A DNA stretch of 64,000 nucleotides, taken from contig NZ_CP064786.1 of assembly GCF_017094485.1 (NCBI RefSeq), positions 372,001 to 436,000 on the forward strand. Direction: 5' to 3'. This DNA comes from Natranaeroarchaeum sulfidigenes (GTDB lineage: Archaea > Halobacteriota > Halobacteria > Halobacteriales > Natronoarchaeaceae). How positions within the stretch are numbered: the stretch's first letter is position 1; each line of letters starts with the position of its first letter. Under the pieces are notes generated by a model. It saw only the letters and a program-made list of their open reading frames with translations, had not been told where the DNA came from and did not search any database. Below are positions 1 through 64,000 of the stretch, piece by piece. Position numbers and translations under genes: made by a program.

Positions 1-573
1 CGACGAAAGATGATGCTCGGTCTCGGCGCGCTCACAGTGAGCGGTAGCGCCATCTTCGGCTCGGGGGCGCTCACGCAGACCGAAGCCCAGCGTGGCCTGC
101 AGGTCGAAGTGCATACCGAGGCCGGGATTGCAGAGCGCTTCGCCGACGTGCTCCTGCAGTCCGAACCCTACAGCAGCGCGGGATTCAATGCCTCCGAGGA
201 CGAGGCGACGAACCTCTTTCCGGAACAGAACGACTACGAGGATGTCGACGGGTTCAGCTCATCCGGCGAGGAAGTCAGTATCCTGAACGAGGACGTCACA
301 ATCGAGTTCGGCTCCCTCCTGGGGAGCGCGAGGAACGCGTACAACGATCTGTTCCGGATCGTGAACCTCGACGACGGCGAGGACTCCCGGGCCTTCGACG
401 TGAGCTTTCACGTGGACGCCGACGAGGTCGACATCGAGATCAACGACGGAAACGACATCGAGAACGTGGGTGTCGACACGACCGAACAGATCGACGTCTC
501 GATTAGTCCCGAGAGCGGCGTCGACGAGATAACCGAGGGAACGCTCATCATCGAGATCAGTGCATCCCAGTAA
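1..573 (+). CDS. Tat-type exported protein, 5' end outside the window
   Basis: The reading frame is open from base 1 and the first visible codons read R-R-K directly before the ATG at 10, so the true start lies upstream and the twin-arginine motif is split by the window edge. A short hydrophobic stretch (LGLGALTVSGSAIFGSGAL) follows, then an acidic, cysteine-free, beta-rich body of about 165 residues ending at the stop at 571-573. The layout resembles small haloarchaeal exported proteins of the DUF1102 kind, which start with a similar hydrophobic stretch ending in a T/S-x-x-E-A pattern. It heads a same-strand locus with a CARDB protein, a signal peptidase and a DUF5305-type protein, so it may be a substrate of that peptidase. 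The family call is by resemblance; the substrate role is inference. Confidence 0.7.
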   Translation, partial: RRKMMLGLGALTVSGSAIFGSGALTQTEAQRGLQVEVHTEAGIAERFADVLLQSEPYSSAGFNASEDEATNLFPEQNDYEDVDGFSSSGEEVSILNEDVTIEFGSLLGSARNAYNDLFRIVNLDDGEDSRAFDVSFHVDADEVDIEINDGNDIENVGVDTTEQIDVSISPESGVDEITEGTLIIEISASQ

Positions 574-610
574 GACTCGACCACAGAGTGAATGAACACC
601 TGAATCGACT

Positions 611-1756
611 ATGCGAAGAACAAACCTCCTGCTCATTGCCGCGGTCTGCCTGTTGGCGCTGTTCGCAGCGCCGACTGTGGTGGCAGGGGAGGACTCGCCG
701 TCGGATACGATCACTATCGAGGCGACCGACGACAGCGTGGCGACGATCGAGGACAGCGAGATCAGGATCGACGCCGACACGCTGCCATACGCAACGGGGA
801 GCGTCGACGAGGCGTTCCAGATCCGCTCGACCGGAGACACCGAGCAGCGCGTCTGGGTGACAAGCGACGTCGAGGGCGTCGAATTCCACCGGAGCGACAC
901 CGGCGAGCCGGTCGAAGAAGTGACCCTGAACCCCGGCGAGTCGGTGGGCGTGGGCCTCGAAGTCGATAGCTCGAAGGATCTGGATGGCGACGTGTTCACG
1001 ATTCGCGTCGAGACCGAAGAGGAGGATAGTGAGTCATCCTCGATTTCGGTGACCGATGTCGACGTCGACCCGCGGGAGGTAGAGACCGGAGAGTCCTCGA
1101 CGGTGACCGCGACGGTCGAGAACAGCGGTGACGGGCCGGGCTCGACGCGGGTTGGGCTGTCCGTCGACGGGACGATCGTCTCCCAGCAACTCGTCAGTCT
1201 TCGCGCGGGCGAGACCACAGCGGTGACGTTCGATCGCACGTTCCAGCAGTCCGGCGAGTACGAGATCGCGGTGACGAACCGCCCCGGCGTGACGGTCTAC
1301 ACGACCGATGCAGGGACGGTAACTGTCACGGACCCACCCAGTGGTCCCTCCTTCGAGGTGACTGACGCGGCTGTGTCGGCGACCGAAATCGACCCCGGCG
1401 AGAACGTCGACGTCACGGCCACCGTCGCGAACGTCGGCGACGAGGACGGGACTTTCACAGCGGAACTCGCGATTGCTGGTATCGTCTTCCAGAGCCAGCA
1501 GGTCGACGTGGCGGCTGGCGAGGAGGAGACGGTCACCTTCACCCGCGGGTTTGCCGACGAAGGCACCTTCGCAGTGAGCGTCAGCGGCAGCGACGCCAGC
1601 GAGGTAACCGTCGGGTCGCCGGGCGAGACCGTTGTCGAGACCACACAACGATATCTGAGTAATCCGGCGACGGCAAGCGTCGGGCTGGCCGCGCTGGTCG
1701 GACTGCTTGCGATCGGTCGCAGCAGCATCTGGGAGCTGGCCCGCCGGTACGTCTGA
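611..1756 (+). CDS. Exported CARDB-domain surface protein with C-terminal membrane anchor
   Basis: 381 residues. The N-terminus (MRRTNLLLIAAVCLLALFAA, then A-rich residues) is a Sec signal peptide with probable cleavage near residue 25. Two Ig-like CARDB-type modules follow at about residues 150-240 and 250-340, each with the E-x-G-E-x-V/S-T-V-T-A-T-V-E/A-N pattern of these adhesion-like folds. A single hydrophobic segment near 355-372 followed by positive residues anchors the C-terminus in the membrane, so the protein faces outward. The gap to the preceding gene is 37 bases, which suggests co-transcription. No catalytic motif is visible. It may be a structural or adhesive partner of the exported protein upstream. 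Confidence 0.75.
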   Translation: MRRTNLLLIAAVCLLALFAAPTVVAGEDSPSDTITIEATDDSVATIEDSEIRIDADTLPYATGSVDEAFQIRSTGDTEQRVWVTSDVEGVEFHRSDTGEPVEEVTLNPGESVGVGLEVDSSKDLDGDVFTIRVETEEEDSESSSISVTDVDVDPREVETGESSTVTATVENSGDGPGSTRVGLSVDGTIVSQQLVSLRAGETTAVTFDRTFQQSGEYEIAVTNRPGVTVYTTDAGTVTVTDPPSGPSFEVTDAAVSATEIDPGENVDVTATVANVGDEDGTFTAELAIAGIVFQSQQVDVAAGEEETVTFTRGFADEGTFAVSVSGSDASEVTVGSPGETVVETTQRYLSNPATASVGLAALVGLLAIGRSSIWELARRYV

Positions 1757-1853
1757 GGAACAAATATATCACCGTTGCTAGCCCACACCTCTGTATGCAG
1801 AATACTTCCCGGATACGTATGGGCCAGCCCAGCCCGGGAAGCGCGGGGGAACT

Positions 1854-3011
1854 ATGACGCTCAGGTCCTACGTGGAGTGGGCGCTCGGTATTCTGCTGGT
1901 TGTCGTCGTGCTTGCGCTCTTGCTTGGCCAGTTGCTCGGCCAGCCGGTCTTGCTTGGCTTCGTCTCGACGGGTAGCATGGAGCCGACGATGAGCGCTGGC
2001 GATGGGTTCGTGGCAGTCCCATCGTTGGTCGCAGACGATACGAGCGAGGGCGATGTCGTGGTCTTCGAGGCCGAGGAACTCCACGGCGGCGGGCTGACGA
2101 CCCACCGGGTTGTCGGGGAGACCGACGAGGGCTATATTACGAGAGGCGACGCCAACCCGTTCACTGATCAGGACGGTGACGAGCCGCCGGTCTCGGATGG
2201 GCAAATTGTCGCCCACGCCCTCCAGGTTGGTGATACAGTCGTGACCATTCCGCATCTCGGGACGGTCGTGATGGGCTTTCAGTCGGGTGCAGATAGCGTT
2301 CAGCAGTCCGTCGTCTCTGCCATGGGCGGGGAGGGCGGGCTTGAACGAACCCAGCTCGGCGGCGCGTTCGTCGCTCTTGGGATGTTCTTTATCGGGCTGG
2401 CCGTCCTGACCGGCTCGCGGAACGCGCGCGATCTCACACGCCCGTCGTCACGCCCCGATGTCGTGAAGATCTGGGTGGTCGGCGGCGCGGTACTCGTCGT
2501 GCTGGTCGTCGCCGCGACCGCGGCGATGGTCGTGCCCGCGGGGATTCAGGAGTACGGCGTGGCAAGCTCGGAGACGCCCGAAGACGATCCGCTGGTGATC
2601 GAGGCGGGCGGCAGTTCGACGGTCGAGCATACCGTGCGAAACGACGGTTTCGTCCCCGTTGTCGTCTTCTTCGAGCCCGGCGAGGACGTCACGACCGATC
2701 CGGATCGGACGTGGGTGAGCCGCGGCGCTACCGCCGAGACCAGCGTCACGCTGTCAGTCCCCGAGGAGGAAGGAAGATACACACGTCACGTCACCGAGCA
2801 CCGCTATCTCGTGGTGTTGCCACCCTCGCTGATCGCGGGACTGCACTCGATTCATCCGCTGGTCGCGCTGTTGACCATCAACGCCGTGATTTCTATCGGC
2901 GGGCTGGCCGCGATCGTCGCCCTGTTCGGAACGGGCGATATCCGGCTCAGGTCGGGCAAAGACGTCCCGCTTGCATATCGACTCCGACGGAAGCTCCGCA
3001 AGTGGCTGTGA
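1854..3011 (+). CDS. Signal peptidase I, archaeal Sec11-type, with membrane-bound C-terminal extension
   Basis: 385 residues. Cleaves signal peptides at the outer face of the membrane. After a first transmembrane helix (about 8-30) comes the S26B signature: Ser41 in STGSMEPTM, a histidine in THRVVG and an aspartate in TRGDAN, that is, the Ser-His-Asp arrangement of archaeal and ER-type enzymes rather than the bacterial Ser-Lys dyad. The usual archaeal enzyme ends near 150-200 residues; here an extra half follows with a membrane helix at about 170-190, another at about 205-230, an external beta-rich domain, and a last helix near 335-355. Its place between exported proteins suggests a dedicated, SipW-like processing role rather than housekeeping. 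A TATA-like AAATATATC lies at about 1764. Confidence 0.87.
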   Translation: MTLRSYVEWALGILLVVVVLALLLGQLLGQPVLLGFVSTGSMEPTMSAGDGFVAVPSLVADDTSEGDVVVFEAEELHGGGLTTHRVVGETDEGYITRGDANPFTDQDGDEPPVSDGQIVAHALQVGDTVVTIPHLGTVVMGFQSGADSVQQSVVSAMGGEGGLERTQLGGAFVALGMFFIGLAVLTGSRNARDLTRPSSRPDVVKIWVVGGAVLVVLVVAATAAMVVPAGIQEYGVASSETPEDDPLVIEAGGSSTVEHTVRNDGFVPVVVFFEPGEDVTTDPDRTWVSRGATAETSVTLSVPEEEGRYTRHVTEHRYLVVLPPSLIAGLHSIHPLVALLTINAVISIGGLAAIVALFGTGDIRLRSGKDVPLAYRLRRKLRKWL

Positions 3012-3137
3012 CTTCGCCCCAATGATTTTCCAACAAAATTATATCATGGGAATGCGGTATTACGAACGACTCGTGCCCGACGGTCGACGGAACACGGTGC
3101 AACACGCCGGAGACCGACGACTGTCACACCAATTACA

Positions 3138-4298
3138 ATGCCACTGATCGACGACCCTCGCGCGAAGCTACTGATCGCAAACCACGGGCGGAACCTGATG
3201 ATCGCGCTCGCAGTCGTCGGAGTGATCGCGCTCGTCGTCGCGGCGGGCATCGCGTTGACGCCACCGACCACGACCGCGACCGAGCAGACTGACCAGCAGT
3301 CGATCGAGACGACCGGGATGATCAGTGCCGAGGTCGTCGACGAGGAGGAATGGAGTGGCGTCTCCAGTGACGGATCGACGTATCTTATCGAGGCCTCACC
3401 AGTCGTCGACATCGAACCCCAGACGTCTGCGCCGGATGGGACTGCGGTAACCCACGAGGTAACTCTGCAGATCGAGGGGACCCGTGACGGTGACGTGTTC
3501 TGGAACGAGGAGGAGGTACTCATCACCGAAGAGACGACTGTCGAGGACGGCGACGCGACCACGACTACCTCGGTCGACGTCGAGGAACTGCAGGAACGAC
3601 TCGCCGAACTGCAGGAACGACTCTCCGGAGTGGGGAGCGTCGAAACGACGATCCACCTGCGGACAGAGTACGATACGGGAACCTACGAGGGTGACCTTAC
3701 AACGAGCAGTGAGCTGGAGGTAACCGACCGCGCCTACTGGTTCGAGTCGGACCTGACCGACTCGGAGACCCGTGATACGACGAGAACGGTCGAGGAGACC
3801 GGCTCGCCGAACTGGATGGCCGTCTCGTTGTTCAGTCTCATCGGACTGTTCTTCCTGACTGCGGCTGGAACAGTTCGGGCGACCAATCCCGAGGAGATGG
3901 ATATCGCGGCGATCAAACAGGAGATCCACCGGCGTCGGTACGCCGACTGGATCTCGACGGGCTCGATCCCGATGTGGGTCGGCAACAACTATATCGAACT
4001 CGACACGCTCGAAGACGTGGTCGACGTCGCGATCGACACGAAAGAACGAGTGGTACACGACCGGCGCCGGGACCTCTTTGCGGTCATCAACGGGAACGTC
4101 GTCTACTACTACAGCAAGGTCGGCGACTGGGACGAGGGGGCCTGGCCCAAATTGAACCTTCCAGAAGCCGAGGAGCCGGTCAACGTCGCGGGCGGCGCGA
4201 CGAGTCCTCCGGGCGAAGCACCCAGGGATGAGGACAGTGGGGACGACGACTCCGAGTCATCCGATAGCTGGGACGAGGACGTCTGGCGGAACTTCTAG
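3138..4298 (+). CDS. DUF5305-type membrane protein
   Basis: 386 residues. One transmembrane helix near residues 21-42, an external domain of about 190 residues including a short coiled coil built on the repeat ELQERLAELQERL, a second helix near 231-250, then a cytoplasmic domain of about 110 residues with the motifs HRRRYADWIS and NNYIELDTLEDVVDVAID, and an acidic low-complexity tail. This architecture matches the haloarchaeal DUF5305 family, often found beside signal peptidases. No enzyme motif is visible, and the function is unknown; a scaffold or assembly role for the exported proteins of the locus is inference. The stop overlaps the convergent lipoprotein gene by four bases. A TATA-like AATTATATC sits about 100 bases upstream of the ATG. 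Confidence 0.8.
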   Translation: MPLIDDPRAKLLIANHGRNLMIALAVVGVIALVVAAGIALTPPTTTATEQTDQQSIETTGMISAEVVDEEEWSGVSSDGSTYLIEASPVVDIEPQTSAPDGTAVTHEVTLQIEGTRDGDVFWNEEEVLITEETTVEDGDATTTTSVDVEELQERLAELQERLSGVGSVETTIHLRTEYDTGTYEGDLTTSSELEVTDRAYWFESDLTDSETRDTTRTVEETGSPNWMAVSLFSLIGLFFLTAAGTVRATNPEEMDIAAIKQEIHRRRYADWISTGSIPMWVGNNYIELDTLEDVVDVAIDTKERVVHDRRRDLFAVINGNVVYYYSKVGDWDEGAWPKLNLPEAEEPVNVAGGATSPPGEAPRDEDSGDDDSESSDSWDEDVWRNF

Positions 4299-5467
4299 CA
4301 GTTTTCGGCCGCTTCAAGCGCATCTTCGCCGTCCTCGAACCGCTGGTCCGCTTCGACGAAATCCCCCTGATCGGCCGCGTCGGCCGCGGCCGCGAACTCC
4401 TCGGCGGCCTCACCGAGATTGTCGGCACGACACTGGGCCTGATCGAATTCCGCATCGAACTCTCCGTCGGGTCGTGGCTCCGCGTCGAGTGCTTCGGATG
4501 CTGCTGTGAACTCCTCCTGTGCCCCGGAGAACGCAGCGCTTGCGGCCTCGAAGTCCTCGTTTTCGAACTCCGCTTTGCCGTCCTCCAGCAACTCTCGCCC
4601 ATCGAGCATTGACTCGTGGCTCGATGACAGGCGAAAGAGCGAGTCGCTGCGGCCTGTCGCCCGATCGAACTCCCCATCGAGTTCCTCGTGAGCGTCGGAC
4701 CGACCGTCGGTGAACGTCGAATTTGCCGCGTCGAACGCCGCGGTTGCATCGGCGAACCCACCGCGCGCATCGTCGTACTCTTCGGCACTGAACTGCTCCT
4801 GTGCGGTCTCAACGTACTCGACCCCATCGAGCAGCGTCGCGTAGCCCGTGGTTAGCACGTCGAAGCCGTCGGTGAAGGCAACGAGTTCGTCGAAGCCGTC
4901 GGTAACGGTCTCGAACTCGGCGTCGAGGTCGGTCAGCGTTGACTCGTCGGCCGAATCACGGTACTCGGAGCCCGCCGTTCGCGCACTCACCGCCCGTTCG
5001 ATCGGATCACGGGCCCCGGTGATACTCTCCCGGAGTCGATCGATATCGTCGGGGTCGAACGACTCGTCGGAGTCCGCGAGTTCGGACGCACTGTCGAGCA
5101 GCTCGACGAACATCTCGATCATCGACTCGACGATTCCGACGTACGCCTGAGCGGCTACGATCTCTGTTTCGTGGCTTCCATCGTCGTCGGCTTCGGCGTC
5201 ATCGAGCGCAGTTCGGGCCTCGGCAAGTCGGTCGCGAGGCTCGTTCTCATCGAACTCGATCCTGTCCGGATCCTCGAAGTCCGTTTCGACACTGTCGAGC
5301 GACAGCGCAGCAGTGTTTGCCAGCCCGACGGCGGTACGGATGTTGTCGGTAACTTCGTTCGCGGGATTACGTTCTGGGGCCGTCTCGTCGTCGAGGACGC
5401 CGGTGCAGCCTGCGAGGGGTCCCGTCACGCCAACACCAGCGGCGGCGAGAAATCGTCGTCGTTCCAT
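4295..5467 (-). CDS. Tat lipoprotein, acidic helical repeat protein
   Basis: 390 residues from the ATG at 5467, chosen over one four codons upstream because it puts MERRRFLAAAGVG at the N-terminus, a twin-arginine signal that ends in a lipobox (PLAGC). The rest is almost entirely acidic, alanine-rich helix with no cysteine until the final residue. The C-terminal half contains recurring segments of about 40-60 residues with the flavour F-x-x-E-D/E-F-x-x-A-x-x-A-F, resembling tetratricopeptide or coiled-coil arrays. It is likely an anchored cell-surface scaffold or binding protein. No catalytic site is visible. It ends convergently, overlapping the DUF5305-type gene by four bases. Confidence 0.75.
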   Translation of the reverse strand: MERRRFLAAAGVGVTGPLAGCTGVLDDETAPERNPANEVTDNIRTAVGLANTAALSLDSVETDFEDPDRIEFDENEPRDRLAEARTALDDAEADDDGSHETEIVAAQAYVGIVESMIEMFVELLDSASELADSDESFDPDDIDRLRESITGARDPIERAVSARTAGSEYRDSADESTLTDLDAEFETVTDGFDELVAFTDGFDVLTTGYATLLDGVEYVETAQEQFSAEEYDDARGGFADATAAFDAANSTFTDGRSDAHEELDGEFDRATGRSDSLFRLSSSHESMLDGRELLEDGKAEFENEDFEAASAAFSGAQEEFTAASEALDAEPRPDGEFDAEFDQAQCRADNLGEAAEEFAAAADAADQGDFVEADQRFEDGEDALEAAENC

Positions 5468-5586
5468 ACCCGCAATCAACCGGTGAACAAACTTAACAAT
5501 TGTCGCCGCTCGGCTATCGGGGAGTTACTAGGTGATCTCCGTAGTTCCCACGCTGTCGTCAAAAAGAGAGCGCCAGTGTTCTATCG

Positions 5587-5820
5587 CTACCGGGTGGTGC
5601 AGCAATCGCCGTTAGCTTCAACGATTCCTTTAGATTCGAGCGTTCGGAGCGTCTCGAACAGCACCAGTTTCTGCATGTTCAGCCGATCGCTCAGCTCGTC
5701 GACGGTGTGGGGGCCGTCGGCGTCGAGTGCCATGTAGACGAGTTTGGCCGTCGGCGTTTCGATCTCGCTCGGAAGCGGCCTCGGCGTGTACGTCGTCGCA
5801 GTGGGGCGTCCGAGGCTCAT
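5587..5820 (-). CDS. Small winged-helix DNA-binding protein
   Basis: 77 residues. The core (VDELSDRLNMQKLVLFETL) is a recognisable winged helix-turn-helix of the MarR/TrmB kind, found in many small haloarchaeal regulators. The protein ends in CCTTR, and the paired cysteines might bind a metal, although no second pair is present. I chose the start at 5820 because its ATG overlaps the stop of the upstream zinc-finger gene in an ATGA, the usual sign of translational coupling; another ATG lies three codons upstream. The two genes face away from the NikR-like gene at 6178. Confidence 0.7.
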   Translation of the reverse strand: MSLGRPTATTYTPRPLPSEIETPTAKLVYMALDADGPHTVDELSDRLNMQKLVLFETLRTLESKGIVEANGDCCTTR

Positions 5821-5999
5821 CCGCTCCACTCACCTCCCATATCGCCCGCAATGTTCGAGCGCCAGGTGTCAAACTCGCTCTTGCACTCGGTGCTCGTGTG
5901 AATGTGGTCGACGAACCCCGCGCCGGGGTCGGTGAGTTCGGCGTCGCAAAACGGACAGGTTGACGGGTCCCTCCACGATGTCGAGGCGCTCTGGCTCAT
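5817..5999 (-). CDS. Small zinc-finger protein
   Basis: 60 residues with a CPFC pair near residue 15, then H-I-H at 33-35 and a cysteine at 39, giving a plausible Cys2-His-Cys or Cys2-His2 zinc site (C-x2-C-x14-H-x5-C). The C-terminal GDMGGEWSG is typical of a small haloarchaeal protein family of unknown function; I recall similar sequences but cannot cite a named role. It is translationally coupled to the winged-helix gene that follows and shares a 178-base divergent promoter region with a NikR-like regulator, so metal-dependent expression is possible (inference). Confidence 0.7.
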   Translation of the reverse strand: MSQSASTSWRDPSTCPFCDAELTDPGAGFVDHIHTSTECKSEFDTWRSNIAGDMGGEWSG

Positions 6000-6177
6000 G
6001 TGTATCTGTTACTAATGGGGAACTCGAATATAAACTTAGGTCCATATGTATCCAATGTCTCGATTTTCCTAGTACGTGTATTATTGTTGTTTGTATAACT
6101 GGCACATGACACACTTTGCTCCACGGGGAGACACCGAAAAAGACAGGTCCTAACACCGTTCGGCACCATCGACAGAT
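6000..6177. promoter_or_regulatory. Divergent promoter region between zinc-finger operon and NikR-like gene
   Basis: This 178-base, markedly AT-rich gap separates two outward-facing transcripts. AATATAAACTT at about 6027-6037 fits a TATA box for the leftward gene (28-33 bases from its ATG, minus strand). Several AT-rich blocks around 6075-6100 could serve the rightward gene, but none is well placed for a leaderless start. I looked for a six-base dyad with 16-base spacing like that at 7064 and did not find a convincing one. Confidence 0.4.
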
Positions 6178-6567
6178 ATGCGAACGAGTCTGAACATTCC
6201 CGAAGACGTGCTCGCGGAGTTCGACGCTGTCTGGCAGGCCGAGGGGTTTGATTCACGCTCGCGGGCGGTTCGTGAGGCGATCCAGGAGTACGTCGAGGCG
6301 CACTCGAAACTGGAGGAGATGTCGGGATCGGTGGCTGCGGTGATCGTTTTCGATTACGAACACGAAGAGGTGATCCGCGAACTCCACGGAATCCAACACG
6401 ACTACCAGGATGCGATCAACGCGACCAGTCACGTCCACGAAGGCGAGTGGTGTCTGGAGACTGTCTTCTGTCGGGGGGATGCTGCCCGAATTCGGAAGCT
6501 GGTCTACGATCTCCGGGATTTCGACGGTGTGGGTCGTGTCAAACTACTCTCGTTGCGCAACCTTTAG
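6178..6567 (+). CDS. NikR-like ribbon-helix-helix metal regulator (shortened metal loop)
   Basis: 129 residues. The N-terminal ribbon-helix-helix domain (MRTSLNIPEDVLAEFD, then SRSRAVREAIQEYV) binds DNA as a dimer; the C-terminal ACT-like domain binds metal and builds the tetramer. Ligand positions can be read against E. coli NikR (H76, H87, H89, C95): here H74, H85, H87 and C92, so all four ligands are present but the last spacing is one residue short. Nickel specificity is therefore uncertain. The gene converges with a second NikR-like gene three bases away and lies close to two COG0523 GTPase genes, which suggests a shared metal-homeostasis circuit. Confidence 0.85.
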   Translation: MRTSLNIPEDVLAEFDAVWQAEGFDSRSRAVREAIQEYVEAHSKLEEMSGSVAAVIVFDYEHEEVIRELHGIQHDYQDAINATSHVHEGEWCLETVFCRGDAARIRKLVYDLRDFDGVGRVKLLSLRNL

Positions 6568-6570
6568 TCC

Positions 6571-6999
6571 TCAGGACTGACTGGGGATTCCACCAACATC
6601 GTCGATCGGCTGAAGCGAGTAATCGACGGTCAACACGCCGTCCACCGTCCGGACGCCCGAAACGACATCGGACACATCCTCGATAGTCCCCTCGATGACG
6701 AACAGCTCCATACAGTAGCGCTCGCCGACGTGACCGTGAACGTTCGAGACGATCAGCGATTCGTACTCGTGACGCAAGTGGGTCACCTCGTTTTCGACAT
6801 CAGAGCTCCCATACTCGAAGAGCACGGTAACGGTTCCCATCAGCTCCCGACCCTGAAGTTCGGGATCGTCGAACTCCCCGATGAGTCCCCGAACACTCTG
6901 TCTGAACACTTCGCTTCGGCCCGTGTACCCCCGGTCCTCGGCGAAGCTATCGACGGATTCCAGCAGTTCCTCCGGCAGCGAGATACTGACGACCGGCAT
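6571..6999 (-). CDS. nikR: NikR-type metal-responsive regulator
   Basis: 142 residues from the ATG at 6999; I rejected upstream starts because MPVVSISLPEELLESVD is the expected first strand of a ribbon-helix-helix protein. The metal site reads H77, H88, H90, C96, exactly the spacing of E. coli NikR (76/87/89/95), so a square-planar nickel site is plausible. A TATA-like CACTATTATC on the minus strand lies about 25 bases upstream, consistent with a leaderless message. Its upstream region is shared with the COG0523 operon and contains a 6-N16-6 dyad, the layout of known NikR operators. It likely regulates itself and that operon (inference). It pairs head to tail-end with the NikR-like gene at 6178. 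Confidence 0.87.
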   Translation of the reverse strand: MPVVSISLPEELLESVDSFAEDRGYTGRSEVFRQSVRGLIGEFDDPELQGRELMGTVTVLFEYGSSDVENEVTHLRHEYESLIVSNVHGHVGERYCMELFVIEGTIEDVSDVVSGVRTVDGVLTVDYSLQPIDDVGGIPSQS

Positions 7000-7020
7000 A
7001 TCGGTGCGTTTGTGGCCGGG

Positions 7021-7030
7021 GATAATAGTG
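7021..7030 (-). promoter_or_regulatory. TATA-like element of the nikR-type gene
   Basis: Read on the minus strand this is CACTATTATC, centred about 25 bases before the ATG at 6999. That spacing fits a leaderless haloarchaeal transcript. Confidence 0.45.
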
Positions 7031-7063
7031 GTTGTTATGTCTGAAGCAGTAATTAGTGGATGA

Positions 7064-7091
7064 TTAATACTAAGTTGTTCTAAATTATTAA
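7064..7091. promoter_or_regulatory. Candidate NikR-type operator, TTAATA-N16-TATTAA
   Basis: A perfect six-base inverted repeat with TTAATA at 7064-7069, 16 intervening bases, and TATTAA at 7086-7091. The E. coli NikR operator is GTATGA-N16-TCATAC, so length and spacing of the half-sites agree while the bases differ. It lies 14 bases upstream of the first COG0523 gene, overlapping its likely core promoter, and 65 bases upstream of the nikR-type ATG. The stretch is AT-rich, so a chance dyad cannot be excluded by eye. Confidence 0.5.
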
Positions 7092-7105
7092 CCCCACACG
7101 GACAA

Positions 7106-8314
7106 ATGACAGACTCACCGATTCCCGTCACGATACTCAGCGGTAGCCTCGGTGCGGGCAAGACGACGACGCTCAACACCGTTCTCAACGAGGAGCACGG
7201 CCTCGACGTCGCCGTGGTCGTCAACGACATGGGCGAGATCAACGTCGACGCCGAACTGGTCGAACAGCAATCGGAGCTCTCGGAGGGCGACGAGGAGATC
7301 ATCGAGATGTCCAACGGCTGTATCTGCTGTCGGCTACGCGGCGACATGCTCGAGGAAGTCGGCCGCCTCGCGGAGCGTCGCGATTTCGACTACCTGCTGG
7401 TCGAGTCCTCGGGCATCAGCGAACCGATCCCGGTCGCACAGACGTTCGCGCGCGGGTTCGAGGACGCCGAGTTCGATCCGACCGGAACGTACGAACTCGA
7501 CACGATGGTCACGGTCGTCAACGCGCACAGCTTCTACGAGGCGTTCGATTCCGGGGCGGCGCTGACAGCCGACGAACTCACCCCCGAAGACGGTCGCGTC
7601 CCCGAGGAGGCGCTGCTCGACCAGATCGAGTTCTGTGACGTCCTCCTGCTCAACAAGTGCGATCTCGTGCCCGATGACGCGCTCGACGAGATCGAGGCCG
7701 TGCTCGAACGGCTCCAGCCCCGCGCGGAGATCATCCGAACCGAACACGGGAGCATCGATCCGGGACAGATCCTCGACACCGGGCTGTTCGACTTCGACGC
7801 CGCCAGCCAGTCCGCTGGCTGGAAACACGAACTCAACCACGATCACCATCACGACCCACAGGAAGAACACGGCGTGACGTCATTCACGTTCGAGGCGGAT
7901 CGCCCGTTCCACCCCGTGCGGATCGCCGACCTGCTCGCCGAGCTCCCCGCCCAGATCATTCGCGCGAAGGGCTTCTTCTGGAGTGCGGGCCGCGAGGACG
8001 TGGCGATGGGGATCGACAAGGCCGGCACGTCGGTTCGAGCAGGACCGGCAGGACAGTGGATTGCCGCCTTGCCGCCCGCCCAGCAGGAACGGTACTTCCA
8101 GGCGCGTCCCGGTATCGAAGAGGACTGGGACGAGGAGTGGGGCGACCGCGGCACACAACTCGTCTTCATCGGCCGCGAGTTCGATGCGGCCCCGCTCGTC
8201 GAGTCGCTAGAGGACTGCGTGCTCACCGATGCCGAGATGGACGAAGACTGGACCGGATTTCCGGATCCGTTCGGGACCGACGACCAGCGCGAACTGGCGC
8301 TGGCCGACGACTGA
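7106..8314 (+). CDS. COG0523 (CobW/CobP47K) GTPase, putative metallochaperone
   Basis: 402 residues. A G3E-family P-loop GTPase that uses GTP hydrolysis to deliver metal to a target protein. Visible motifs are Walker A GSLGAGKTT (13-21), the family metal motif CICC (cysteines 72, 74, 75), E100 in LLVESSGISEP, and the guanine-specificity motif NKCD (183-186). A histidine-rich loop (H241 to H255, including DHHHD) precedes the C-terminal CobW domain, a feature of nickel, zinc or cobalt chaperones. It follows a NikR-type operator and overlaps its paralogue downstream by one base. The metal cannot be assigned from sequence; nickel, cobalt and zinc are all possible. Confidence 0.92.
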   Translation: MTDSPIPVTILSGSLGAGKTTTLNTVLNEEHGLDVAVVVNDMGEINVDAELVEQQSELSEGDEEIIEMSNGCICCRLRGDMLEEVGRLAERRDFDYLLVESSGISEPIPVAQTFARGFEDAEFDPTGTYELDTMVTVVNAHSFYEAFDSGAALTADELTPEDGRVPEEALLDQIEFCDVLLLNKCDLVPDDALDEIEAVLERLQPRAEIIRTEHGSIDPGQILDTGLFDFDAASQSAGWKHELNHDHHHDPQEEHGVTSFTFEADRPFHPVRIADLLAELPAQIIRAKGFFWSAGREDVAMGIDKAGTSVRAGPAGQWIAALPPAQQERYFQARPGIEEDWDEEWGDRGTQLVFIGREFDAAPLVESLEDCVLTDAEMDEDWTGFPDPFGTDDQRELALADD

Positions 8315-9666
8315 TGGCCGTTCCCGTGACCCTGCTCAGCGGCGGTCTCGGCGCGGGGAAGACGACGCTGGTCAACCGCGTGCTAACCCAGGCGGATCGT
8401 GACGTGGCCGTCCTCGTCAACGACATGGGCGAGGTCAACGTCGACGCCGACCTGATCGAGTCCCGCTCGGAGCTCTCCGGCGGCTCGGAGATCACCGAGC
8501 TCTCGAACGGCTGCATCTGCTGTGGGCTACAGGGCGAACTCGACGCCGCCCTGCTCGAACTCGACGGCGAGTCGTCGTTCGATCACCTGCTGGTCGAACC
8601 CTCCGGCGTGAGCGATCCCGCGCCGATCGTCGAGCGGTTCGTCCGCTCGCCCCGGATCGCGCCCAGATATGACCTCGACGCGCTCGTTACGGTCGTCGAC
8701 GCCCGCGCGTTCCACGACACGGTCATCGAGGGGAAGCCTCTCGGCGCGGCCGACGAGGCTGACGAGAGTCGCCCTATTTCGGAACTGCTCGTCGAACAGG
8801 TCGAACTCGCCGACGTCTTGCTCGTCAACAAATGTGATCTGGTCGATGCCGACGAGCGTGCGGCTCTCACCGAGACGCTTCGGTCCCTCCAGCCGCGTGC
8901 GACGATCCACGAGACGACCCACGGCGATGTCGCACCCGACGAGATCCTCGATACCGGCCTGTTCGACGAGGAAGAGTCACAGTCTTCGGCAGCGTGGAAG
9001 CAGATCCTGCGCGACGCTGACGGCGGTGACACCGACGAGAGTGGTACGGAGCACTCGCATGGGGACCACTCGCACGAGGATCACGGCCACTCTCACGATG
9101 ACCACTCGCACGAGGATCACGGCCACTCTCACGATGACCACTCGCACGAGGATCACGGCCACTCCCACGACGATCACGAGCATCCGCCGGAGGCGTTCGG
9201 ACTGGACTCGTTTACGTACCACCGACGCCAGCCGGTACATCCGGGGCGATTCGTCGACTGCTTCCAGTCGTTGCCCCCGAGCGTTATCCGGATGAAAGGA
9301 ATCCTCTGGGTCGCAGGCCGGGATCGCCACGCCTTCACCGCGAGCTTCGCCGGGTCGGCGACCAGAGTCGTCCCCGAGGGGCGCTGGATCGCCAGCCTCC
9401 CGGAGTCCAAACAGGAGATCTACCGACGCGGCGACGATCTCGACTGGGACCCCGACGTCGGCGACCGGGAGACCCGTCTGGTCGTCATCGGCAAGGGACT
9501 TGACGAGGCCGCAGTCACCGCCACGCTCGACGAGACGCTCGTCCGTGAGGGTGAACGCAAGGGACTGGACGACGACCGGTTCCCACGCCGCACCGATCAG
9601 GAGCTCGTGATCGACGCCTCTGGCGTCCGGAAGACGAAACCGGCGGCGCTGGAGGGTGGACGATGA
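8314..9666 (+). CDS. COG0523 (CobW/CobP47K) GTPase with long histidine-rich repeat loop
   Basis: 450 residues. Start chosen at 8314, where TGATG couples it to the gene before; that start gives MAVPVTLLSGG and puts Walker A (GGLGAGKTT) at the N-terminus as in its neighbour. The CICC motif is C67, C69, C70 and NKCD is present. Residues about 246-291 form a histidine-rich insert built from three 12-residue units of the form DHSHEDHGHSHD, far longer than the loop of the paralogue, which suggests metal storage or higher capacity. The two GTPases share nearly identical blocks such as NDMGE-x-NVDA, so they look like a tandem duplication. The stop overlaps moaB by four bases. Confidence 0.92.
   Translation: MAVPVTLLSGGLGAGKTTLVNRVLTQADRDVAVLVNDMGEVNVDADLIESRSELSGGSEITELSNGCICCGLQGELDAALLELDGESSFDHLLVEPSGVSDPAPIVERFVRSPRIAPRYDLDALVTVVDARAFHDTVIEGKPLGAADEADESRPISELLVEQVELADVLLVNKCDLVDADERAALTETLRSLQPRATIHETTHGDVAPDEILDTGLFDEEESQSSAAWKQILRDADGGDTDESGTEHSHGDHSHEDHGHSHDDHSHEDHGHSHDDHSHEDHGHSHDDHEHPPEAFGLDSFTYHRRQPVHPGRFVDCFQSLPPSVIRMKGILWVAGRDRHAFTASFAGSATRVVPEGRWIASLPESKQEIYRRGDDLDWDPDVGDRETRLVVIGKGLDEAAVTATLDETLVREGERKGLDDDRFPRRTDQELVIDASGVRKTKPAALEGGR
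9064..9171 (+). repeat. Three tandem 36-bp in-frame repeats coding a His-rich loop
   Basis: Units at 9064-9099, 9100-9135 and 9136-9171. The first two are identical base for base and the third differs at two silent-looking third positions (TCT to TCC, GAT to GAC). Each codes D-H-S-H-E-D-H-G-H-S-H-D, and a partial DHEH follows. The near identity points to recent expansion by slippage or unequal recombination. Confidence 0.9.
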
Positions 9667-10277
9667 CCGCCGACCGCCTCGACCGTTCCGACCGTCGCGG
9701 AACCGACGATCACGGCCATGACGTCATCGATCCGCTGTACGTCGCCGTCGTCACCGTCTCGACCTCCACGTACGACGAGCACGACCCCGCTGACGCCCTC
9801 TCCTCGGTCGACGATCCCGGCGGCGACACCGCAGTAGCGGCGTTCGAGTCTGCGGGCCATCGCGTGACCGCCCGCGCGCTGGTCCCGGACGACGCTGACC
9901 GTATCGAAGACCTGCTGGAGTCCCTGCTGACGCGCGAGGACGTTGACACGATCGTCACCACGGGCGGCACCGGCGTCACGTCGGACGACGTCACACCCGA
10001 CGTGGTCCTGGCAACGATCGACCGCCGTCTCCGTGGGTTTGGCGAACTGTTCCGCGCGCTCTCCTACGAGGAAGTCGGTACCCGCGCGATGGCGAGTCGT
10101 GCACTCGCCGGGGTCACAGCGGGTGTGCCGATTTTCTGTCTCCCCGGAAGCGCAAGCGCAGTAGAGCTGGCGACCGAGACCCTGATCGTTCCCGAGGCAC
10201 CACATCTGGCCGGGCTGGCAACGCGCCATGAGGCGATCGATCCGGCGGGACAGGCACTCGTCGAGAACGATCTATAA
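9663..10277 (+). CDS. moaB: MoaB/MogA-type molybdopterin adenylyltransferase
   Basis: 204 residues. Activates molybdopterin with ATP before metal insertion in molybdenum or tungsten cofactor synthesis. The fold signature is clear: VAVVTVSTSTYDE, then TTGGTGVTSDDVTPD (the nucleotide and pterin-binding loop) and the late LPGSASAVELA. The N-terminus carries about 20 extra polar residues including DDHGHD. The ATG overlaps the stop of the second COG0523 gene in an ATGA, so both COG0523 GTPases and MoaB very likely come from one message. A TATA-like CTATAAA at 10272-10278 at its end serves the next gene. Confidence 0.92.
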   Translation: MTADRLDRSDRRGTDDHGHDVIDPLYVAVVTVSTSTYDEHDPADALSSVDDPGGDTAVAAFESAGHRVTARALVPDDADRIEDLLESLLTREDVDTIVTTGGTGVTSDDVTPDVVLATIDRRLRGFGELFRALSYEEVGTRAMASRALAGVTAGVPIFCLPGSASAVELATETLIVPEAPHLAGLATRHEAIDPAGQALVENDL

Positions 10278-10291
10278 AACACGCCCGATGC

Positions 10292-10843
10292 GTGCCGCTT
10301 TTGCCCGCGCCACCCGAACACTCCTCCGTGTCGACCGACCAGACGGGCCAGCGCGTCGAAGTCTATCCCGGCCGCGAGGTCATCGTCGAGTTCGACCCCG
10401 AGCTCACCTTCGAGTGCGTCGACGACTGCACCTGGTGCTGTCAGCACGGCGTCCTGCTGTACGACCGGGATTTTCTGGGCCTCGCCGAACGTGCGAACCT
10501 CAACGAGTCGACGACGGAGTTTCGCGGTCACGATTTCGTCCGACGCGAGGAGAAAGACCGAGACGAGCACGTCGCCGAGGACGGCGCTGCCTGTTATTTC
10601 CTGCGCGAGGATGGACTGTGCTCGCTCCACGCCGAACACGACTGGAAGCCCGCGCGCTGTTCGGTATTTCCGCTCGCAGTGACGCGCGAGGACGGCGAGC
10701 TTCACGTCGATATCCGTGATTCGGCCCACGAACATTGCGAGGGCCTCGATGTCAGCGAGCGCCGCGTCATCGACGAACTCGACGCGTTTCTCCCCGAAGT
10801 GCTCTGGGAACTGGACAATCCGGACAGCGATCGGGAGCTATAG
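10292..10843 (+). CDS. YkgJ-type cysteine-cluster protein
   Basis: 183 residues from the GTG at 10292; a GTG at 10328 (V-S-T-D-Q-T-G) is an equally good start and would give 171 residues. The family binds zinc or iron through a set of cysteines: here C-x3-C-x2-CC (ECVDDCTWCC), then CYFL, CSLH, and ARCSVFPL, the usual YkgJ order. The biochemical role of the family is not settled; proposed roles include Fe-S or metal chelation. A TATA-like CTATAAA lies 14-20 bases before the first GTG and about 50 before the second. It sits in a run of metal-related genes. Confidence 0.85.
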   Translation: MPLLPAPPEHSSVSTDQTGQRVEVYPGREVIVEFDPELTFECVDDCTWCCQHGVLLYDRDFLGLAERANLNESTTEFRGHDFVRREEKDRDEHVAEDGAACYFLREDGLCSLHAEHDWKPARCSVFPLAVTREDGELHVDIRDSAHEHCEGLDVSERRVIDELDAFLPEVLWELDNPDSDREL

Positions 10844-10847
10844 CTCC

Positions 10848-11543
10848 TCATCGCGTCGCCATCTTCCACTCACGAAGCCCGAGGACCGCACCGTCTAGCT
10901 CCTCCGGATCGGCCTCTGTCGCCGCCCACAGGAACAGCGGCGCGACGTCCTCCGGAGCGCGCCCATCCGGTCCCGACAGATCGGTGGCGACCTGTCCGGG
11001 ATCGACACAGCCGACTGTCTGCTCGATATCTACCGCGAACGCACGGGCGACGGCCTCGGCGGTCGCCTTCGAGACCGCATACGAGCCAATCCCCGCTTTC
11101 GCGTCACGGGCGACCGAGCCGGTCGGAACGATCACTCGGGCGCTGTCGGTCAGATGCGGCTTCGCCTCTTTGATCGTCGCGAAGACTCCTCTACCGTTCG
11201 TTCGCAGATGGTCGTCGTATGTGCTGTAACTCTCCGCGTCGATCGGTTCGTCGCCGGGGCTCCCGTGAAACACACCGGCGTTTGCGAACACATACTCGAT
11301 GCCATCACCGGCAACCCGTGCGGCGGTTTCGACCAGCCGTTCGACGTCAAACTCGTCACGGACGTCGGCGCGGACGCCGGTTGCCGTCCCCCCGCTGGCC
11401 TCGATCTCGGCTACCACGTCGGCGATCTCATCGGCATCGCGCGCACAGGCGACGACGTGTGCGCCCTCGTCCGCGCAGGCGGCGGCGACCGCTCGCCCGA
11501 TTCCACTCGTTGCGCCCGTCACGACCGCGGTACTGTCGTCCAT
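10848..11543 (-). CDS. Short-chain dehydrogenase/reductase
   Basis: 231 residues from the ATG at 11543, which places the cofactor motif TGATSGIG at residues 9-16. NAG at the start of ANAGVF follows and the expected Y-x3-K occurs as YAVSK; the serine of the triad fits PTGSVARD. The shape is that of a classical SDR, likely NADP-dependent given the ARD after the second strand, with an unknown alcohol or ketone substrate. It points toward the YkgJ-type gene and ends four bases from it. No substrate clue comes from the neighbours. Confidence 0.87.
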   Translation of the reverse strand: MDDSTAVVTGATSGIGRAVAAACADEGAHVVACARDADEIADVVAEIEASGGTATGVRADVRDEFDVERLVETAARVAGDGIEYVFANAGVFHGSPGDEPIDAESYSTYDDHLRTNGRGVFATIKEAKPHLTDSARVIVPTGSVARDAKAGIGSYAVSKATAEAVARAFAVDIEQTVGCVDPGQVATDLSGPDGRAPEDVAPLFLWAATEADPEELDGAVLGLREWKMATR

Positions 11544-11741
11544 ACATCCGATTAGGGGCCCGGAGAGCCTAAACGTGGCCCAGGCGGCAAGGGTCACTAT
11601 CGTGGTCAACGTCTCGCGTGCCGCGACGCCACGTCCAGGTGCTTTTTTGCGAGTGGGGGGCCAAACACCGCTAATGCCGTTCGATAGTACGTTCCCGTCC
11701 GAGACCGGTCGTCCTGCCGATCGCCACAGTAGAGGTGGACG

Positions 11742-12233
11742 ATGAGCGAGAACGAGGCGCTCGACGTCGACGAACTACTCGACAGTATCGGCTTCGACGG
11801 GGACGAAAACGTCCTCACGCGCCGACAGGCGGAGGTGCTGACACTCCGCGAACGCGGACGCTCCCAGTCGGAGATCGCCGAGCGACTCGGCACCTCGCGG
11901 GCGAACGTCTCCAGTATCGAGTCGAGTGCGCGAGAGAACATCCGAAAGTCCCACGAGACGATCGCGTTCGCCGAAGCGTTACAGGCCCCGGTCCGGGTCC
12001 GGATCGATGCCGAGACGGACCTGTACGACGTGCCCGATCGTGTCTACGACGCCTGCGACGACGCAAACGTCAAGGTCACCCAATCCGCACCGGATCTGAT
12101 GAAAGCGGTTAGCGACGCCGCGGGCGACGCGGTGGTCGGCAGAGAAGTGACGGCGTCGCTCGTCGTTAGCGTGACGACGAACGGGGATATCAACGTGCGG
12201 CGACCGGAGCCCGAGCAGGCCGACGCCTCCTAG
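11742..12233 (+). CDS. Tfx-family DNA-binding regulator
   Basis: 163 residues. The N-terminal helix-turn-helix (LTRRQAEVLTLRERGRSQSE, then IAERLGTSRANVSSIE) and the following ENIRKSHETI match the archaeal Tfx family. The founding member in Methanothermobacter binds the promoter of a molybdenum formylmethanofuran dehydrogenase operon. The C-terminal half (about 90 residues) could be a ligand-sensing domain. The proximity to moaB makes a molybdenum or tungsten link tempting, but the genes are not contiguous. The stop overlaps the convergent phosphoesterase gene by four bases (CTAG). Confidence 0.87.
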   Translation: MSENEALDVDELLDSIGFDGDENVLTRRQAEVLTLRERGRSQSEIAERLGTSRANVSSIESSARENIRKSHETIAFAEALQAPVRVRIDAETDLYDVPDRVYDACDDANVKVTQSAPDLMKAVSDAAGDAVVGREVTASLVVSVTTNGDINVRRPEPEQADAS

Positions 12234-13576
12234 CTCGCTGGCTGTTCTGCCCGCTCCGGATCGCCCGAGACAGTCGCGTCAGAAACGACCGTCCGATCGG
12301 GGAGCTCCGGGTTCGGCTCCCGGCTCCGCGTCAGGAACCGCTCTGTGAGGGTGAGCTCTTCCTTGCGTGGGTTGTCCTTCTCGATCTCCTCGTACTCGAC
12401 CGCCACGCCCTCCTCGGTGGCCTCGATCCGAACGACCGGGATCTGGTAGCTCGGGGCGAACACCGGGGGAATGAGGCGTCCGGCGACGTCACGGCGATGA
12501 AGGCGTTTGAGCCACGTCCCGGTGTTGACCAGCAGCCGGTCGTCGACCTCTCTGATCCCCGGTCGGTGGGTGTGCCCATAACAGAAGACTGCCGTCTCCG
12601 GGCGCTCCTCGAAGACGTCCCGGGCCGCCTCGACGTAGGGTTCCTCCGGATCGACGGTCAGTGGCGTCTCGAAGACGCCGAATCGGTCGATCGTCTGCCT
12701 GACGTCCCGGATGAAGACGTACAGTGGGATGCCGATCAGCAAGAGTAGCCCCGCGACGATGGCGTTGAGCCAGAGTATCATGTACGCCGCGGTCCCGGCC
12801 AGCCCGAACTGGCTGAGGATCGCCTGTGTCCGCTCGACCGGCATCGACCAGATTCCGGCGAGGTCCAGCCCCGCGAGTACGGCGAGGATCACGCTGATGT
12901 TGAACAGCAACAGGAACGGAACGACGGCATAGCGCAGGAACGGGTTCATCTCACGATAAAAGTACTTCGAGATGAGCCAGTTGGGCATCCGTTCGGTCGG
13001 CGTCACCGCCTGCACATCCTTGAGCCAGTTGAACCGACCGCGATCGGATAGCTGGCCCGCCCGGCTCGTCACCTGGGTGTTGTAGAAGTAGCCAAGCGGC
13101 GTTGCGTGTTCGTTTCCGAAGTCGTCGATCCGGTTGTTCGGGTCCTGCTGGTGGCCGTGCTCGAAATGAATCGTTCGATCGCCAACGGGTCGGGTAGCCG
13201 AGAGCTCCTGTTTGAGGGTGATGTTGTACTCGGCGAACCGGTCGATGTACTCCTCGTAGGCGGCCAGCTCGTGGTCGTGGTTCCCGGGAAGTATCGTGAT
13301 CGGCATCGTCTCGCCGGTCGCACGGAACTGCTCGAACAGCTCGGGATAGCTCGCTTCGAGGGCATCGAATTTCTGGATCCCCTCGATCGTGGTGAACTCC
13401 CAGAGGCCGAAGGCGTCGCCGTTGATAATCAGCTCGGCGTCCTCTTCGGTCTGTTCGAGCCGTTCAAGAAAGTCTATCAACTCGTCGAGAAAGTCGACGT
13501 GTTCTAACTGTTCATCGCCCCCGATGTGGAGATCACTGATGACGTAGTATGTTCGGTCGTCCCTGTCCTGACTCAT
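12230..13576 (-). CDS. Membrane-embedded metallophosphoesterase
   Basis: 448 residues. A calcineurin-type dinuclear metal phosphoesterase: D15 and H17 (SDLHIGG), D54 (NGDAFG), N99-H100-D101 (PGNHDHE), H140/H142 (FEHGHQ), and H335/H337 (YGHTHRPG). Between the fourth and fifth metal motifs sit two strongly hydrophobic segments (about 215-245 and 257-289), so the catalytic domain is split around a membrane hairpin and must close on the cytoplasmic side. The substrate is unknown; LpxH-like enzymes act on nucleotide-linked lipids, and the membrane hairpin would suit a lipid or polyprenyl substrate (inference). Start at 13576 follows from MSQDRDDRTYYVISDLH. Confidence 0.85.
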   Translation of the reverse strand: MSQDRDDRTYYVISDLHIGGDEQLEHVDFLDELIDFLERLEQTEEDAELIINGDAFGLWEFTTIEGIQKFDALEASYPELFEQFRATGETMPITILPGNHDHELAAYEEYIDRFAEYNITLKQELSATRPVGDRTIHFEHGHQQDPNNRIDDFGNEHATPLGYFYNTQVTSRAGQLSDRGRFNWLKDVQAVTPTERMPNWLISKYFYREMNPFLRYAVVPFLLLFNISVILAVLAGLDLAGIWSMPVERTQAILSQFGLAGTAAYMILWLNAIVAGLLLLIGIPLYVFIRDVRQTIDRFGVFETPLTVDPEEPYVEAARDVFEERPETAVFCYGHTHRPGIREVDDRLLVNTGTWLKRLHRRDVAGRLIPPVFAPSYQIPVVRIEATEEGVAVEYEEIEKDNPRKEELTLTERFLTRSREPNPELPDRTVVSDATVSGDPERAEQPAS

Positions 13577-13746
13577 TGCCCGGAGATTCACTTTCTAGAA
13601 CTAAATGGTTTGTTCTCTCGTCGACGGACGTCCGGAAGCGCCTGTAACGTCTGATAGAGGGCAAACGATTCGGCTGGCACGTGGAACTCGCCGAACAGAC
13701 TCACACGACGGGTACGACGGGCTCGGTGAAAAACGAGTACCGTCGT

Positions 13747-15618
13747 CTAGGCCAGGAAGACGTGACGTGGCCGGTCCGCCAGTACGTCCCGGCCCCAGTC
13801 GACAGTGTCACTGAAGGCGTCACTGCGGAAGAACTCCATGCAGTCCTCTTTCGTGTCCCAGCGACTCGCGATGAACATGTCGCAGTCGTCCTCGACGTTC
13901 GCGTAGAGGTCGGTCTGTCGGTGACCGTCCATCTCCGCCAGCAGGTCGCCGACGGTGTCGAACTTCTCGACGAAGTCATCCTCGTGTTCGGGCTTGACTG
14001 TGTAGAACATTCCCATCGTGCCGAAGGTGTCGGCATCGTCGCCCGCCTGCCGGACGATGTCAGGGAGGTCCGACAGGTAGTCGCTCGCGGTGTTGGCGGC
14101 GTCTTCGGTCTCCCAGATGCTGACCACTGCCGGGTCGGCGTCGGCTGTCTCGTAGACCGCCGTCTTGACGTGAGTGTCGTAACGGTCGAAGCCGTCGCTC
14201 AGGCTATCGACCTCCTCGCGGAGTTCCTCGACGTCGGCCGCCGAATACAGCACCAGAGCGTAGACGTCCTCGCCGTGGGGCTGGCCCGCATAGATACCAC
14301 GGTTATCGAGCTCCTCGCGGATGCCCGCGGCGTCCTCGTCGGACCCGCTGTGGGCGTCCCCGTCGTCGCCGTCCTCGTCACCCTGATCGCCTGCCATGTC
14401 TTCGCCCTCGCCGACGGGGTGGAACTCGCTTTCCCCGCCGTCGAGGCTGCCCTGCAGGTAGCCGGTGACTCCGGGTAGCTCTTCGAGGAAGCCGCTGGCG
14501 ATGCCCGCGGCCCGGTCGGTCTCCCAGCCGCTGACGACCGCGGTGTCCTCGCCGTCGGCGACGACCTCGGTGCCCAGATGGGAGTCGTAATGCTCGAAGT
14601 TCCCGCGCAGTCCCTCGACTTCCTCGTCAACCTCCTCGGTCCGCCCGTCGGAGTAGACGACGAGTGCGACCCCCTTGTCGGGTAGCGAGACGCCGAGCCG
14701 ATCGAGTTCGCTCGGCACGTCGCGGCCGTTGCCGTCGTCCGCATCCGCTGAGACCGCGTCCCCGTGTTCGGCCTCCGCATCCGCGGGGGTCGCCGCCCCC
14801 TCGTCGCTGATTCCTGTCTCATCCGCGTCGTCGACGCCGACCGGGTCCCCGGCCAGCACGGCGTCGAGCTCTGTCGGGCTGAACCGTCGCCCCGAGTAGA
14901 ACGGCCCGAACTCCGCGTAGCGTGAGGAGGATGGGTCAAAACGCATCTCGTAGAGGAGATCCTTGACGTCGGTCGGGTCGTCGGCGAAGAGGGTAACGCC
15001 CCACTCGAAGTCGTCGAGTCCGACGCTCCCGGAGATGATCTGGCTGACTTTCCCCGCGTACGAGCGCCCGATATCGCCGTGGCCGGACATCAACTCAGCA
15101 CGGTCCTCGAAGGACAGATCGTACCAGTTGTGATCCGGCCCGCGCCGTTTGTCCATCGGGTAAAAGGAGACGAAATCGGCGTCCGGCAGGCTCGGATACA
15201 GCCGGGACTCGATGTAGTTTTTGATGCCCGGATCGGCCTCCTGCTCGGGGTCGAAGTACGCCTCCGCACCGGTGTAGCCCGACGCCTCGGTGACGGAGAC
15301 GTACGAGCCAGTATGCTCGGTAAAGCGTGCGAAGGCAGTCGTCTCGAACTGGCGTTCCAGCGTGTCCAGATCCGCGAGTGTCGGCCGGAGGTGCAACAGC
15401 ATGAGGTCGGCCTCGTGGCCGAGGACGGTGAACACCGCAGAGGCCCCCTCGTCGGCGTCCTCGACGGCTTCGGCCGCTTCGAGATACTCGACACCAGCAT
15501 CGAGCGCGCGCTCGCGCTCGGCCGGCGCGGCCTCGGTCCAGGCGTCCCAGTCGATCGTCCGCAGATCGTGCAGCACGTACCAGCCCTCGTCGGTCTGTGG
15601 CGGTTCGCGTCTGTCCAT
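13747..15618 (-). CDS. hemQ: HemQ/chlorite-dismutase-like protein fused to ABM domain (PitA type) with internal duplication
   Basis: 623 residues from the ATG at 15618. Residues 1-255 are a chlorite-dismutase-fold domain with the HemQ marks YPMDKRRG (Y153) and the proximal histidine H180 in SGHGDIGRSYAGK, so coproheme decarboxylation is likely. The C-terminal 534-623 is an antibiotic-monooxygenase-like domain, as in the PitA fusion described from Haloferax volcanii. Between them lie acidic linkers and two copies of a module of about 90 residues (302-392 and 433-528) that share ALVVYS/ALVLYS, H/RYD-x-H and SGWETD/SIWETE. I know the two-domain fusion; the duplicated middle is what I see here. 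It acts in the cytoplasm in heme supply. Confidence 0.87.
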   Translation of the reverse strand: MDRREPPQTDEGWYVLHDLRTIDWDAWTEAAPAERERALDAGVEYLEAAEAVEDADEGASAVFTVLGHEADLMLLHLRPTLADLDTLERQFETTAFARFTEHTGSYVSVTEASGYTGAEAYFDPEQEADPGIKNYIESRLYPSLPDADFVSFYPMDKRRGPDHNWYDLSFEDRAELMSGHGDIGRSYAGKVSQIISGSVGLDDFEWGVTLFADDPTDVKDLLYEMRFDPSSSRYAEFGPFYSGRRFSPTELDAVLAGDPVGVDDADETGISDEGAATPADAEAEHGDAVSADADDGNGRDVPSELDRLGVSLPDKGVALVVYSDGRTEEVDEEVEGLRGNFEHYDSHLGTEVVADGEDTAVVSGWETDRAAGIASGFLEELPGVTGYLQGSLDGGESEFHPVGEGEDMAGDQGDEDGDDGDAHSGSDEDAAGIREELDNRGIYAGQPHGEDVYALVLYSAADVEELREEVDSLSDGFDRYDTHVKTAVYETADADPAVVSIWETEDAANTASDYLSDLPDIVRQAGDDADTFGTMGMFYTVKPEHEDDFVEKFDTVGDLLAEMDGHRQTDLYANVEDDCDMFIASRWDTKEDCMEFFRSDAFSDTVDWGRDVLADRPRHVFLA

Positions 15619-15734
15619 ATTTTCCCTTGGGACGGGGTCGTTAAGGGGCTTGCTTCCTGGCACTGTGTTCTGTCCGGTGGTCCTGCCCCGGCCTCCCCTC
15701 GCATTGAAGCCGTTCGCGGCGCTAGCAGTACCAG

Positions 15735-17060
15735 ATGGCGCGACTGGAGGACTCCCTGACGATCGGCGACCTGACCCTGCGGAACCGCCTCTATCGCGCG
15801 CCGCTGCTCGAATGCGCGGGAAACGGCCCAGATGCAGTCGAGCAACTGATCGCCGACCTCGAACCGGGTGCGGCTTCGGGTGCGGGCCTGCTCTGTCAGG
15901 GTGCGACGATCGTCCGCGGGGAGGGCGGCTGTGCCGCGCCGGGGATGACCCGGGTTCACGACCCCGAATTTGTGGCCGGGTTGGCGAACCTCACCGATCG
16001 CATCCACGACCACGGCGCGCGGATTGCGATCCAGCTCGAATACGGCGGCCTGCGAAGCATGGAGACGTGGCACGCGGGCTACCGCGCCGACCATCCCGGA
16101 CTCTCACAGCTCGCGGTCTCGAAGCCACCGTGGCAACTGCGCGCGCTCGACCGGCTCGGCGTCGTCTCCTACGATCCCGACGTGATGACGACCGAGCAGG
16201 TGTACGCGCTCGCCGCCGACTTCGGCCGCTCGGCGGGCTATGCCGTCGATGCGGGGTACGACGCCATCCACCTGGCGGGCGCGAACATGGGGATCATCCA
16301 GCAGTTCCTCTCCCCGTTTTACAACCGACGAGACGACGAGTTCGGCGGCACGCTTCGGAACCGGACGCGCTTTCTCGAACTCGTCCACGACGAGATCCGA
16401 CGGCGGGCGGGCGACGTACCGATCCTGACTAAAGTTCCCGCCGAGACCGCCGCGCCGCGTGCCATCCAGCGGCATCTCACGCTGGAGGATGGCGTCGACA
16501 TCGCGGCGCGACTCGACGTGGTCGGCTTCGACGCCATCGTCCCCGTCGTCACGTCGACCTTCTGGGACATGAGCATCGTTCGCGGGGAGTACCCAGAGCG
16601 CGCCTGGGCCGACGAGGGGTTTCAGGACGGCTACACCGAGGCGTTCGGGAGCCGGTACCGCGCCCGCGCAGTTGCCCTGCTTAACCGTTTGCAAGCGCGG
16701 CGATTCGACTTCGAACCGGGCTGGAACGAGGCGTTCTGTCGCCGCGTTCGCGAGCGTGTCGATGTGCCGGTTCTCGCCGAGGGCGGGATCCGCGAGCGCG
16801 AGCAGATCGGGCGACTGCTCGGTGCTAACGGCACCGGGCCGGCCTGTGATGCGGTCGGAATGGCCCGACCCTTCTACGCCGAGCCACGGCTTCCCGCACG
16901 CCTGCTCGACGCCGACCCGGACTCGCGGGTGCTCTGTGAGAGCTGTAACAATTGTACGGTGCCACAGGCCACCGGCGCACCCGGCGTCTGCCGGACGCCC
17001 GAAATCCTGCGGCGACACGGCGAGTTACAGAAAGAGGGGGCGTACGAGCGCAGTGAGTAG
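15735..17060 (+). CDS. Old-yellow-enzyme-like NADH:flavin oxidoreductase with Fe-S cluster motif
   Basis: 441 residues. An FMN TIM-barrel reductase of the OYE family: LRNRLYRAPL at the N-terminus, QLEYGG, then the AGYDAIHLAGANMGIIQQFL block and SPFYNRRDDEFGG that bind FMN and substrate, and VLAEGGI. The C-terminus has CESCNNCTVPQATGAPGVC, a C-x2-C-x2-C-x11-C arrangement that fits the 4Fe-4S site of the dienoyl-CoA reductase and trimethylamine dehydrogenase subgroup. The usual C-terminal NAD domain of those enzymes is absent, so electrons must come from a partner. The substrate is unknown. Confidence 0.87.
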   Translation: MARLEDSLTIGDLTLRNRLYRAPLLECAGNGPDAVEQLIADLEPGAASGAGLLCQGATIVRGEGGCAAPGMTRVHDPEFVAGLANLTDRIHDHGARIAIQLEYGGLRSMETWHAGYRADHPGLSQLAVSKPPWQLRALDRLGVVSYDPDVMTTEQVYALAADFGRSAGYAVDAGYDAIHLAGANMGIIQQFLSPFYNRRDDEFGGTLRNRTRFLELVHDEIRRRAGDVPILTKVPAETAAPRAIQRHLTLEDGVDIAARLDVVGFDAIVPVVTSTFWDMSIVRGEYPERAWADEGFQDGYTEAFGSRYRARAVALLNRLQARRFDFEPGWNEAFCRRVRERVDVPVLAEGGIREREQIGRLLGANGTGPACDAVGMARPFYAEPRLPARLLDADPDSRVLCESCNNCTVPQATGAPGVCRTPEILRRHGELQKEGAYERSE

Positions 17061-17092
17061 AACGTATGTGCCCGGACCGTGTTGGTCCGCGT

Positions 17093-17536
17093 ATGCGAGT
17101 GAGCGTCATCGGCGGGAGCACCGTCGACACGCCCACGTACGAGCGGGCGCAACGACTCGGACAACTGCTGGCGGAACGCGGCCACACCGTCGTCTGCGGC
17201 GGCCTGACCGGCGTGATGGAAGCGGTCTGTCGGGGCGCACGCGAGGCCGACGGCGAGACGATCGGGATCCTGCCCGGCGAACACCGTGACGCCGCCAACG
17301 AGTACGTCACGACGCCGATCGCGACCGGACTGGGTGATGCCCGGAACGCCCTCGTTGTGCTCAATGGCGACGCCGCGATCGCTATCGACGGCAACATGGG
17401 AACGCTCTCGGAGATCGCACTCGCGCTCAATGCTGGCCTGCCCGTCGCCGGGCTGAATACTCACGACATCGAGGGTGTCGAGGCGGTCGACTCCCCCGAA
17501 GCGGCGGTCGAATACGTGGGATCGGCCCGGCGCTAG
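17093..17536 (+). CDS. SLOG/LOG-like Rossmann protein
   Basis: 147 residues from the ATG at 17093; an upstream ATG at 17066 would add nine residues of unlikely sequence. [25 protein letters not shown] and GILPGE are the marks of the SLOG superfamily (TIGR00725-like, related to lysine decarboxylase-like LOG proteins) that bind nucleotides or their derivatives. The LOG catalytic PGGxGTxxE is replaced by DGNMGTLSE, so phosphoribohydrolase activity is doubtful. The stop overlaps the convergent S14 gene by four bases (CTAG). Confidence 0.8.
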
Positions 17537-17697
17537 TCGTACTTGCGAAAGCCCATATCACGGGCCATCTCGCGGAACGACTGCCGACAGAGCCAGATGT
17601 CGTACGTGCCGATCAGACCGTCCGTGCGACCTGTCGCGCGACACTCCTTCTGCTGGCCTGTGCGCTCGTCGGCCGTCTCCTCGGCTGTGTCAGTCAT
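17533..17697 (-). CDS. rps14: Ribosomal protein S14 (uS14), with two zinc cysteines replaced
   Basis: 54 residues. The core [19 protein letters not shown] and the RKYD end are those of the haloarchaeal small-subunit protein S14, which sits near the 3' major domain of 16S rRNA. The zinc-binding form has two C-x2-C knuckles. Here the first reads C-R-A-T and the second C-R-Q-S: the second cysteine of each is Thr or Ser, so a tetrahedral Cys4 zinc site cannot form. The gene stands alone, not in the spc-type ribosomal operon. It may be a zinc-free paralogue, as in bacterial C-minus S14, or the only copy of this lineage; the window cannot tell. Confidence 0.8.
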
Positions 17698-17798
17698 ACA
17701 ACACCCTGCACGCTCCACAGGTTGAAAGAAGTTGCTAACAAAGAATGCAATATTAATAACTCTCTGGGGAGGATCGGGGACGACGCTTGGGAGAGCGA
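17698..17798. promoter_or_regulatory. Upstream region of the S14 gene
   Basis: An AT-rich block at 17748-17762 contains TATTAATA, a self-complementary octamer that could act as TATA box for the S14 gene on the minus strand with a leader of about 30 bases. An imperfect inverted repeat (GTTGCTAA at 17731-17738, TTAATAAC at 17753-17760, six of eight pairs) overlaps it and is only suggestive. Confidence 0.3.
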
Positions 17799-18854
17799 TC
17801 ACTCGACCGATTCGCCCCGTATGATCGTGTCCGCGACGTCCAGTTCGGTCGCCCGTCTGACGACTGCCCGGACGGGATCCTCGGTGCCGGAGAGGTTGTC
17901 CGAGTCGCCGTCGAGAACGACCATCGATGCCTCCCGGCCCGGTTCGATACATCCGCAGTTGCGGCCCGTGATCTCCGCGCCGTTGACCGTCGCCATCCGG
18001 AGCACGTCCCGGGTGCTCACGTCGAACGTTTTCGCAGTAAAGGCCATCTCCCGGAACATCGACGGCTGGTTGAGCATCACGTTGTCGGTCCCGAGCGCGA
18101 CGGTCGTGTGAGCGAGTAGTTCCGAGAGCGGCGCTTTGCCGACGTCGAGGACGGCGTTAGCCCGTGGGCAGACGGCGATCGGGACCTCCTGTTCTGCGAC
18201 CCGTTCGAGGTGTTCCTCCTCGGCGTGGACCATGTGGACGAGCAGCTCCGGCTCGAGATCCAATGCGGGATGGATATCCGTCGCGTCGGGTTCACCCGCG
18301 TGGATGGCGAAGGGCTTTCCGGTCGCCGCGACTGCCGCCCGCCGTTCCTCGAAGTCCTCATCGTTCGCACCGCTGGCTCCGTAGCCGTCGGCGTAGTCGA
18401 GCACCGCCGGCTCCTCGCTCCCGAAAATGAACGGCTCGATCCGTCTGTCCACTGCAGCCTCGCGCAACACGCGTGCGCCCTCGATGCCGAACTCCCGGAA
18501 ATCGAGCACCGATGCGGTCCCCGTCCGCTCCATAAAGCGGAGGGTCCGGCCGATCGCCCTGACGTGTTCGTCACGATCGGCAGCGGCCAGTCGTCGGTGT
18601 TTCAGGCTGTCGGGCGGAACGACCGCCTCGGTCAGGGAGAGCCCGACCGCCGCCTCCTTCGCGATCGAATCCCCGAGGTGGGTGTGTGCGTTGACGAACG
18701 ACGGCACCACGATATCCGTCGAATCGACGGACGTCTCTTCGACCGCCGTGATCCGTCCATCCTCGACGAGAACACGTCCACGAACCGGCTCGAACGACCG
18801 CCCCGTCAGAATGGTTCCCTCGATCTGTTTCACACGTGATTTTCTCTGATGCAT
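17799..18854 (-). CDS. Amidohydrolase, chlorohydrolase/deaminase type
   Basis: 351 residues. A metal-dependent TIM-barrel hydrolase of the TRZ/ATZ group: NAHTHLGD (metal histidines near residues 56-58), [21 protein letters not shown] and LGTDNVMLN (catalytic aspartate) in the usual order. The family deaminates or dechlorinates purine-, triazine- or nucleoside-like compounds. At 351 residues it is shorter than the typical 420-450, with the N- and C-terminal beta-sandwich trimmed but both present. A GTG at 18833 is an alternative start. It is divergent from truA. Confidence 0.83.
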
Positions 18855-18931
18855 CTATTATACACTTCCGGACGCGGGTGCGTGACCGCCCACCGCAACG
18901 GCCAAACCGTTTCCGCCGGAACGGTGCGGTG

Positions 18932-19765
18932 ATGCGCGCATATCGGATCGCCTACGACGGTCGCCCCTACTACGGCTTCCAGCGCCAGCCCGACGTCCCG
19001 ACCGTCGAGGACGCTATTTTCGACGCCCTGGATGCGCTCGATGTCTTCACTGGGGAGAAACCGGCGAGCTACGCGGCGGCGGGCCGCACCGACGCGGGCG
19101 TCTCCGCGCTCGCCCAGACCATCGCGTTCGAGGCTCCAGACTGGCTCTCGCCCGCCGCGCTGAACAGCGAACTCCCCGCGACCGTCCGGGCGTGGGCAAG
19201 CTCCGACGTTCCGGACGGATTTCACGCGACTCATCACGCGACCCAGCGCCGGTACACGTACCACCTGCACGCGCCCGAAGCGGACGCCGCACTGGCGCGT
19301 GAAGCCATTCAACGGCTCTCGGGTGGCCACGACTTCCACAACCTGACGCCCGACGACGACGGGACCGTCAGGACGCTCCAGGTCCACCTCGCCGTCGACG
19401 GTCCGTTTTTCGTCCTGACGGTTTCAGCGGGCGGGTTCGCCCGCCAGCTCGTCCGACGACTCGTCTCACTGGTCGCCGCGGTAGCACGGGACAAGCGCCC
19501 GCTTGGGGATGTCGAGCGCGTGCTTGCTGAGGAGCCGCTGGACGGACCCCGCGGCGTTGCCCCCGCGCCAGCCCAGCCCCTGGTGCTCGCAGGGGTGACC
19601 TACGGCCCGAGCGATGCGCTGCCGGATGGCATCGGTTTCGACGTCGATGTCGAGGCTGCCGAGAGCGCCCGGCAGGTCTTTGAGGCGGCGCGCGTCGAGC
19701 ATGTCACGGCGGGCCGAGTAGCGGGACAACTCGTCGCAGGTGTTGACGCCGCGATCGACGACTGA
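18932..19765 (+). CDS. truA: tRNA pseudouridine(38-40) synthase
   Basis: 277 residues. Isomerises uridines in the anticodon stem-loop of many tRNAs. The catalytic aspartate is D54 in AAAGRTDAGVSA, followed by the family blocks ATHHATQRRYTYHLH and FARQLVRRLVSLV. I chose the ATG at 18932 because MRAYRIAYDGRPYYGFQRQ is the conserved first strand; 32 upstream codons are not family-like. The C-terminus has about 60 extra residues beyond the bacterial end, common in haloarchaea. Confidence 0.93.
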   Translation: MRAYRIAYDGRPYYGFQRQPDVPTVEDAIFDALDALDVFTGEKPASYAAAGRTDAGVSALAQTIAFEAPDWLSPAALNSELPATVRAWASSDVPDGFHATHHATQRRYTYHLHAPEADAALAREAIQRLSGGHDFHNLTPDDDGTVRTLQVHLAVDGPFFVLTVSAGGFARQLVRRLVSLVAAVARDKRPLGDVERVLAEEPLDGPRGVAPAPAQPLVLAGVTYGPSDALPDGIGFDVDVEAAESARQVFEAARVEHVTAGRVAGQLVAGVDAAIDD

Positions 19766-19847
19766 CTCGGGTTGTGGCCCTGTTCAGCAGTTCTCCGTCC
19801 AGATTCCCCGCCGACTGCCGGGAGTCTTCCACACAACTCAGCGGGGA

Positions 19848-21554
19848 TCACTCGATCACCTCAACTGTAATCTCGAACCGTGCGCCGCCGGATTCGCTTT
19901 CGGTACACTCGATCGTCCAGCCGTGAGCCGTGACGATTTCACCGACGATCGCGAGCCCAAAGCCGGTTCCATCCTGATTGGTGGTAACCCCTGACTCGAA
20001 GACCTCATCTCTGATATCCTCGGGGATACCGGGGCCGTTATCCTCGATATACACGCCGGTGTCGTCCGCCAGCGCACCGACCCGGATCGTTACATCCTTC
20101 CCACCGTGTTCGATGCCGTTCCGAAACAGGTTCTCCAAGAGTTGTTGCAAGCGGTCAGGATCGGCAGTGATCGTCGGGTTCTCCTCCACTACGAGCGTCG
20201 CCTCGCGCTGGTCAATCATCTGCCAGCCGTCCTGAGCGACAGTCCTCAACGACACCGGCCCGGTCTCGTCAATCAACTGTCCTTCCCGGGCCAGTACGAG
20301 TAGGTCATCGATCAGCCGCTCCATCCGCGCCAGCGTCACCGTGAGCGCGTCGGCGGCATCATCGATGGTTGCCAGCGTCTCGGTACCAAGGGGCTCGTAG
20401 CTGCCATCCTCGTTTTTTGCAGCCTCGAACAGCTCACTGATGATCTGGCTGTTGCCCTGGGCGACGTTCAACGGGTTCCGGAGGTCGTGAGAGACCATCC
20501 CCGTGAACGATTCGAGGCGATCGTTCTGTGCTTCGAGCTGCTGGCGATACCGCTCCTGTTCGGTGATGTCGTTGAAGATGATCAACTGGCCGAGGTTGGC
20601 CTGGCTCGCACTGAATGGGTTGGTTTTTGGCTGATAGTATCTGGTCTCGCCATCCTGTTGTCGTTCGATTACCGTTTCGGTCGTGATGCCGGCTGCCAGA
20701 TCCGGGAGTTCTTGCTCCAGGTTCTTCCCAATAGCGGCCCTCAGCTCCGGGAACAGTGTTTCCGCGCGCCGATTGTAATCTCGGATTTCGAGGTCATCAC
20801 CGATCACAATCACCGGGTCGTCGTACCGACCGGCCAGCTGGATCGTCTCGAAACGGTCCATGTACACGTACAGCACGCCGACCGAAAAGAGCGCAACACC
20901 GAGTGCCGAGTAGGTTAGATCCACCAGTTGTGGATACACGAAGCCACCAATATCGAACGTAACCGGCAGCGCGGTCAGTCCGACAAGAACGACAAACGGT
21001 CTGGTGTCGTAATCGACCTGTGCAAACAGCTCAAACAGCATGAAGATCCCGACGACGGCAAGCGAGTAGGCCAGCCCCATCGACAGCCAGTGGATCACGC
21101 CGTGCTGGATCATCAGATGTGAAAACGGGTCGGTTGTCATCGCCGCGGTAAAATACAGCCCGTGGACTGGGTTCGTGACCTTCACCGTGACGATACCGAG
21201 ATAGACAGCAATGGCGATTCTCTGATACGTTCGGCTGTGGTGGAGTGCCCGTCCGGTGTAGGCCGAACAGAAGTAGAGCCATGGCCCAACCGTTGCGAGC
21301 CCGACGATCAGCCCCAGCATGTAGAACCCATACTGAATCCTGGCTGTCGGCCCGACGAGATATCCCACGTGAAACGCCGCCCACAGCCCGCTCGTCGCCA
21401 GCAGGGCAACAAGACTGCGGCGGGTGTCACGGTCGGCAATCCGACGAGCGCGACGAATACTGACAACGCAGATGAGCGCCGCTGCTGTAAATGCAGTCAG
21501 ATATATCTCAAACAGGGGCAACTGGGTTACAAGTGAGGAGAGAGGCTCAATCAT
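19848..21554 (-). CDS. Seven-transmembrane sensor histidine kinase with PAS domain
   Basis: 568 residues from the ATG at 21554, which puts MIEPLSSLVTQLPLFEIYLT before the first helix; 83 upstream codons in frame are rich in Cys/Arg and unlikely. About seven transmembrane helices fill residues 15-235 (the 7TM histidine kinase N-terminal region), then a PAS domain (about 240-340), a HisKA dimerisation helix with the phosphoacceptor in VSHDLRNPLN, and an HATPase domain with the N box (LFRNGIEHG), DNGPGIP and GTGFGLAIV. No response regulator gene is adjacent, so its partner is elsewhere. The sensed signal is unknown. Confidence 0.88.
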   Translation of the reverse strand: MIEPLSSLVTQLPLFEIYLTAFTAAALICVVSIRRARRIADRDTRRSLVALLATSGLWAAFHVGYLVGPTARIQYGFYMLGLIVGLATVGPWLYFCSAYTGRALHHSRTYQRIAIAVYLGIVTVKVTNPVHGLYFTAAMTTDPFSHLMIQHGVIHWLSMGLAYSLAVVGIFMLFELFAQVDYDTRPFVVLVGLTALPVTFDIGGFVYPQLVDLTYSALGVALFSVGVLYVYMDRFETIQLAGRYDDPVIVIGDDLEIRDYNRRAETLFPELRAAIGKNLEQELPDLAAGITTETVIERQQDGETRYYQPKTNPFSASQANLGQLIIFNDITEQERYRQQLEAQNDRLESFTGMVSHDLRNPLNVAQGNSQIISELFEAAKNEDGSYEPLGTETLATIDDAADALTVTLARMERLIDDLLVLAREGQLIDETGPVSLRTVAQDGWQMIDQREATLVVEENPTITADPDRLQQLLENLFRNGIEHGGKDVTIRVGALADDTGVYIEDNGPGIPEDIRDEVFESGVTTNQDGTGFGLAIVGEIVTAHGWTIECTESESGGARFEITVEVIE

Positions 21555-21738
21555 CCAACAGAGAAGAGTAATAGCTCGGATAGTGAATAACCACTGGTCC
21601 GAGCCAGGATTTCGAAGACAGGCACACTGTAGTCCGACCCGGAGGCCGGCTGTTGGAAAACGTTGATACAGAACCACTGGACCCCTGCGGCACCGCCGGA
21701 GGGCAACGATTTTGTGACCACACGCCGTCGGCGGGCAC

Positions 21739-21969
21739 ATGAACCGGTCACCCGAGGAGTACGGCGCGTACTGGCGCGCATCGCTGTTCATCACGGCGGG
21801 CACGCTCCTCGCGGTGGGGGGCTATCACTTCGTCGGGCCGCTGTTTCGCGACCCCGGACTCGGCACGACGCTCTTTGGCTGGCTGCTGTTCGGTCTCTTC
21901 CTGACGGTTGGATGCTACTTCGCGGTGCTCGGTCTGGCGCGAACGATCGAAGTCGCCGGGGGTCGCTGA
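21739..21969 (+). CDS. Small two-helix membrane protein
   Basis: 76 residues with two hydrophobic segments (about 14-33 and 45-67) separated by a short loop with R-D-P-G. It reads like a conserved haloarchaeal integral membrane protein of unknown function. The gene is divergent from the histidine kinase and 87 bases upstream of pepF. Confidence 0.6.
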   Translation: MNRSPEEYGAYWRASLFITAGTLLAVGGYHFVGPLFRDPGLGTTLFGWLLFGLFLTVGCYFAVLGLARTIEVAGGR

Positions 21970-22056
21970 GCAGTCGCCGTGTGATCCCCCGAAAACCGGA
22001 GATTCCACCACCTTGGCAACAGAATTTTGACGTATCGCGCCGAACTACCCAGCAGA

Positions 22057-23847
22057 ATGAGTTCCGTACCGGACCGTTCGGAGATCGACGAGGAGTACAA
22101 GTGGGATCTCGAAAGCATCTACGCAACCGACGAGGAGTGGGAGGCAGCCTACGAGACGGTCGAGGAGCGCATCGACGATCTGGCGAGCTACGAGGGGCAG
22201 GTCGTCGAGGACGGTACGATCCTGCTGGAGTTTCTTGAGCTATACGAGTCGGTGATGCGAGACGTCCAGCAGATCGCCGCGTACGCGCGGATGCGCCGGG
22301 ACGAGGATACCCGCGATCAGGAGTATCAGGCGATGACGACGCGCTCGCAGTCGCTCGCGGCCGACGCCTCCAGTGCAGCAAGCTTTCTGGAGCCGGAACT
22401 CCAGTCTCTCGACGACGATGAACTCGACGCCCTGATCGACTCCGAGCCCGAACTCGACGTCTACGAGCACTACATCGACGACGTGGTCCGGATGCGCGAG
22501 CACACCCGCTCGGCGGAGATCGAGGGACTGCTCGCGGATCTCTCGGAGGTTACTGGCGCGTCCGGCGAGATATACAACATCCTCACGAACGCCGACGTGG
22601 AGTTCCCGACCGTCGAGGACCCTGACGGTGAGGCCGTCGAGATCTCGCTGGCGAACTTCACCAATCTGCAGAAAGATCCCGACCGCGAGTTCCGCCGCGA
22701 GGTCTACGAACAGTTCTACGACGAGTGGGAGGGGATTCGCAATACGGTGGCGACATCTTATCGTAACAGCGTGAAAGCCGACGTGAAACTCGCTCGCGCG
22801 CGCAACTACGAGACGGCTCGTGAGGCCGCGATGGACGGCCCGAACGTCCCCGTCGAGGTCTATGACAACCTCGTGGAGACGGTTCGTGACAATCTCGACA
22901 AAGTCCACCGCCACGCCGAATTGAAACGTCGGGCGCTGGACGTCGACGAGCTCCGGATGTGGGATCTGTACATGCCGATGACCGAGACCGAGAGCCCCGA
23001 TCTGGAGTACGAGCAGGCCCGCGAGCACGTCGTCGAGGCGCTGGGCGCGCTCGGCGAGGAGTACCAGTCCCGCGTCGCGGAGGGACTGGATTCGCGCTGG
23101 GTCGACGTCTACGAGAATCGCGGAAAGCAGAGCGGGGCGTACTCCGGCGGTACGTACGACACCCAGCCGTTCATCCTGATGAACTATCAGGACGACGTCT
23201 CCTCGATGTTCACGCTGGCCCACGAACTGGGCCATTCGATGCACTCGCAGTACACCAGCGAAAACCAGCCCTACGTCTACAGCAGCTACGAGATCTTCAC
23301 CGCGGAAGTCGCGAGTACGGTCAACGAGTCCCTGCTCACTCGCCATCTGCTCGATACCGTCGAAGACCCACAGCTCAGACGACACATCCTCAACGAGTAT
23401 CTCGAACGCTTCCGGTCGACGCTGTACCGACAGACCATGTTCGCGGACTTCGAACATCGGGCCCACGAGATCGTCGAGGACGGCGGCGCGCTCACGCCGG
23501 ACCGGCTCGACGAACTGTACGGCGACCTCAAGGCGGAGTTCTACGAGCCCGCGGCGATCGACGACCGGATCGCCCGGGAGTGGATGCGGATCCCCCACTT
23601 CTACCGGGCCTACTACGTCTACCAGTACAGTACGGGGATTAGCGCGGCAGTCGCGCTCGCCAACAGTATCGTCGAGGAGGGCCAGCCAGCTGTTGACCGG
23701 TATCTCGGCTTCCTCGAACAGGGCTCGCGCCAGTACCCGCTCGAACTGCTCGCCGATGCGGGCGTCGATATGTCCTCGCCCGACCCGATAGAAGCTGCAC
23801 TCTCGACGTACGACGAGCACTTAGCGGAGTTCGAGGCACTACTCTAA
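22057..23847 (+). CDS. pepF: Oligoendopeptidase F
   Basis: 596 residues. A cytoplasmic M3-family zinc metallopeptidase that cuts peptides of about 6-20 residues. The gluzincin motif HELGHSMHSQ starts at H389 with H393, and the third ligand fits the downstream glutamate in EVASTVNE. The N-terminal helical domain and the late GISAAVALANSIVEEG are typical of PepF, and the length agrees with the family. Start at 22057 gives MSSVPDRSEIDEEYKWDLES. It ends nine bases inside the convergent TrmB-type gene. Confidence 0.94.
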   Translation: MSSVPDRSEIDEEYKWDLESIYATDEEWEAAYETVEERIDDLASYEGQVVEDGTILLEFLELYESVMRDVQQIAAYARMRRDEDTRDQEYQAMTTRSQSLAADASSAASFLEPELQSLDDDELDALIDSEPELDVYEHYIDDVVRMREHTRSAEIEGLLADLSEVTGASGEIYNILTNADVEFPTVEDPDGEAVEISLANFTNLQKDPDREFRREVYEQFYDEWEGIRNTVATSYRNSVKADVKLARARNYETAREAAMDGPNVPVEVYDNLVETVRDNLDKVHRHAELKRRALDVDELRMWDLYMPMTETESPDLEYEQAREHVVEALGALGEEYQSRVAEGLDSRWVDVYENRGKQSGAYSGGTYDTQPFILMNYQDDVSSMFTLAHELGHSMHSQYTSENQPYVYSSYEIFTAEVASTVNESLLTRHLLDTVEDPQLRRHILNEYLERFRSTLYRQTMFADFEHRAHEIVEDGGALTPDRLDELYGDLKAEFYEPAAIDDRIAREWMRIPHFYRAYYVYQYSTGISAAVALANSIVEEGQPAVDRYLGFLEQGSRQYPLELLADAGVDMSSPDPIEAALSTYDEHLAEFEALL

Positions 23848-24912
23848 TCTGACCGTCTCGGCCTCGAAGTCCTCGATGAACGCGCCGCTCCCTCCCACGG
23901 AGACCGATTCCCCGTCGTCGTCGAGTGTGAACGCGCTTTCGACCGGGAACGAGTTCGTCGCCGGTTTGACCATCCCCTGCCGGACCGAGACGATCGGTCC
24001 CTGGATCGTCTCCGTGTCGGTTTCCGACCCGACCGTCCGCCCCGTAGCGATTGCCGTGACAGTCTCTCCCTGATTCGACCGTAGCGCGGCCTGCAAGACG
24101 GCGTGACGGAAGCTCGTGAACGTTTTGGGGAGCTCGATCGGCCCGCCGACATAAAGTTCTCTGGCGATCGGCCAGTAGTTACCGAAGAACGACCCGACGA
24201 TCACCGGAACGAGTTGCTGCTGGACGAGCGAGATGGCGTTTGCCTCGGCGTTCGACGCCGACAGCATCTCGTTCGGGGCAATCAGTCCGAACTCCGCATC
24301 CACGGTGATGATCATCGGGGCGCGGGCCTGCCAGGAACGCACAGCGCTGGCGACACCGTCGAGCTGTTCGACCGGCGTCTCTTCGGCTTCGGGTCCACTC
24401 AGAAGGAGCAGTACCATCACGTCCCGCTCGACCGTCTCGACGAGCGTCGAACGAAGCGAGGACAGCAACGAGGGAGGCAAGATCAGCGTCACCTCTTCTT
24501 CGGCACGTTCCAGTAGCGTCTCGATCCGCTTGAGAACTGTCGACCGGGACTTGATCACCTCGAACTGTTTGATCGACTCCTCGGTGCTGGTAAACCGCCG
24601 TTCGAGTTCTGGCTCCATCGTGTCGAGCGTCCCCGAGAGCTGCTCGATGACGTCCTCTGGAGCGATTGCGCGTATCTTCGTCGGTACTTCGTGATCTTTG
24701 ACCTCGACGAAGCCCCGCTCGTCGAGCTCTTCGCTGATACTGTAGACGTATCGTTTCGAGACATCCGCCTCATCGGCGATCTCGCTTGCCTTCGCCTCGC
24801 CGCGCTCGAGAATCGCCAGATACGTGTCGATCTCTTTTTCGGATAGGCCGAACTGTTCTAGCAGGTCTTCGAGTCCCCGTCCATCCATATTAACTGTGAA
24901 GTATTTGCTCAT
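23839..24912 (-). CDS. TrmB-family sugar-sensing transcriptional regulator
   Basis: 357 residues. The N-terminal winged helix (LSEKEIDTYLAILERGEAKA, then SEIADEADVSKRYVYSI) is the TrmB DNA-binding domain; the helical linker at about 85-125 and the C-terminal sugar-binding domain (residues about 130-357) complete the TrmB layout, including a RELYVGGPIEL stretch. TrmB proteins of Thermococcales and Halobacterium respond to maltose, trehalose or glucose. Its neighbours are a GH13 amylase, a GH15 glucoamylase and a maltose-type ABC importer, so it is the likely local regulator. An alternative ATG at 24888 would remove eight residues. Confidence 0.88.
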   Translation of the reverse strand: MSKYFTVNMDGRGLEDLLEQFGLSEKEIDTYLAILERGEAKASEIADEADVSKRYVYSISEELDERGFVEVKDHEVPTKIRAIAPEDVIEQLSGTLDTMEPELERRFTSTEESIKQFEVIKSRSTVLKRIETLLERAEEEVTLILPPSLLSSLRSTLVETVERDVMVLLLLSGPEAEETPVEQLDGVASAVRSWQARAPMIITVDAEFGLIAPNEMLSASNAEANAISLVQQQLVPVIVGSFFGNYWPIARELYVGGPIELPKTFTSFRHAVLQAALRSNQGETVTAIATGRTVGSETDTETIQGPIVSVRQGMVKPATNSFPVESAFTLDDDGESVSVGGSGAFIEDFEAETVRLE

Positions 24913-25013
24913 CAGCCAACTTAAAGATAGGCGGCTTCCGGCTGATCGGCCAGCACGGTACCGACTCGGACGTCAGTGGTCGCCAGCGCCGAAGTCCCAA
25001 ACGAATCAACCGT

Positions 25014-27074
25014 TCATTTTGGTCGCCGACAGACGACAGCATCCTCTACGCGCACCCGGACTCCGTCGGTACCCTCGTCTCTCTCGCTGGTCGATACCTC
25101 GACATCCTCGCCGGTGAGAAGATCGGTCGGCTCGATCGTGGGAAGGTCGACGACTGCTGGCTCCGCCTCGAAGTTGAGCGCGATGACGAGCGACTCCTCG
25201 TCGTCTCCTGCATCGGCAACGCGCTCGAACGCGACAACCCGACCGTGGTCCCCGTCGACAACGTCCCACTCCACGCGGGTCACATCGCCCCCACGGAGCG
25301 CGGGTTCCTCGTCGCGGGTTCGGAGCAGTCGTCGATGGAATGCTGTCAGTTCGTCGTCGCCGTCGACCCAGGCCATCCGGTCTCGATAACCAGTCATCCC
25401 GCGCTCCTGTCCGTAGTACACCATTGGGACGCCCGGGAACGTCAGGGTCGTGGCGACCGCTGCCCGGAGCGCCGCCTCGTCACACTGTTCGAGATAGCGC
25501 TCCTCGTCGTGGTTCTCGACGTAGCGCATCTGGAGGGCGTACTCGGGGAATCCGGCATCTGCGATCCGATCCGGGACATCCAGCAATGACTCGGCTGGCG
25601 CGTCGCCTCGGCCCACGTCGAGTAATTGCCGGTACAGCGTCGTATCGTAGTGCAGGTCGAACTCGGCCTCGTGGTACTCCGGTTCGTGGGGGATCTTCTC
25701 GTCGAGCAGCAGGAACTCGGGATCGTCCCGTTTGATCCGCTCGCGGAGCTCTTTCCAGAAGCTGTGGGGTACACCCCACGCAACGTCGGTCCGGAAGCCG
25801 TCGACGACTGGGGCCCACTCGTCGACCACGTCGAGCAGGAACCGGCGAACTGCGAGCGATTCGAAGTTGAGGTTCGGGATCGTCGACCAGTTGAAATAGT
25901 GTCGTGGTTCGCCGTCTTCCCACTCGTACCACTCCCGGTAGCCGTCGACGCCCGCCGCGCTCAACTGGAAGTAGGGATGGTCGGCCCCAGTGTGATTGAT
26001 CACGAGGTCAAAGACCACGCGGATTCCGCGGTCGTGACACGCATCGACCAGCGCCTCGAACTCCTCGCGGGTGCCGAGATCGCTTGCGGTATCGAAATAA
26101 TCGGTAATGTGGTAGCCGTGACGGGTCGGGCTTTCCAGCACCGGGGTCAGCCAGAGACAGTCGACACCCAGCCAGTCGAGATAGTCGAGGCGTTCCTCGA
26201 TACGCTCGAACGTCGTATCGAGGCGGCCCCCCGCGAACTCCCGGACGAACACCTCGTAGATCGTCGCCGACTCGGCCCATTCCGGCGGCTCGTTCGGCCG
26301 CGTGACGGTCTCGGAATCGATGTCGATCCGCACGTAGTCGGCGACGCCATGGCGTTCGGCGACCGGCACGGCATGGATACGAACCTCGCCATCAACTGCC
26401 GAGCGTGGGAGTCGGGCTTCGTGGCCCGTCACCGAGAGCGCGGTGCGGTCGACTCCATCCCGGTCGTCGAGGTAGAACTCCACGTCGACGTCGCTGTCGG
26501 CGTACTCGTCAGTGGGTGGTGCGCGCGCCGTGGCGGTAAGAACGACGTCCTCATCGGTGAGTTCGGCGTCGAGCCGAACCCGTGGTTTACCCGGACCGGG
26601 TACCGTGAGTTTGTCCCGGATCGCCCGAACGTCTCCGTCGGGGTCGCCGAAAAAGTGCATATGCTCGCCCGGGGGGAGGTCGGTCTCGTACACGTATTTG
26701 TCACCGTCGAGTCGGGGACGCTCGGGACCGACAATGTGTTCGTTAAAGGGGCCATGAATCACCAGTTCACCGTCGTCATCGGGTGCGACGGGCGATTCGT
26801 CAACCGGTAGCTCGAACCGTGCCGGGCGGCTGTCGTCCTCGAATACGCGGATTCGCTTGGTGTGCTCGCCGTCCGGAGCGGACAGGATACACTCGTAGGT
26901 GCCCGTTACGTCGGGACACAGCTCGACTACTGGGCCATCATCGAGTACCACCTCGCTTCCCTCGGGTGCCGACTCGATACGCCAGTGATAGCGTTCGTCA
27001 GGGTCGGGATTCCACGGAGCCAGCTGGATCGAATCGCCTACTGTCGTCGTACGTGGAGGGCCTGGATCGGTCAT
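25014..27074 (-). CDS. Cytoplasmic GH13 alpha-amylase family glycosidase
   Basis: 686 residues from the ATG at 27074. The catalytic TIM barrel occupies about residues 270-620: DLVINHTG (region I), GFRTDVAWG with nucleophile D430, LLLDEKI with acid/base E459, and ENHDEER with D523, then a C-terminal beta domain. About 265 N-terminal residues, beta-rich and including PGEHMHFFGDPDGD, look like carbohydrate-binding or starch-branching-type sandwich modules. No signal peptide is present, so it works inside the cell on imported oligosaccharides, probably as a cyclomaltodextrinase or neopullulanase-like enzyme (inference). It shares a divergent promoter region with the glucoamylase. Confidence 0.9.
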   Translation of the reverse strand: MTDPGPPRTTTVGDSIQLAPWNPDPDERYHWRIESAPEGSEVVLDDGPVVELCPDVTGTYECILSAPDGEHTKRIRVFEDDSRPARFELPVDESPVAPDDDGELVIHGPFNEHIVGPERPRLDGDKYVYETDLPPGEHMHFFGDPDGDVRAIRDKLTVPGPGKPRVRLDAELTDEDVVLTATARAPPTDEYADSDVDVEFYLDDRDGVDRTALSVTGHEARLPRSAVDGEVRIHAVPVAERHGVADYVRIDIDSETVTRPNEPPEWAESATIYEVFVREFAGGRLDTTFERIEERLDYLDWLGVDCLWLTPVLESPTRHGYHITDYFDTASDLGTREEFEALVDACHDRGIRVVFDLVINHTGADHPYFQLSAAGVDGYREWYEWEDGEPRHYFNWSTIPNLNFESLAVRRFLLDVVDEWAPVVDGFRTDVAWGVPHSFWKELRERIKRDDPEFLLLDEKIPHEPEYHEAEFDLHYDTTLYRQLLDVGRGDAPAESLLDVPDRIADAGFPEYALQMRYVENHDEERYLEQCDEAALRAAVATTLTFPGVPMVYYGQERGMTGYRDRMAWVDGDDELTAFHRRLLRTRDEEPALRGGDVTRVEWDVVDGDHGRVVAFERVADAGDDEESLVIALNFEAEPAVVDLPTIEPTDLLTGEDVEVSTSERDEGTDGVRVRVEDAVVCRRPK

Positions 27075-27209
27075 ATACGGCCACTCCCGCCCCACCCAAG
27101 TAAACGAATCGCATCAGCTGTGGCACGCCAGTTGAGCGTTGGAACGGAGCTTAAATAACGTTGGCCGCTCGCTCAGGGCCTCTATCTGTGAATTACTATT
27201 TCAACAATA

Positions 27210-27216
27210 TTTATAT
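27210..27216 (+). promoter_or_regulatory. TATA box of the glucoamylase gene
   Basis: TTTATAT, centred 28 bases before the ATG at 27241, fits a leaderless transcript. It lies in the 166-base divergent region shared with the amylase; AAGCTCC-side block TATTTAAG on the minus strand near 27150 may serve the amylase with a longer leader. Confidence 0.55.
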
Positions 27217-27240
27217 CTCTGGGTGGATTTTTAGCAGGTA

Positions 27241-29316
27241 ATGAAACTCAGGACTGCGCTTCGCGATTACAAGGAGACTCTCGGTAGCGAGACGAAGTTC
27301 CCCGGTGAGCGCCGGTCGACTACAGGTATGTTCTCGGGCATCGACAGCAGGCTCGTTCATGTCGACCGTGACGGCTCGCTGCGTGACTTCTCGTACCCAC
27401 TGACCGGTCTCGCCGGTATCGAATCTCTCAGCTTCGGCCTGCGGACTGCTGGGGAGATCACCTGGTTCGATGAACTCGATACCGAGGCCCAGAGCTACGC
27501 GGAGGGGACCGCTGTTGTCGAGACCGAGCTTACCGACGGCTCGGTGATGATCCGACAACGCGACCTGACGCTCGATCGCGCTCACGTCACGAACGTCGAG
27601 ATCGACGGAGCCGAAGACGCCGAGCTCTGTGTTTCGGTCACGTTCGCGCCCGAAGCGACATCAACCCGCGTCGGACAGCTCACGCACCCCGATGCCCTCC
27701 AAGTGCATCACCGGCGTGAACACGATTATCTCGCCGCTTCGACCGAGTTCGAGACGCTACTGGGGCAGGTTCCCGAGGAGATCGAAGAGGTCTTAGACGA
27801 GGACGGACCGGTAGAATTCCCCCGTGCGGTCGACGACGGTCGCTACGAGCAGAACAAGCTTGGCGGCACCGCCTTCGCGGCCATTCCGTTCGAGAACGGC
27901 AGTGTAACGGTCGTATCACTGCTGACAGAGATCGCCGAGACCCCACAGAACGATGCGCTTGACGAAGTGACATCGCTCGCGACGCGCTATGACTCCAGCG
28001 AGACGGTGCTCGAAGCGGGACGCGCACAGATGCCTGACTGGTCTTCCGGGCTCGACGACGAGCGGATCCCGACGGACGATCTCCGGGTGCTGTCCTTGCT
28101 CTCTACCCACACCGGTGGGCGAATCGCCGGGCCGGACTTCGATCCGACCTACACCTACTCCGGTGGGTACGGGTACACGTGGTTCCGTGATGACGCCGAG
28201 ATTTCTCGGTTCCTGCTCGAAGCCGACATGCGGACCGATCTCGATCTCTCCGCGTGGCACGAAGCGAGCACGCAGTTTTACGCCGAGACGCAGCGACCTG
28301 ACGGAACCTGGCCCCACCGGGTCTGGCCCTGTGATGGCTCGCTCGCGCCGGGGTGGGCTCACGGCCGCATCGAGGCCGGCAAGGAGCGTGAGGGCGTCGA
28401 CGCCGACGACGGACCACAGGACGGATCGGACTATCAGGCCGACCAGACTGGCAGCGTCGTCTCCTTCCTCGCGACGTATCTCCGGGTCGGTTCGCCGACT
28501 GATCCGGCGCAGGTCGAGGAGATCATCACCGACGCGATCGACGGGCTCGACGACACGCTCGACGACGACGGGCTCCCACAGACGGCACAGAACGCCTGGG
28601 AGAACATGACCGGACAGTTTGCACACACAGCTGCGACCTTCCTGCACGCGTACGCCGCCGTTGCTCGTGCACCGGTCGACGACGAGCTTGCCGCACACGC
28701 GGCCGAGCAGGCCGATGCAGTCTACGACGCGATCGACGAGCTCTGGATGCCCGAGCGGGGTGCGTATGCGATCCGCCTGCAGGATGGCGAGCTCGACGAA
28801 CGGCTCGATTCCAGTGCGCTCGCACTGGCCGGGGCTCATCACGATTACGCGGCGATCGGTGAGATCGACGACCAGCGACTCGATCGGCTCGCTTCACACC
28901 TCTCGACGACGATCGAGGGGCTCTATCGGGACTCCGAGGAAAGTGACGTTCGCGGTCTCTTCCGGTTCGAGGGGGACGAGTGGCGGATGCGCAAACAGGC
29001 CGACGAGAAGATCTGGACGGTCTCGACTGCCTGGGGTGCGAACTCCGCGACAAAACTCGCGCGCCTCCTCGAAGAGTACGACCGTGAGGAGGCCTCCGAA
29101 CTGGCCGAGTGTGCGGAGGATCTCATGGAGGCGATCCGCCCGGACGGTCCGCTCTGTCTGGAATCGACGTATCTGCCCGAGCAGTTCTTCGACGACGGCA
29201 CACCCGACTGTGCGACACCGCTTGGCTGGCCTCACGCGCTTCGGCTCGCAACCGAGACCGAGCTTACGGCGATGTCGGGTAAGGACCCTCGACAGGCGAC
29301 GCTCGCTGACGACTGA
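27241..29316 (+). CDS. GH15 glucoamylase (glucan 1,4-alpha-glucosidase)
   Basis: 691 residues. Releases glucose from the non-reducing ends of maltodextrins. The N-terminal super-beta-sandwich (about 1-270) and the (alpha/alpha)6 barrel of archaeal GH15 enzymes are visible, with YGYTWFRDDAEISRFLLEA and the late CLESTYLPEQFFDDG and GWPHALRLA blocks. There is no signal peptide, so it works with the amylase on oligosaccharides brought in by the ABC importer. A TATA box at 27210 suggests an ATG with no leader. It is followed by a decayed transposon. Confidence 0.92.
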   Translation: MKLRTALRDYKETLGSETKFPGERRSTTGMFSGIDSRLVHVDRDGSLRDFSYPLTGLAGIESLSFGLRTAGEITWFDELDTEAQSYAEGTAVVETELTDGSVMIRQRDLTLDRAHVTNVEIDGAEDAELCVSVTFAPEATSTRVGQLTHPDALQVHHRREHDYLAASTEFETLLGQVPEEIEEVLDEDGPVEFPRAVDDGRYEQNKLGGTAFAAIPFENGSVTVVSLLTEIAETPQNDALDEVTSLATRYDSSETVLEAGRAQMPDWSSGLDDERIPTDDLRVLSLLSTHTGGRIAGPDFDPTYTYSGGYGYTWFRDDAEISRFLLEADMRTDLDLSAWHEASTQFYAETQRPDGTWPHRVWPCDGSLAPGWAHGRIEAGKEREGVDADDGPQDGSDYQADQTGSVVSFLATYLRVGSPTDPAQVEEIITDAIDGLDDTLDDDGLPQTAQNAWENMTGQFAHTAATFLHAYAAVARAPVDDELAAHAAEQADAVYDAIDELWMPERGAYAIRLQDGELDERLDSSALALAGAHHDYAAIGEIDDQRLDRLASHLSTTIEGLYRDSEESDVRGLFRFEGDEWRMRKQADEKIWTVSTAWGANSATKLARLLEEYDREEASELAECAEDLMEAIRPDGPLCLESTYLPEQFFDDGTPDCATPLGWPHALRLATETELTAMSGKDPRQATLADD

Positions 29317-29409
29317 TAGCGTTTACTCTTAGCTGATTGAGGCGCTGAGCCCCCTTCCTCAGTGAGTGGTTCGCGGTGTTTGCCCGGAGCGAGTTCAGTG
29401 GACACCGGT

Positions 29410-29523
29410 CATTGGCGAGAGTCAACCGCCTCGGGGTCAAGTGGTTCGAGACGCAGAGCGTCTCGTCATCACGGAAATCAGAGATTTCCGTACGACCCCG
29501 AGGCTTGTCAGTGGACTCCCGTT
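29410..29523 (-). ncRNA. omega-RNA/sotRNA-like right end of the tnpB relic
   Basis: Inverted repeats predict a three-way junction. An outer 11-bp stem pairs 29428-29438 with 29494-29504 (GCCTCGGGGTC with GACCCCGAGGC). Inside are two perfect 8-bp hairpins with three-base loops: 29447-29465 (CGAGACGC-AGA-GCGTCTCG) and 29472-29490 (CGGAAATC-AGA-GATTTCCG). It starts directly after the tnpB stop on the same strand. TnpB guide (omega) RNAs, and the sense-overlapping RNAs reported for IS1341-type genes in Halobacterium, come from this part of such elements. Expression cannot be seen from sequence. Confidence 0.6.
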
Positions 29524-30069
29524 TTAACCGAGTAACTCGGCAGGCGTGTAATCGCCGTTCACGTTCAACGTCCCTGACTTGAGGGCCAGTTGACTGGTGG
29601 CCCATCCACCGCGAGACTTCTGCCCGCGATGGATATACCCGCAATACCGACTCGCAATGTTCTTCGCCGTGGCAAACGCTTCGCGTTTGCTGCCCGTCAG
29701 ACACAGTCTGACGACCGCGTTGTAATCCGCATTCACCTCATACCCACAATCCACGCACTCGAACTGTTTGTCGTCACGATTGTCCTCGTGGGTAAATCCA
29801 CAGTTCGAACACCGTTGACTCGTGTACGCAGGGTTCACCGTATCCACGAACAACGCCGTGGATTCAACCTTGTACTCCACGAGTTCCACGAACTTCGCGT
29901 AGGCCCACTGCTGAAACTTCGAACCAGTAGCGATGTTCTCGCGGATGTGATCGAGGTTCTCGAAAATGATGCCGTCCACATCCGTGGCTTGGGCTTCCGC
30001 GATGAGATCGTTGGCGCGGTTGTGGAGCCAATCCAGCGACCAATCCGAGAAGCGGCTGCCAATGGACTG
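29524..30069 (-). pseudogene. C-terminal fragment of a TnpB (IS1341-type OrfB) gene
   Basis: About 180 residues that match the last 45 percent of TnpB. Present are the RuvC-II region (IIFENLDHIRENI), the zinc ribbon CSNCGF with ECVDCGYE, and RuvC-III (NADYNAV). The N-terminal DNA-binding part and RuvC-I with its first catalytic aspartate are missing, so the product cannot be an active nuclease. An in-frame ATG at 30135 adds 22 residues (through a proline-rich SPPPST) that are not TnpB-like; homology begins near 30069, which marks the breakpoint. Confidence 0.82.
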
Positions 30070-30151
30070 TATCAAAAGTTCATCTGTAGAGGGGGGAGGG
30101 GAGTCAGCCCTTCCAGAGGGTGTGATGAGTTTCATCGAGTGTCGGCTTCCT

Positions 30152-30172
30152 CCCCGACCTCAAGGGTCGGGG
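30152..30172. repeat. Hairpin resembling the end of a second IS element
   Basis: CCCCGACC at 30152-30159 pairs perfectly with GGTCGGGG at 30165-30172 across a five-base loop. On the minus strand it is followed by GAGGAAGCCGACA, a sequence I associate with ends of haloarchaeal IS1341-like elements. It lies on the 5' side of the broken tnpB, so it may be the tail of another copy. Confidence 0.45.
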
Positions 30173-30325
30173 CATCCGCCTCGTGCCGTCTGTGAACAGC
30201 CCGAGTACGGCCCGATTGTTGTGACGTTTCTCGCATCGAGTGCTGTTGGAGAGCGCTGTCGCTCCCACTATGTGCAAAAACAGTGAATCGGAAGGTAAGT
30301 CGAGTCAGCCAGGGTGGCCGTCGCG

Positions 30326-31465
30326 TCAGGCTGTCGTTGCTTTCACTCTGTCCTCGTCGCTCGTGAGGACGTCGAGTCCCGTCTCCGGCGAGAAGAGATG
30401 GACGTGCTCTTCTTTGAACGTGATCTCGATCTGATCGCCGGTCTCCGGTTCGTAATCGGCCTCGACGCGCGCAATGAACTCCTCGCCGATATCGAGATGG
30501 AGATAGTTGTCGGAGCCGATCGGTTCGACGACCTCGACGGTCGTAGTAACCGTCTGATCGCCCGCCGTCCGGGTCGGCTTCACGTTTTCTGGACGAATGC
30601 CGAGGGTGAACCGCTGTCCACTGAGGCTGGTGTTGAGGTCGCCGCCGTACTCGCCCGAGAGCGTGTACTGGAACTGCCCATTGACTTCCGAGAGGCGGAT
30701 CCCATCGCCGACTGCAGTGGCCTCGACGTCGATGAAGTTCATGGACGGGGAGCCGATGAAGCCACCGACGAACTCGTTGATCGGATTCTCGTAGACCTCT
30801 TTCGGCTGTCCGACCTGCTGGAGTTCGCCATCGTTGAGGATGACGATCCGGTCGCCCATCGTCATCGCTTCCTCCTGATCGTGAGTAACGTAGATCGAGG
30901 TGACACCGAGCTCCTCCTGTAGCCGCTGGATCTCGGTACGCATCGTGGTCCGTAGCTTCGCGTCCAGATTGCTGAGCGGCTCGTCGAACAGGAAGACACC
31001 CGGTTCACGGACGATACAGCGCCCGAGCGCGACACGCTGTTTCTGTCCGCCGGATAGCTGGTCCGGCTTGTCGCCCAGCAGATTTTCGATTCCCATCATC
31101 TCGGCGGCTTCGCGCACGCGGTCACGACGCTCCTCGGGCGACAGGTCGGTGCTCATCCGGAGCCCGAACTCCATGTTCTCGAAGACCGTTTTGTGTGGGT
31201 ACAGCGCGTAGTTCTGGAACACCATCGCCACGTCGCGGTTCTTCGCGTGGAGGTCAGTGACGTCCTCGTCACCGATGTGTATCGTTCCTTCTGTGGCCGG
31301 TTCGAGGCCTGCAAGCATGCGCAGGGTGGTGGTCTTCCCACAACCGGAGGGGCCAACAACGGTGATGAACTCTCCGTCCTGAATATTCAGATCGAGGCCT
31401 TCGACGGCCACGACGGTTCCCTGGTCGTACTCCTTCCGAAGGTTTCTCACTGTAATGCTTGCCAT
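30326..31465 (-). CDS. malK: Sugar ABC transporter ATP-binding protein, MalK/UgpC type
   Basis: 379 residues. The ATPase of an oligosaccharide importer. Walker A is GPSGCGKTTTL, the signature is LSGGQKQRVALGR, Walker B is VFLFDEPLSNLD, and the switch histidine follows in VTHDQEEA. The C-terminal 140 residues form the MalK-type TOBE regulatory domain. The gene is divergent from the genes for the binding protein and the two permeases, so the importer depends on two transcripts. A TATA-like GTTATA on the minus strand (31491-31496) is about 28 bases before the ATG, fitting a leaderless message. Confidence 0.9.
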   Translation of the reverse strand: MASITVRNLRKEYDQGTVVAVEGLDLNIQDGEFITVVGPSGCGKTTTLRMLAGLEPATEGTIHIGDEDVTDLHAKNRDVAMVFQNYALYPHKTVFENMEFGLRMSTDLSPEERRDRVREAAEMMGIENLLGDKPDQLSGGQKQRVALGRCIVREPGVFLFDEPLSNLDAKLRTTMRTEIQRLQEELGVTSIYVTHDQEEAMTMGDRIVILNDGELQQVGQPKEVYENPINEFVGGFIGSPSMNFIDVEATAVGDGIRLSEVNGQFQYTLSGEYGGDLNTSLSGQRFTLGIRPENVKPTRTAGDQTVTTTVEVVEPIGSDNYLHLDIGEEFIARVEADYEPETGDQIEITFKEEHVHLFSPETGLDVLTSDEDRVKATTA

Positions 31466-31744
31466 TATTATTTGTGCCGGTATCGGAACGTATAACTCTT
31501 ACTCAAGCGCTGTGAGGTGTGACGAAATAGGTCATCTTGCTTGTTAGCGCCGTTACAGTGGTCTTCCAGACGATTATGGAACTGATGATCCCGGACTCGT
31601 TGCTGGTCTCGTTGGTGGTTGTGACAGTTCGATGTTGATCGATCGGAGAATAGTACTGGCTTGGGAGGGTAGCCAGTCCGCATTATCGGCAGCAAAACCC
31701 AAACTATTAAATAATGGAAGTTATAATTCTTCAATGATTCATCC
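31466..31744. promoter_or_regulatory. Divergent promoter region between malK-like and malE-like genes
   Basis: This 279-base gap has a TATA-like element on the minus strand at 31491-31496 for malK and TTATAATT at 31721-31728 for the binding-protein gene. A TACT-N7-GAGGGTA sequence near 31655 partly resembles the TACT-N7/8-GAGTA motif I recall for Halobacterium TrmB, but the second half-site does not match. I see no gene in the gap. Confidence 0.45.
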
Positions 31745-31750
31745 ATGGAT

Positions 31751-32968
31751 ATGGACCGACGGACGGTACTTAAAGGCACAGGCGGAATTGTTGCGGCAAG
31801 CGCACTCGCAGGCTGTCTCGGCGGCGACGACGGGCCAGAAGGCGACATGGCCATCTGGCACGAGCTCGGCGAAGGTGAGCTGGCAATCTTCAACGACATG
31901 GTCGAGCAGTTCGAGGACGAGACCGACCACGACATCGCCGTCTCCGAGGTCGGTGACCTCGAAGACCGTGTCGAGACGGCTGTCGCAGCCGGCGAAGGGC
32001 CCGAAATGTGGTCGTGGGCGCACGACTGGGTCGGCAACCACTGGGACCGAGGCTTCCTCGCGGACGCTTCGGACGACCTGACGATCACCCTCGAAGATGA
32101 GTTCACGCCCCCTGCCGTTGAGGCGGTCCAGCCGCCGGGCACCGATGCTGTTGTCGGCCTCCCGGCCGCAGGCGAGACGATCTCGATGTTCTACAACCCC
32201 GACCTCATCGACGAGCCACCGGAGACCCTCGAGGAGGTCCTCGAGATCGCCGAGGAGTTCCACGACCCACAGCAGGGCCAGTACGGGTTCTCCCAGGACG
32301 TGAACGTGTACACGTTCAGCTGGGCACTGCAGGCATTCGGTTCCATGATCTTCGAGGTCGACGAGGACGGAGAGGCGCACCTCGGACTCGAGGACGACGA
32401 GATGCACGAAGGGATGGAGATCGTTCGGGACCTGTACGAGTACATGCCGCGTGACCTCGAGTACGACGCGCAGGTCTCGCCGTTCACCGGTGGCGACGTC
32501 CCGATCCACATGAACGGCCCGTGGGCGGTTAGCGACTTCAACGATGAGGATGCCACCTTCGAGGTTGCCGAGCTTCCCGCAATCGACGGCGGTGAGGCCG
32601 CTCCGTACACCGGTATCGATGTCTGGTACTTCTCCGACATGATCAACGAGGACGAGGACCGGAAAGACGTGACAATCGAGTTCGGAGAGTACTACACCAC
32701 GAACGAGGAGTTCCAGCAGCGGTGGGCCGACGAGCAGTTCTACATCCCCGTCATTCAGGACATCGACGAGGATGGACTCCCGGACGAGGTCGCGGCCTTC
32801 CAGTCCGCGTTCGAACAGGGTGTCGCGATGCCGGTCGACGCCCGGATGAACCAGGTCTGGGAGCCGTTCGAGGACGCGATCAGTGCGGTCCTTACAGACG
32901 ACGGCGACATCGCCGAGGAGTTCGCCTCCGCGGCAGACTCCATCCGCGACAGTTGGGACGACGAGTAA
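31751..32968 (+). CDS. malE: Sugar ABC transporter substrate-binding lipoprotein, MalE-like
   Basis: 405 residues. Start chosen at 31751 because it is 27 bases after the TTATAATT box and gives MDRRTVLKGTGG, a twin-arginine signal; an ATG two codons upstream is possible. The lipobox is ALAGC, so the protein is exported folded and anchored outside. The body matches group 1 extracellular solute-binding proteins: SMFYNPDLIDE, NVYTFSWALQAFG, and a late WADEQFYIPV. The likely ligands are maltose-series oligosaccharides, given the amylase and glucoamylase nearby. The permease gene follows after 23 bases. Confidence 0.9.
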   Translation: MDRRTVLKGTGGIVAASALAGCLGGDDGPEGDMAIWHELGEGELAIFNDMVEQFEDETDHDIAVSEVGDLEDRVETAVAAGEGPEMWSWAHDWVGNHWDRGFLADASDDLTITLEDEFTPPAVEAVQPPGTDAVVGLPAAGETISMFYNPDLIDEPPETLEEVLEIAEEFHDPQQGQYGFSQDVNVYTFSWALQAFGSMIFEVDEDGEAHLGLEDDEMHEGMEIVRDLYEYMPRDLEYDAQVSPFTGGDVPIHMNGPWAVSDFNDEDATFEVAELPAIDGGEAAPYTGIDVWYFSDMINEDEDRKDVTIEFGEYYTTNEEFQQRWADEQFYIPVIQDIDEDGLPDEVAAFQSAFEQGVAMPVDARMNQVWEPFEDAISAVLTDDGDIAEEFASAADSIRDSWDDE

Positions 32969-32991
32969 GCATCTCATAGCAACATTCTTTC

Positions 32992-33954
32992 ATGAGCTTC
33001 TCCAGTGAAAAAGCCGACCGGTCATGGGTAGCACAGCGTCTGCCCTCGAAAGACGATCAGGCGGGGCTGTTGGTCCTTCCGGGGTTGCTGACCTACGGGA
33101 TCTTCATGCTCTATCCCATCATGTACCTGATCTTCCTCTCCTTTACCAACGCCGGTGGGGCAGAGGACCTCATTCAGGGCACGTATGATTTCATTGCGCT
33201 CGATAACTACGGTCGACTTGTTCAGGACAGCCAGTTCTGGACGTCGATGGGCGTTACATGGCTGTTCGTCTTCGTCAGTGTCGTTCTCAAGATCTTCTTC
33301 AGCATAGCGCTCGCACTCGTGTTCACGCACGACCGCGTCCGCGGCAAGCGGTACATGCGCGCGCTTGCGATCATCCCGCTTGGCCTGCCGCCGGTCTTTA
33401 CGATCACCGTCTGGCGACAGTTGTTCAGTCCGGCACGCTTCGGGATCGTCAACGAGGTGTACATCAACATTGCTGGCTTCCTCGGACAGAATCCCGAGCC
33501 GATCGGCTGGTTCTTCAACCGCTGGATGGCCTTCTTCTCGTACGTCGTCACGGAGCTGTGGCTGGCGTACGCGTTCATGCTGATCATCATCGTCAGTGCA
33601 CTGCAGGACGTCTCCAGTGAGCTGCACGATGCGGCGAAAGTCGATGGGGCAGGCTATCTGCATCGGTTCGTCCACGTGACGCTTCCTGCGATCAAACGGC
33701 CGGTCTGGTTCGCGTCGATCCTGACTGGAGCGGCATCGTTCCAGCAGTTCCTCGTGCCGTTCATCTTCAACATGGGCGGTCCGCGGCGGCAAAACGAGTT
33801 CATCCTGCTGTACGGGTTCCGTGAGGCGTTCCAGTCGCCGCCGCGGATGGGGCTCGGTGCTGCAATCATGGTGATCGCTCTGATCTTCATCGGGATGTTC
33901 ATGTGGATCAACGTCAAGAAAGGCCGACTCGCGGAGGGACTATCTGACCAATGA
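32992..33954 (+). CDS. malF: Sugar ABC transporter permease, MalF-like
   Basis: 320 residues with six probable transmembrane helices starting at about residue 28 (GLLVLPGLLTYGIFMLYPIM). The cytoplasmic EAA loop that docks onto the ATPase reads ELHDAAKVDGAGYLHRFVHV and then TLPAIKRP. The family is the MalF/UgpA type of carbohydrate permease. The stop overlaps the next permease by four bases (ATGA), so the two are translationally coupled. Confidence 0.9.
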   Translation: MSFSSEKADRSWVAQRLPSKDDQAGLLVLPGLLTYGIFMLYPIMYLIFLSFTNAGGAEDLIQGTYDFIALDNYGRLVQDSQFWTSMGVTWLFVFVSVVLKIFFSIALALVFTHDRVRGKRYMRALAIIPLGLPPVFTITVWRQLFSPARFGIVNEVYINIAGFLGQNPEPIGWFFNRWMAFFSYVVTELWLAYAFMLIIIVSALQDVSSELHDAAKVDGAGYLHRFVHVTLPAIKRPVWFASILTGAASFQQFLVPFIFNMGGPRRQNEFILLYGFREAFQSPPRMGLGAAIMVIALIFIGMFMWINVKKGRLAEGLSDQ

Positions 33955-34973
33955 GTATGAGTAAAAACATCCTTGGTGAGATCAAGGATGACATCGTCCA
34001 CGGCGCAAAGGCACCGATCCGCGCGGGTCGTGAGGTAGTCGGAACGGTCAGAGCGCTCCGCGATGGCCGGGCGTCCTACCGAGACGTCGGACTGACAGCC
34101 GGCGCAACGCTCGGTGCGATCGCGATCCTGCTGATCATCCTGTTCCCACTCTACTACATGATCAACGTGGCGCTGGCCGCGGGGACGGGTGCGGCAAGCC
34201 TGTACGAGGAGGGCTTTTTCGCCTCCCCGACGGAGTACAACCTGGCCGCGTTCGAGTGGCTCTGGTACGAGTCGGGCTTTTTCTTCCGGCCCAATCCTCA
34301 GGACCCGACCGTGAGTATGTGGGAGGCGTTCACCTCGTCGTTCCTGGCCAACAGCCTGCAACTGGTCATCCCGACGGTTGTGTTCAGCTTCGTGCTAATC
34401 GTCCCGGCCGCGTACGCCTTCTCACGGCGTGAGTTCTACGGTCGAAAGCCGACGCTGTATGGCTACGTCCTGCTCACGCAGGTCGGTGGTGGGATCTCGA
34501 TCGCAGCACTGATCGCGATTTACGTCGTTTTCAACCAGCTTGGGATCCTGAACAGCTTTCTGGCGGTCGCGATTCTGTACGCAGCGGGTGCGATCCCGTT
34601 CAATACGTGGCTGCTAAAGACGTTCATGGACAACATCCCCGAATCCTACGAGGAAGCGGCGATCATGGACGGCGCGTCGCGATGGCGCGTGATGTGGGAA
34701 ATCGTCCTCCCGCTCTCGAAGCCAGGCCTCGCCGTCGTGCTGATTTTCGTCTTCCTCGCGGGCTGGAACGAGTTCATTCTGGCACAGATTCTACTGAGCG
34801 CGGACAAACATCCGCTCTCGGTGGGGCTCTATCGGCTGATCGACGAGTTCGGTACGCCGTGGGGGCAGTTCTCGGCGTACGCACTGGTGTATGCGCTGCC
34901 GGTGGCGCTGATCTACTTCTTCAGCCAGCGCTACGTCGAAAGCGGGCTGTCCTTCGGCGGCATGGAAGGATAG
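33951..34973 (+). CDS. malG: Sugar ABC transporter permease, MalG-like
   Basis: 340 residues. A hydrophilic N-terminus of about 45 residues precedes the first helix (ATLGAIAILLIILFPLYYM), and six helices are expected in all. A stretch of about 60 residues between the first two helices (including YEEGFFASPTEYNLAAFEW) probably faces outward. The EAA loop is PESYEEAAIMDGASRWRVM. It forms a heterodimer with the MalF-like protein and completes the importer with the MalE- and MalK-like partners. Confidence 0.9.
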   Translation: MSMSKNILGEIKDDIVHGAKAPIRAGREVVGTVRALRDGRASYRDVGLTAGATLGAIAILLIILFPLYYMINVALAAGTGAASLYEEGFFASPTEYNLAAFEWLWYESGFFFRPNPQDPTVSMWEAFTSSFLANSLQLVIPTVVFSFVLIVPAAYAFSRREFYGRKPTLYGYVLLTQVGGGISIAALIAIYVVFNQLGILNSFLAVAILYAAGAIPFNTWLLKTFMDNIPESYEEAAIMDGASRWRVMWEIVLPLSKPGLAVVLIFVFLAGWNEFILAQILLSADKHPLSVGLYRLIDEFGTPWGQFSAYALVYALPVALIYFFSQRYVESGLSFGGMEG

Positions 34974-35093
34974 CGCTTCCATCGGTCCATCCATCCATAC
35001 GATTCACTTTTGATTCGGCTTCGGTCGTCGATGCTGTACAGTGCTCCCGGACCCAAAAGGCACTTTTAACGTGGGCAACAAAGGTTCGTACTA

Positions 35094-36329
35094 ATGGCGC
35101 ACAGTCCCTCTCTTCCGGATCGCCCCCGGCTCGACCTGGATCCCGATATGTCCGACACCGAGCGCCTCGAGGCGTTACGGGAGCATTTCGCAGAAATACT
35201 GAACGTACACGACGAGCTAACCGAACAGCTCGACTCCGCCGACGAACGTCGCAAGGAGCTCCGCACCGAAGCTGATCGTCTCGAACGAGAGAACGAGGCA
35301 CTCAAAACGTCGTCGCTGTACATCGCGACGGTCGAAGAGCTTTCCGAAGGTGAAGCGATCGTCAAACAACACGGGAACAACCAGGAGGTTCTTACCGAGA
35401 TCCCACCGAATATGCAGGAAGAACTCACCGCGGGCGACCGCGTTGCGGTCAACGACTCCTTTGGCATTCAGACGATCCTCGACGGCGAGACGGACGCGCG
35501 CGCACAGGCGATGGAGGTCGACGAGTCACCGGATGTCACCTACGGCGACATCGGTGGCATCGACGAGCAGATCCGGGAGGTTCGCGAGGCTGTCGAGGAG
35601 CCGCTGATCAATCCGGAGAAGTTCCGTGAAGCGGGTATCGACCCGCCGAGTGGCGTCCTGCTGTACGGCCCACCCGGGACAGGAAAGACGATGCTGGCCA
35701 AGGCCGTGGCGAACGAGACCGACGCGACCTTCATCAAGATGGCCGGCTCCGAGCTCGTCCGGAAGTTCATCGGTGAGGGCTCCCGGCTGGTCCGCGATCT
35801 CTTCGAGCTGGCAACCGAGCGCGAACCCGCTATCATCTTTATCGACGAGATCGACGCCATCGCGGCCAAACGCACCGACTCGAAAACGTCGGGTGACGCC
35901 GAGGTCCAGCGCACGATGATGCAACTCCTCTCGGAGATGGACGGGTTCGAGGCCCGTGGCGAGGTTCGAATCATCGCGGCGACGAACCGCTTCGATATGC
36001 TTGACCGCGCAATCTTGCGCCCCGGCCGGTTCGACCGACTCATCGAGGTACCAGAACCCGACTTCGACGGCCGCGAACAGATCCTCCGGATCCACACCCG
36101 TGGGATGAATCTGGCCGATGACGTCGACTTCACGGAGCTCGCGGATGAAACCGAGGGCAAAAGCGGTGCAGAGATGGCCAGCGTTGCGACCGAAGCGGGG
36201 ATGTTTGCGATCCGCGAGGAACGCACGGAGGTTCGGATGAGCGACTTCGAGGCGGCCATAGAGAAGCTAGAAGAGGACAGCGCGGGCGAGCCGATCACGT
36301 CGCCGGGCTACGTCGATTACGCGTACTAA
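35094..36329 (+). CDS. pan: Proteasome-activating nucleotidase
   Basis: 411 residues. An AAA ATPase that unfolds substrates and feeds them to the 20S proteasome. The N-terminal coiled coil (about 20-75) and OB domain (about 76-125) precede the AAA module with Walker A GPPGTGKT (192-199), Walker B FIDEID, the sensor ATNR and the arginine-finger region LRPGRFDR. The C-terminus ends D-Y-A-Y, so the penultimate residue is Ala rather than the Tyr of the HbYX motif that opens the gate. TATA-like CTTTTAAC lies about 25-30 bases upstream. Confidence 0.94.
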
Positions 36330-36458
36330 CCCTGGTGTCCTCGCCAACAATCACGGCGGTTTCGGACTGATCTGGCCACTACGTCTCCTCCATACCTCTC
36401 CTGTGTGAACCGAACGTGAGTATCGTACAACTACGGTTATACGAGTTTGTGGGCGAGT

Positions 36459-37070
36459 ATGACACACCGAATGTCCACCGGACCAGAACCACTCGACGTG
36501 TCGGTCTACGTCCGACCGGCACAGCTCGTCGAGCCGATCGACTCGAAGATCGAAACCGTTCGTCAGCTCGAGTCCGACGAGATGATCCAAAGCGCCTCCG
36601 TCCACGCATGGCCCGACAAAATCGTGCTCTCCGAGCGGACGCCGTACACTGGAGTCATCGATGCGTTTCGGGAGATGGAAGCGTGGGCTGATGACCACGA
36701 CGTGAGTATCCAACCCCCCTTCGACGTACGTACCACGACATCGTCGTTCACCGGGGAACGGCGAACGATTCTCCGGACGCCGGTTATCTGTCTCACGGTG
36801 TACGCTGGGGGGCAACTGTCCAACGTCTTTCCACACTCCCGTGGCGAGGAGCGCTACAGCGTTACCGACGCGATAGCGGCTCTGAGAACCGACAGCATGG
36901 ATATGTTCTCGCTGGAACCGACGCAACCGGGACAGCTGCCGGACCGATGTCGTGCGTGTGACGAATTGTTGACCAACGTGCAGGGAATCGGTGTCTGTCC
37001 GGAATGTGACCGGATCGAACACGGGCTGGGTGCTCGTCGGAAAGGACTCCGGCGTCAGCCACCACCGTGA
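36459..37070 (+). CDS. Conserved haloarchaeal protein with C-terminal zinc ribbon
   Basis: 203 residues from the ATG at 36459 (an ATG at 36471 is also possible). The first 135 residues, beginning DVSVYVRPAQLVEPIDSKIE, form a mixed alpha/beta domain I do not recognise as an enzyme. Residues about 168-188 carry C-x2-C-x11-C-x2-C (CRAC and CPEC), a rubredoxin-like zinc ribbon, which suggests nucleic-acid or protein binding. A TATA-like GGTTATAC is about 20-25 bases before the start. Its neighbours give no functional clue. Confidence 0.75.
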   Translation: MTHRMSTGPEPLDVSVYVRPAQLVEPIDSKIETVRQLESDEMIQSASVHAWPDKIVLSERTPYTGVIDAFREMEAWADDHDVSIQPPFDVRTTTSSFTGERRTILRTPVICLTVYAGGQLSNVFPHSRGEERYSVTDAIAALRTDSMDMFSLEPTQPGQLPDRCRACDELLTNVQGIGVCPECDRIEHGLGARRKGLRRQPPP

Positions 37071-37133
37071 GGTAGCTCAAACGACTATTTGAGCCAACCG
37101 CGGTTTTACACGGCCATACGGTCTTTTTCCTGT

Positions 37134-38117
37134 ATGAACAGACGAACGCTCCTTGCCGGGGTCGCTGGTGGCCTCGCGATTACGGCAGGGTGTGTCGAAG
37201 ACCCGGATCCCGGTCGCAATGGTGCCGATGGAAACGCGAGTGGGAACGGCGTTGATGTCGCCGACGCTCCGATTGCTGGCGAACTCGTCGACTGGGATCT
37301 GCGCCTCGACATCGACGCGGCGGAGTTTGAGGACTCACCACAGGTCGAATTCGATCACGACACCGTCTCGGTCACCGGGCGGATCACGTATGGCTCCAGC
37401 ACGTGCAAGACCGTCGAGGCAACGACAGTCGACTATGACGCGGATGCAGCACGCCTTGATGTCGTCTGTGAGGACGTGGAAACGGAAGACGACTCGCCCG
37501 ACGACGAGCCACGGATCTGTACGGACGATATCGCGAGCACGGCCTACGAGCTGACCGCCGACTTCGACGATGGGATTCCCGAGACGGTCCGGGCCGTCGA
37601 GGACACGCTCGACGAACGCCGCGAAGCGACGTTCGACCGCGACGGTGTCACGGACAGGTCGTCCGAGGATACCGACGATGCGGACCACGGCATCGATCCG
37701 TTGCCCGAGGGAATCGCCGACGTGACGCTCGATCTCGACCGCGGCAATTTCGACGATGCCGAGGAACCGCCGACCGTGGACATCCGTCCGTACGATGTCA
37801 CGATCGAGGGGGCCATCGGCGTCGGCTCCAGTAGCTGCAAGACGACCGAGGTAACCGAACTGGAATTCGACCAGCAGGAAGACGAACTCGACGTAACCGT
37901 CGCCGATGTCGAGGTCGATCTCGATGGCGAGTACGAGTGTACCGCCGACGAGTCGGTTGACGCGTACGTCCTGCGGGTCGAATTCGAGGAGAGTGCACCC
38001 TCGTCAGTTTCGGTGACCGAGGACGGCAAACACGGGACCCGATCGGTCGGCGTCGCCGAGGACAGCGCGAGTGAGGGTGACGTGGACGAAGACGACGAGG
38101 ACGAGTCGGGATCGTAA
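37134..38117 (+). CDS. Tat lipoprotein with two cysteine-containing repeats
   Basis: 327 residues from the ATG at 37134: MNRRTLLAGVAGGLAITAGC is a twin-arginine signal with the lipobox ITAGC. The mature part contains two copies of a module of about 110-120 residues. Each has a GSS-[TS]-C-K-T motif, a strand with LD-V, and a second cysteine before a stretch ending in [ST]VSV/VRAVED. The paired cysteines probably form one disulfide per module. The protein ends in a very acidic low-complexity tail. Function is unknown; it resembles other secreted haloarchaeal lipoproteins. Confidence 0.75.
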   Translation: MNRRTLLAGVAGGLAITAGCVEDPDPGRNGADGNASGNGVDVADAPIAGELVDWDLRLDIDAAEFEDSPQVEFDHDTVSVTGRITYGSSTCKTVEATTVDYDADAARLDVVCEDVETEDDSPDDEPRICTDDIASTAYELTADFDDGIPETVRAVEDTLDERREATFDRDGVTDRSSEDTDDADHGIDPLPEGIADVTLDLDRGNFDDAEEPPTVDIRPYDVTIEGAIGVGSSSCKTTEVTELEFDQQEDELDVTVADVEVDLDGEYECTADESVDAYVLRVEFEESAPSSVSVTEDGKHGTRSVGVAEDSASEGDVDEDDEDESGS

Positions 38118-38148
38118 CGCCTTATCGGTCCGATCCCCTTCCTTCGGT

Positions 38149-38628
38149 ATGAACACGATTCGGATCGTCTGGGGCATCGGTGACGGCCCCACGGAGATGG
38201 CGTCGTACGACGCCGCGCTGGCTGACGCTGGCGTTCACAATTATAACCTCGTCACCGTCTCCTCGATGATCCCGGCTGACGCCGAGATTGAAGTTGCTGG
38301 TACCGCGCCCGATCTGGGGCCAGCGGGCAACAAGCTAACAGTGGTTCAGGGACGGGCAACCGCGACCGACGGAGCGTCGATCAGCGCCGGACTCGGCTGG
38401 GTGCGCAGCGAAGCGGGTCCCGGACTGTTCTATGAGGCAGCGGGCCGGGTTCCATCGGAGACGACGAGTCAGCGCGTCCTCGATGGGATCGAAGCGGGCC
38501 AGCAATTACGCGACTGGACGTTCGGCGAGCCCGGAACCCGCATCGTCGAAGCAGAGGCCGCGCGCGACGAGTACACGACGGTGCTTGTTTTGGCGACGTA
38601 CGGGCACAGCGAGTCGATGCTCGGATAA
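38149..38628 (+). CDS. pdaD: Pyruvoyl-dependent arginine decarboxylase
   Basis: 159 residues. Converts arginine to agmatine, needed in archaea for agmatidine in tRNA and for polyamines. The proenzyme cleaves itself between two serines; the site fits S38-S39 in NLVTVSSMIPAD, so the second becomes the pyruvoyl group. The remaining family blocks (GRATATDGASISAGLGWVRS, RDEYTTVLVLATYGH) are present and the length is normal. The start at 38149 gives MNTIRIVWGIGDGPTEMA. Confidence 0.92.
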   Translation: MNTIRIVWGIGDGPTEMASYDAALADAGVHNYNLVTVSSMIPADAEIEVAGTAPDLGPAGNKLTVVQGRATATDGASISAGLGWVRSEAGPGLFYEAAGRVPSETTSQRVLDGIEAGQQLRDWTFGEPGTRIVEAEAARDEYTTVLVLATYGHSESMLG

Positions 38629-38698
38629 CATGCGTGACGGTCCGAGCTCCAGAGCGAGACGACAGCTAGATGTCGGTCGAATAATTCAGTTTTCATAG

Positions 38699-40117
38699 AT
38701 GTCGATTCGTCTCCAGGCTCGACGGACCCGACTGACGGCCATACTCGTGGGACTCGTACTCGTGCTGATCGCGTTCGTCGACGTCGTCGCGGCCTCGAAC
38801 GTCGTCGCCGGACTGGAGGGCGAACGCGGCGAGGTCGCAGTGCCGACGTGGTTGTTCCTGATAACTGGAGGGGCGGTAATCGCCGCCTCCGCGATGCTGT
38901 CGATGTTGATGACCGATCGGCAGTTCATCCGGGCCTACCACGACTGGTCGAGACGTCCGTCGATCCCTCGTGGCGACACGCTGCTTGCCCTCGTCGGCAC
39001 AGTGGGCGCGCTCCTCTCCGGCCTCGCGCTCGTGCTCGTCGTCTACACCGGCTTTACCGGTCCCCAGCTCGGGAGTGCGAGCTTCGCAGTCCTCTTCGTG
39101 TTCGTCGGGGTCCGATCGGCGCTAACGATTATCGCCTATCTCTTCGGCAATCCCTGGCCCACTATCAACCCGTGGCGGCGGGTTGTTGAGCTGGTGCCAA
39201 ACGGCTTCGCCGAGTACCCCAACGTGGGGCGCTGGCCCGCAGTCGTCGCCCTGCTGGCCCTGATCTGGATCGAGATCGTCGCGCCGGTCTCCGAAGCGCC
39301 GGCCGTGCTGGCGTGGGGCGTCGTCGGCTATACGATCTACACGATCGCCGGTGCCGTCCTCTTTTCGCCCGATGACTGGTTTCGGCAGGCCGACCCGATC
39401 TCGCTGTGGTTCCGGTTTTATGGCGCAGTCGGGCCGTTCCAGCGCGGCGACGCGGGCTGGGAACTGCGTTCGCCCGGCGCGCGCCTCGGTGAGACTGATC
39501 TCGTCACCGACCTCTCCGGTGTCGCATTCGTCGTCTTGCTCGTCTGGGAGCTCACCTACAGCGGATTTATCGTCACCGCACCCGGCGTGACGACGGTCGA
39601 AACCCTCGTCCGTGTCGGCCTGCCGCCGGTCTTTGCCTATCTGTTCTTGCTCATCAGTGGGTACGCACTCTTCCTCGCCGCATACTGGCTTGCCTCTCGG
39701 CGGGCACGTCGACGCTCGGGGACGTATCTGTCAGTCCGATATCTCGCCCTTCGGTTCGCCCCGCCATTGCTCGGCATCGCGGCGGGCTACCATCTCGCAC
39801 ACTACTTCAATTTCTTCGTCGCGCTCAGTCCGTCGCTGTGGACGGCAATGGTGAGCCCTCTGTCCCCGCCGCCGCCAGCAGCGTTCACACAGGTCGTCCT
39901 CCCCGGCTGGGCCGACCTGCTCGAAATCGGGTTCGTCCTCGCGGGCCACGTCCTCGCCATCTGGGTCGCCCACGCGACGTCCTTCGAGCTGTTCCCCGGC
40001 CGGCTTCAGGCCATTCGCAGCCAGTTCCCCTTCATTGCCGTGATGGTGCTCTACACCATGGCATCGCTGTGGCTGCTCTCGCTGCCGACGACAGAAGCGG
40101 TGTATGTGCAGGCCTAG
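38699..40117 (+). CDS. Polytopic membrane protein of unknown function
   Basis: 472 residues with about 10-12 hydrophobic segments spread along the whole length. Notable loops are GNPWPTINPWRRVVELVPNG and FSPDDWFRQADPISLWFR, and two histidine/aspartate-rich positions near the end (YHLAHYFNFF, AHATSF). The N-P-W-x-T/P-x-x-P-W motif occurs in a family of bacterial integral membrane proteins, but I cannot support a function. Upstream is pdaD, downstream is secF, and neither suggests a role. The ATG at 38699 lies only three bases from a stretch TTTTCATAG. Confidence 0.6.
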   Translation: MSIRLQARRTRLTAILVGLVLVLIAFVDVVAASNVVAGLEGERGEVAVPTWLFLITGGAVIAASAMLSMLMTDRQFIRAYHDWSRRPSIPRGDTLLALVGTVGALLSGLALVLVVYTGFTGPQLGSASFAVLFVFVGVRSALTIIAYLFGNPWPTINPWRRVVELVPNGFAEYPNVGRWPAVVALLALIWIEIVAPVSEAPAVLAWGVVGYTIYTIAGAVLFSPDDWFRQADPISLWFRFYGAVGPFQRGDAGWELRSPGARLGETDLVTDLSGVAFVVLLVWELTYSGFIVTAPGVTTVETLVRVGLPPVFAYLFLLISGYALFLAAYWLASRRARRRSGTYLSVRYLALRFAPPLLGIAAGYHLAHYFNFFVALSPSLWTAMVSPLSPPPPAAFTQVVLPGWADLLEIGFVLAGHVLAIWVAHATSFELFPGRLQAIRSQFPFIAVMVLYTMASLWLLSLPTTEAVYVQA

Positions 40118-40186
40118 CGGTCCGCGAGCGGGTCCCAGTCCAGATAAGAAAACTTATCCAAGCCCCACGCAGAGACACGGGCATAT

Positions 40187-41065
40187 ATGAGACAGTTCGA
40201 TGTACCGGAGCCCGATTACGACCGGTACACGAACCGCCAGCTTGCGGCTGTTCCGCTGGCCGTACTGGCGGTTGCGCTTGCGGTTATTATTGGCTGGTTC
40301 ATCTTCACCGGTGCGCCGGCGACGCTCGGGATCGACTTCGCGGGTGGTACGGAGCTCACCGTCGAGACGAGCGATGACCCGGATACGATCGAGACAGCGT
40401 TCGCAGAAGACGTCGAGAACATCCGATCGACACAGCATGACAACCAGTGGATCCTCGAGTTCCGATCGGACGACGCCGAGGCGATCGAGCAACAGGCTGA
40501 CGAGAACTTATCGCCAGTTGAGGGGAGCGACAGCGTCGTACAGGAGGCAAGTACGTTCTCCGCTAGTTTCGGTAGCGACAACCAGCGGACGGCGCTGTAC
40601 GGCTTGACGGCCGCGTTCCTCGGGATGGCCGTTCTTGCCTTTGCACTCTTCCGAACGTTCATTCCAAGTATTGCGATCGTGGTCTCTGCCTTTTCGGACA
40701 TCATGATTCCGCTGGCGGCGATGAACCTGCTTGGAATCCCGTTATCGCTGGCGACTGTTGCCGGATTGTTGATGTTGATTGGATACAGTGTTGACTCCGA
40801 TATACTGCTCAACAATCATATCTTACGCCGAAGCGGGGACTTCTACGAGAGCACGTATCGGGCAATGCAGACTGGCGTCACGATGACCGTAACGTCGATG
40901 TCCGCGATGGCCGTCCTCACAGTTGTCGCGTATCTGTTCGGGATCGGTATTCTCTGGCAGATCGGTTTCGTGCTCGTGATCGGACTGATGGCTGACTTGA
41001 TGAACACCTATCTGCTCAACCTGAGCCTGCTCCGCTGGTACAAGTTCGAGGGGGTCAAACGATGA
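40187..41065 (+). CDS. secF: Protein translocase subunit SecF
   Basis: 292 residues. With SecD it uses the proton gradient to assist late steps of protein export. It has six predicted transmembrane helices: one at about 20-40, an external domain of about 100 residues containing GIDFAGGTELTV, then five clustered helices with GYSVDSDILLNNHIL and MSAMAVLTVVAYLFG. Order is secF-secD, as usual in archaea. The stop overlaps secD by four bases (ATGA). Confidence 0.93.
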   Translation: MRQFDVPEPDYDRYTNRQLAAVPLAVLAVALAVIIGWFIFTGAPATLGIDFAGGTELTVETSDDPDTIETAFAEDVENIRSTQHDNQWILEFRSDDAEAIEQQADENLSPVEGSDSVVQEASTFSASFGSDNQRTALYGLTAAFLGMAVLAFALFRTFIPSIAIVVSAFSDIMIPLAAMNLLGIPLSLATVAGLLMLIGYSVDSDILLNNHILRRSGDFYESTYRAMQTGVTMTVTSMSAMAVLTVVAYLFGIGILWQIGFVLVIGLMADLMNTYLLNLSLLRWYKFEGVKR

Positions 41066-42678
41066 GCGTGCGTGATTTCGTCCGTAACAACTGGCGGATC
41101 CTGATCCTCGTTGCGCTGATCGCACTGTCGTGTTTCTTCCTGTTCGTTCCAGGGGCGAGCTTCGGCGATACCCTTGGTGAACGTGAGGAGGGTGACACGA
41201 CTGCGGAATGGTCGAATCTTCAGTACGGGATAGAACTCTCCGGCGGCGCGCGCGTCCGTGCGCCGGTCATCGGGACGACAGCCGAAGGAATCGACGTCGA
41301 CACGGAGGACGAGTCGATCACTGAGCTGAACAGCGAGATCGAGAGCGCAATCTACGAGGAACTCGTTGCCAACGACGACGAGCTCGAGCTCAGCGAACGC
41401 GACGTGCAGGCGAATGTCGAGGGTGAGACTGATAACGAACGCACTGTCGAGGTGTTCCACGAGAACGTCACTGAGGATGACCTCGAAGTCGCGGTTGAGA
41501 ATACGGGCTATGCCGGGCCGAACACGGAGGTCAGGAGTGGTGTTACCGAAGAAACTCGGCAGTCGATGATCGATATCCTCAACGAACGGATGGGTGAATC
41601 CGGCTTCGAGGGTGGCACTGTCCGACAGGATTCCGCTGGGGGCCAGCACTACATCGTCGTCCAGTCGCCCGGCACGACGACCGCCGACCTGCGCGAGCTG
41701 ATCCGTGACCAGAACCTCGTCGAGGTCGTACTCCATACTCCCGCCGAAAACGAGGACGAGTACACCGAGGAAGTGGTCCTCAGCCGTGACGATATCGATT
41801 CGGTCTCACAGGTCCAGCGCGAGGACGACGAGTATCGAGTGCCAGTCGTGGTAACGGACCAGGCCGCAGAGGAGTACCAGACCACACTGGTCGATAGTGG
41901 CATCACGACAGAGGGCGTCGGTGCCTGTGGCTGGAGCGAGGCAGGAGAACCGCCGTACGGCTACTGTCAGCTGATCCAGCTGGACGGCGAGACGATCAGC
42001 GGACTGAGCATGACACAGGGCCTCGCGGATCAACTCAACGAGGGCACGTGGCAGAACAACCCGACGTTCGTCGCCACCTCCCCCGACCAGCAAAGCGCCG
42101 AGGACATTCGTGTCAGCCTGCAGGCAGGGAGCCTGCCGACGACGCTGAACCTCGATGACGGGACGAGCCAGACCATCTCCTCGGAGCGAGCGGACCAGTT
42201 CATCAGTAACGCCTTGCTAGCTGGCGGGCTTGCAGTACTCACCGTCGTTCTGATGGTGTTCCTGCGATACGGTGATCCACGCGTCGCCGCGCCGATGTCG
42301 CTGACCGCGCTCTCGGAGGTGTTGATCCTGCTTGGATTCGCGGCCGCGATCAAGTTACCGCTGGATCTGTCTCACGTCGCCGGGTTCATCGCCGTCGTCG
42401 GGACGGGTGTTGACGACCTGATCATCATCGCCGACGAGGTGATGTCCGAAGGCGACGTCTCCTCACAGCGGGTCTTCGACAGCCGATTCCGGAAGGCGTT
42501 CTGGATCATCGGTGCAGCCGCAGCAACGACTATCATCGCGATGAGTCCGCTCGCATTCCTCTCGCTCGGAGACCTGCGCGGCTTCGCGATCATCACGATC
42601 ATTGGGGTGCTGATCGGGGTGTTCATCACCCGTCCGGCCTACGGGAGCATCCTGCGAAAGATCAAGACGGACAAGTAG
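41062..42678 (+). CDS. secD: Protein translocase subunit SecD
   Basis: 538 residues. One helix at about 14-34 is followed by the large external P1 domain (about 45-390), which contains the substrate-binding LNERMGESGFEGG and the conserved QYGIELSGGARVR. Five helices then carry GTGVDDLIIIADEV and ATTIIAMSPLAFLSLG, the proton-channel region. It forms a complex with SecF beside SecYE; no SecA is expected in archaea, so the pair may also help cell-surface protein maturation. Confidence 0.93.
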   Translation: MSVRDFVRNNWRILILVALIALSCFFLFVPGASFGDTLGEREEGDTTAEWSNLQYGIELSGGARVRAPVIGTTAEGIDVDTEDESITELNSEIESAIYEELVANDDELELSERDVQANVEGETDNERTVEVFHENVTEDDLEVAVENTGYAGPNTEVRSGVTEETRQSMIDILNERMGESGFEGGTVRQDSAGGQHYIVVQSPGTTTADLRELIRDQNLVEVVLHTPAENEDEYTEEVVLSRDDIDSVSQVQREDDEYRVPVVVTDQAAEEYQTTLVDSGITTEGVGACGWSEAGEPPYGYCQLIQLDGETISGLSMTQGLADQLNEGTWQNNPTFVATSPDQQSAEDIRVSLQAGSLPTTLNLDDGTSQTISSERADQFISNALLAGGLAVLTVVLMVFLRYGDPRVAAPMSLTALSEVLILLGFAAAIKLPLDLSHVAGFIAVVGTGVDDLIIIADEVMSEGDVSSQRVFDSRFRKAFWIIGAAAATTIIAMSPLAFLSLGDLRGFAIITIIGVLIGVFITRPAYGSILRKIKTDK

Positions 42679-42840
42679 CCGTCGATCAGCTTCCGTTTGC
42701 GTTTTCTCACTGTCTTCCCGTTTCATAGCCTGCTCTCTGTTCGCGCTTCACACACCTATTACACTCTACTCTACTAGTTGTTCAAGGATCAGTCCTAAAT
42801 ACTACAAACTCATTGAATTCTACTGGGTTGAAGTGGTTGA
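42679..42840. promoter_or_regulatory. Intergenic region upstream of nadE
   Basis: 162 bases, AT-rich in its right half. Blocks such as CCTAAATAC (about 42794) and GAATTC (about 42816) could include a TATA box, the latter about 25 bases before the nadE ATG. I see no gene or clear operator here. Confidence 0.3.
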
Positions 42841-43737
42841 ATGGCCATGCTATCTGGAAACAACAAAACGTTCGATCGGTATCTGGGGGAACGTGATGGA
42901 CCAACCTTCCTTTCGACGATGGACGGTCTCAACGCGGCACGTGAGGAGATCGTCGAGTTCATCCGCCGAACCGTCGTCGACGCCAACGCCGAAGGGGTCG
43001 TGGTGGCGATGAGCGGCGGGATCGACTCGACGTTGACCGCTGCGCTCGCCGCCGAAGCGCTCGGCAGTGACCGCGTACTGGGCCTGAGCCTGCCTGCCAG
43101 CAAGACCGACAGCGTCCACGCACAGGAAGCCCGGACGATCGCCGACGGTTTCGGGATCGACTTTCAGGAGATACAGCTCAAACCGCTTCTCGAAACGTTC
43201 GAGACTGTCGTCGGAGCAGCGCTGGGCGACGACGCCGATCGGGTGGCAACCGGCAATGTACTTGCGCGCCTCCGGATGCTCTGTGCGTACTACGCAGCCA
43301 ACACCCGATCGCTACTCGTCCTCGGGACATCGAACCGATCGGAGCTACTGCTTGGATATTACACCAAGTATGGCGACGGCGCAGCCGATCTGTTCCCACT
43401 CGGGGACCTGTACAAGACTGAGGTCCGAGCACTTGCTCCCCACGCCGGGGTACCACGACGGATCATCAGCAAACCGCCGACCGGCGGTCTCTGGTCGGGA
43501 CAGACCGACGAAGCCGAACTCGGCGCGGGCTATCGGACGCTCGATCGCTTGCTCCGACTCCTCGTTGATCGTGAGTACGATATCGAGGCGGCCGCCGAGC
43601 GCGTCGACGTTCCGGTCGAGACTGCAGACGACGTCGCGACGATGTATCTCGACGGGGCGCACAAACGGACCCTGCCGCCGATGCCGGGCATCGGTGAACG
43701 CAACGACGATCGGTCGAGACAACCGTTCTATCGGTAG
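42841..43737 (+). CDS. nadE: NH3-dependent NAD+ synthetase
   Basis: 298 residues. Amidates deamido-NAD to NAD using ATP and ammonia. The PP-loop reads AMSGGIDSTLTAALAAEALG, followed by GLSLPASKT and GTSNRSELLLGYYTKYGDGA, the conserved P2 and substrate-binding blocks. No glutaminase domain is attached, so it uses free ammonia. Two ATGs (42841, 42847) open the frame; the protein ends in a basic tail. It converges with rnhB, ending one base before it. Confidence 0.93.
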   Translation: MAMLSGNNKTFDRYLGERDGPTFLSTMDGLNAAREEIVEFIRRTVVDANAEGVVVAMSGGIDSTLTAALAAEALGSDRVLGLSLPASKTDSVHAQEARTIADGFGIDFQEIQLKPLLETFETVVGAALGDDADRVATGNVLARLRMLCAYYAANTRSLLVLGTSNRSELLLGYYTKYGDGAADLFPLGDLYKTEVRALAPHAGVPRRIISKPPTGGLWSGQTDEAELGAGYRTLDRLLRLLVDREYDIEAAAERVDVPVETADDVATMYLDGAHKRTLPPMPGIGERNDDRSRQPFYR

Positions 43738-43738
43738 T

Positions 43739-44383
43739 TCAGAACCCGTCGAGTCCGGTCTGTTCCGCTGCCGCCAGCACGTCCGTACACGTCCCCCAGC
43801 TTTCACGCGCACACTCCGGAAGCTCGCCGTGTTCGGCGACGTAGTCTTCGAGGAACTCGCGAGTCGCTGGATCGCTCGGGTAACCGCTCCCGACCGCGCC
43901 GTAGCGTTCCGCCAGGGCGTCGACATGGCGATCCCGTGTGACCTTGGCGACGATGCTCGCCGCTGCGACGATCCGATACTCGTCGTCCGCGCCGTGTTCG
44001 GCCGTGATCTCGATGGTGGCCGGGACGGCATCGGCGACCCGCCGGGCAAACCGTGACTCGGAGGTATCACAGGCGTCGACGACGCCCTCGTCGCCCGCCG
44101 ACACGACCTGCCCGATCGCCGCTGCCTGTGCTTCGACAGTCAGCGTGTTCATGTCAGTCTCCGGATCGTCGATCCGGCCAGTCGGGATTTCCGCGACCGC
44201 GGTTCGGATCCGGTCGTCCTCGCACAACTGTTCGTATAGCTCGGCCCGGCGCGCTCGGGTGAGTTGCTTCGAGTCGGCGACGCCATCGGGGAGGTCGTCC
44301 AGATCCGCGACCGCGACGGCACCGGCGAACATCGAACCCAGCGCCGGTCCCCGACCGGCCTCGTCTGCACCGAACGTCGTCAT
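43739..44383 (-). CDS. rnhB: Ribonuclease HII
   Basis: 214 residues. Removes RNA or single ribonucleotides from DNA-RNA hybrids. The catalytic acids begin with D7 and E8 in [13 protein letters not shown], with the later [25 protein letters not shown] and RD-RH blocks typical of the archaeal HII family. The conserved [12 protein letters not shown] motif is intact. It converges with nadE and is divergent from the atpD gene. Confidence 0.93.
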
Positions 44384-44478
44384 CGCTTCGACGCTCTCGG
44401 CCGGTGGGCAAATCGGTTTCGTTCGGGGCCGACGGATCTGGTAACAGTTATCCGACTGGGTTCGTTAGGGGACAGCAA

Positions 44479-45168
44479 ATGGCCAAAGACGTCAAGCCCA
44501 CTCGGAAGAACCTGATGGCGATCGAGGATCGCATCGAGCTCTCCGAACGGGGCCACGACACGCTCGAAAAGAAGCGTGACGGCCTCATCATGGAGTTCAT
44601 GGACATCCTCGATCAGGCACAGGACGTCCGGGCGGATATGGAAGCGAACTACGACCATGCCCAGCGGACGATCAACATGGCCCGGGCGATGGAAGGCGAC
44701 GTGGCCGTCCGTGGCGCTGCCGCTGCGCTCCACGAACACCCCGAGATCACCACGGAGTCGAAAAACATCATGGGCGTCGTGGTTCCTCAGATCGAGTCCA
44801 CCCGGGTACGAAAGACGCTCGACCAGCGTGGCTACGGCGTGCTTGGCACCTCCTCACGCATCGACGAGGTCGCCGAGGCCTACGAGGAACTGCTGGAGTC
44901 GATCATCCTCGCGGCCGAGGTCGAGACCGCGATGAAGAAGATGCTAAACGAGATCGAGACGACGAAACGCCGCGTCAACGCCCTGGAGTTCAAACTGCTT
45001 CCGGACCTGTACGACAACCAGGAGTACATCGAGCAGAAACTCGAAGAGCAAGAGCGCGAGGAGATCTTCCGTATGAAGAAAATCAAGGAGAAAAAAGAAG
45101 AGGCCGAGAAAGAGGAGAAGGCCGAAGCCGAGGCCGCCGCGCTCGAAGAACCGCAAGCGAGCGATTAG
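44479..45168 (+). CDS. atpD: A/V-type ATP synthase subunit D
   Basis: 229 residues from the ATG at 44479. The central-stalk subunit that couples the A3B3 head to the rotor. It is nearly all helix with coiled-coil ends: the start [20 protein letters not shown] and the late [18 protein letters not shown] are the two conserved regions of the family. The last 40 residues are a highly charged (E/K) tail. The rest of the ATPase operon is not in this window. It is followed after two bases by a small zinc-ribbon gene, likely co-transcribed. Confidence 0.92.
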
Positions 45169-45170
45169 CG

Positions 45171-45566
45171 ATGCGCTGTCCGGACTGCGGCGGCGAGACG
45201 GTTGTCGCCACGGTACCGGAGCGACTGCGTGAGCACGTCCCCGAGACCGCCGATCGGGTCGCGATCTGTTCTACCTGTCTCTCGATTTCGCCCATCAACG
45301 AGTCTCCCTCCGACTCGATCGACGTGTCCGCTCTCAGTGATGCAATGCCTGCCAACAGCGAGGCTACGGTCGGCGTCGTCGTGCTCGTCCATCTGCTGGA
45401 GTCGCTGGCGCACAACCGCGCCGCGATCGAGGGCGTCGTTGGCTGGCTCGAACGCCGCGGAGTCGACGTGTTTCTCGTACTCGACCGTCTCGGGGCCGAT
45501 CCGGCTCTGGAGCCGGACGTCGACCTCGAACGGCGACTCCCGCAGGTCGAGCAGTTCGTCGGCTAG
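45171..45566 (+). CDS. Small zinc-ribbon protein, DUF6276-like
   Basis: 131 residues. The N-terminus has CPDC and, 28 residues later, CSTC, a Cys4 zinc ribbon (MRCPDCGGETVVATV). The remaining 90 residues form an alpha-helical domain with VVVLVHLLESLAHNRAAIEG. Haloarchaea have such proteins immediately downstream of atpD, and I recall the DUF6276 name for them with moderate certainty. Function is unknown. The stop overlaps the convergent E1-alpha gene by four bases. Confidence 0.72.
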   Translation: MRCPDCGGETVVATVPERLREHVPETADRVAICSTCLSISPINESPSDSIDVSALSDAMPANSEATVGVVVLVHLLESLAHNRAAIEGVVGWLERRGVDVFLVLDRLGADPALEPDVDLERRLPQVEQFVG

Positions 45567-46588
45567 TTCTGTTCCCCGGCAGAGTCCACCGTCGAGCGCT
45601 GGCGTCGTAGCTCCGCAGGGAGTCGGTCGTACACGTGATCGAATACCTCACTGGAATCCGGGTCGGCCATCGCGTCGACGTGCTCGACGGCGGCGGCGAT
45701 CCCAGCGTCGGCGTCCTCACGGATTTCCGCGATAGTCTCGTCGTCAAGTAGCCCCTGCTCCCGGAGGTATGTCTCGTAGCGCTCGATGGGGTCGGCGGTG
45801 CGCCACTCCGGGAGGTCCAGATCGTCCTCGCGGTATCGTGAGGGATCGTCGCTGGTCGTGTGCGCGCCGAGCCGGTAGGTTAGACTCTCGATCAGCACGG
45901 GGCCGGACTCGCGGGCGGTCGCCAGCGCGTCCGCGACGCATTCGGCGACCGCAATAGGGTCCATTCCGTCGACCCGTTTCCCCTCGAAGCCGTAGGCGCT
46001 TGCCTTCCCTGCGATCGTCTCACTGGCCGTCTGGCGCTCGCGCGGAAGGGAGATGGCCCAGCCGTTGTTCTCACAGCAGAAGACGACAGGACCGTCGAAC
46101 ACCCCGGCGAAGTTCATCGCCTCGTGGAAATCGCCCTCGCTGGTCGCGCCGTCGCCAAATAGTGTGAGTATCGCCGTCTCGTCGCCACGATGTCGTGCTG
46201 CCATCCCGAGCCCCGCAGCGTGGGGGAGCTGGGTAGCGATCGGGACGGCCTGCGGGAAGACCGGAAGATCGTGGCCCGACTGGAACTCGGCATAGCCCTT
46301 CCGGAAGGCAAAGAGATCGCTCATCGGGACGCCACGGGCGATCTGGGCGGCGTTCGAGCGGTAGGTCGGGACCAGCCAGTCGGTCGCCGCCATTGCGTGT
46401 GCGACGCCGACCTGCGTCGCTTCCTGTCCGCGGAAGGGTGGGTAGCCGCTCATCCAGCCACGCCGCTGAAGGGCGAGTGCCCGGTCGTCGAACGTCCGGG
46501 CGCGCACCATCTCGCGGTAGAGATCGATGGCTCCGGCCTCGGTCACCGCCGTCTCCGCGACATCACGCTCGGCGATCGCCCGGTGCAT
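45563..46588 (-). CDS. Thiamine-diphosphate 2-oxoacid dehydrogenase E1 subunit alpha
   Basis: 341 residues. Binds thiamine diphosphate as the alpha half of an E1 that decarboxylates pyruvate or branched-chain 2-oxoacids. The ThDP motif is GDGATSEGDFHEAMNFAGVF, ending CCENNGWAIS, and the phosphorylation-loop-like YRLGAHTTSDDPSRYR is present. Start at 46588 (MHRAIAERDV). No E1-beta, E2 or E3 gene is adjacent, which is unusual, so the partner is coded elsewhere or this is a spare copy. Substrate is not readable from the sequence. Confidence 0.87.
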   Translation of the reverse strand: MHRAIAERDVAETAVTEAGAIDLYREMVRARTFDDRALALQRRGWMSGYPPFRGQEATQVGVAHAMAATDWLVPTYRSNAAQIARGVPMSDLFAFRKGYAEFQSGHDLPVFPQAVPIATQLPHAAGLGMAARHRGDETAILTLFGDGATSEGDFHEAMNFAGVFDGPVVFCCENNGWAISLPRERQTASETIAGKASAYGFEGKRVDGMDPIAVAECVADALATARESGPVLIESLTYRLGAHTTSDDPSRYREDDLDLPEWRTADPIERYETYLREQGLLDDETIAEIREDADAGIAAAVEHVDAMADPDSSEVFDHVYDRLPAELRRQRSTVDSAGEQN

Positions 46589-46684
46589 ACTCCACACTCA
46601 CGCGCTCGTGGCAAAACGGTTGTCCTGCCGCTGTCGCTCGTCGCTTTCCGACAGGACAAAGGCCGAGCGGCGACTAGCTACAGT

Positions 46685-47005
46685 ATGGTTGCAGTGAGCA
46701 CGGTGATCGGATACGGCATCCTGTTTGTCGTCCACACGGCGATGGCGGCGATCGTCACGCGCTTTTTCCGGATTCGGTTGACGACCAACTGGGGTGCAGC
46801 GCTATATGCGGCGATCCTGATCCCGATGTTGCTGGTCGCCTCGACGATGCTGCTCAGTGGTCCGTTCGGCATCGGGACCGCCGCAGCCGATCGGACGACG
46901 GCGCTGATCGTCGTGATCGGGATTCCGCTCACGCTCGGTATCACGATCGATTTACTCTGGATGCCCCATCCCGACGAGGTCGAGTTGCCGGATACGACGG
47001 GATGA
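46685..47005 (+). CDS. Small membrane protein, three helices
   Basis: 106 residues. Three hydrophobic segments (about 5-25, 36-58, 70-92) and a short C-terminal tail rich in acidic residues. It resembles other haloarchaeal integral membrane proteins with an N-terminal GYGILFVVHTAMAA. Function unknown. It is divergent from the E1-alpha gene and followed by thrS after 166 bases. Confidence 0.65.
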   Translation: MVAVSTVIGYGILFVVHTAMAAIVTRFFRIRLTTNWGAALYAAILIPMLLVASTMLLSGPFGIGTAAADRTTALIVVIGIPLTLGITIDLLWMPHPDEVELPDTTG

Positions 47006-47171
47006 ACATCGCTGGAACTGCCTATCACAACGCTTTTACTCGATCCCACGGTATCTGTGGATACAAATGGCAGGTGGCTGCTTTACAGGCCGGGCGCTCG
47101 CCCGTACCTAACTACAACTCTCGCCTGCCGATTCTCTCGCTGGTCACCCCCGACCAGCCGGAGGTGTACCA

Positions 47172-49121
47172 ATGTCTCAGGATGTAGATTCAGCGGACGA
47201 CATATCGGTAGTACTGCCCGACGGCTCCGAGCTCAGCGTCGAGCGCGGCGCGACCGTCGAGGACGTCGCCTACGAGATCGGCCCCGGCCTCGGTCGCGAC
47301 ACGGTCGCCGGTCGCATCGACGGCGAACTCGTCTCGAAGGACGAGCCGATCACGGAAAGCGGCGCGAACATCGAGATCGTCACCGAGGACTCCGACGAGG
47401 CGATCCGCGTGATGCGCCATTCGGCCTCGCACTGTCTCGCACAGGCCGTCGAGCGGCTGTACGACGACGTCCAGCTAGCCATCGGGCCGCCGACCGACGA
47501 GGGGTTCTATTATGACTTCGACGATATCGACCTCGACGAGGAGGATCTCGCGGAGATCAACGCCGAAATAGAAGACATCATCGAGGCCGACTACGAGATC
47601 GAGCGCGAGGAAGTGTCGATCGAGGAGGCCCGCGAACGGCTGGCCGATCAGCGCTACAAACTCGAACTGCTGGAGGAGTTCGCCGAGGATGGCGAGACGG
47701 TCACCTTCTACAAACAGGGCGAGTGGGAGGATCTCTGTGCTGGCCCACACGTCGAATCGACGGGCGAGATCGGTGCGGTCGATCTGCTGGAGATCGCCGC
47801 AGCCTACTGGCGTGGCGACGAGGACAACCCGATGCAGACCCGCGTCTACGGGACGGCCTTCGAGAGCGAGTCGGATCTGGAAGCGTTCCACGAGCGCCGG
47901 CGTGAAGCCGAGCGCCGCGACCATCGCAAGATCGGCGCGGAGATGGACCTGTTCTCGATTCAGGACGTCACCGGCCCCGGGCTGCCGCTCTATCACCCAC
48001 CGGGCAAGACGATCCTGCGGGAGCTCGAATCGTACGTCGCCGATCTGAACCTCGATGCAGGCTACGAGTACGTCGAGACGCCCCACCTGTTCAAAACCGA
48101 CCTCTGGGAGAAAAGCGGCCACTACGAGAACTATCAGGACGATATGTTCGTCTTCGATGTCGGCGAGGACGAGTACGGTCTCAAGCCGATGAACTGTCCG
48201 GGCCACGCCACGATCTTCGACGATAGCTCGTGGTCCTACAGGGACATGCCGATCAAGTACGCCGAGAACGGCAAGGTCTATCGCAAGGAACAGAGCGGCG
48301 AACTCTCGGGACTCTCGCGGGTCTGGGCGTTTACCATCGACGACGGCCACCTGTTCGTCCGCCCCGAGGACATCCGCCAGGAGGTCGAGCAGATCATGGA
48401 CCTGATCGACGACGTGCTCACGACCTTCGATCTGGAGTACGAGGTCGCGCTCGCGACCCGTCCCGAGAAGAGCGTCGGGAGCGACGAGATCTGGGAGCGC
48501 GCCGAGTCACAGCTCGAAAGCGTCCTCGAAAGCCGGTCGATGGAGTACGAGGTCGAGGAGGGCGACGGGGCGTTCTACGGCCCGAAGATCGACTTCGCGT
48601 TCGAGGACGCCATCGGCCGCCGCTGGGACGGCCCGACGGTCCAGCTCGATTTCAACATGCCCGAGCGCTTCGACCTGTCCTACGTCGGCGAGGACAACGA
48701 GGACCACAAGCCGGTGATGATCCACCGCGCGCTGTACGGTAGCTACGAGCGCTTCTTCATGGTCCTCATCGAGCACTTCGCGGGCAACTTCCCGCTCTGG
48801 CTCGCCCCCGAGCAGGTCCGCGTCCTGCCGATCAGCGACGCGAACCTCGGCTACGCCCACCGCGTCAAAAACGAGTTCGACGAGTTCCGCGTCGAGGTCG
48901 ACGATCGCGACTCGACCATCGAGCGCAAGATCCGCGCGGCCCACGACGACCGCGTTCCCTACATGATCATCGTCGGCGACAACGAGCAGGAGGACGGCAA
49001 CATCTCCGTTCGGGACCGCTTCGAAGAGCAGGAGTACGACGTCGAAATCGACACGTTCCGCGATCACCTGCGGAGCGAGCGCGACGAGAAGCGGACCGAG
49101 CCGGACTTCCTCGCCGATTAG
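47172..49121 (+). CDS. thrS: Threonyl-tRNA synthetase, bacterial-type domain order
   Basis: 649 residues. Charges tRNA-Thr. The layout is TGS domain (about 10-75), an N2 editing domain with HSASH (HxxxH) and CAGPH (C-x3-H), catalytic core with the zinc ligand MNCPGH and class II motifs ([17 protein letters not shown] and the later [11 protein letters not shown]), then an anticodon-binding domain from about 540. Most archaea use a different, D-aminoacyl-deacylase-like editing domain; this one has the bacterial kind. Start ATG at 47172 gives [20 protein letters not shown]. Confidence 0.94.
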
Positions 49122-49218
49122 GCCGAATATCCGGCCCGGATCGAGTCGTCTCCGGTCCCAGTGCGTGGCCGATACCGAGGCGAGGCTGGAAGGACTGGTA
49201 CAGCCAACGGAAAACTAC

Positions 49219-49223
49219 TATAC
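49219..49223 (+). promoter_or_regulatory. TATA-like element upstream of the CadD-like gene
   Basis: TATAC within CTACTATAC, about 30 bases before the GTG at 49251. It supports the GTG start and a leaderless transcript. Confidence 0.4.
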
Positions 49224-49250
49224 ATTCGTAGTGAGAGAACTGCAGTATCC

Positions 49251-49829
49251 GTGGACACAGTCCTGTTTCTTGGCGCGTGGCTGTTCGCCGCGACACAACT
49301 GGACACCCTCGTCGTCATCAGTGCGTTCTGTGCGGACAACGATTATCGGATTCGTGAGGTCTTCCTCGGGCATTACGTGGGCTTTTCTATCGGTCTCACT
49401 GGTGCTGTTCTCGGGGCACTCATCGCTGGTGAGATCCTGTCCAACTGGACGTTTCTCCTCGGCGTCGTTCCGCTCAGTATCGGACTCTGGGGACTTATCA
49501 GCCGCCCGCCAGAAACGGTCGTCGAAGAATCGGCGGTCGTTCCGAACACGACGGGACGTATCGGTGTGGTCGCCATGACGGGAATCGGCATGAGCGGCGA
49601 TAATATGGCCGTATTCGTTCCGTTCTTTGCGGATCTCTCACCGGAGGCATTGGTTCTCATCATCGGGGCGTATCTGATCGGCGCTGGAATCGTGTTTCTC
49701 GTTGCACTGCTCGTTGTCTATCACGTCGCGATTGACGGGATCTCCGACCGGCTTGACCGCTGGCTGGTTCCCGCCGTTCTGGTCGCTGTGGGTTGCTACG
49801 TCATCTTGGCCGGTCTGATCGCCGCTTGA
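49251..49829 (+). CDS. CadD-family cadmium resistance transporter-like protein
   Basis: 192 residues from the GTG at 49251, chosen because it follows a TATA-like element by about 30 bases and begins directly with the first membrane helix (MDTVLFLGAWLFAATQLDTL). About five to six helices follow. The block GMSGDNMAVFVPFF corresponds to the conserved GxDN-x3-Y/F-x-P motif of CadD-type efflux proteins. The ion exported cannot be assigned; cadmium or zinc is possible. Upstream is thrS with no relation. Confidence 0.75.
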   Translation: MDTVLFLGAWLFAATQLDTLVVISAFCADNDYRIREVFLGHYVGFSIGLTGAVLGALIAGEILSNWTFLLGVVPLSIGLWGLISRPPETVVEESAVVPNTTGRIGVVAMTGIGMSGDNMAVFVPFFADLSPEALVLIIGAYLIGAGIVFLVALLVVYHVAIDGISDRLDRWLVPAVLVAVGCYVILAGLIAA

Positions 49830-49918
49830 CGGCGGCACGCCAATAGACCACGTTCGTGGGGTAGATGCCACCGTTAGGGATCGTAACCACCATACTTGTG
49901 GAACCGTGCATATGTTGT

Positions 49919-50629
49919 ATGAATAGAGCAGAGAAGGCGGCCCTCCAGTTGCGAGCTGTCTCCGTTCTCCGGATGCTCAAGGAGACGCGCACGTACGACG
50001 AGCTAGCCGAGCTTACCGGGCTGCCTGCGGGCGATCTCAATCGCTACGTTAACGGACACGTTTTGCCGAGTGACGATCGCGCCCGCGACGTTGTTACCGG
50101 AATCGGCCGCGACGCGCTCGCAGAGGAACTCACAGCCCGCGTACAGACCGACGACGAGGGATACGTCGACAACTCCACGATCGTCTTCGACCAGTCGTTT
50201 CTGGATCTCGTGGCACCTGTCGCCGCCGAGGCCTTCGAGTTCGACCGCCCCGATGTCGTCCTCACTGCTGCGACCGACGGCATCACCCTCGCCGCCGCCA
50301 TCGCCAGCTACTACGACGGACGGGCAGCCTATGCGAAAAAGTCCAAAGAGACCGCAGTCGAGGAGTTCATCGAGTCCCGCCAGCGCCTCCAGTCGGGGAT
50401 CGAACTGACCTACTACCTCCCAGCCGCAGCCATCAATGATGGCGATACCGTGCTTGTCGTCGATGATCTGATCCGGTCGGGCGAGACCCAAGAACTACTG
50501 CTCGATATCGCCCAGCGCGCTGGCGCGGAGATCGGCGGCGTCTTCACCCTGATCGCGGTCGGCGACGACGGCATCGAGCGCGCCCGCGAGCGGACGGACG
50601 CGCCGGTGAGCGCGCTTATCGAGTTCTGA
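49919..50629 (+). CDS. HTH-phosphoribosyltransferase fusion, putative nucleobase-linked regulator
   Basis: 236 residues. An N-terminal helix-turn-helix (TYDELAELTGLPAGDLNRYV, about 20-50) is joined to a type I PRTase domain with the PRPP-binding motif VLVVDDLIRSGETQ near residue 180. Such fusions regulate purine or pyrimidine or sugar genes in archaea; GfcR of Haloferax is a related design. Here the PRTase portion lacks an obvious basic active-site loop, so a sensor role is likelier than catalysis, but this is inference. Start at 49919 gives MNRAEKAALQLRAV. Confidence 0.83.
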   Translation: MNRAEKAALQLRAVSVLRMLKETRTYDELAELTGLPAGDLNRYVNGHVLPSDDRARDVVTGIGRDALAEELTARVQTDDEGYVDNSTIVFDQSFLDLVAPVAAEAFEFDRPDVVLTAATDGITLAAAIASYYDGRAAYAKKSKETAVEEFIESRQRLQSGIELTYYLPAAAINDGDTVLVVDDLIRSGETQELLLDIAQRAGAEIGGVFTLIAVGDDGIERARERTDAPVSALIEF

Positions 50630-50638
50630 GCGCGCGGT

Positions 50639-52441
50639 TCACTCCACGGTTACGCTTTTCGCGAGATTTCGGGGTTTGTCGATCGGTCGCCCCATATCCC
50701 GCGCGATCCAGTACGCGAGCAACTGGAGCTGAACGTTCGCAAGCAGGGCAGCGATCTCGGGGGTCGTTTCGGGGACTGTGAGGACGTGCTGGGCGTACTG
50801 CTCGACATCCGCTTTCCCGTCCGTGACGGCAACGACCGGCGCGCCACGGGCCTGGACCTCTTTGACGTTCCCGACCGTTTTCCTGGCTCGCTCGTCGTAT
50901 CCGGTGACCATCGCAATGATGGGCGTCTCGGGGGTAACGAGCGCGAGCGGGCCGTGTTTGAGTTCGCCAGCGGCAAAGCCCTCGGCGTGTTCGTAGGAGA
51001 TCTCCTTGAGCTTGAGTGCGCCTTCGAGCGCGACCGGATGCTGTGGACCGCGGCCGATGAAAAAGTACGCCGCGGAGTCGGCCAGTTCGGCGGCAACCTC
51101 GCGGGCGCTATCGTCGTCGAGAATCGACTGGACCTGCTCCGGTATCGCACGAAGAGCAGCAATGTGACCGGGGTCGACGTCACCTCCCCCGAGCCACAGC
51201 GCGAGCAGGTGGAGTGCGGTCTGCTGGCTTGCGAACGTTTTGGTCGCGGCAACACCGATCTCTGGGCCAGCTCTAACGAACAGGGCGTGATCACACTCAC
51301 GGGCTGCGGAGCTACCGATCGTGTTCGTCACGGCGAGCGTCTCCGCACCCGCTGCCTGGGCAGTTCGGAGCGCTCCCAACGTATCAGCAGTTTCGCCGCT
51401 CTGGGTGACGCCGACGACGAGGGGTCTCTCGCCCGCGAGACAGGTTTCGTCGTACTCGTTCGCGAGGAACGTCTGAGCAGGGATTCCCTGGGCACGAAGC
51501 AGCTGCGCACCGTACAGGGCTGCATGATAGCTTGTGCCGCAGGCGACGAGATGGGTACTATCGACTCCTGACCGGTCCAGATCGAGATCCAGCGAGACTC
51601 GCCCCTCGATCTCGTCAACACGGCCGCGCAGGCATTTTCTGAGCGCTCGTGGCTGTTCTTGAATCTCCTTGAGCATGTAATGCTCATACCCGCTTTTACC
51701 GGCGTCTTCGGGGTCCCAGTCGATCGTCGAGATGGATTTCTCTATCTCGGTCCCTTCGATGTCGGTGACGCTCACTCCTGTCGGTGTGACGCGGACGAAC
51801 TCGCCGTCTTCGAGGTAGGTGACGCGGTCGGTGTACTCGATAAACGCTGGCACGTCGCTGGCGAGGTAGTAGCCGTCGTTACCCAGCCCCACAACCAGCG
51901 GCGAGTCCTGCCGGGTCGCGAGGAGTTCATTCTCGTCGGCGAAGGTTGCGACGACTGCGTAACTCCCTTCGAGTCGATCGATCGCACCCCTGAATGCGGT
52001 TTCACGATCACAGCCACGATCGAGCCCGTCCTCGATAAGATGGGGGATTACTTCGGTATCCGTCTCGCTCTCGAAGACGTGCCCGCGTTCCTGGAGTTCG
52101 GCCTTGAGCGTATCGTAGTTCTCGATGATACCGTTGTGGACGACAGCAATGTTGCCAGTGCAGTCCGTGTGCGGATGTGCGTTCGTGTCCGACGGCGGCC
52201 CGTGCGTGCTCCAGCGTGTGTGTCCGATGCCAACAGCCACGTCGTCCGGTGCCTCGGTGGCGAGCGCGGCAGTTAGCGCTTCGACCTTCCCTTCACGCTT
52301 GACGACAGTGAGATCGTCGTCTGCGAGCGCCACGCCCGCCGAATCGTAGCCACGGTATTCGAGACTCGAAAGGCCGGTATCGAGGACATCCAGTGCGGCA
52401 GGGTTGCCCGAACGGTCGACGTAGCCGACGATCCCACACAT
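50639..52441 (-). CDS. glmS: Glutamine-fructose-6-phosphate aminotransferase (isomerising)
   Basis: 600 residues. Makes glucosamine-6-phosphate, first step of the UDP-GlcNAc pathway. Cys2 (MCGIVGYVD) is the N-terminal glutaminase nucleophile; the glutaminase domain runs to about 220, then two SIS sugar-isomerase domains (first around CGTSYHAALY and GVTQSGETADT) and the conserved C-terminal NLAKSVTVE. Length matches the family. It overlaps the GlmU-like gene by one base, which forms an operon in pathway order apart from GlmM. Confidence 0.95.
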   Translation of the reverse strand: MCGIVGYVDRSGNPAALDVLDTGLSSLEYRGYDSAGVALADDDLTVVKREGKVEALTAALATEAPDDVAVGIGHTRWSTHGPPSDTNAHPHTDCTGNIAVVHNGIIENYDTLKAELQERGHVFESETDTEVIPHLIEDGLDRGCDRETAFRGAIDRLEGSYAVVATFADENELLATRQDSPLVVGLGNDGYYLASDVPAFIEYTDRVTYLEDGEFVRVTPTGVSVTDIEGTEIEKSISTIDWDPEDAGKSGYEHYMLKEIQEQPRALRKCLRGRVDEIEGRVSLDLDLDRSGVDSTHLVACGTSYHAALYGAQLLRAQGIPAQTFLANEYDETCLAGERPLVVGVTQSGETADTLGALRTAQAAGAETLAVTNTIGSSAARECDHALFVRAGPEIGVAATKTFASQQTALHLLALWLGGGDVDPGHIAALRAIPEQVQSILDDDSAREVAAELADSAAYFFIGRGPQHPVALEGALKLKEISYEHAEGFAAGELKHGPLALVTPETPIIAMVTGYDERARKTVGNVKEVQARGAPVVAVTDGKADVEQYAQHVLTVPETTPEIAALLANVQLQLLAYWIARDMGRPIDKPRNLAKSVTVE

Positions 52442-53625
52442 TATCTGACCACCTCCTGTCCGGGATCGATGGTCCCCTTCAGACTCACGCCTGTCTCTGT
52501 GAACACGTCTGGTCCAACGAGCGTCCCGGGGGCAACGCTACCGCCACCGCTCAGTCGAGCACGATCGGCGATCACTGCGCCGAGTGGCTCATCCTCAAAG
52601 ACACGCGTGCCGACATGGACGTCACCGGGGCCGCCAGCAATCGTCGTTCCGGCACCGATCTGTGCTCCCTGTCCGACCACCGAGTCGAGCAGTGTCACGT
52701 TTGGGCCAACCCGTGCATCGGCATCGATTATACTGTTGTCGACGACTGCGTTGGCCTCAACCGTCGCATTCTCGCCGAGACACACGTTCGGACCGAGCAC
52801 TGCACCGGGTCCAACGACGGCGTCTTCGTCTATTGCGACGGGGGATCGAATCGTCGCACTCTCGTGAACAGTGGCGCTCTCGGGGATCTCCTTGTCAGTT
52901 TCCGTAAGCACGCCGTGGTCGAACAGCTCGCTGGCGACCGTAAGGAGGTCCCAGGGATAGTTCGCATCGACCCAGAGGCCGTCAGTCTCGACGGCTCGGA
53001 GCTTCTGGTTGCGCTCCAGCATGGTCCGTATCGCACCGGGAATTGTCACAGTCCCGTCGTCGCTGGATGCTGGCGCAAGCGCTTCGAACACATCAGGTTC
53101 GAAGGCGTACACTCCGGCGTTCAGCCCGTACCCGGGTGGGACGTCAGGCCCGATAGCGATATCGGTGACAACACCGTCGTCGATACCGACGCCGTCGTAC
53201 TCCTGTGCCCGGCTATCCTCGAGCACTGCGAGTGTCGCTGGCGAGTCCTCTGCAGTGTGTGTCTCGACAACAGCGCTGATGAGCGAGGACTCCACGATCT
53301 GGTCCCCGTACACGACCACAAACGAATCGTCGATAACATCTCTGGCTTGCAAAAGCGCATGGCCGCTGCCGAGCTGTGTGTCCTGCTGGACGTATTCGAT
53401 CGGCACGTCGCGGTACGTCGAGCCAACGTTGTCTTGCACCCGCGTGTTCTCGTACCCGACGACGAGATGTATCTCTTCGATCCCCGCGTCGACCAGCGTG
53501 TCGAGAACGTGGTTGATAATCGGGCGATTGCCGGCGGGCAACAGCGGTTTCGGTCGTCGATATGTCAGTGGGCGCAACCGCTCGCCTTCACCAGCAGCGA
53601 GAACGATGGCTGGCAGAGTAGTCAT
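52441..53625 (-). CDS. glmU: GlmU-like bifunctional sugar-1-phosphate nucleotidylyltransferase/acetyltransferase
   Basis: 394 residues. The N-terminal nucleotidyltransferase (about 1-225) has AIVLAAGEGERLRPLTYRR-type signature with PKPLLP and GDQ. The C-terminal half (about 245-394) is a left-handed beta-helix of hexapeptide repeats (VVGPGAVLGPNVCLGENATV and similar), as in archaeal enzymes that acetylate glucosamine-1-phosphate and make UDP-GlcNAc. In archaea this fusion replaces bacterial GlmU with the domain order shown. It is co-transcribed with glmS and divergent from uppS. Confidence 0.9.
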   Translation of the reverse strand: MTTLPAIVLAAGEGERLRPLTYRRPKPLLPAGNRPIINHVLDTLVDAGIEEIHLVVGYENTRVQDNVGSTYRDVPIEYVQQDTQLGSGHALLQARDVIDDSFVVVYGDQIVESSLISAVVETHTAEDSPATLAVLEDSRAQEYDGVGIDDGVVTDIAIGPDVPPGYGLNAGVYAFEPDVFEALAPASSDDGTVTIPGAIRTMLERNQKLRAVETDGLWVDANYPWDLLTVASELFDHGVLTETDKEIPESATVHESATIRSPVAIDEDAVVGPGAVLGPNVCLGENATVEANAVVDNSIIDADARVGPNVTLLDSVVGQGAQIGAGTTIAGGPGDVHVGTRVFEDEPLGAVIADRARLSGGGSVAPGTLVGPDVFTETGVSLKGTIDPGQEVVR

Positions 53626-53760
53626 GTTGTGTAGTCAATATTTTTTGGCTACTTAATTATGCTGGAATCCGCAGTTGCTACGATTTGGGGAGGTGTTCAG
53701 GATCTTGTTTTTGACCAGAAAGTACAAGCGGGCCGTCGCTCTATCTTTCAGCAAGTAAGC

Positions 53761-54681
53761 ATGAGTGGGTGGTTGCGAAAGCAGTGGCGCAGGCTGTACG
53801 AGCGCCTGTTACGCAGGGAAATCGACGACGTTCCTACTCACGTCGCTGTTATTCAGGACGGTAATCGACGGTACGCCAGACGGCAGGGTGAGACGAAATC
53901 AAACGGCCACAGGAAGGGCGCACAAACAACCGAACAGCTACTCGAATGGTGCCAGGAACTCGGCATTCAGGAACTGACCGTCTACGCGTTCTCGACGGAG
54001 AACTTCGAGCGCCCGCCCGACGAGCGTGAGGCCTTATTTGATCTCATCGAGGACAAACTCCGCGAGTTCGCTGACGCCGACCGCGTCCACGAGAACGAGG
54101 TCTGTATTCGTGCACTCGGTGATATCGAACGCCTGCCGGACCGCGTACAGGAGGTCGTCGACTACGCCGAGGAGCGTACACGCGAGTATGAGTCGTTCGT
54201 TCTGAACATCGCACTCGCGTACGGCGGTCGATCGGAACTGCTCTCTGCGACACGGCGGATCCTTCAGCAGGTAGACGAAGGAACGCTTTCCCCCGACGAT
54301 CTGGATGTCGAGACCGTCGAGAGCCAGCTCTATGATCGCCCGGTTCGCGCCGTCGACCTCATCATCCGGACTGGCGGCGACGAACGGACGAGTAACTTCC
54401 TCCCGTGGTATGCCAACGGCAACGAGGCTGCGGTCTACTTTTGTACGCCGTACTGGCCGGAGTTCTCGAAGCCGGAGTTCCTCCGCAGTATCCGTACGTA
54501 CCAGCACCGCGAGAAAGCATGGCAGCGCACGCGACTCAGCCGCGCGCTGACACTCGTCAAAGGCCTCGGAGACACACGGGCCGAGGAGGCACGACGGATC
54601 CTCGATGGGTCGGACGACGTTCCAGACGTGGACGGAATCGGACCCGCGCTTCCTGTCGAGGACGACGCGGAATCAGCGTGA
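53761..54681 (+). CDS. uppS: Cis-polyprenyl (undecaprenyl-type) diphosphate synthase
   Basis: 306 residues from the ATG at 53761. Extends a prenyl diphosphate in cis to the long chain used for dolichyl phosphate, the lipid carrier of archaeal glycans. The signature IQDGNRRYARRQGETKSNGH carries the metal-binding D33, followed by VYAFSTENFERP, LNIALAYGGRSEL and DLIIRTGGDERTSNFLPW. An in-frame ATG at 53659 would add 34 residues of unlikely sequence. It overlaps the geranylgeranyl-reductase-like gene convergently by nine bases. Confidence 0.93.
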   Translation: MSGWLRKQWRRLYERLLRREIDDVPTHVAVIQDGNRRYARRQGETKSNGHRKGAQTTEQLLEWCQELGIQELTVYAFSTENFERPPDEREALFDLIEDKLREFADADRVHENEVCIRALGDIERLPDRVQEVVDYAEERTREYESFVLNIALAYGGRSELLSATRRILQQVDEGTLSPDDLDVETVESQLYDRPVRAVDLIIRTGGDERTSNFLPWYANGNEAAVYFCTPYWPEFSKPEFLRSIRTYQHREKAWQRTRLSRALTLVKGLGDTRAEEARRILDGSDDVPDVDGIGPALPVEDDAESA

Positions 54682-55806
54682 GAGCAGCGCGCCGAGTTGC
54701 TCGCGTGAAAATAGTGACGTGGGGCGGTCCATGTGGACGCCGATCTCGCCCGAGAGCGTGCGCAAACCCGCTCGTTGGATCGGTTCCGGGAGGCTGTACG
54801 CGCGCCGAAGTAGATGCCCCAGTTGAATCTCGCGAGACAGGTCCTCGCGCCACGCGTGTTCGTACGCCTGCAGGGTCGGCGGCCAGTCCGGATCGATCGT
54901 TCGCGCTGCATGATCGGCGGCAGTCATGCTGTAGAGGATTCCCCCGCCGGTGAACGGTTTGGTCTGGGCGGCGGCGTCGCCGATAAGAAAGCCCCGTCGC
55001 GTCGTGACGCGCTCGGGTGGGCCGATCGGGATCGCTCCCGAGCAGGTTCGATCGAGGTCGACGCCGTAGTCGCTTCGGAGTTGCTCGAACAGCTGCTGGA
55101 CGCCATCGCCGGGTGGAGCTGCCAGTCCGTACTCGACGCCGGCGTCGCCCCGCGGGATTCGCCACGCGAAAAAGCGCGGTGCGGTGAGATGGACGTCGAC
55201 GTAGTCGCCGGGATCGGGGGCTGGATCGAACCCCAACACGCCATGCAGGAGTTCGTCTGGCTCATCGAGACCGAGGGCATCCCGGACACGGGAACGGGGC
55301 CCATCACAGCCGGCCACCATCTTCCCTTCGACGGTAATCGTGTCTCTAGGTGTCGAGGCGGTCACTGTGGCCCGATCTTCGTGCTCTTCGATTTCCGTGA
55401 CGGTGTGGTGATCGCGGACGTCAGCACCGGCATCGCGTGCGAGGTCGGCGAGGTGGCGATCCAGTCCGACCCGGTCGATAACGTTCGAGATCGTCTCGTC
55501 CCGGTAGAACGGTTCCGCGTGGTCGAGCTGGCGTCCAGCCTCGCGAGCGCGTTCGTCTGTGGATTTCGCGGTGCGTTGCGGTTCGTCGACGTGGAAGCGT
55601 GCGCCACGGATCTCGTTCTGGAGGAGTTCCTGGCGCGCGTCAGGGCCAGTAAAGTCCCAGATGTCGGTGCTAACGTGGCCCGAACAGGCCAGCGGCTCGC
55701 CGATCTCTCCTTTCTCGAAGACGAGTACGTCGTGGCCCTCTTCGGCGGCGCGCCGGGCAAAGCGTGCTCCGGGCGGACCACAGCCGACAACGACGAAGTC
55801 GTACAT
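54673..55806 (-). CDS. Geranylgeranyl reductase family protein
   Basis: 377 residues. A FAD-dependent reductase that saturates isoprenoid chains, either of archaeol precursors or of dolichol. The dinucleotide motif is VVGCGPPGARFARRA (GPPGAR in place of the common GPAGS), then FEKGEIGEP, CDGPRSRVRDALG and GDAAAQTKPFTGGGILYSM, the reductase family's FAD block. Its convergent overlap with uppS, and the role of such reductases in saturating the alpha and omega isoprenes of haloarchaeal dolichol, suggest a dolichol-reductase role. The exact substrate is inference. Confidence 0.88.
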   Translation of the reverse strand: MYDFVVVGCGPPGARFARRAAEEGHDVLVFEKGEIGEPLACSGHVSTDIWDFTGPDARQELLQNEIRGARFHVDEPQRTAKSTDERAREAGRQLDHAEPFYRDETISNVIDRVGLDRHLADLARDAGADVRDHHTVTEIEEHEDRATVTASTPRDTITVEGKMVAGCDGPRSRVRDALGLDEPDELLHGVLGFDPAPDPGDYVDVHLTAPRFFAWRIPRGDAGVEYGLAAPPGDGVQQLFEQLRSDYGVDLDRTCSGAIPIGPPERVTTRRGFLIGDAAAQTKPFTGGGILYSMTAADHAARTIDPDWPPTLQAYEHAWREDLSREIQLGHLLRRAYSLPEPIQRAGLRTLSGEIGVHMDRPTSLFSREQLGALLSR

Positions 55807-55864
55807 TCGTTAGTTGTCTGTCAGCGGCTGGAAATATATACTCCCTGCGTTGCGGCTGTCTCGT

Positions 55865-56956
55865 TCAAGCAATCTTCGCCAAGTCCACTCGCTGGGGCTC
55901 TCCCAACTCGACACACTGATAGATCGCGTCGATCATCGCAACTGACGTAATCGCTTCCTCACCGGTTCGGATCGGGGCGTCTCCGCCGCGCACGACACGG
56001 TTGAAATACACGAGTGGTCGATCGTGGGCTCCGATCTCTTCGTCCGGGGTGACGTCTATTTCCTCCTCGACTACATCGCCGCCCTCGTCGGTGGCCAGCG
56101 TTACTGTCGACGTACCGGCCTCGGTCCAGTCCCAGCGGATCGCACCTTCGGTTCCTTCGATTTCCGTGACATCCCGCTCCTCGCCGTGGGTTCCGGACGC
56201 CCGCTCGTAGGTTACCCGTACATCGTGCTCGTCGGTACGGTACACGAGCGTCGCACCGCCGTGTGTTTCGACATCGAACGGAATTTTTTCCGGATCCACG
56301 CCAGTCTCGGGCTGGGCAGTCCAGGCATCCATGACGTCGATGCGGTCAGGATCGATGAGATCGTCCAGCGCTGCGAACTCGTAGGGCCCCCAGTCCATGA
56401 TGATGCCGCCGCCGCCTTTCGAGCTGTCGAGGAACCACTTCGACTCCGGCTGATACTCGATTCCAGGGCGGCCGCGCTGTCGACGCGTACTCCAGGTGAC
56501 GTGGTACGGCTCGCCGATTGCCCCATCGTCGATCAGTCGCTTGACCCGCTCGGTGCCGGGCGTTCGATAGTGGCGACAATTGCAGGAGCCAAGAATTCGA
56601 TCGGCCTCCGCTGCGGTTGCGAGCATCGATTTAGCTTCGTCGAGGGTTGGTGCCAGTGGTTTCTCACAGAGCACGTGTCGGCCGCTTTCGAGGGCCGCAA
56701 TCGTCTCATCGTGGTGTGTGAATGGGGGCGCTGCGACGACGACGAAATCGTTCGGGTCGACCGGCTCGGCCAGCATCGACTCGCTGTCCTCGTAGAGACG
56801 GACATCGTCGACGGCCGCTGCGAACCGCTCGCGGGCCTCTGGAGTCGGGTCCGCTGCAGCGATCTCGATCTCGTCGGCGTTCGGTAGCAATCCGACGGAG
56901 TCGGCGTGATTGCGGGCGATTGCACCGGCTCCGATGAAATAGATCGTCGGTGACAT
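55865..56956 (-). CDS. Gfo/Idh/MocA-family sugar oxidoreductase
   Basis: 363 residues. The N-terminal Rossmann domain (YFIGAGAIARNHADS) binds NAD(P), VLCEKPLAPT is the family EKP motif, and the C-terminal alpha/beta domain contains GGGIIMDWGPYE, the substrate-binding region. Family members oxidise or reduce sugars, inositols or their nucleotide-linked forms. It lies beside UDP-glucose dehydrogenase and near glmS/glmU, so a role in nucleotide-sugar or surface-glycan chemistry is reasonable but unproven. Confidence 0.87.
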   Translation of the reverse strand: MSPTIYFIGAGAIARNHADSVGLLPNADEIEIAAADPTPEARERFAAAVDDVRLYEDSESMLAEPVDPNDFVVVAAPPFTHHDETIAALESGRHVLCEKPLAPTLDEAKSMLATAAEADRILGSCNCRHYRTPGTERVKRLIDDGAIGEPYHVTWSTRRQRGRPGIEYQPESKWFLDSSKGGGGIIMDWGPYEFAALDDLIDPDRIDVMDAWTAQPETGVDPEKIPFDVETHGGATLVYRTDEHDVRVTYERASGTHGEERDVTEIEGTEGAIRWDWTEAGTSTVTLATDEGGDVVEEEIDVTPDEEIGAHDRPLVYFNRVVRGGDAPIRTGEEAITSVAMIDAIYQCVELGEPQRVDLAKIA

Positions 56957-57116
56957 ACCGCTTACTTCTCGCGCTCGGAGAAAAAACGATACGGTGCATC
57001 CAGCGACAGCGATCTGCTACCGATGATCGCCGACGGGTCGGTACCATTGCCCCGTTCTCTTCGGTTGGATACCACATCGACCGCATGTCCCCTCGGTGAT
57101 CAGCGGCTGGTGTTCC

Positions 57117-58403
57117 TTACCACGTCAGACCTTCATACGTGAGATCGTTGCTAGGCGCAACGATCCGTCGGCCGTCGATCACCACGGGTTCGGCCATCGT
57201 CTCGAACGCGTCTCCAAGTGTTGCGAACTCGTCCCAGTCGGTCACGACGAGTGCTCCCACAGCGCCGTCGAGCGCTTCTGCTGGTGAGTCCGCGTACTCG
57301 ATATCCGGGAAGTGCTCGCGCATGTTCTCGGTCGCAACGGGATCGTAGCCGACGACCTCGGCACTGCGCTCCTGAAGTCCCTCGATGATCGGGATCGCCC
57401 GCGAGTTGCGTGTATCGTCGGTGCCGGGCTTGAACGCCAGGCCGAGGACGGCGACGCGTTCGCCTTCGACATCGACGTGCTCCTCGAGGAGATCGAGCAT
57501 GCGCTCGGGCTGGTGGTCGTTGAGTTCGATTGCGGCATTGAGTACGGGTGGCGTGTAGCCCTGGTTTTCGGCGGTCGCGATGAGCGCCGCGACATCTTTC
57601 GGGAAGCAGCTTCCCCCATAGCCAACGCCGCTTCGGAGGAAGCGCTCACCGATACGGTCGTCCATCCCGATCGCGTCGGCGACCTCGTAGGCGTCAACGC
57701 CGAACTCCTTGCAGACGTTGCCGATGTCGTTGATCAGCGATATTTTCGTTGCGAGAAACGCGTTGTTGGCGTACTTGATCAGCATCGCCGTGTCGGGATC
57801 AGTCCGGACGACGTGTGCGTCGTGGTCGGCCAGCAGTGGCTCGTAGACGGCTTCGAGGCGTTCTGTTGCCCACTGTTCGTCCGCGCCGAGGACGATCTTC
57901 TCGGGGGAAAGAAAGTCCTCGACTGCGGTGCCCTCACGCAGGAACTCCGGATTCGTCGCGACGCTAATCCTGCCAGTAGTGTCTCCGGTCGCGTCGAGCA
58001 CTGCTGTCCTGACCTCCGCGAGCGCGGGCGGCGTGATCGTGCTCTTGACGACGACGAGATGATCGTCGTCTGTCCCGTCCAGTACCTCGCCGGTCATCTC
58101 CGCGGCCGCGGCAAGCGGTGCGGCGTCGATACTCCCGTCCTCGCGCGAGGGCGTCTGGATCGCGAGGAAGGTAACCTCTGCCTCGGGAACTCGCTCGTAG
58201 CTCGTGGTCGCGCGGAGACGGTCGCCCGCGTGCTCGGCGATGAGGTCGTCGAGCCCCGGTTCGTGGATGGGTGCCCGGCCGTCGTTGAGCGCTGCGACGA
58301 CCTCCTCGTCGATATCGATCGCCAGCACGTCATGACCCAGATCGGCGAGACAGGCGGCGAGCGTCGTCCCGACGTAGCCGCTCCCGATGACGTTGATTTG
58401 CAT
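57117..58403 (-). CDS. aglM: UDP-glucose 6-dehydrogenase
   Basis: 428 residues. Oxidises UDP-glucose to UDP-glucuronate in two steps. The N-terminal NAD-binding motif is NVIGSGYVGTTLAACLADLG; the catalytic cysteine is in GVGYGGSCFPKDVAAL; the C-terminal UDP-binding domain has LAFKPGTDDTRNSRAI. In Haloferax volcanii the orthologue AglM supplies hexuronic acids for S-layer N-glycosylation. The gene symbol rests on that resemblance. The context (uppS, glmS) agrees with a glycan role. Confidence 0.92.
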   Translation of the reverse strand: MQINVIGSGYVGTTLAACLADLGHDVLAIDIDEEVVAALNDGRAPIHEPGLDDLIAEHAGDRLRATTSYERVPEAEVTFLAIQTPSREDGSIDAAPLAAAAEMTGEVLDGTDDDHLVVVKSTITPPALAEVRTAVLDATGDTTGRISVATNPEFLREGTAVEDFLSPEKIVLGADEQWATERLEAVYEPLLADHDAHVVRTDPDTAMLIKYANNAFLATKISLINDIGNVCKEFGVDAYEVADAIGMDDRIGERFLRSGVGYGGSCFPKDVAALIATAENQGYTPPVLNAAIELNDHQPERMLDLLEEHVDVEGERVAVLGLAFKPGTDDTRNSRAIPIIEGLQERSAEVVGYDPVATENMREHFPDIEYADSPAEALDGAVGALVVTDWDEFATLGDAFETMAEPVVIDGRRIVAPSNDLTYEGLTW

Positions 58404-58587
58404 ACTGTAGACGTGTCAGTCACAATAATAGTGTGTTGCGGTCTCTGCTCCGAGGTCATCAGGCACGGCACGACTCTTTCAGCCAGCAGTCGCCTCCACC
58501 GAGCGCATCGGGTTCGGAGTGTCGGTTCGTACACACCGCTCGCCGAGGGAGACCAATCTTTGTACCCGGATGATCAATGGGCTACAT
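58404..58587. promoter_or_regulatory. Divergent region between aglM-like and MoxR genes
   Basis: 184 bases between two outward-facing genes. ACAATAATAGTG at about 58422 is the most TATA-like block and lies about 25 bases before the aglM start on the minus strand. For the MoxR gene no clear TATA box is visible. I see no operator or small gene. Confidence 0.35.
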
Positions 58588-59544
58588 ATGACGATGCGTA
58601 TCGACGAGGCGAGTGCACAGTGTGATGCTGTGTTGACCGAGGTCGAAAACGCGGTTATCGCTGACCGTTCGTTTCTCGAAACGGTGCTTCTTGGTGTGCT
58701 CGCCAGGGGGCACGTCCTCCTTGAGGACGTTCCGGGGACCGGAAAAACACTGACTGCCCGAAGTATGGCCACGGCACTGGGGCTGTCGTTTTCACGGGTG
58801 CAGTTTACTCCTGATCTCCTCCCGGCAGATGTAACCGGCACGCACGTATTCAACGAGCGCGATCGCACCTTCGAGTTCAATGAGGGGCCGATATTCGGAA
58901 ACGTCGTGCTCGCTGACGAGATCAATCGGGCGCCACCGAAAACCCAGAGCGCCCTGCTGGAAGCGATGGAAGAGCGTCAGGTCACAGCCGATGGGGACAC
59001 TCGCGAACTTCCGGACCCGTTTTTCGTCATCGCGACACAGAATCCCGTCGAACAGGAGGGAACCTTCGCCTTGCCGGAGGCACAGATCGATCGGTTCGCC
59101 GTGAAGGCCAGCATGGGGTATCCGAGTTACGAGGGGGAGGCGGAACTCTTGTTCCGCCGAGATGGTCGAGAGGAACGGAGTCCGTCCGTCGATCCTGTAC
59201 TCACTCCCGATCGTGTTCGCGCGCTACAGCGTGTCCCGGAGACCGTCCGCGTCGACGAGGATCTCATTCTGTACATGCTCGATATCAGCCGCAGAACGCG
59301 GGAGGAGTCACGTGTGAGTGTCGGCGTGTCGCCGCGCGGTGCACAACGACTGTTCGAAACGGCACGGGCTCGGGCAGTTATCGAGGGTCGCGAGTACGTA
59401 ACACCAGATATCGTGAAAACAATCACCGAACCGGTGCTCGCTCATCGGCTCGTTTTGACTGCTGATGCACGCGTGAACGACGTGGAGAAACGGGAGGTGA
59501 TCGACAGCGTGCTCGAACAGGTCGAAGTTCCGACCGTCGACTAG
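58588..59544 (+). CDS. MoxR-type AAA+ ATPase
   Basis: 318 residues from the ATG at 58588; an ATG at 58594 is also possible. MoxR ATPases act as chaperones for maturation of metal- or vWA-containing complexes. Walker A is EDVPGTGKT, Walker B is ADEINRAPPKTQSALLEAME, sensor 1 is ATQNPVEQEGTF, followed by LPEAQIDRFAVKASMGYP. In most haloarchaea it lies in the same operon as DUF58 genes; here it converges on them, overlapping by four bases (CTAG). Together they form one functional unit on two strands. Confidence 0.92.
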   Translation: MTMRIDEASAQCDAVLTEVENAVIADRSFLETVLLGVLARGHVLLEDVPGTGKTLTARSMATALGLSFSRVQFTPDLLPADVTGTHVFNERDRTFEFNEGPIFGNVVLADEINRAPPKTQSALLEAMEERQVTADGDTRELPDPFFVIATQNPVEQEGTFALPEAQIDRFAVKASMGYPSYEGEAELLFRRDGREERSPSVDPVLTPDRVRALQRVPETVRVDEDLILYMLDISRRTREESRVSVGVSPRGAQRLFETARARAVIEGREYVTPDIVKTITEPVLAHRLVLTADARVNDVEKREVIDSVLEQVEVPTVD

Positions 59545-60035
59545 CGGAGTGATTCCAGCAACAGGACTGCAGCGAGCAATAACAAGAACAGGGCCGTGAT
59601 CGGTTGGTCGCTGGTGCCGGTCATGTACAGTCCGTATGCGATGCTAACCGTTATGACGCCAACCCCAGTGCTCGCGGCTATGTGGGCCGCTTCGAGACGT
59701 CTCGTGTCGGCCTCACGTCCCAGTTGGTTCCCGATGCTGATCGCGTTCGTGCCGATATCCCACGCCAGTACTGCTGCAGTAACACTGCCAAGTATCGGAC
59801 CAACAGCCGTGGTCTGTACACCAGCGAGAATCGCGCCCACGAACAGACCGAACGCGCCCACAGTGACTGCAGTATACAGTCCACGGATGAGCCCCACAAA
59901 GACGAGAACCAGTCCTACTGCGCCGATAGCGAGGGCCGGCCACGAGTAGAACGCGCTGAGCCCGAACGCAACGACCGCAGCACACCCTGCTCCCAGGCTA
60001 CTGAGCTGTACTGGATCTCGATCAATGGGGTTCAT
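59541..60035 (-). CDS. Membrane protein of the MoxR/DUF58 cluster
   Basis: 164 residues from the ATG at 60035, chosen because it overlaps the stop of the DUF58 gene in an ATGA. About five to six hydrophobic segments cover the whole sequence with a small loop near IGNQLGREADTRRLEAAH. Small proteins of this kind accompany MoxR and DUF58 genes in haloarchaea. Function is unknown. Confidence 0.7.
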   Translation of the reverse strand: MNPIDRDPVQLSSLGAGCAAVVAFGLSAFYSWPALAIGAVGLVLVFVGLIRGLYTAVTVGAFGLFVGAILAGVQTTAVGPILGSVTAAVLAWDIGTNAISIGNQLGREADTRRLEAAHIAASTGVGVITVSIAYGLYMTGTSDQPITALFLLLLAAVLLLESLR

Positions 60036-62002
60036 CGCGACCACCGCTCGTTGAATCGGGCAAGCGTGGCAGTAATCGAGTCGTCCCATTCCCAGTCGAT
60101 AACCGGAATCCCGTTGCTTCGCAGGGTCGTGAGTCGAAGTCGTCGGGCGACCTGTGCAAATCGCTGTGCAGTCGTCTGGCTGGCGGTCGGGTCGAGGCTG
60201 ATCACCGTGACTGGGTAGCCGCGTTCGTCGAGCCGCCTGGCAAACTGGCTGCCGAACTCGTCACACAGCGGTGTGAGAACGATTACCTGTGTGCCCGCAG
60301 ACAGTCGTTTTCTGAGGCGGTTGCGGTGTCGAACCACCACTGAACGGGTCTTCCTCGGAACCGGGGAGAATGCAGGATGCGTTGCGAGCAGTTCTCGTGC
60401 GGTGTCCCTGTGATCAACACCGGAGCCTGGGGCGAGCCAACAGGAGCTGTCGCCCAGTGCAGCGATCCCCACTGTGTCTCCCGAATCGGCCAGCGTCACG
60501 AACAGCCGTCCGGCGGCGTCGACCGCACGGTCGAGTGCATGTTCGGCGTACGGCTCGGGCGAGAGATACGCTTCCTCGCGGGTATCAACCACGATGACGA
60601 CGCTCGCGGAACGCTCGTTTCGGAACTCGACTGTCGTGAGCTCACCTGTCCGTGCGCGACGGTTCCAGTCGATTCGACTCATTGGGTCGCCTGGTCGGTA
60701 CTCTCTTGTCGCATAGAACTCGACCCCGTCTCCGCTGGTAGCGGTCTCGATGTGACCGACTTGCTGCGTCGCCTGTGCTCGAAGTGGGATCGGCTCGGTT
60801 ATCGCTCGGAGCGACGGAATACAGGTTAGCGTTGTTTCTGTGCTGAGGCGTCGCTCTTGCTCTTTTGCGGACGTAAGGTCGCGTGCGATCAGCGTCGCTG
60901 GCCCAAACGTATGGACGCCTCGACGGGTAGTCACTGCATAGGTGTACGATCGACTCTCTCCCGCCCGCAGTGCCGTGCCGATACGCGGTGAGCTATCCGT
61001 CACGGCGAGCGATTCTGGGACACCGTCGACGAGTCGCAGATCCGCCAGCGCCTGCTCGCTGTCGTTTGTGATGGTGACCGTTACCTCGACCTCCTCACCC
61101 GGTTCCGGCCGCTCATTACTGAGCGTCCGAGAGAGGGAGACACTACCAGGCGGCAGCGCCGATGAGCGGGCGTACGCAGCGTAACCGATGCCGACAGTCC
61201 CGGCAAGCAGTACTGCAGGCTGTTCGACGAGAATCCCGACGCCGATGCTCACCAGTGCAACGACACTGACGCCTGTCCAGTGCCCTGTCGAATGTGTTGC
61301 ACGTCTGAGGGCGTCTTTCGGCTCGTGTCTGTTGCTGGTGTCGTCAGTCCGTCCCGTGGACCGCTTCCGTGATGTCTCCACACTGGATTCCGTTCGTCGA
61401 TCTTCCTGTGTTCGCGGTTTCTTGGTCGCGTCTTCGTTCGAGGGCGATGCTACGCCAGCAGCCGCGGCAATCGCGTCGACGGTGTGTCGAACACCGCGCT
61501 CAAACGGCGACTCTTCTCGAAATGCGTTCTGGACGCGTACACGGAGTGGTGGTGTCGGTGCCTGTTCGCCACCGATACACGCAGCCGCGTAGATATCATC
61601 AGTCCACGTTCCTGCCTCGACTGCCTCCTCAGCCTCGGCTGTGGAATACGACCCGTACTGAGCAAGTACAGTAACGGCAGCCTCACGGAGTCCCGTCCGA
61701 AGACGAGCGCGGGGAAAGTAGAGCCGCTTGGTGCCGAGAAACCGTTCGAGTTCGTCTTTTAACTCCTCACCTGGTGGCGAGGTCGAAATCGGGAGTTCCG
61801 GGTCAGGAGTCACAGCCTCATCCCGGTCCTCGCGCCAGCGACCCAAAATAACGCGAAGCGCCTGTAGTATGACTATTCCACCGACTACAGTGATCAGTAC
61901 CTGATCGAGAGTGACCGCTATCAGCCCGGGAGAGATGATCGCAAGTAGACTAGCCCCCAGGGATAGAATACCGATACCAAGCGCGACGTGCCGATAGTTC
62001 AC
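60032..62002 (-). CDS. DUF58 protein with N-terminal membrane and helical extension
   Basis: 656 residues. The C-terminal half has the DUF58/vWA-like block: EFYATREYRPGDPMSRIDWN, then RSASVVIVVDTREEAY with the metal-site-like D-T-R-E, and GIAALGD. Before it come CARDB-like beta domain residues (about 280-360) and a two-helix membrane hairpin (about 236-275). The N-terminal 200 residues have their own two-helix anchor and a helical domain ending GTWTDDIYAAACIGG, which resembles a separate small gene that usually precedes DUF58 in haloarchaea. So this looks like a fusion. It overlaps the DUF4129 gene by four bases. Confidence 0.8.
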   Translation of the reverse strand: MNYRHVALGIGILSLGASLLAIISPGLIAVTLDQVLITVVGGIVILQALRVILGRWREDRDEAVTPDPELPISTSPPGEELKDELERFLGTKRLYFPRARLRTGLREAAVTVLAQYGSYSTAEAEEAVEAGTWTDDIYAAACIGGEQAPTPPLRVRVQNAFREESPFERGVRHTVDAIAAAAGVASPSNEDATKKPRTQEDRRTESSVETSRKRSTGRTDDTSNRHEPKDALRRATHSTGHWTGVSVVALVSIGVGILVEQPAVLLAGTVGIGYAAYARSSALPPGSVSLSRTLSNERPEPGEEVEVTVTITNDSEQALADLRLVDGVPESLAVTDSSPRIGTALRAGESRSYTYAVTTRRGVHTFGPATLIARDLTSAKEQERRLSTETTLTCIPSLRAITEPIPLRAQATQQVGHIETATSGDGVEFYATREYRPGDPMSRIDWNRRARTGELTTVEFRNERSASVVIVVDTREEAYLSPEPYAEHALDRAVDAAGRLFVTLADSGDTVGIAALGDSSCWLAPGSGVDHRDTARELLATHPAFSPVPRKTRSVVVRHRNRLRKRLSAGTQVIVLTPLCDEFGSQFARRLDERGYPVTVISLDPTASQTTAQRFAQVARRLRLTTLRSNGIPVIDWEWDDSITATLARFNERWSR

Positions 62003-62904
62003 GGATCCTCCTCCGCGTATCGGTTCTCGATCCGTCGGAAGATCGTAATCGCCTGCCGTTCCCGCTCTTCGGATGGTTCTGCGTTGCCGTATCGTACATC
62101 CTCGAACAGACGAGTGAGTTCAGTTACATCGGCACGGCCGAGACCCGTCTCGACGGCAGCATCGGCGAACTCCCCCGGAGTACTTGATTCGGGGGTATCG
62201 ACATCGGCCAACTCGGCCATTTCACGCCAGGTTTTGTACACCTCATTATCGACATCCACCTCCGCTTCAAGCCGGTCAGCGGCCCGTCCTGCTGCTCGGC
62301 CGATGGCCGCAGCGTTCTCACCGCCCCCAGTGGACTGTTGTGTAGACTCGTCGCTGTCGTCGGTTGGGGTTCTCAACAGCGCAAGGACCCCACCGATGAC
62401 GGAGAGTCCCACTATGAGCACTACCAGTAGTGCTGATGGGGATGGTTGCGTTGGATCGACACCGGTCCCATCGCCCCACCCCTCGCCGCTACCGTCACCG
62501 ACCGGAGTCTCGTCTCCTGGTTCCAGTTCCGGTACGTCCGGAGGGATAGCTGTCGGGTCCAGAACTGTTGAAAGAAGGTACAAGACCACAAGTGAGGCGA
62601 CGATGACGAGGAACATGGCAAAAGCCTGTCGCCGGTAGATAAGCACGTACGCAATGAGCCCTACTAGCAGGGCGACGGCGAGAATCGCGAGTATTTCATC
62701 GAGGAAGGGAATCGTGATCGTCTCGCCGGGGGGTGATTCCGATTGCGCGACTGGTACTACCCCGCTGCCACCGTCACCATCCCCAATCGTTCCGTCTCCA
62801 CCACCCCCCTCGGGCTGGATCGTCGATTCGAGCGTTGCTGCTGCGTAGGCGACTGCAAAAATGGCCATTCCGGCGATTATCGCCGATCGAGTGGACTCAT
62901 TCAT
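61999..62904 (-). CDS. DUF4129-type membrane protein
   Basis: 301 residues. An N-terminal helix, a glycine-rich external stretch, two further helices (about 66-85 and 92-112), a second Gly/Ser/Pro-rich linker, a helix near 158-178, and a C-terminal cytoplasmic domain (about 210-301) with VYKTWREMAELADVD and DVTELTRLFEDVRYG that fits DUF4129, usually the tail of transglutaminase TgpA proteins. No transglutaminase domain is attached. It heads the operon with DUF58 and the small membrane gene. Confidence 0.8.
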   Translation of the reverse strand: MNESTRSAIIAGMAIFAVAYAAATLESTIQPEGGGGDGTIGDGDGGSGVVPVAQSESPPGETITIPFLDEILAILAVALLVGLIAYVLIYRRQAFAMFLVIVASLVVLYLLSTVLDPTAIPPDVPELEPGDETPVGDGSGEGWGDGTGVDPTQPSPSALLVVLIVGLSVIGGVLALLRTPTDDSDESTQQSTGGGENAAAIGRAAGRAADRLEAEVDVDNEVYKTWREMAELADVDTPESSTPGEFADAAVETGLGRADVTELTRLFEDVRYGNAEPSEERERQAITIFRRIENRYAEEDP

Positions 62905-63491
62905 CGAGTTCGAATCGTGCCCTCGGTTTGTGACGATACGATCGTGTTGTATGAATCTATGTGTACTACCAACGCAAGAAGGTAAGGTTTAGAGGGGGGT
63001 GAGCCGGTGCGATTTCGGAATACTGTTGCATTGAACGCAATCGATCCCACACTCTCTGCTTGAGAGCTACGGAACACACCAGTCCACATTCATCTCCCGC
63101 ACGCTATTTGTATCGCCCCCTGGCGGGTACGGGGCGTTCTGAAGAATGTCCTGTGTACTGACTATGTCACTGAGAGATGTCTACGAAACTGGCTTCGACG
63201 AAGACGATGGAAAGACGGTTAACCAAACGACCTGCCCTGAGTGTCCAGGACGACTCGAAACTTGTGGTGGCGAAACGACGTGTGCGGACTGCGGTCAACT
63301 GCCTCACGCTCCGAGAATATACTGTACCAGAACAGCGGAAACGATGGGTGGGTGTCCCATAAAAAGCGCCCACATTAGATCTTGACCATCAAATATCCAG
63401 ATAGTGGGCGAACATCTCACTCACTCGTCCCATCGCGCTAGTACCGCTGTTGCGAAGGATTTTAGCGGTCGCCATCTGTCGGGATAAACGA
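62905..63491. other. Gene-poor region with decayed sequence
   Basis: 587 bases with only the broken TFB zinc-ribbon fragment at 63164-63300. The stretch around 63000-63090 (GGAATACTGTTGCATTGAAC and flanking) has no convincing frame on either strand and may be debris of an insertion event. TTGTATCG near 63109 is a weak TATA candidate for the fragment. I find no terminal repeats or target duplications. Confidence 0.4.
63164..63385 (+). pseudogene. Truncated transcription factor B (TFB) zinc-ribbon fragment
   Basis: 73 residues from the ATG at 63164. The first 45 (MSLRDVYETGFDEDD, then CPECPGRLETCGGETTCADCGQ) match the N-terminal zinc ribbon of haloarchaeal TFB proteins, including C-x2-C and C-x2-C. 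The next residues of a TFB (a B-finger with D-x-x-I-D-x-G-P-E-W and two cyclin repeats, about 250 residues) are absent; the frame instead runs through a short unrelated tail with three further cysteines. It is therefore a broken gene or a very small zinc-ribbon protein that arose from one. The ribbon also has an extra C in PGRLETCGG. Confidence 0.65.
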
Positions 63492-64000
63492 ATGAGTAGA
63501 GGAGTCGGCGTTACCGAGTTCGTCCGCGAGTTCGTCCCTGATGGATTCAGTTTCGTTGGCCGACTGCTTGCACTACCAGGCGACATCGAGGTCGCCGCAC
63601 TCGTCATTACAGTGATCTTCGCGTTCGGCGTCCGCCAGCAGATCCAAACCGGCGATCGGGAGCGGCTATGTTCCCGGCGAACAATCACGTTGATCGCCGT
63701 CGTATTCGGCGGGCTCTCGCTGGCGATCGTTCTCAAGAGCGCGTTCGGGCTGCCGCGCCCACCCGTCGAGCTGCAGGCAACGCCCCGGTCGGGCGAGGGG
63801 TTCCCGAGCGGGCACACGATGACCGCAACCGTCCTATGGGGCGCACTCGCACTCTGGGGGCGCGTCTGGACGCACAGGGGGCGCTGGGCGGTGGCCGCCG
63901 CGTTGATTAGTCTGGTTGCTTTTTCCCGGCTCGCACTCGGCGTCCATTATCTCGTCGACGTCCTCGCGTCGGTCGCGTTCGGCATGGCGTATCTCTACGC
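63492..64000 (+). CDS. PAP2-superfamily membrane phosphatase, 3' end outside the window
   Basis: At least 169 residues, running off the window edge. The three phosphatase motifs are all present: KSAFGLPRP (K-x6-RP), FPSGHTM (PSGH), and SRLALGVHYLVDV (SR-x5-H-x3-D). At least four transmembrane segments are visible, starting about residue 36. Family members dephosphorylate lipid phosphates such as phosphatidate or polyprenyl diphosphates; a dolichyl- or prenyl-phosphate substrate would fit the polyprenol genes upstream, but that is inference. Confidence 0.88.
   Translation, partial: MSRGVGVTEFVREFVPDGFSFVGRLLALPGDIEVAALVITVIFAFGVRQQIQTGDRERLCSRRTITLIAVVFGGLSLAIVLKSAFGLPRPPVELQATPRSGEGFPSGHTMTATVLWGALALWGRVWTHRGRWAVAAALISLVAFSRLALGVHYLVDVLASVAFGMAYLY

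Follow-up and report, generated by a model that had tools for sequence, protein, structure and literature searches.

The analyzed DNA (the window) is a 64,000-nt stretch of the Natranaeroarchaeum sulfidigenes genome. Its minus strand carries a relic that, judged from its sequence, belongs to the haloarchaeal tnpB elements of the IS1341 type (IS200/IS605) and has kept both ends (Table 1). It encodes a homologue of TnpB with a zinc-finger domain and with the RuvC-I half deleted, and it has subterminal hairpins, no terminal inverted repeats, and a fixed left flanking motif. In the intact relatives, the order is TTCAC, AGGCGG..., left hairpin, tnpB, right hairpin, and GGTTGAC, and the window retains all of these from 30196 to 29421; at its left end, TTCAC (30196-30192) is followed by AGACGG.... 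The boundary between TTCAC and AG... is common to the intact elements L035, L046, and L026 (loci used for comparison are given L numbers) and to most of the loci L158-L185. The three intact elements come from other haloarchaeal genera and encode TnpB proteins of about 423 aa, to which the relic is 80%–85% identical over the aligned part. A deletion of about 800 bp (in L046 coordinates) removed the N-terminal half of TnpB together with RuvC-I, while the zinc-finger/RuvC-III region (Pfam PF07282, Cas12f1-like_TNB) was kept, in agreement with an earlier sequence-only reading that described a TnpB relic devoid of RuvC-I. A 15-bp direct repeat at 29395 and 29508 was considered as a target duplication and rejected, since the ends of the element lie elsewhere. 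Outside the element, a palindromic repeat at 29329-29366 (GAGGAAGGGGGCTCAGCGCCTCAATCAGCTAA on the minus strand) resembles a further remnant of an IS605-type end; copies of it occur at C1:1942564 of the same genome and in several relatives.

Table 1. Features of the tnpB relic and its right end in the window
Feature	Position	Strand	Basis or remark
IS1341-type (IS200/IS605 superfamily) element, internally deleted, 771 bp	29421..30191	-	left and right ends alignable to intact relatives of 1.5 kb
TTCAC, left-flanking motif (TAM-like target site)	30192..30196	-	same boundary (TTCAC, then AG...) in relatives
Left-end hairpin CCCCGACC-CTTGA-GGTCGGGG, without module	30152..30172	-	same at the left end of L158-L160, L164, L166, and others
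Relic ORF, 203 aa	29524..30135	-	ORF list, Pfam PF07282, alignment; tnpB-homologous from about 30073 on
Internal-deletion junction	30073..30074	-	left homology stops at 30074, right homology begins at 30073
Module B, second, diverged twin-hairpin module (weaker assignment)	29669..29714	-	R2 18.7 bits at 29718-29666
Three-way junction (host hairpin plus module A)	29428..29504	-	fold, copies, alignment to relatives
5' arm of host right-end hairpin, GCCTCGGGG	29496..29504	-	shared without change by simple right ends
Module A, 54-nt twin-hairpin insert TCGTACGG...CGAACCA	29442..29495	-	absent in L160, L164; model R2 77.8 bits
Loop remainder and 3' arm of host right-end hairpin, CTTGACCCCGAGGC	29428..29441	-	100% identical to L160, L164 across the junction
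GGTTGAC, right-end terminal motif (TEM-like)	29421..29427	-	homology with relatives stops here
Guide position TCTCGCCAATGACCGGTGTC	29401..29420	-	flank beyond the element end

The right end of the element folds into a three-way junction. As had been read from the letters, an 11-bp outer stem and two 8-bp hairpins are formed without a single mismatch on the minus strand of 29504-29428: in P1, GCCTCGGGGTC (29504-29494) pairs with GACCCCGAGGC (29438-29428), P2 (CGGAAATC/GATTTCCG) lies inside 29490-29472, and P3 (CGAGACGC/GCGTCTCG) inside 29465-29447. The RNA fold of 141 nt had an energy of -70.8 kcal/mol versus -43.8 ± 3.9 kcal/mol for shuffled sequences (z = -7.0), and none of the 200 shuffles folded as well. 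No family was matched in an Rfam search of the window, and no match was found in the phage collection searched. Comparison with relatives resolved the junction into an ordinary IS end hairpin and a small repeat within it, a 54-bp twin-hairpin element (hereafter the module) that makes up two of the three arms.

The relatives L160 and L164 represent the empty site. Window positions 29496 and 29441 align to adjacent bases there, and exactly the 54 nt that separate them in the window (29495-29442) have no counterpart, although the termini of the module vary by form (AACCA, AACGA), which leaves its exact length uncertain by a base or two. In the alignment to these two loci, the insertion point falls in the host loop between GGGG and CTTGACCCC, with no target duplication. 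The module itself consists of two hairpins joined by TGATGA. Since the exact empty sites are available, its mode of movement becomes testable.

The state of the right end was assessed in 28 class-a relatives, namely those with a readable right end that were found by TnpB protein, so that this sample was not chosen by the junction. The right end was free of the junction in 27 of them and in most was the simple hairpin GCCTCGGGG-CTTGA-CCCCGAGGC; the junction was present only in L182, which is the same element as L026. Both states occur in a single genome, that of Halovenus aranensis (L179 simple, L182 with the module). In L167 the module sits in the left-end hairpin and the right end is simple. 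Some members of other TnpB groups have the module at the left end, and L052 and L116 have it at both ends. The TnpB tree is poorly resolved, and its six rows with the insert require six changes. After this protein-based sampling, the junction was rejected as a conserved TnpB scaffold. The sequence-only reading, which took the three-way junction for TnpB's own RNA end under selection, thus fails on this point, because 54 of the 77 nt belong to the inserted module. With the junction itself as a query, matches were obtained in 251 of 394 genomes of the order, but this sample is biased to well-paired, module-carrying copies; simple hairpins CGGGGCTTGACCCCG were found in 76 of 147 genomes.

The module is present at many other places. 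A search with the insert alone found it in the loop of another type of right end in the same genome (L140), and the 3' ends of class-b tnpB genes (L022, L087) carry it. Nor is it confined to ends: in L211 it lies inside a Y1 tnpA gene, the two halves of which match PF01797 consecutively (positions 1-44 and 47-81). Interruptions of Y1 tnpA genes were seen at about position 1183 of the minus strand in L211, near the HUH motif (HVH), and at about 3436 of the minus strand in L087. The module model R2 had matches in 23 of 26 haloarchaeal genomes. The numbers of hits were 96 in genome G010 and 100 and 121 in two Haloquadratum genomes, hits on either strand being included in view of the near symmetry of the module; this corresponds to about 50 copies per genome in G010 (L263-L282) and Haloquadratum (L283-L302). 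The N. sulfidigenes genome has about six to seven. Nearly all sampled G010 copies lie inside hairpins of IS-like ends, and for 18 of 43 modules examined from G010 and the two Haloquadratum genomes the flanks pair in a stem of 7 bp or longer, compared with 1.3% of random sites, the copies being related to one another. The length is mostly about 53–60 nt, with longer forms up to about 70 nt in G062. Symmetric forms, TCGTTCG...CGAACGA, were found in L140, L211, and L098, while the window copy is partly symmetric. Longer modules 3' of genes occur in L232, L230, and L234 in a repeated context, CTTTTGCGCTG[module]...GGCAAAAGC, which seems to be a separate palindromic repeat, likewise a host of the module.

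A second candidate, module B, lies in the coding remnant of the window element, within a 48-nt in-frame insertion (16 codons) immediately after the NADYNA of RuvC-III that the intact TnpBs do not have. Like module A, it begins with TCGT and ends with CCAC. The assignment is weaker than that of module A, as positions 29714-29669 are not listed in the genome-wide module search.

Among described repeats, the module most resembles in behavior the SMR-A small mobile repeats (HqIRS42, HqIRS43, HqIRS55) of Haloquadratum walsbyi (PMC3119063). Both are short, non-coding, high-copy, and inserted without target duplication in near-terminal palindromes of IS605-type elements or palindrome-associated PATEs. 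However, SMR-A is about 110 bp long with prominent terminal inverted repeats, whereas the module has 54 nt and imperfect ones, the comparison being one with the SMR-A description only. The module lies in a near-terminal palindrome with no target duplication, as SMR-A does, and differs in length; it works like an SMR-A and was not filed as a member, because SMR-A is reported as about 110 bp. PATEs are IS605-derived and consist of fused ends with no gene (PMC3119063). The 107-bp solo (class-c) copies of the junction fit this description, while the window element keeps half of tnpB and has a separate module in its right-end hairpin. These 107-bp, end-only elements consist of TCTAC, then AGGCGGAGCAGGCCGAGT, the junction, and GGTTCAC; they have no tnpB, encode only the end structure, are PATE-like, and occur at unrelated loci in many genera (L002, L023, L030, L032, L037, L047, and many more). 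REP/REPIN, CGTC-tagged, and Rickettsia palindromic elements (PMC3116915, PMC3733652) are also small, palindromic, partly intragenic mobile repeats, and the module is an inverted pair of hairpins like a REPIN. Those elements were described from bacteria, and neither the GTAG tag nor the RAYT-type Y1 transposase of REP/REPIN was found: the module starts with TCGT, and the N. sulfidigenes genome contains no RAYT or other Y1 transposase (no PF01797 match, hence no Y1 TnpA). The right ends that give rise to wRNA/reRNA and the Halobacterium sotRNAs (PMC12558985, PMC8612924) are similar to the window in their position 3' of tnpB, right-end hairpin, terminal motif, and guide position. In contrast, the native end in the window is a single hairpin that acquired its three-way junction from the insert, and it is known here from sequence alone.

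The preferred reading, to which we assign a probability of about 85%, is that of a composite, in which the module was inserted in the loop of the right-end hairpin of a TnpB element and the deletion in tnpB was a separate and recent event. The host is an element of the haloarchaeal IS1341 type (TnpB-only), or more exactly its right end, where a near-terminal hairpin stands in front of GGTTGAC. Judged by position and by analogy with characterized ends (PMC12558985, PMC8612924), this hairpin would serve the transposase for recognition and would also be the hairpin at the right end of TnpB's guide RNA. In this reading, the 54-bp repeat entered the loop. Being self-complementary, it left the outer stem intact, and the product has the appearance of a flawless three-way junction. 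The module rides along as a passenger whenever the host element is mobilized. Separately, and recently, part of tnpB was deleted.

The relic is in a fresh state. The kept coding part has dN/dS values of 0.08–0.12 against three close intact copies, and the values between those intact copies are 0.07–0.16. In a genome of the same genus, glucoamylase adjoins malK and the element is absent, although the spacer is too diverged to prove the join. The low dN/dS and the lineage-specific insertion bear out the earlier suggestion that the truncation may be recent, and a search for identical intact copies in the same genome, which could have marked the relic as a mere young fragment, returned none. The coding part is as fresh as the RNA part, so the state of the stems calls for no special protection; given that perfect pairing is common in intact members of the family, a recent truncation suffices. 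Moreover, as two arms of the junction are an inserted element of a repeat family, their perfection is not evidence for selection keeping a dead guide RNA. Selection on the RNA is not supported.

In the family as a whole, pairing is maintained. The outer stem and both module hairpins covary beyond shuffles and slid controls, a comparison that the earlier reading had proposed; this shows upkeep in the family rather than in the window copy and does not distinguish the RNA level from the DNA level. Pairing was perfectly Watson-Crick in 24 of 37 TnpB-linked copies and in 15 of 80 unlinked ones, a set in which four diverged copies from the N. sulfidigenes genome had 2 to 19 mismatches. It is possible, if somewhat doubtful, that pairing is kept up at the DNA level, by template-switch correction of quasi-palindromes or by recognition of single-stranded DNA by the transposase, an explanation that is compatible with the composite. 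The structure occurs also at left ends, outside the right-end RNA. Mismatches of the G-U and A-C types on the sense strand of 113 copies are about equally frequent (49 and 59) and thus give no indication that the RNA strand is selected. In the module, 67 cells are changed on both sides, 4 on one side, and 5 are broken, but these are counts of cells, not of independent events, and inherited double changes inflate them.

How the module came to be so widespread is a separate matter. It may insert by itself and target hairpin loops, apparently with no harm to the host hairpin, and the most likely working idea would be a single-strand, hairpin-dependent insertion that leaves no target duplication. 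Self-mobility is inferred, since none of the comparisons showed an independent de novo insertion between otherwise identical strains. Extended to all copies, this leads to a more tentative proposal, to which we give somewhat less than even odds: a haloarchaea-wide family of twin-hairpin repeats of about 54 bp that insert in a hairpin-dependent manner into the end-hairpin loops of IS200/IS605 elements, and sometimes into genes, and travel as passengers of TnpB elements without destroying either these or their guide RNAs, reaching about 50 copies in some genomes. Alternatively, and rather improbably, the module is itself immobile and represents an ancient component of some IS200/IS605 end hairpins, spread by recombination or conversion between near-identical ends with the aid of the 107-bp elements. 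The outer stems are indeed nearly identical across TnpB groups, and the end-only elements are very common. Nearly all class-b elements have the module at the right end, several at both ends, but they were found using the junction as a query; their right-end modules may reflect inheritance, or exchange through recombination of one end with another. On the other hand, modules in tnpA or tnpB coding sequence and in unrelated hairpins are hard to derive from an exchange of GGGG/CCCC ends. What lies at 29504-29428 is, in the reading we prefer, a small and probably mobile repeat in an IS end.

This reading bears on the proposal of Dyall-Smith et al. that SMR-A inactivates IS605-type elements (PMC3119063). 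Elements with an intact tnpB and the module were found in many genomes (27 loci), which calls simple inactivation into question. An enigmatic class of repeats, for which we found descriptions from Haloquadratum only, is also extended to most of the haloarchaeal genera tested.

A guide position past the end of the element, as the sequence-only reading had it, is present, but it starts at 29420 and not directly below 29428, since GGTTGAC (29427-29421) intervenes. The guide search of the N. sulfidigenes genome gave 66 matches with up to three mismatches versus 32 for the reversed control. The suggested second locus for the guide bases exists only as a near match with one mismatch in 16 (17/18) at C1:1981339 (L129), in the intergenic region downstream of topA; it was treated as chance, being preceded by TGTAC and not TTCAC, and no convincing guide target with the TTCAC motif was found in this genome. 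An intact TnpB that could use the RNA in trans had also been envisaged, and the same genome has none with such an end, the nearest intact TnpBs being 48%–49% identical and having different ends. A domesticated or trans-acting guide RNA used by another TnpB, with stems kept by selection, is very improbable. In its favor, the end of the scaffold, the terminal motif, and the guide position are all preserved, expression of haloarchaeal wRNAs is documented (PMC12558985), a PATE of HRTV-DL1 is strongly transcribed (PMC10544981), and the topA site matches most guide bases. Against it, that site lacks the motif, no intact TnpB with this end is encoded, the coding remnant looks no more decayed than the RNA end, and G-U mismatches on the sense strand are not in excess over A-C ones. 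A tempting example of TnpB guide-RNA domestication is thereby removed, and a trap is exposed, namely that a small repeat can enlarge the end structures of haloarchaeal TnpB elements. Two other TnpB elements of this genome (L013, L017) have a short ORF just before tnpB, the product of which resembles a small DNA-binding or antitoxin-like protein.
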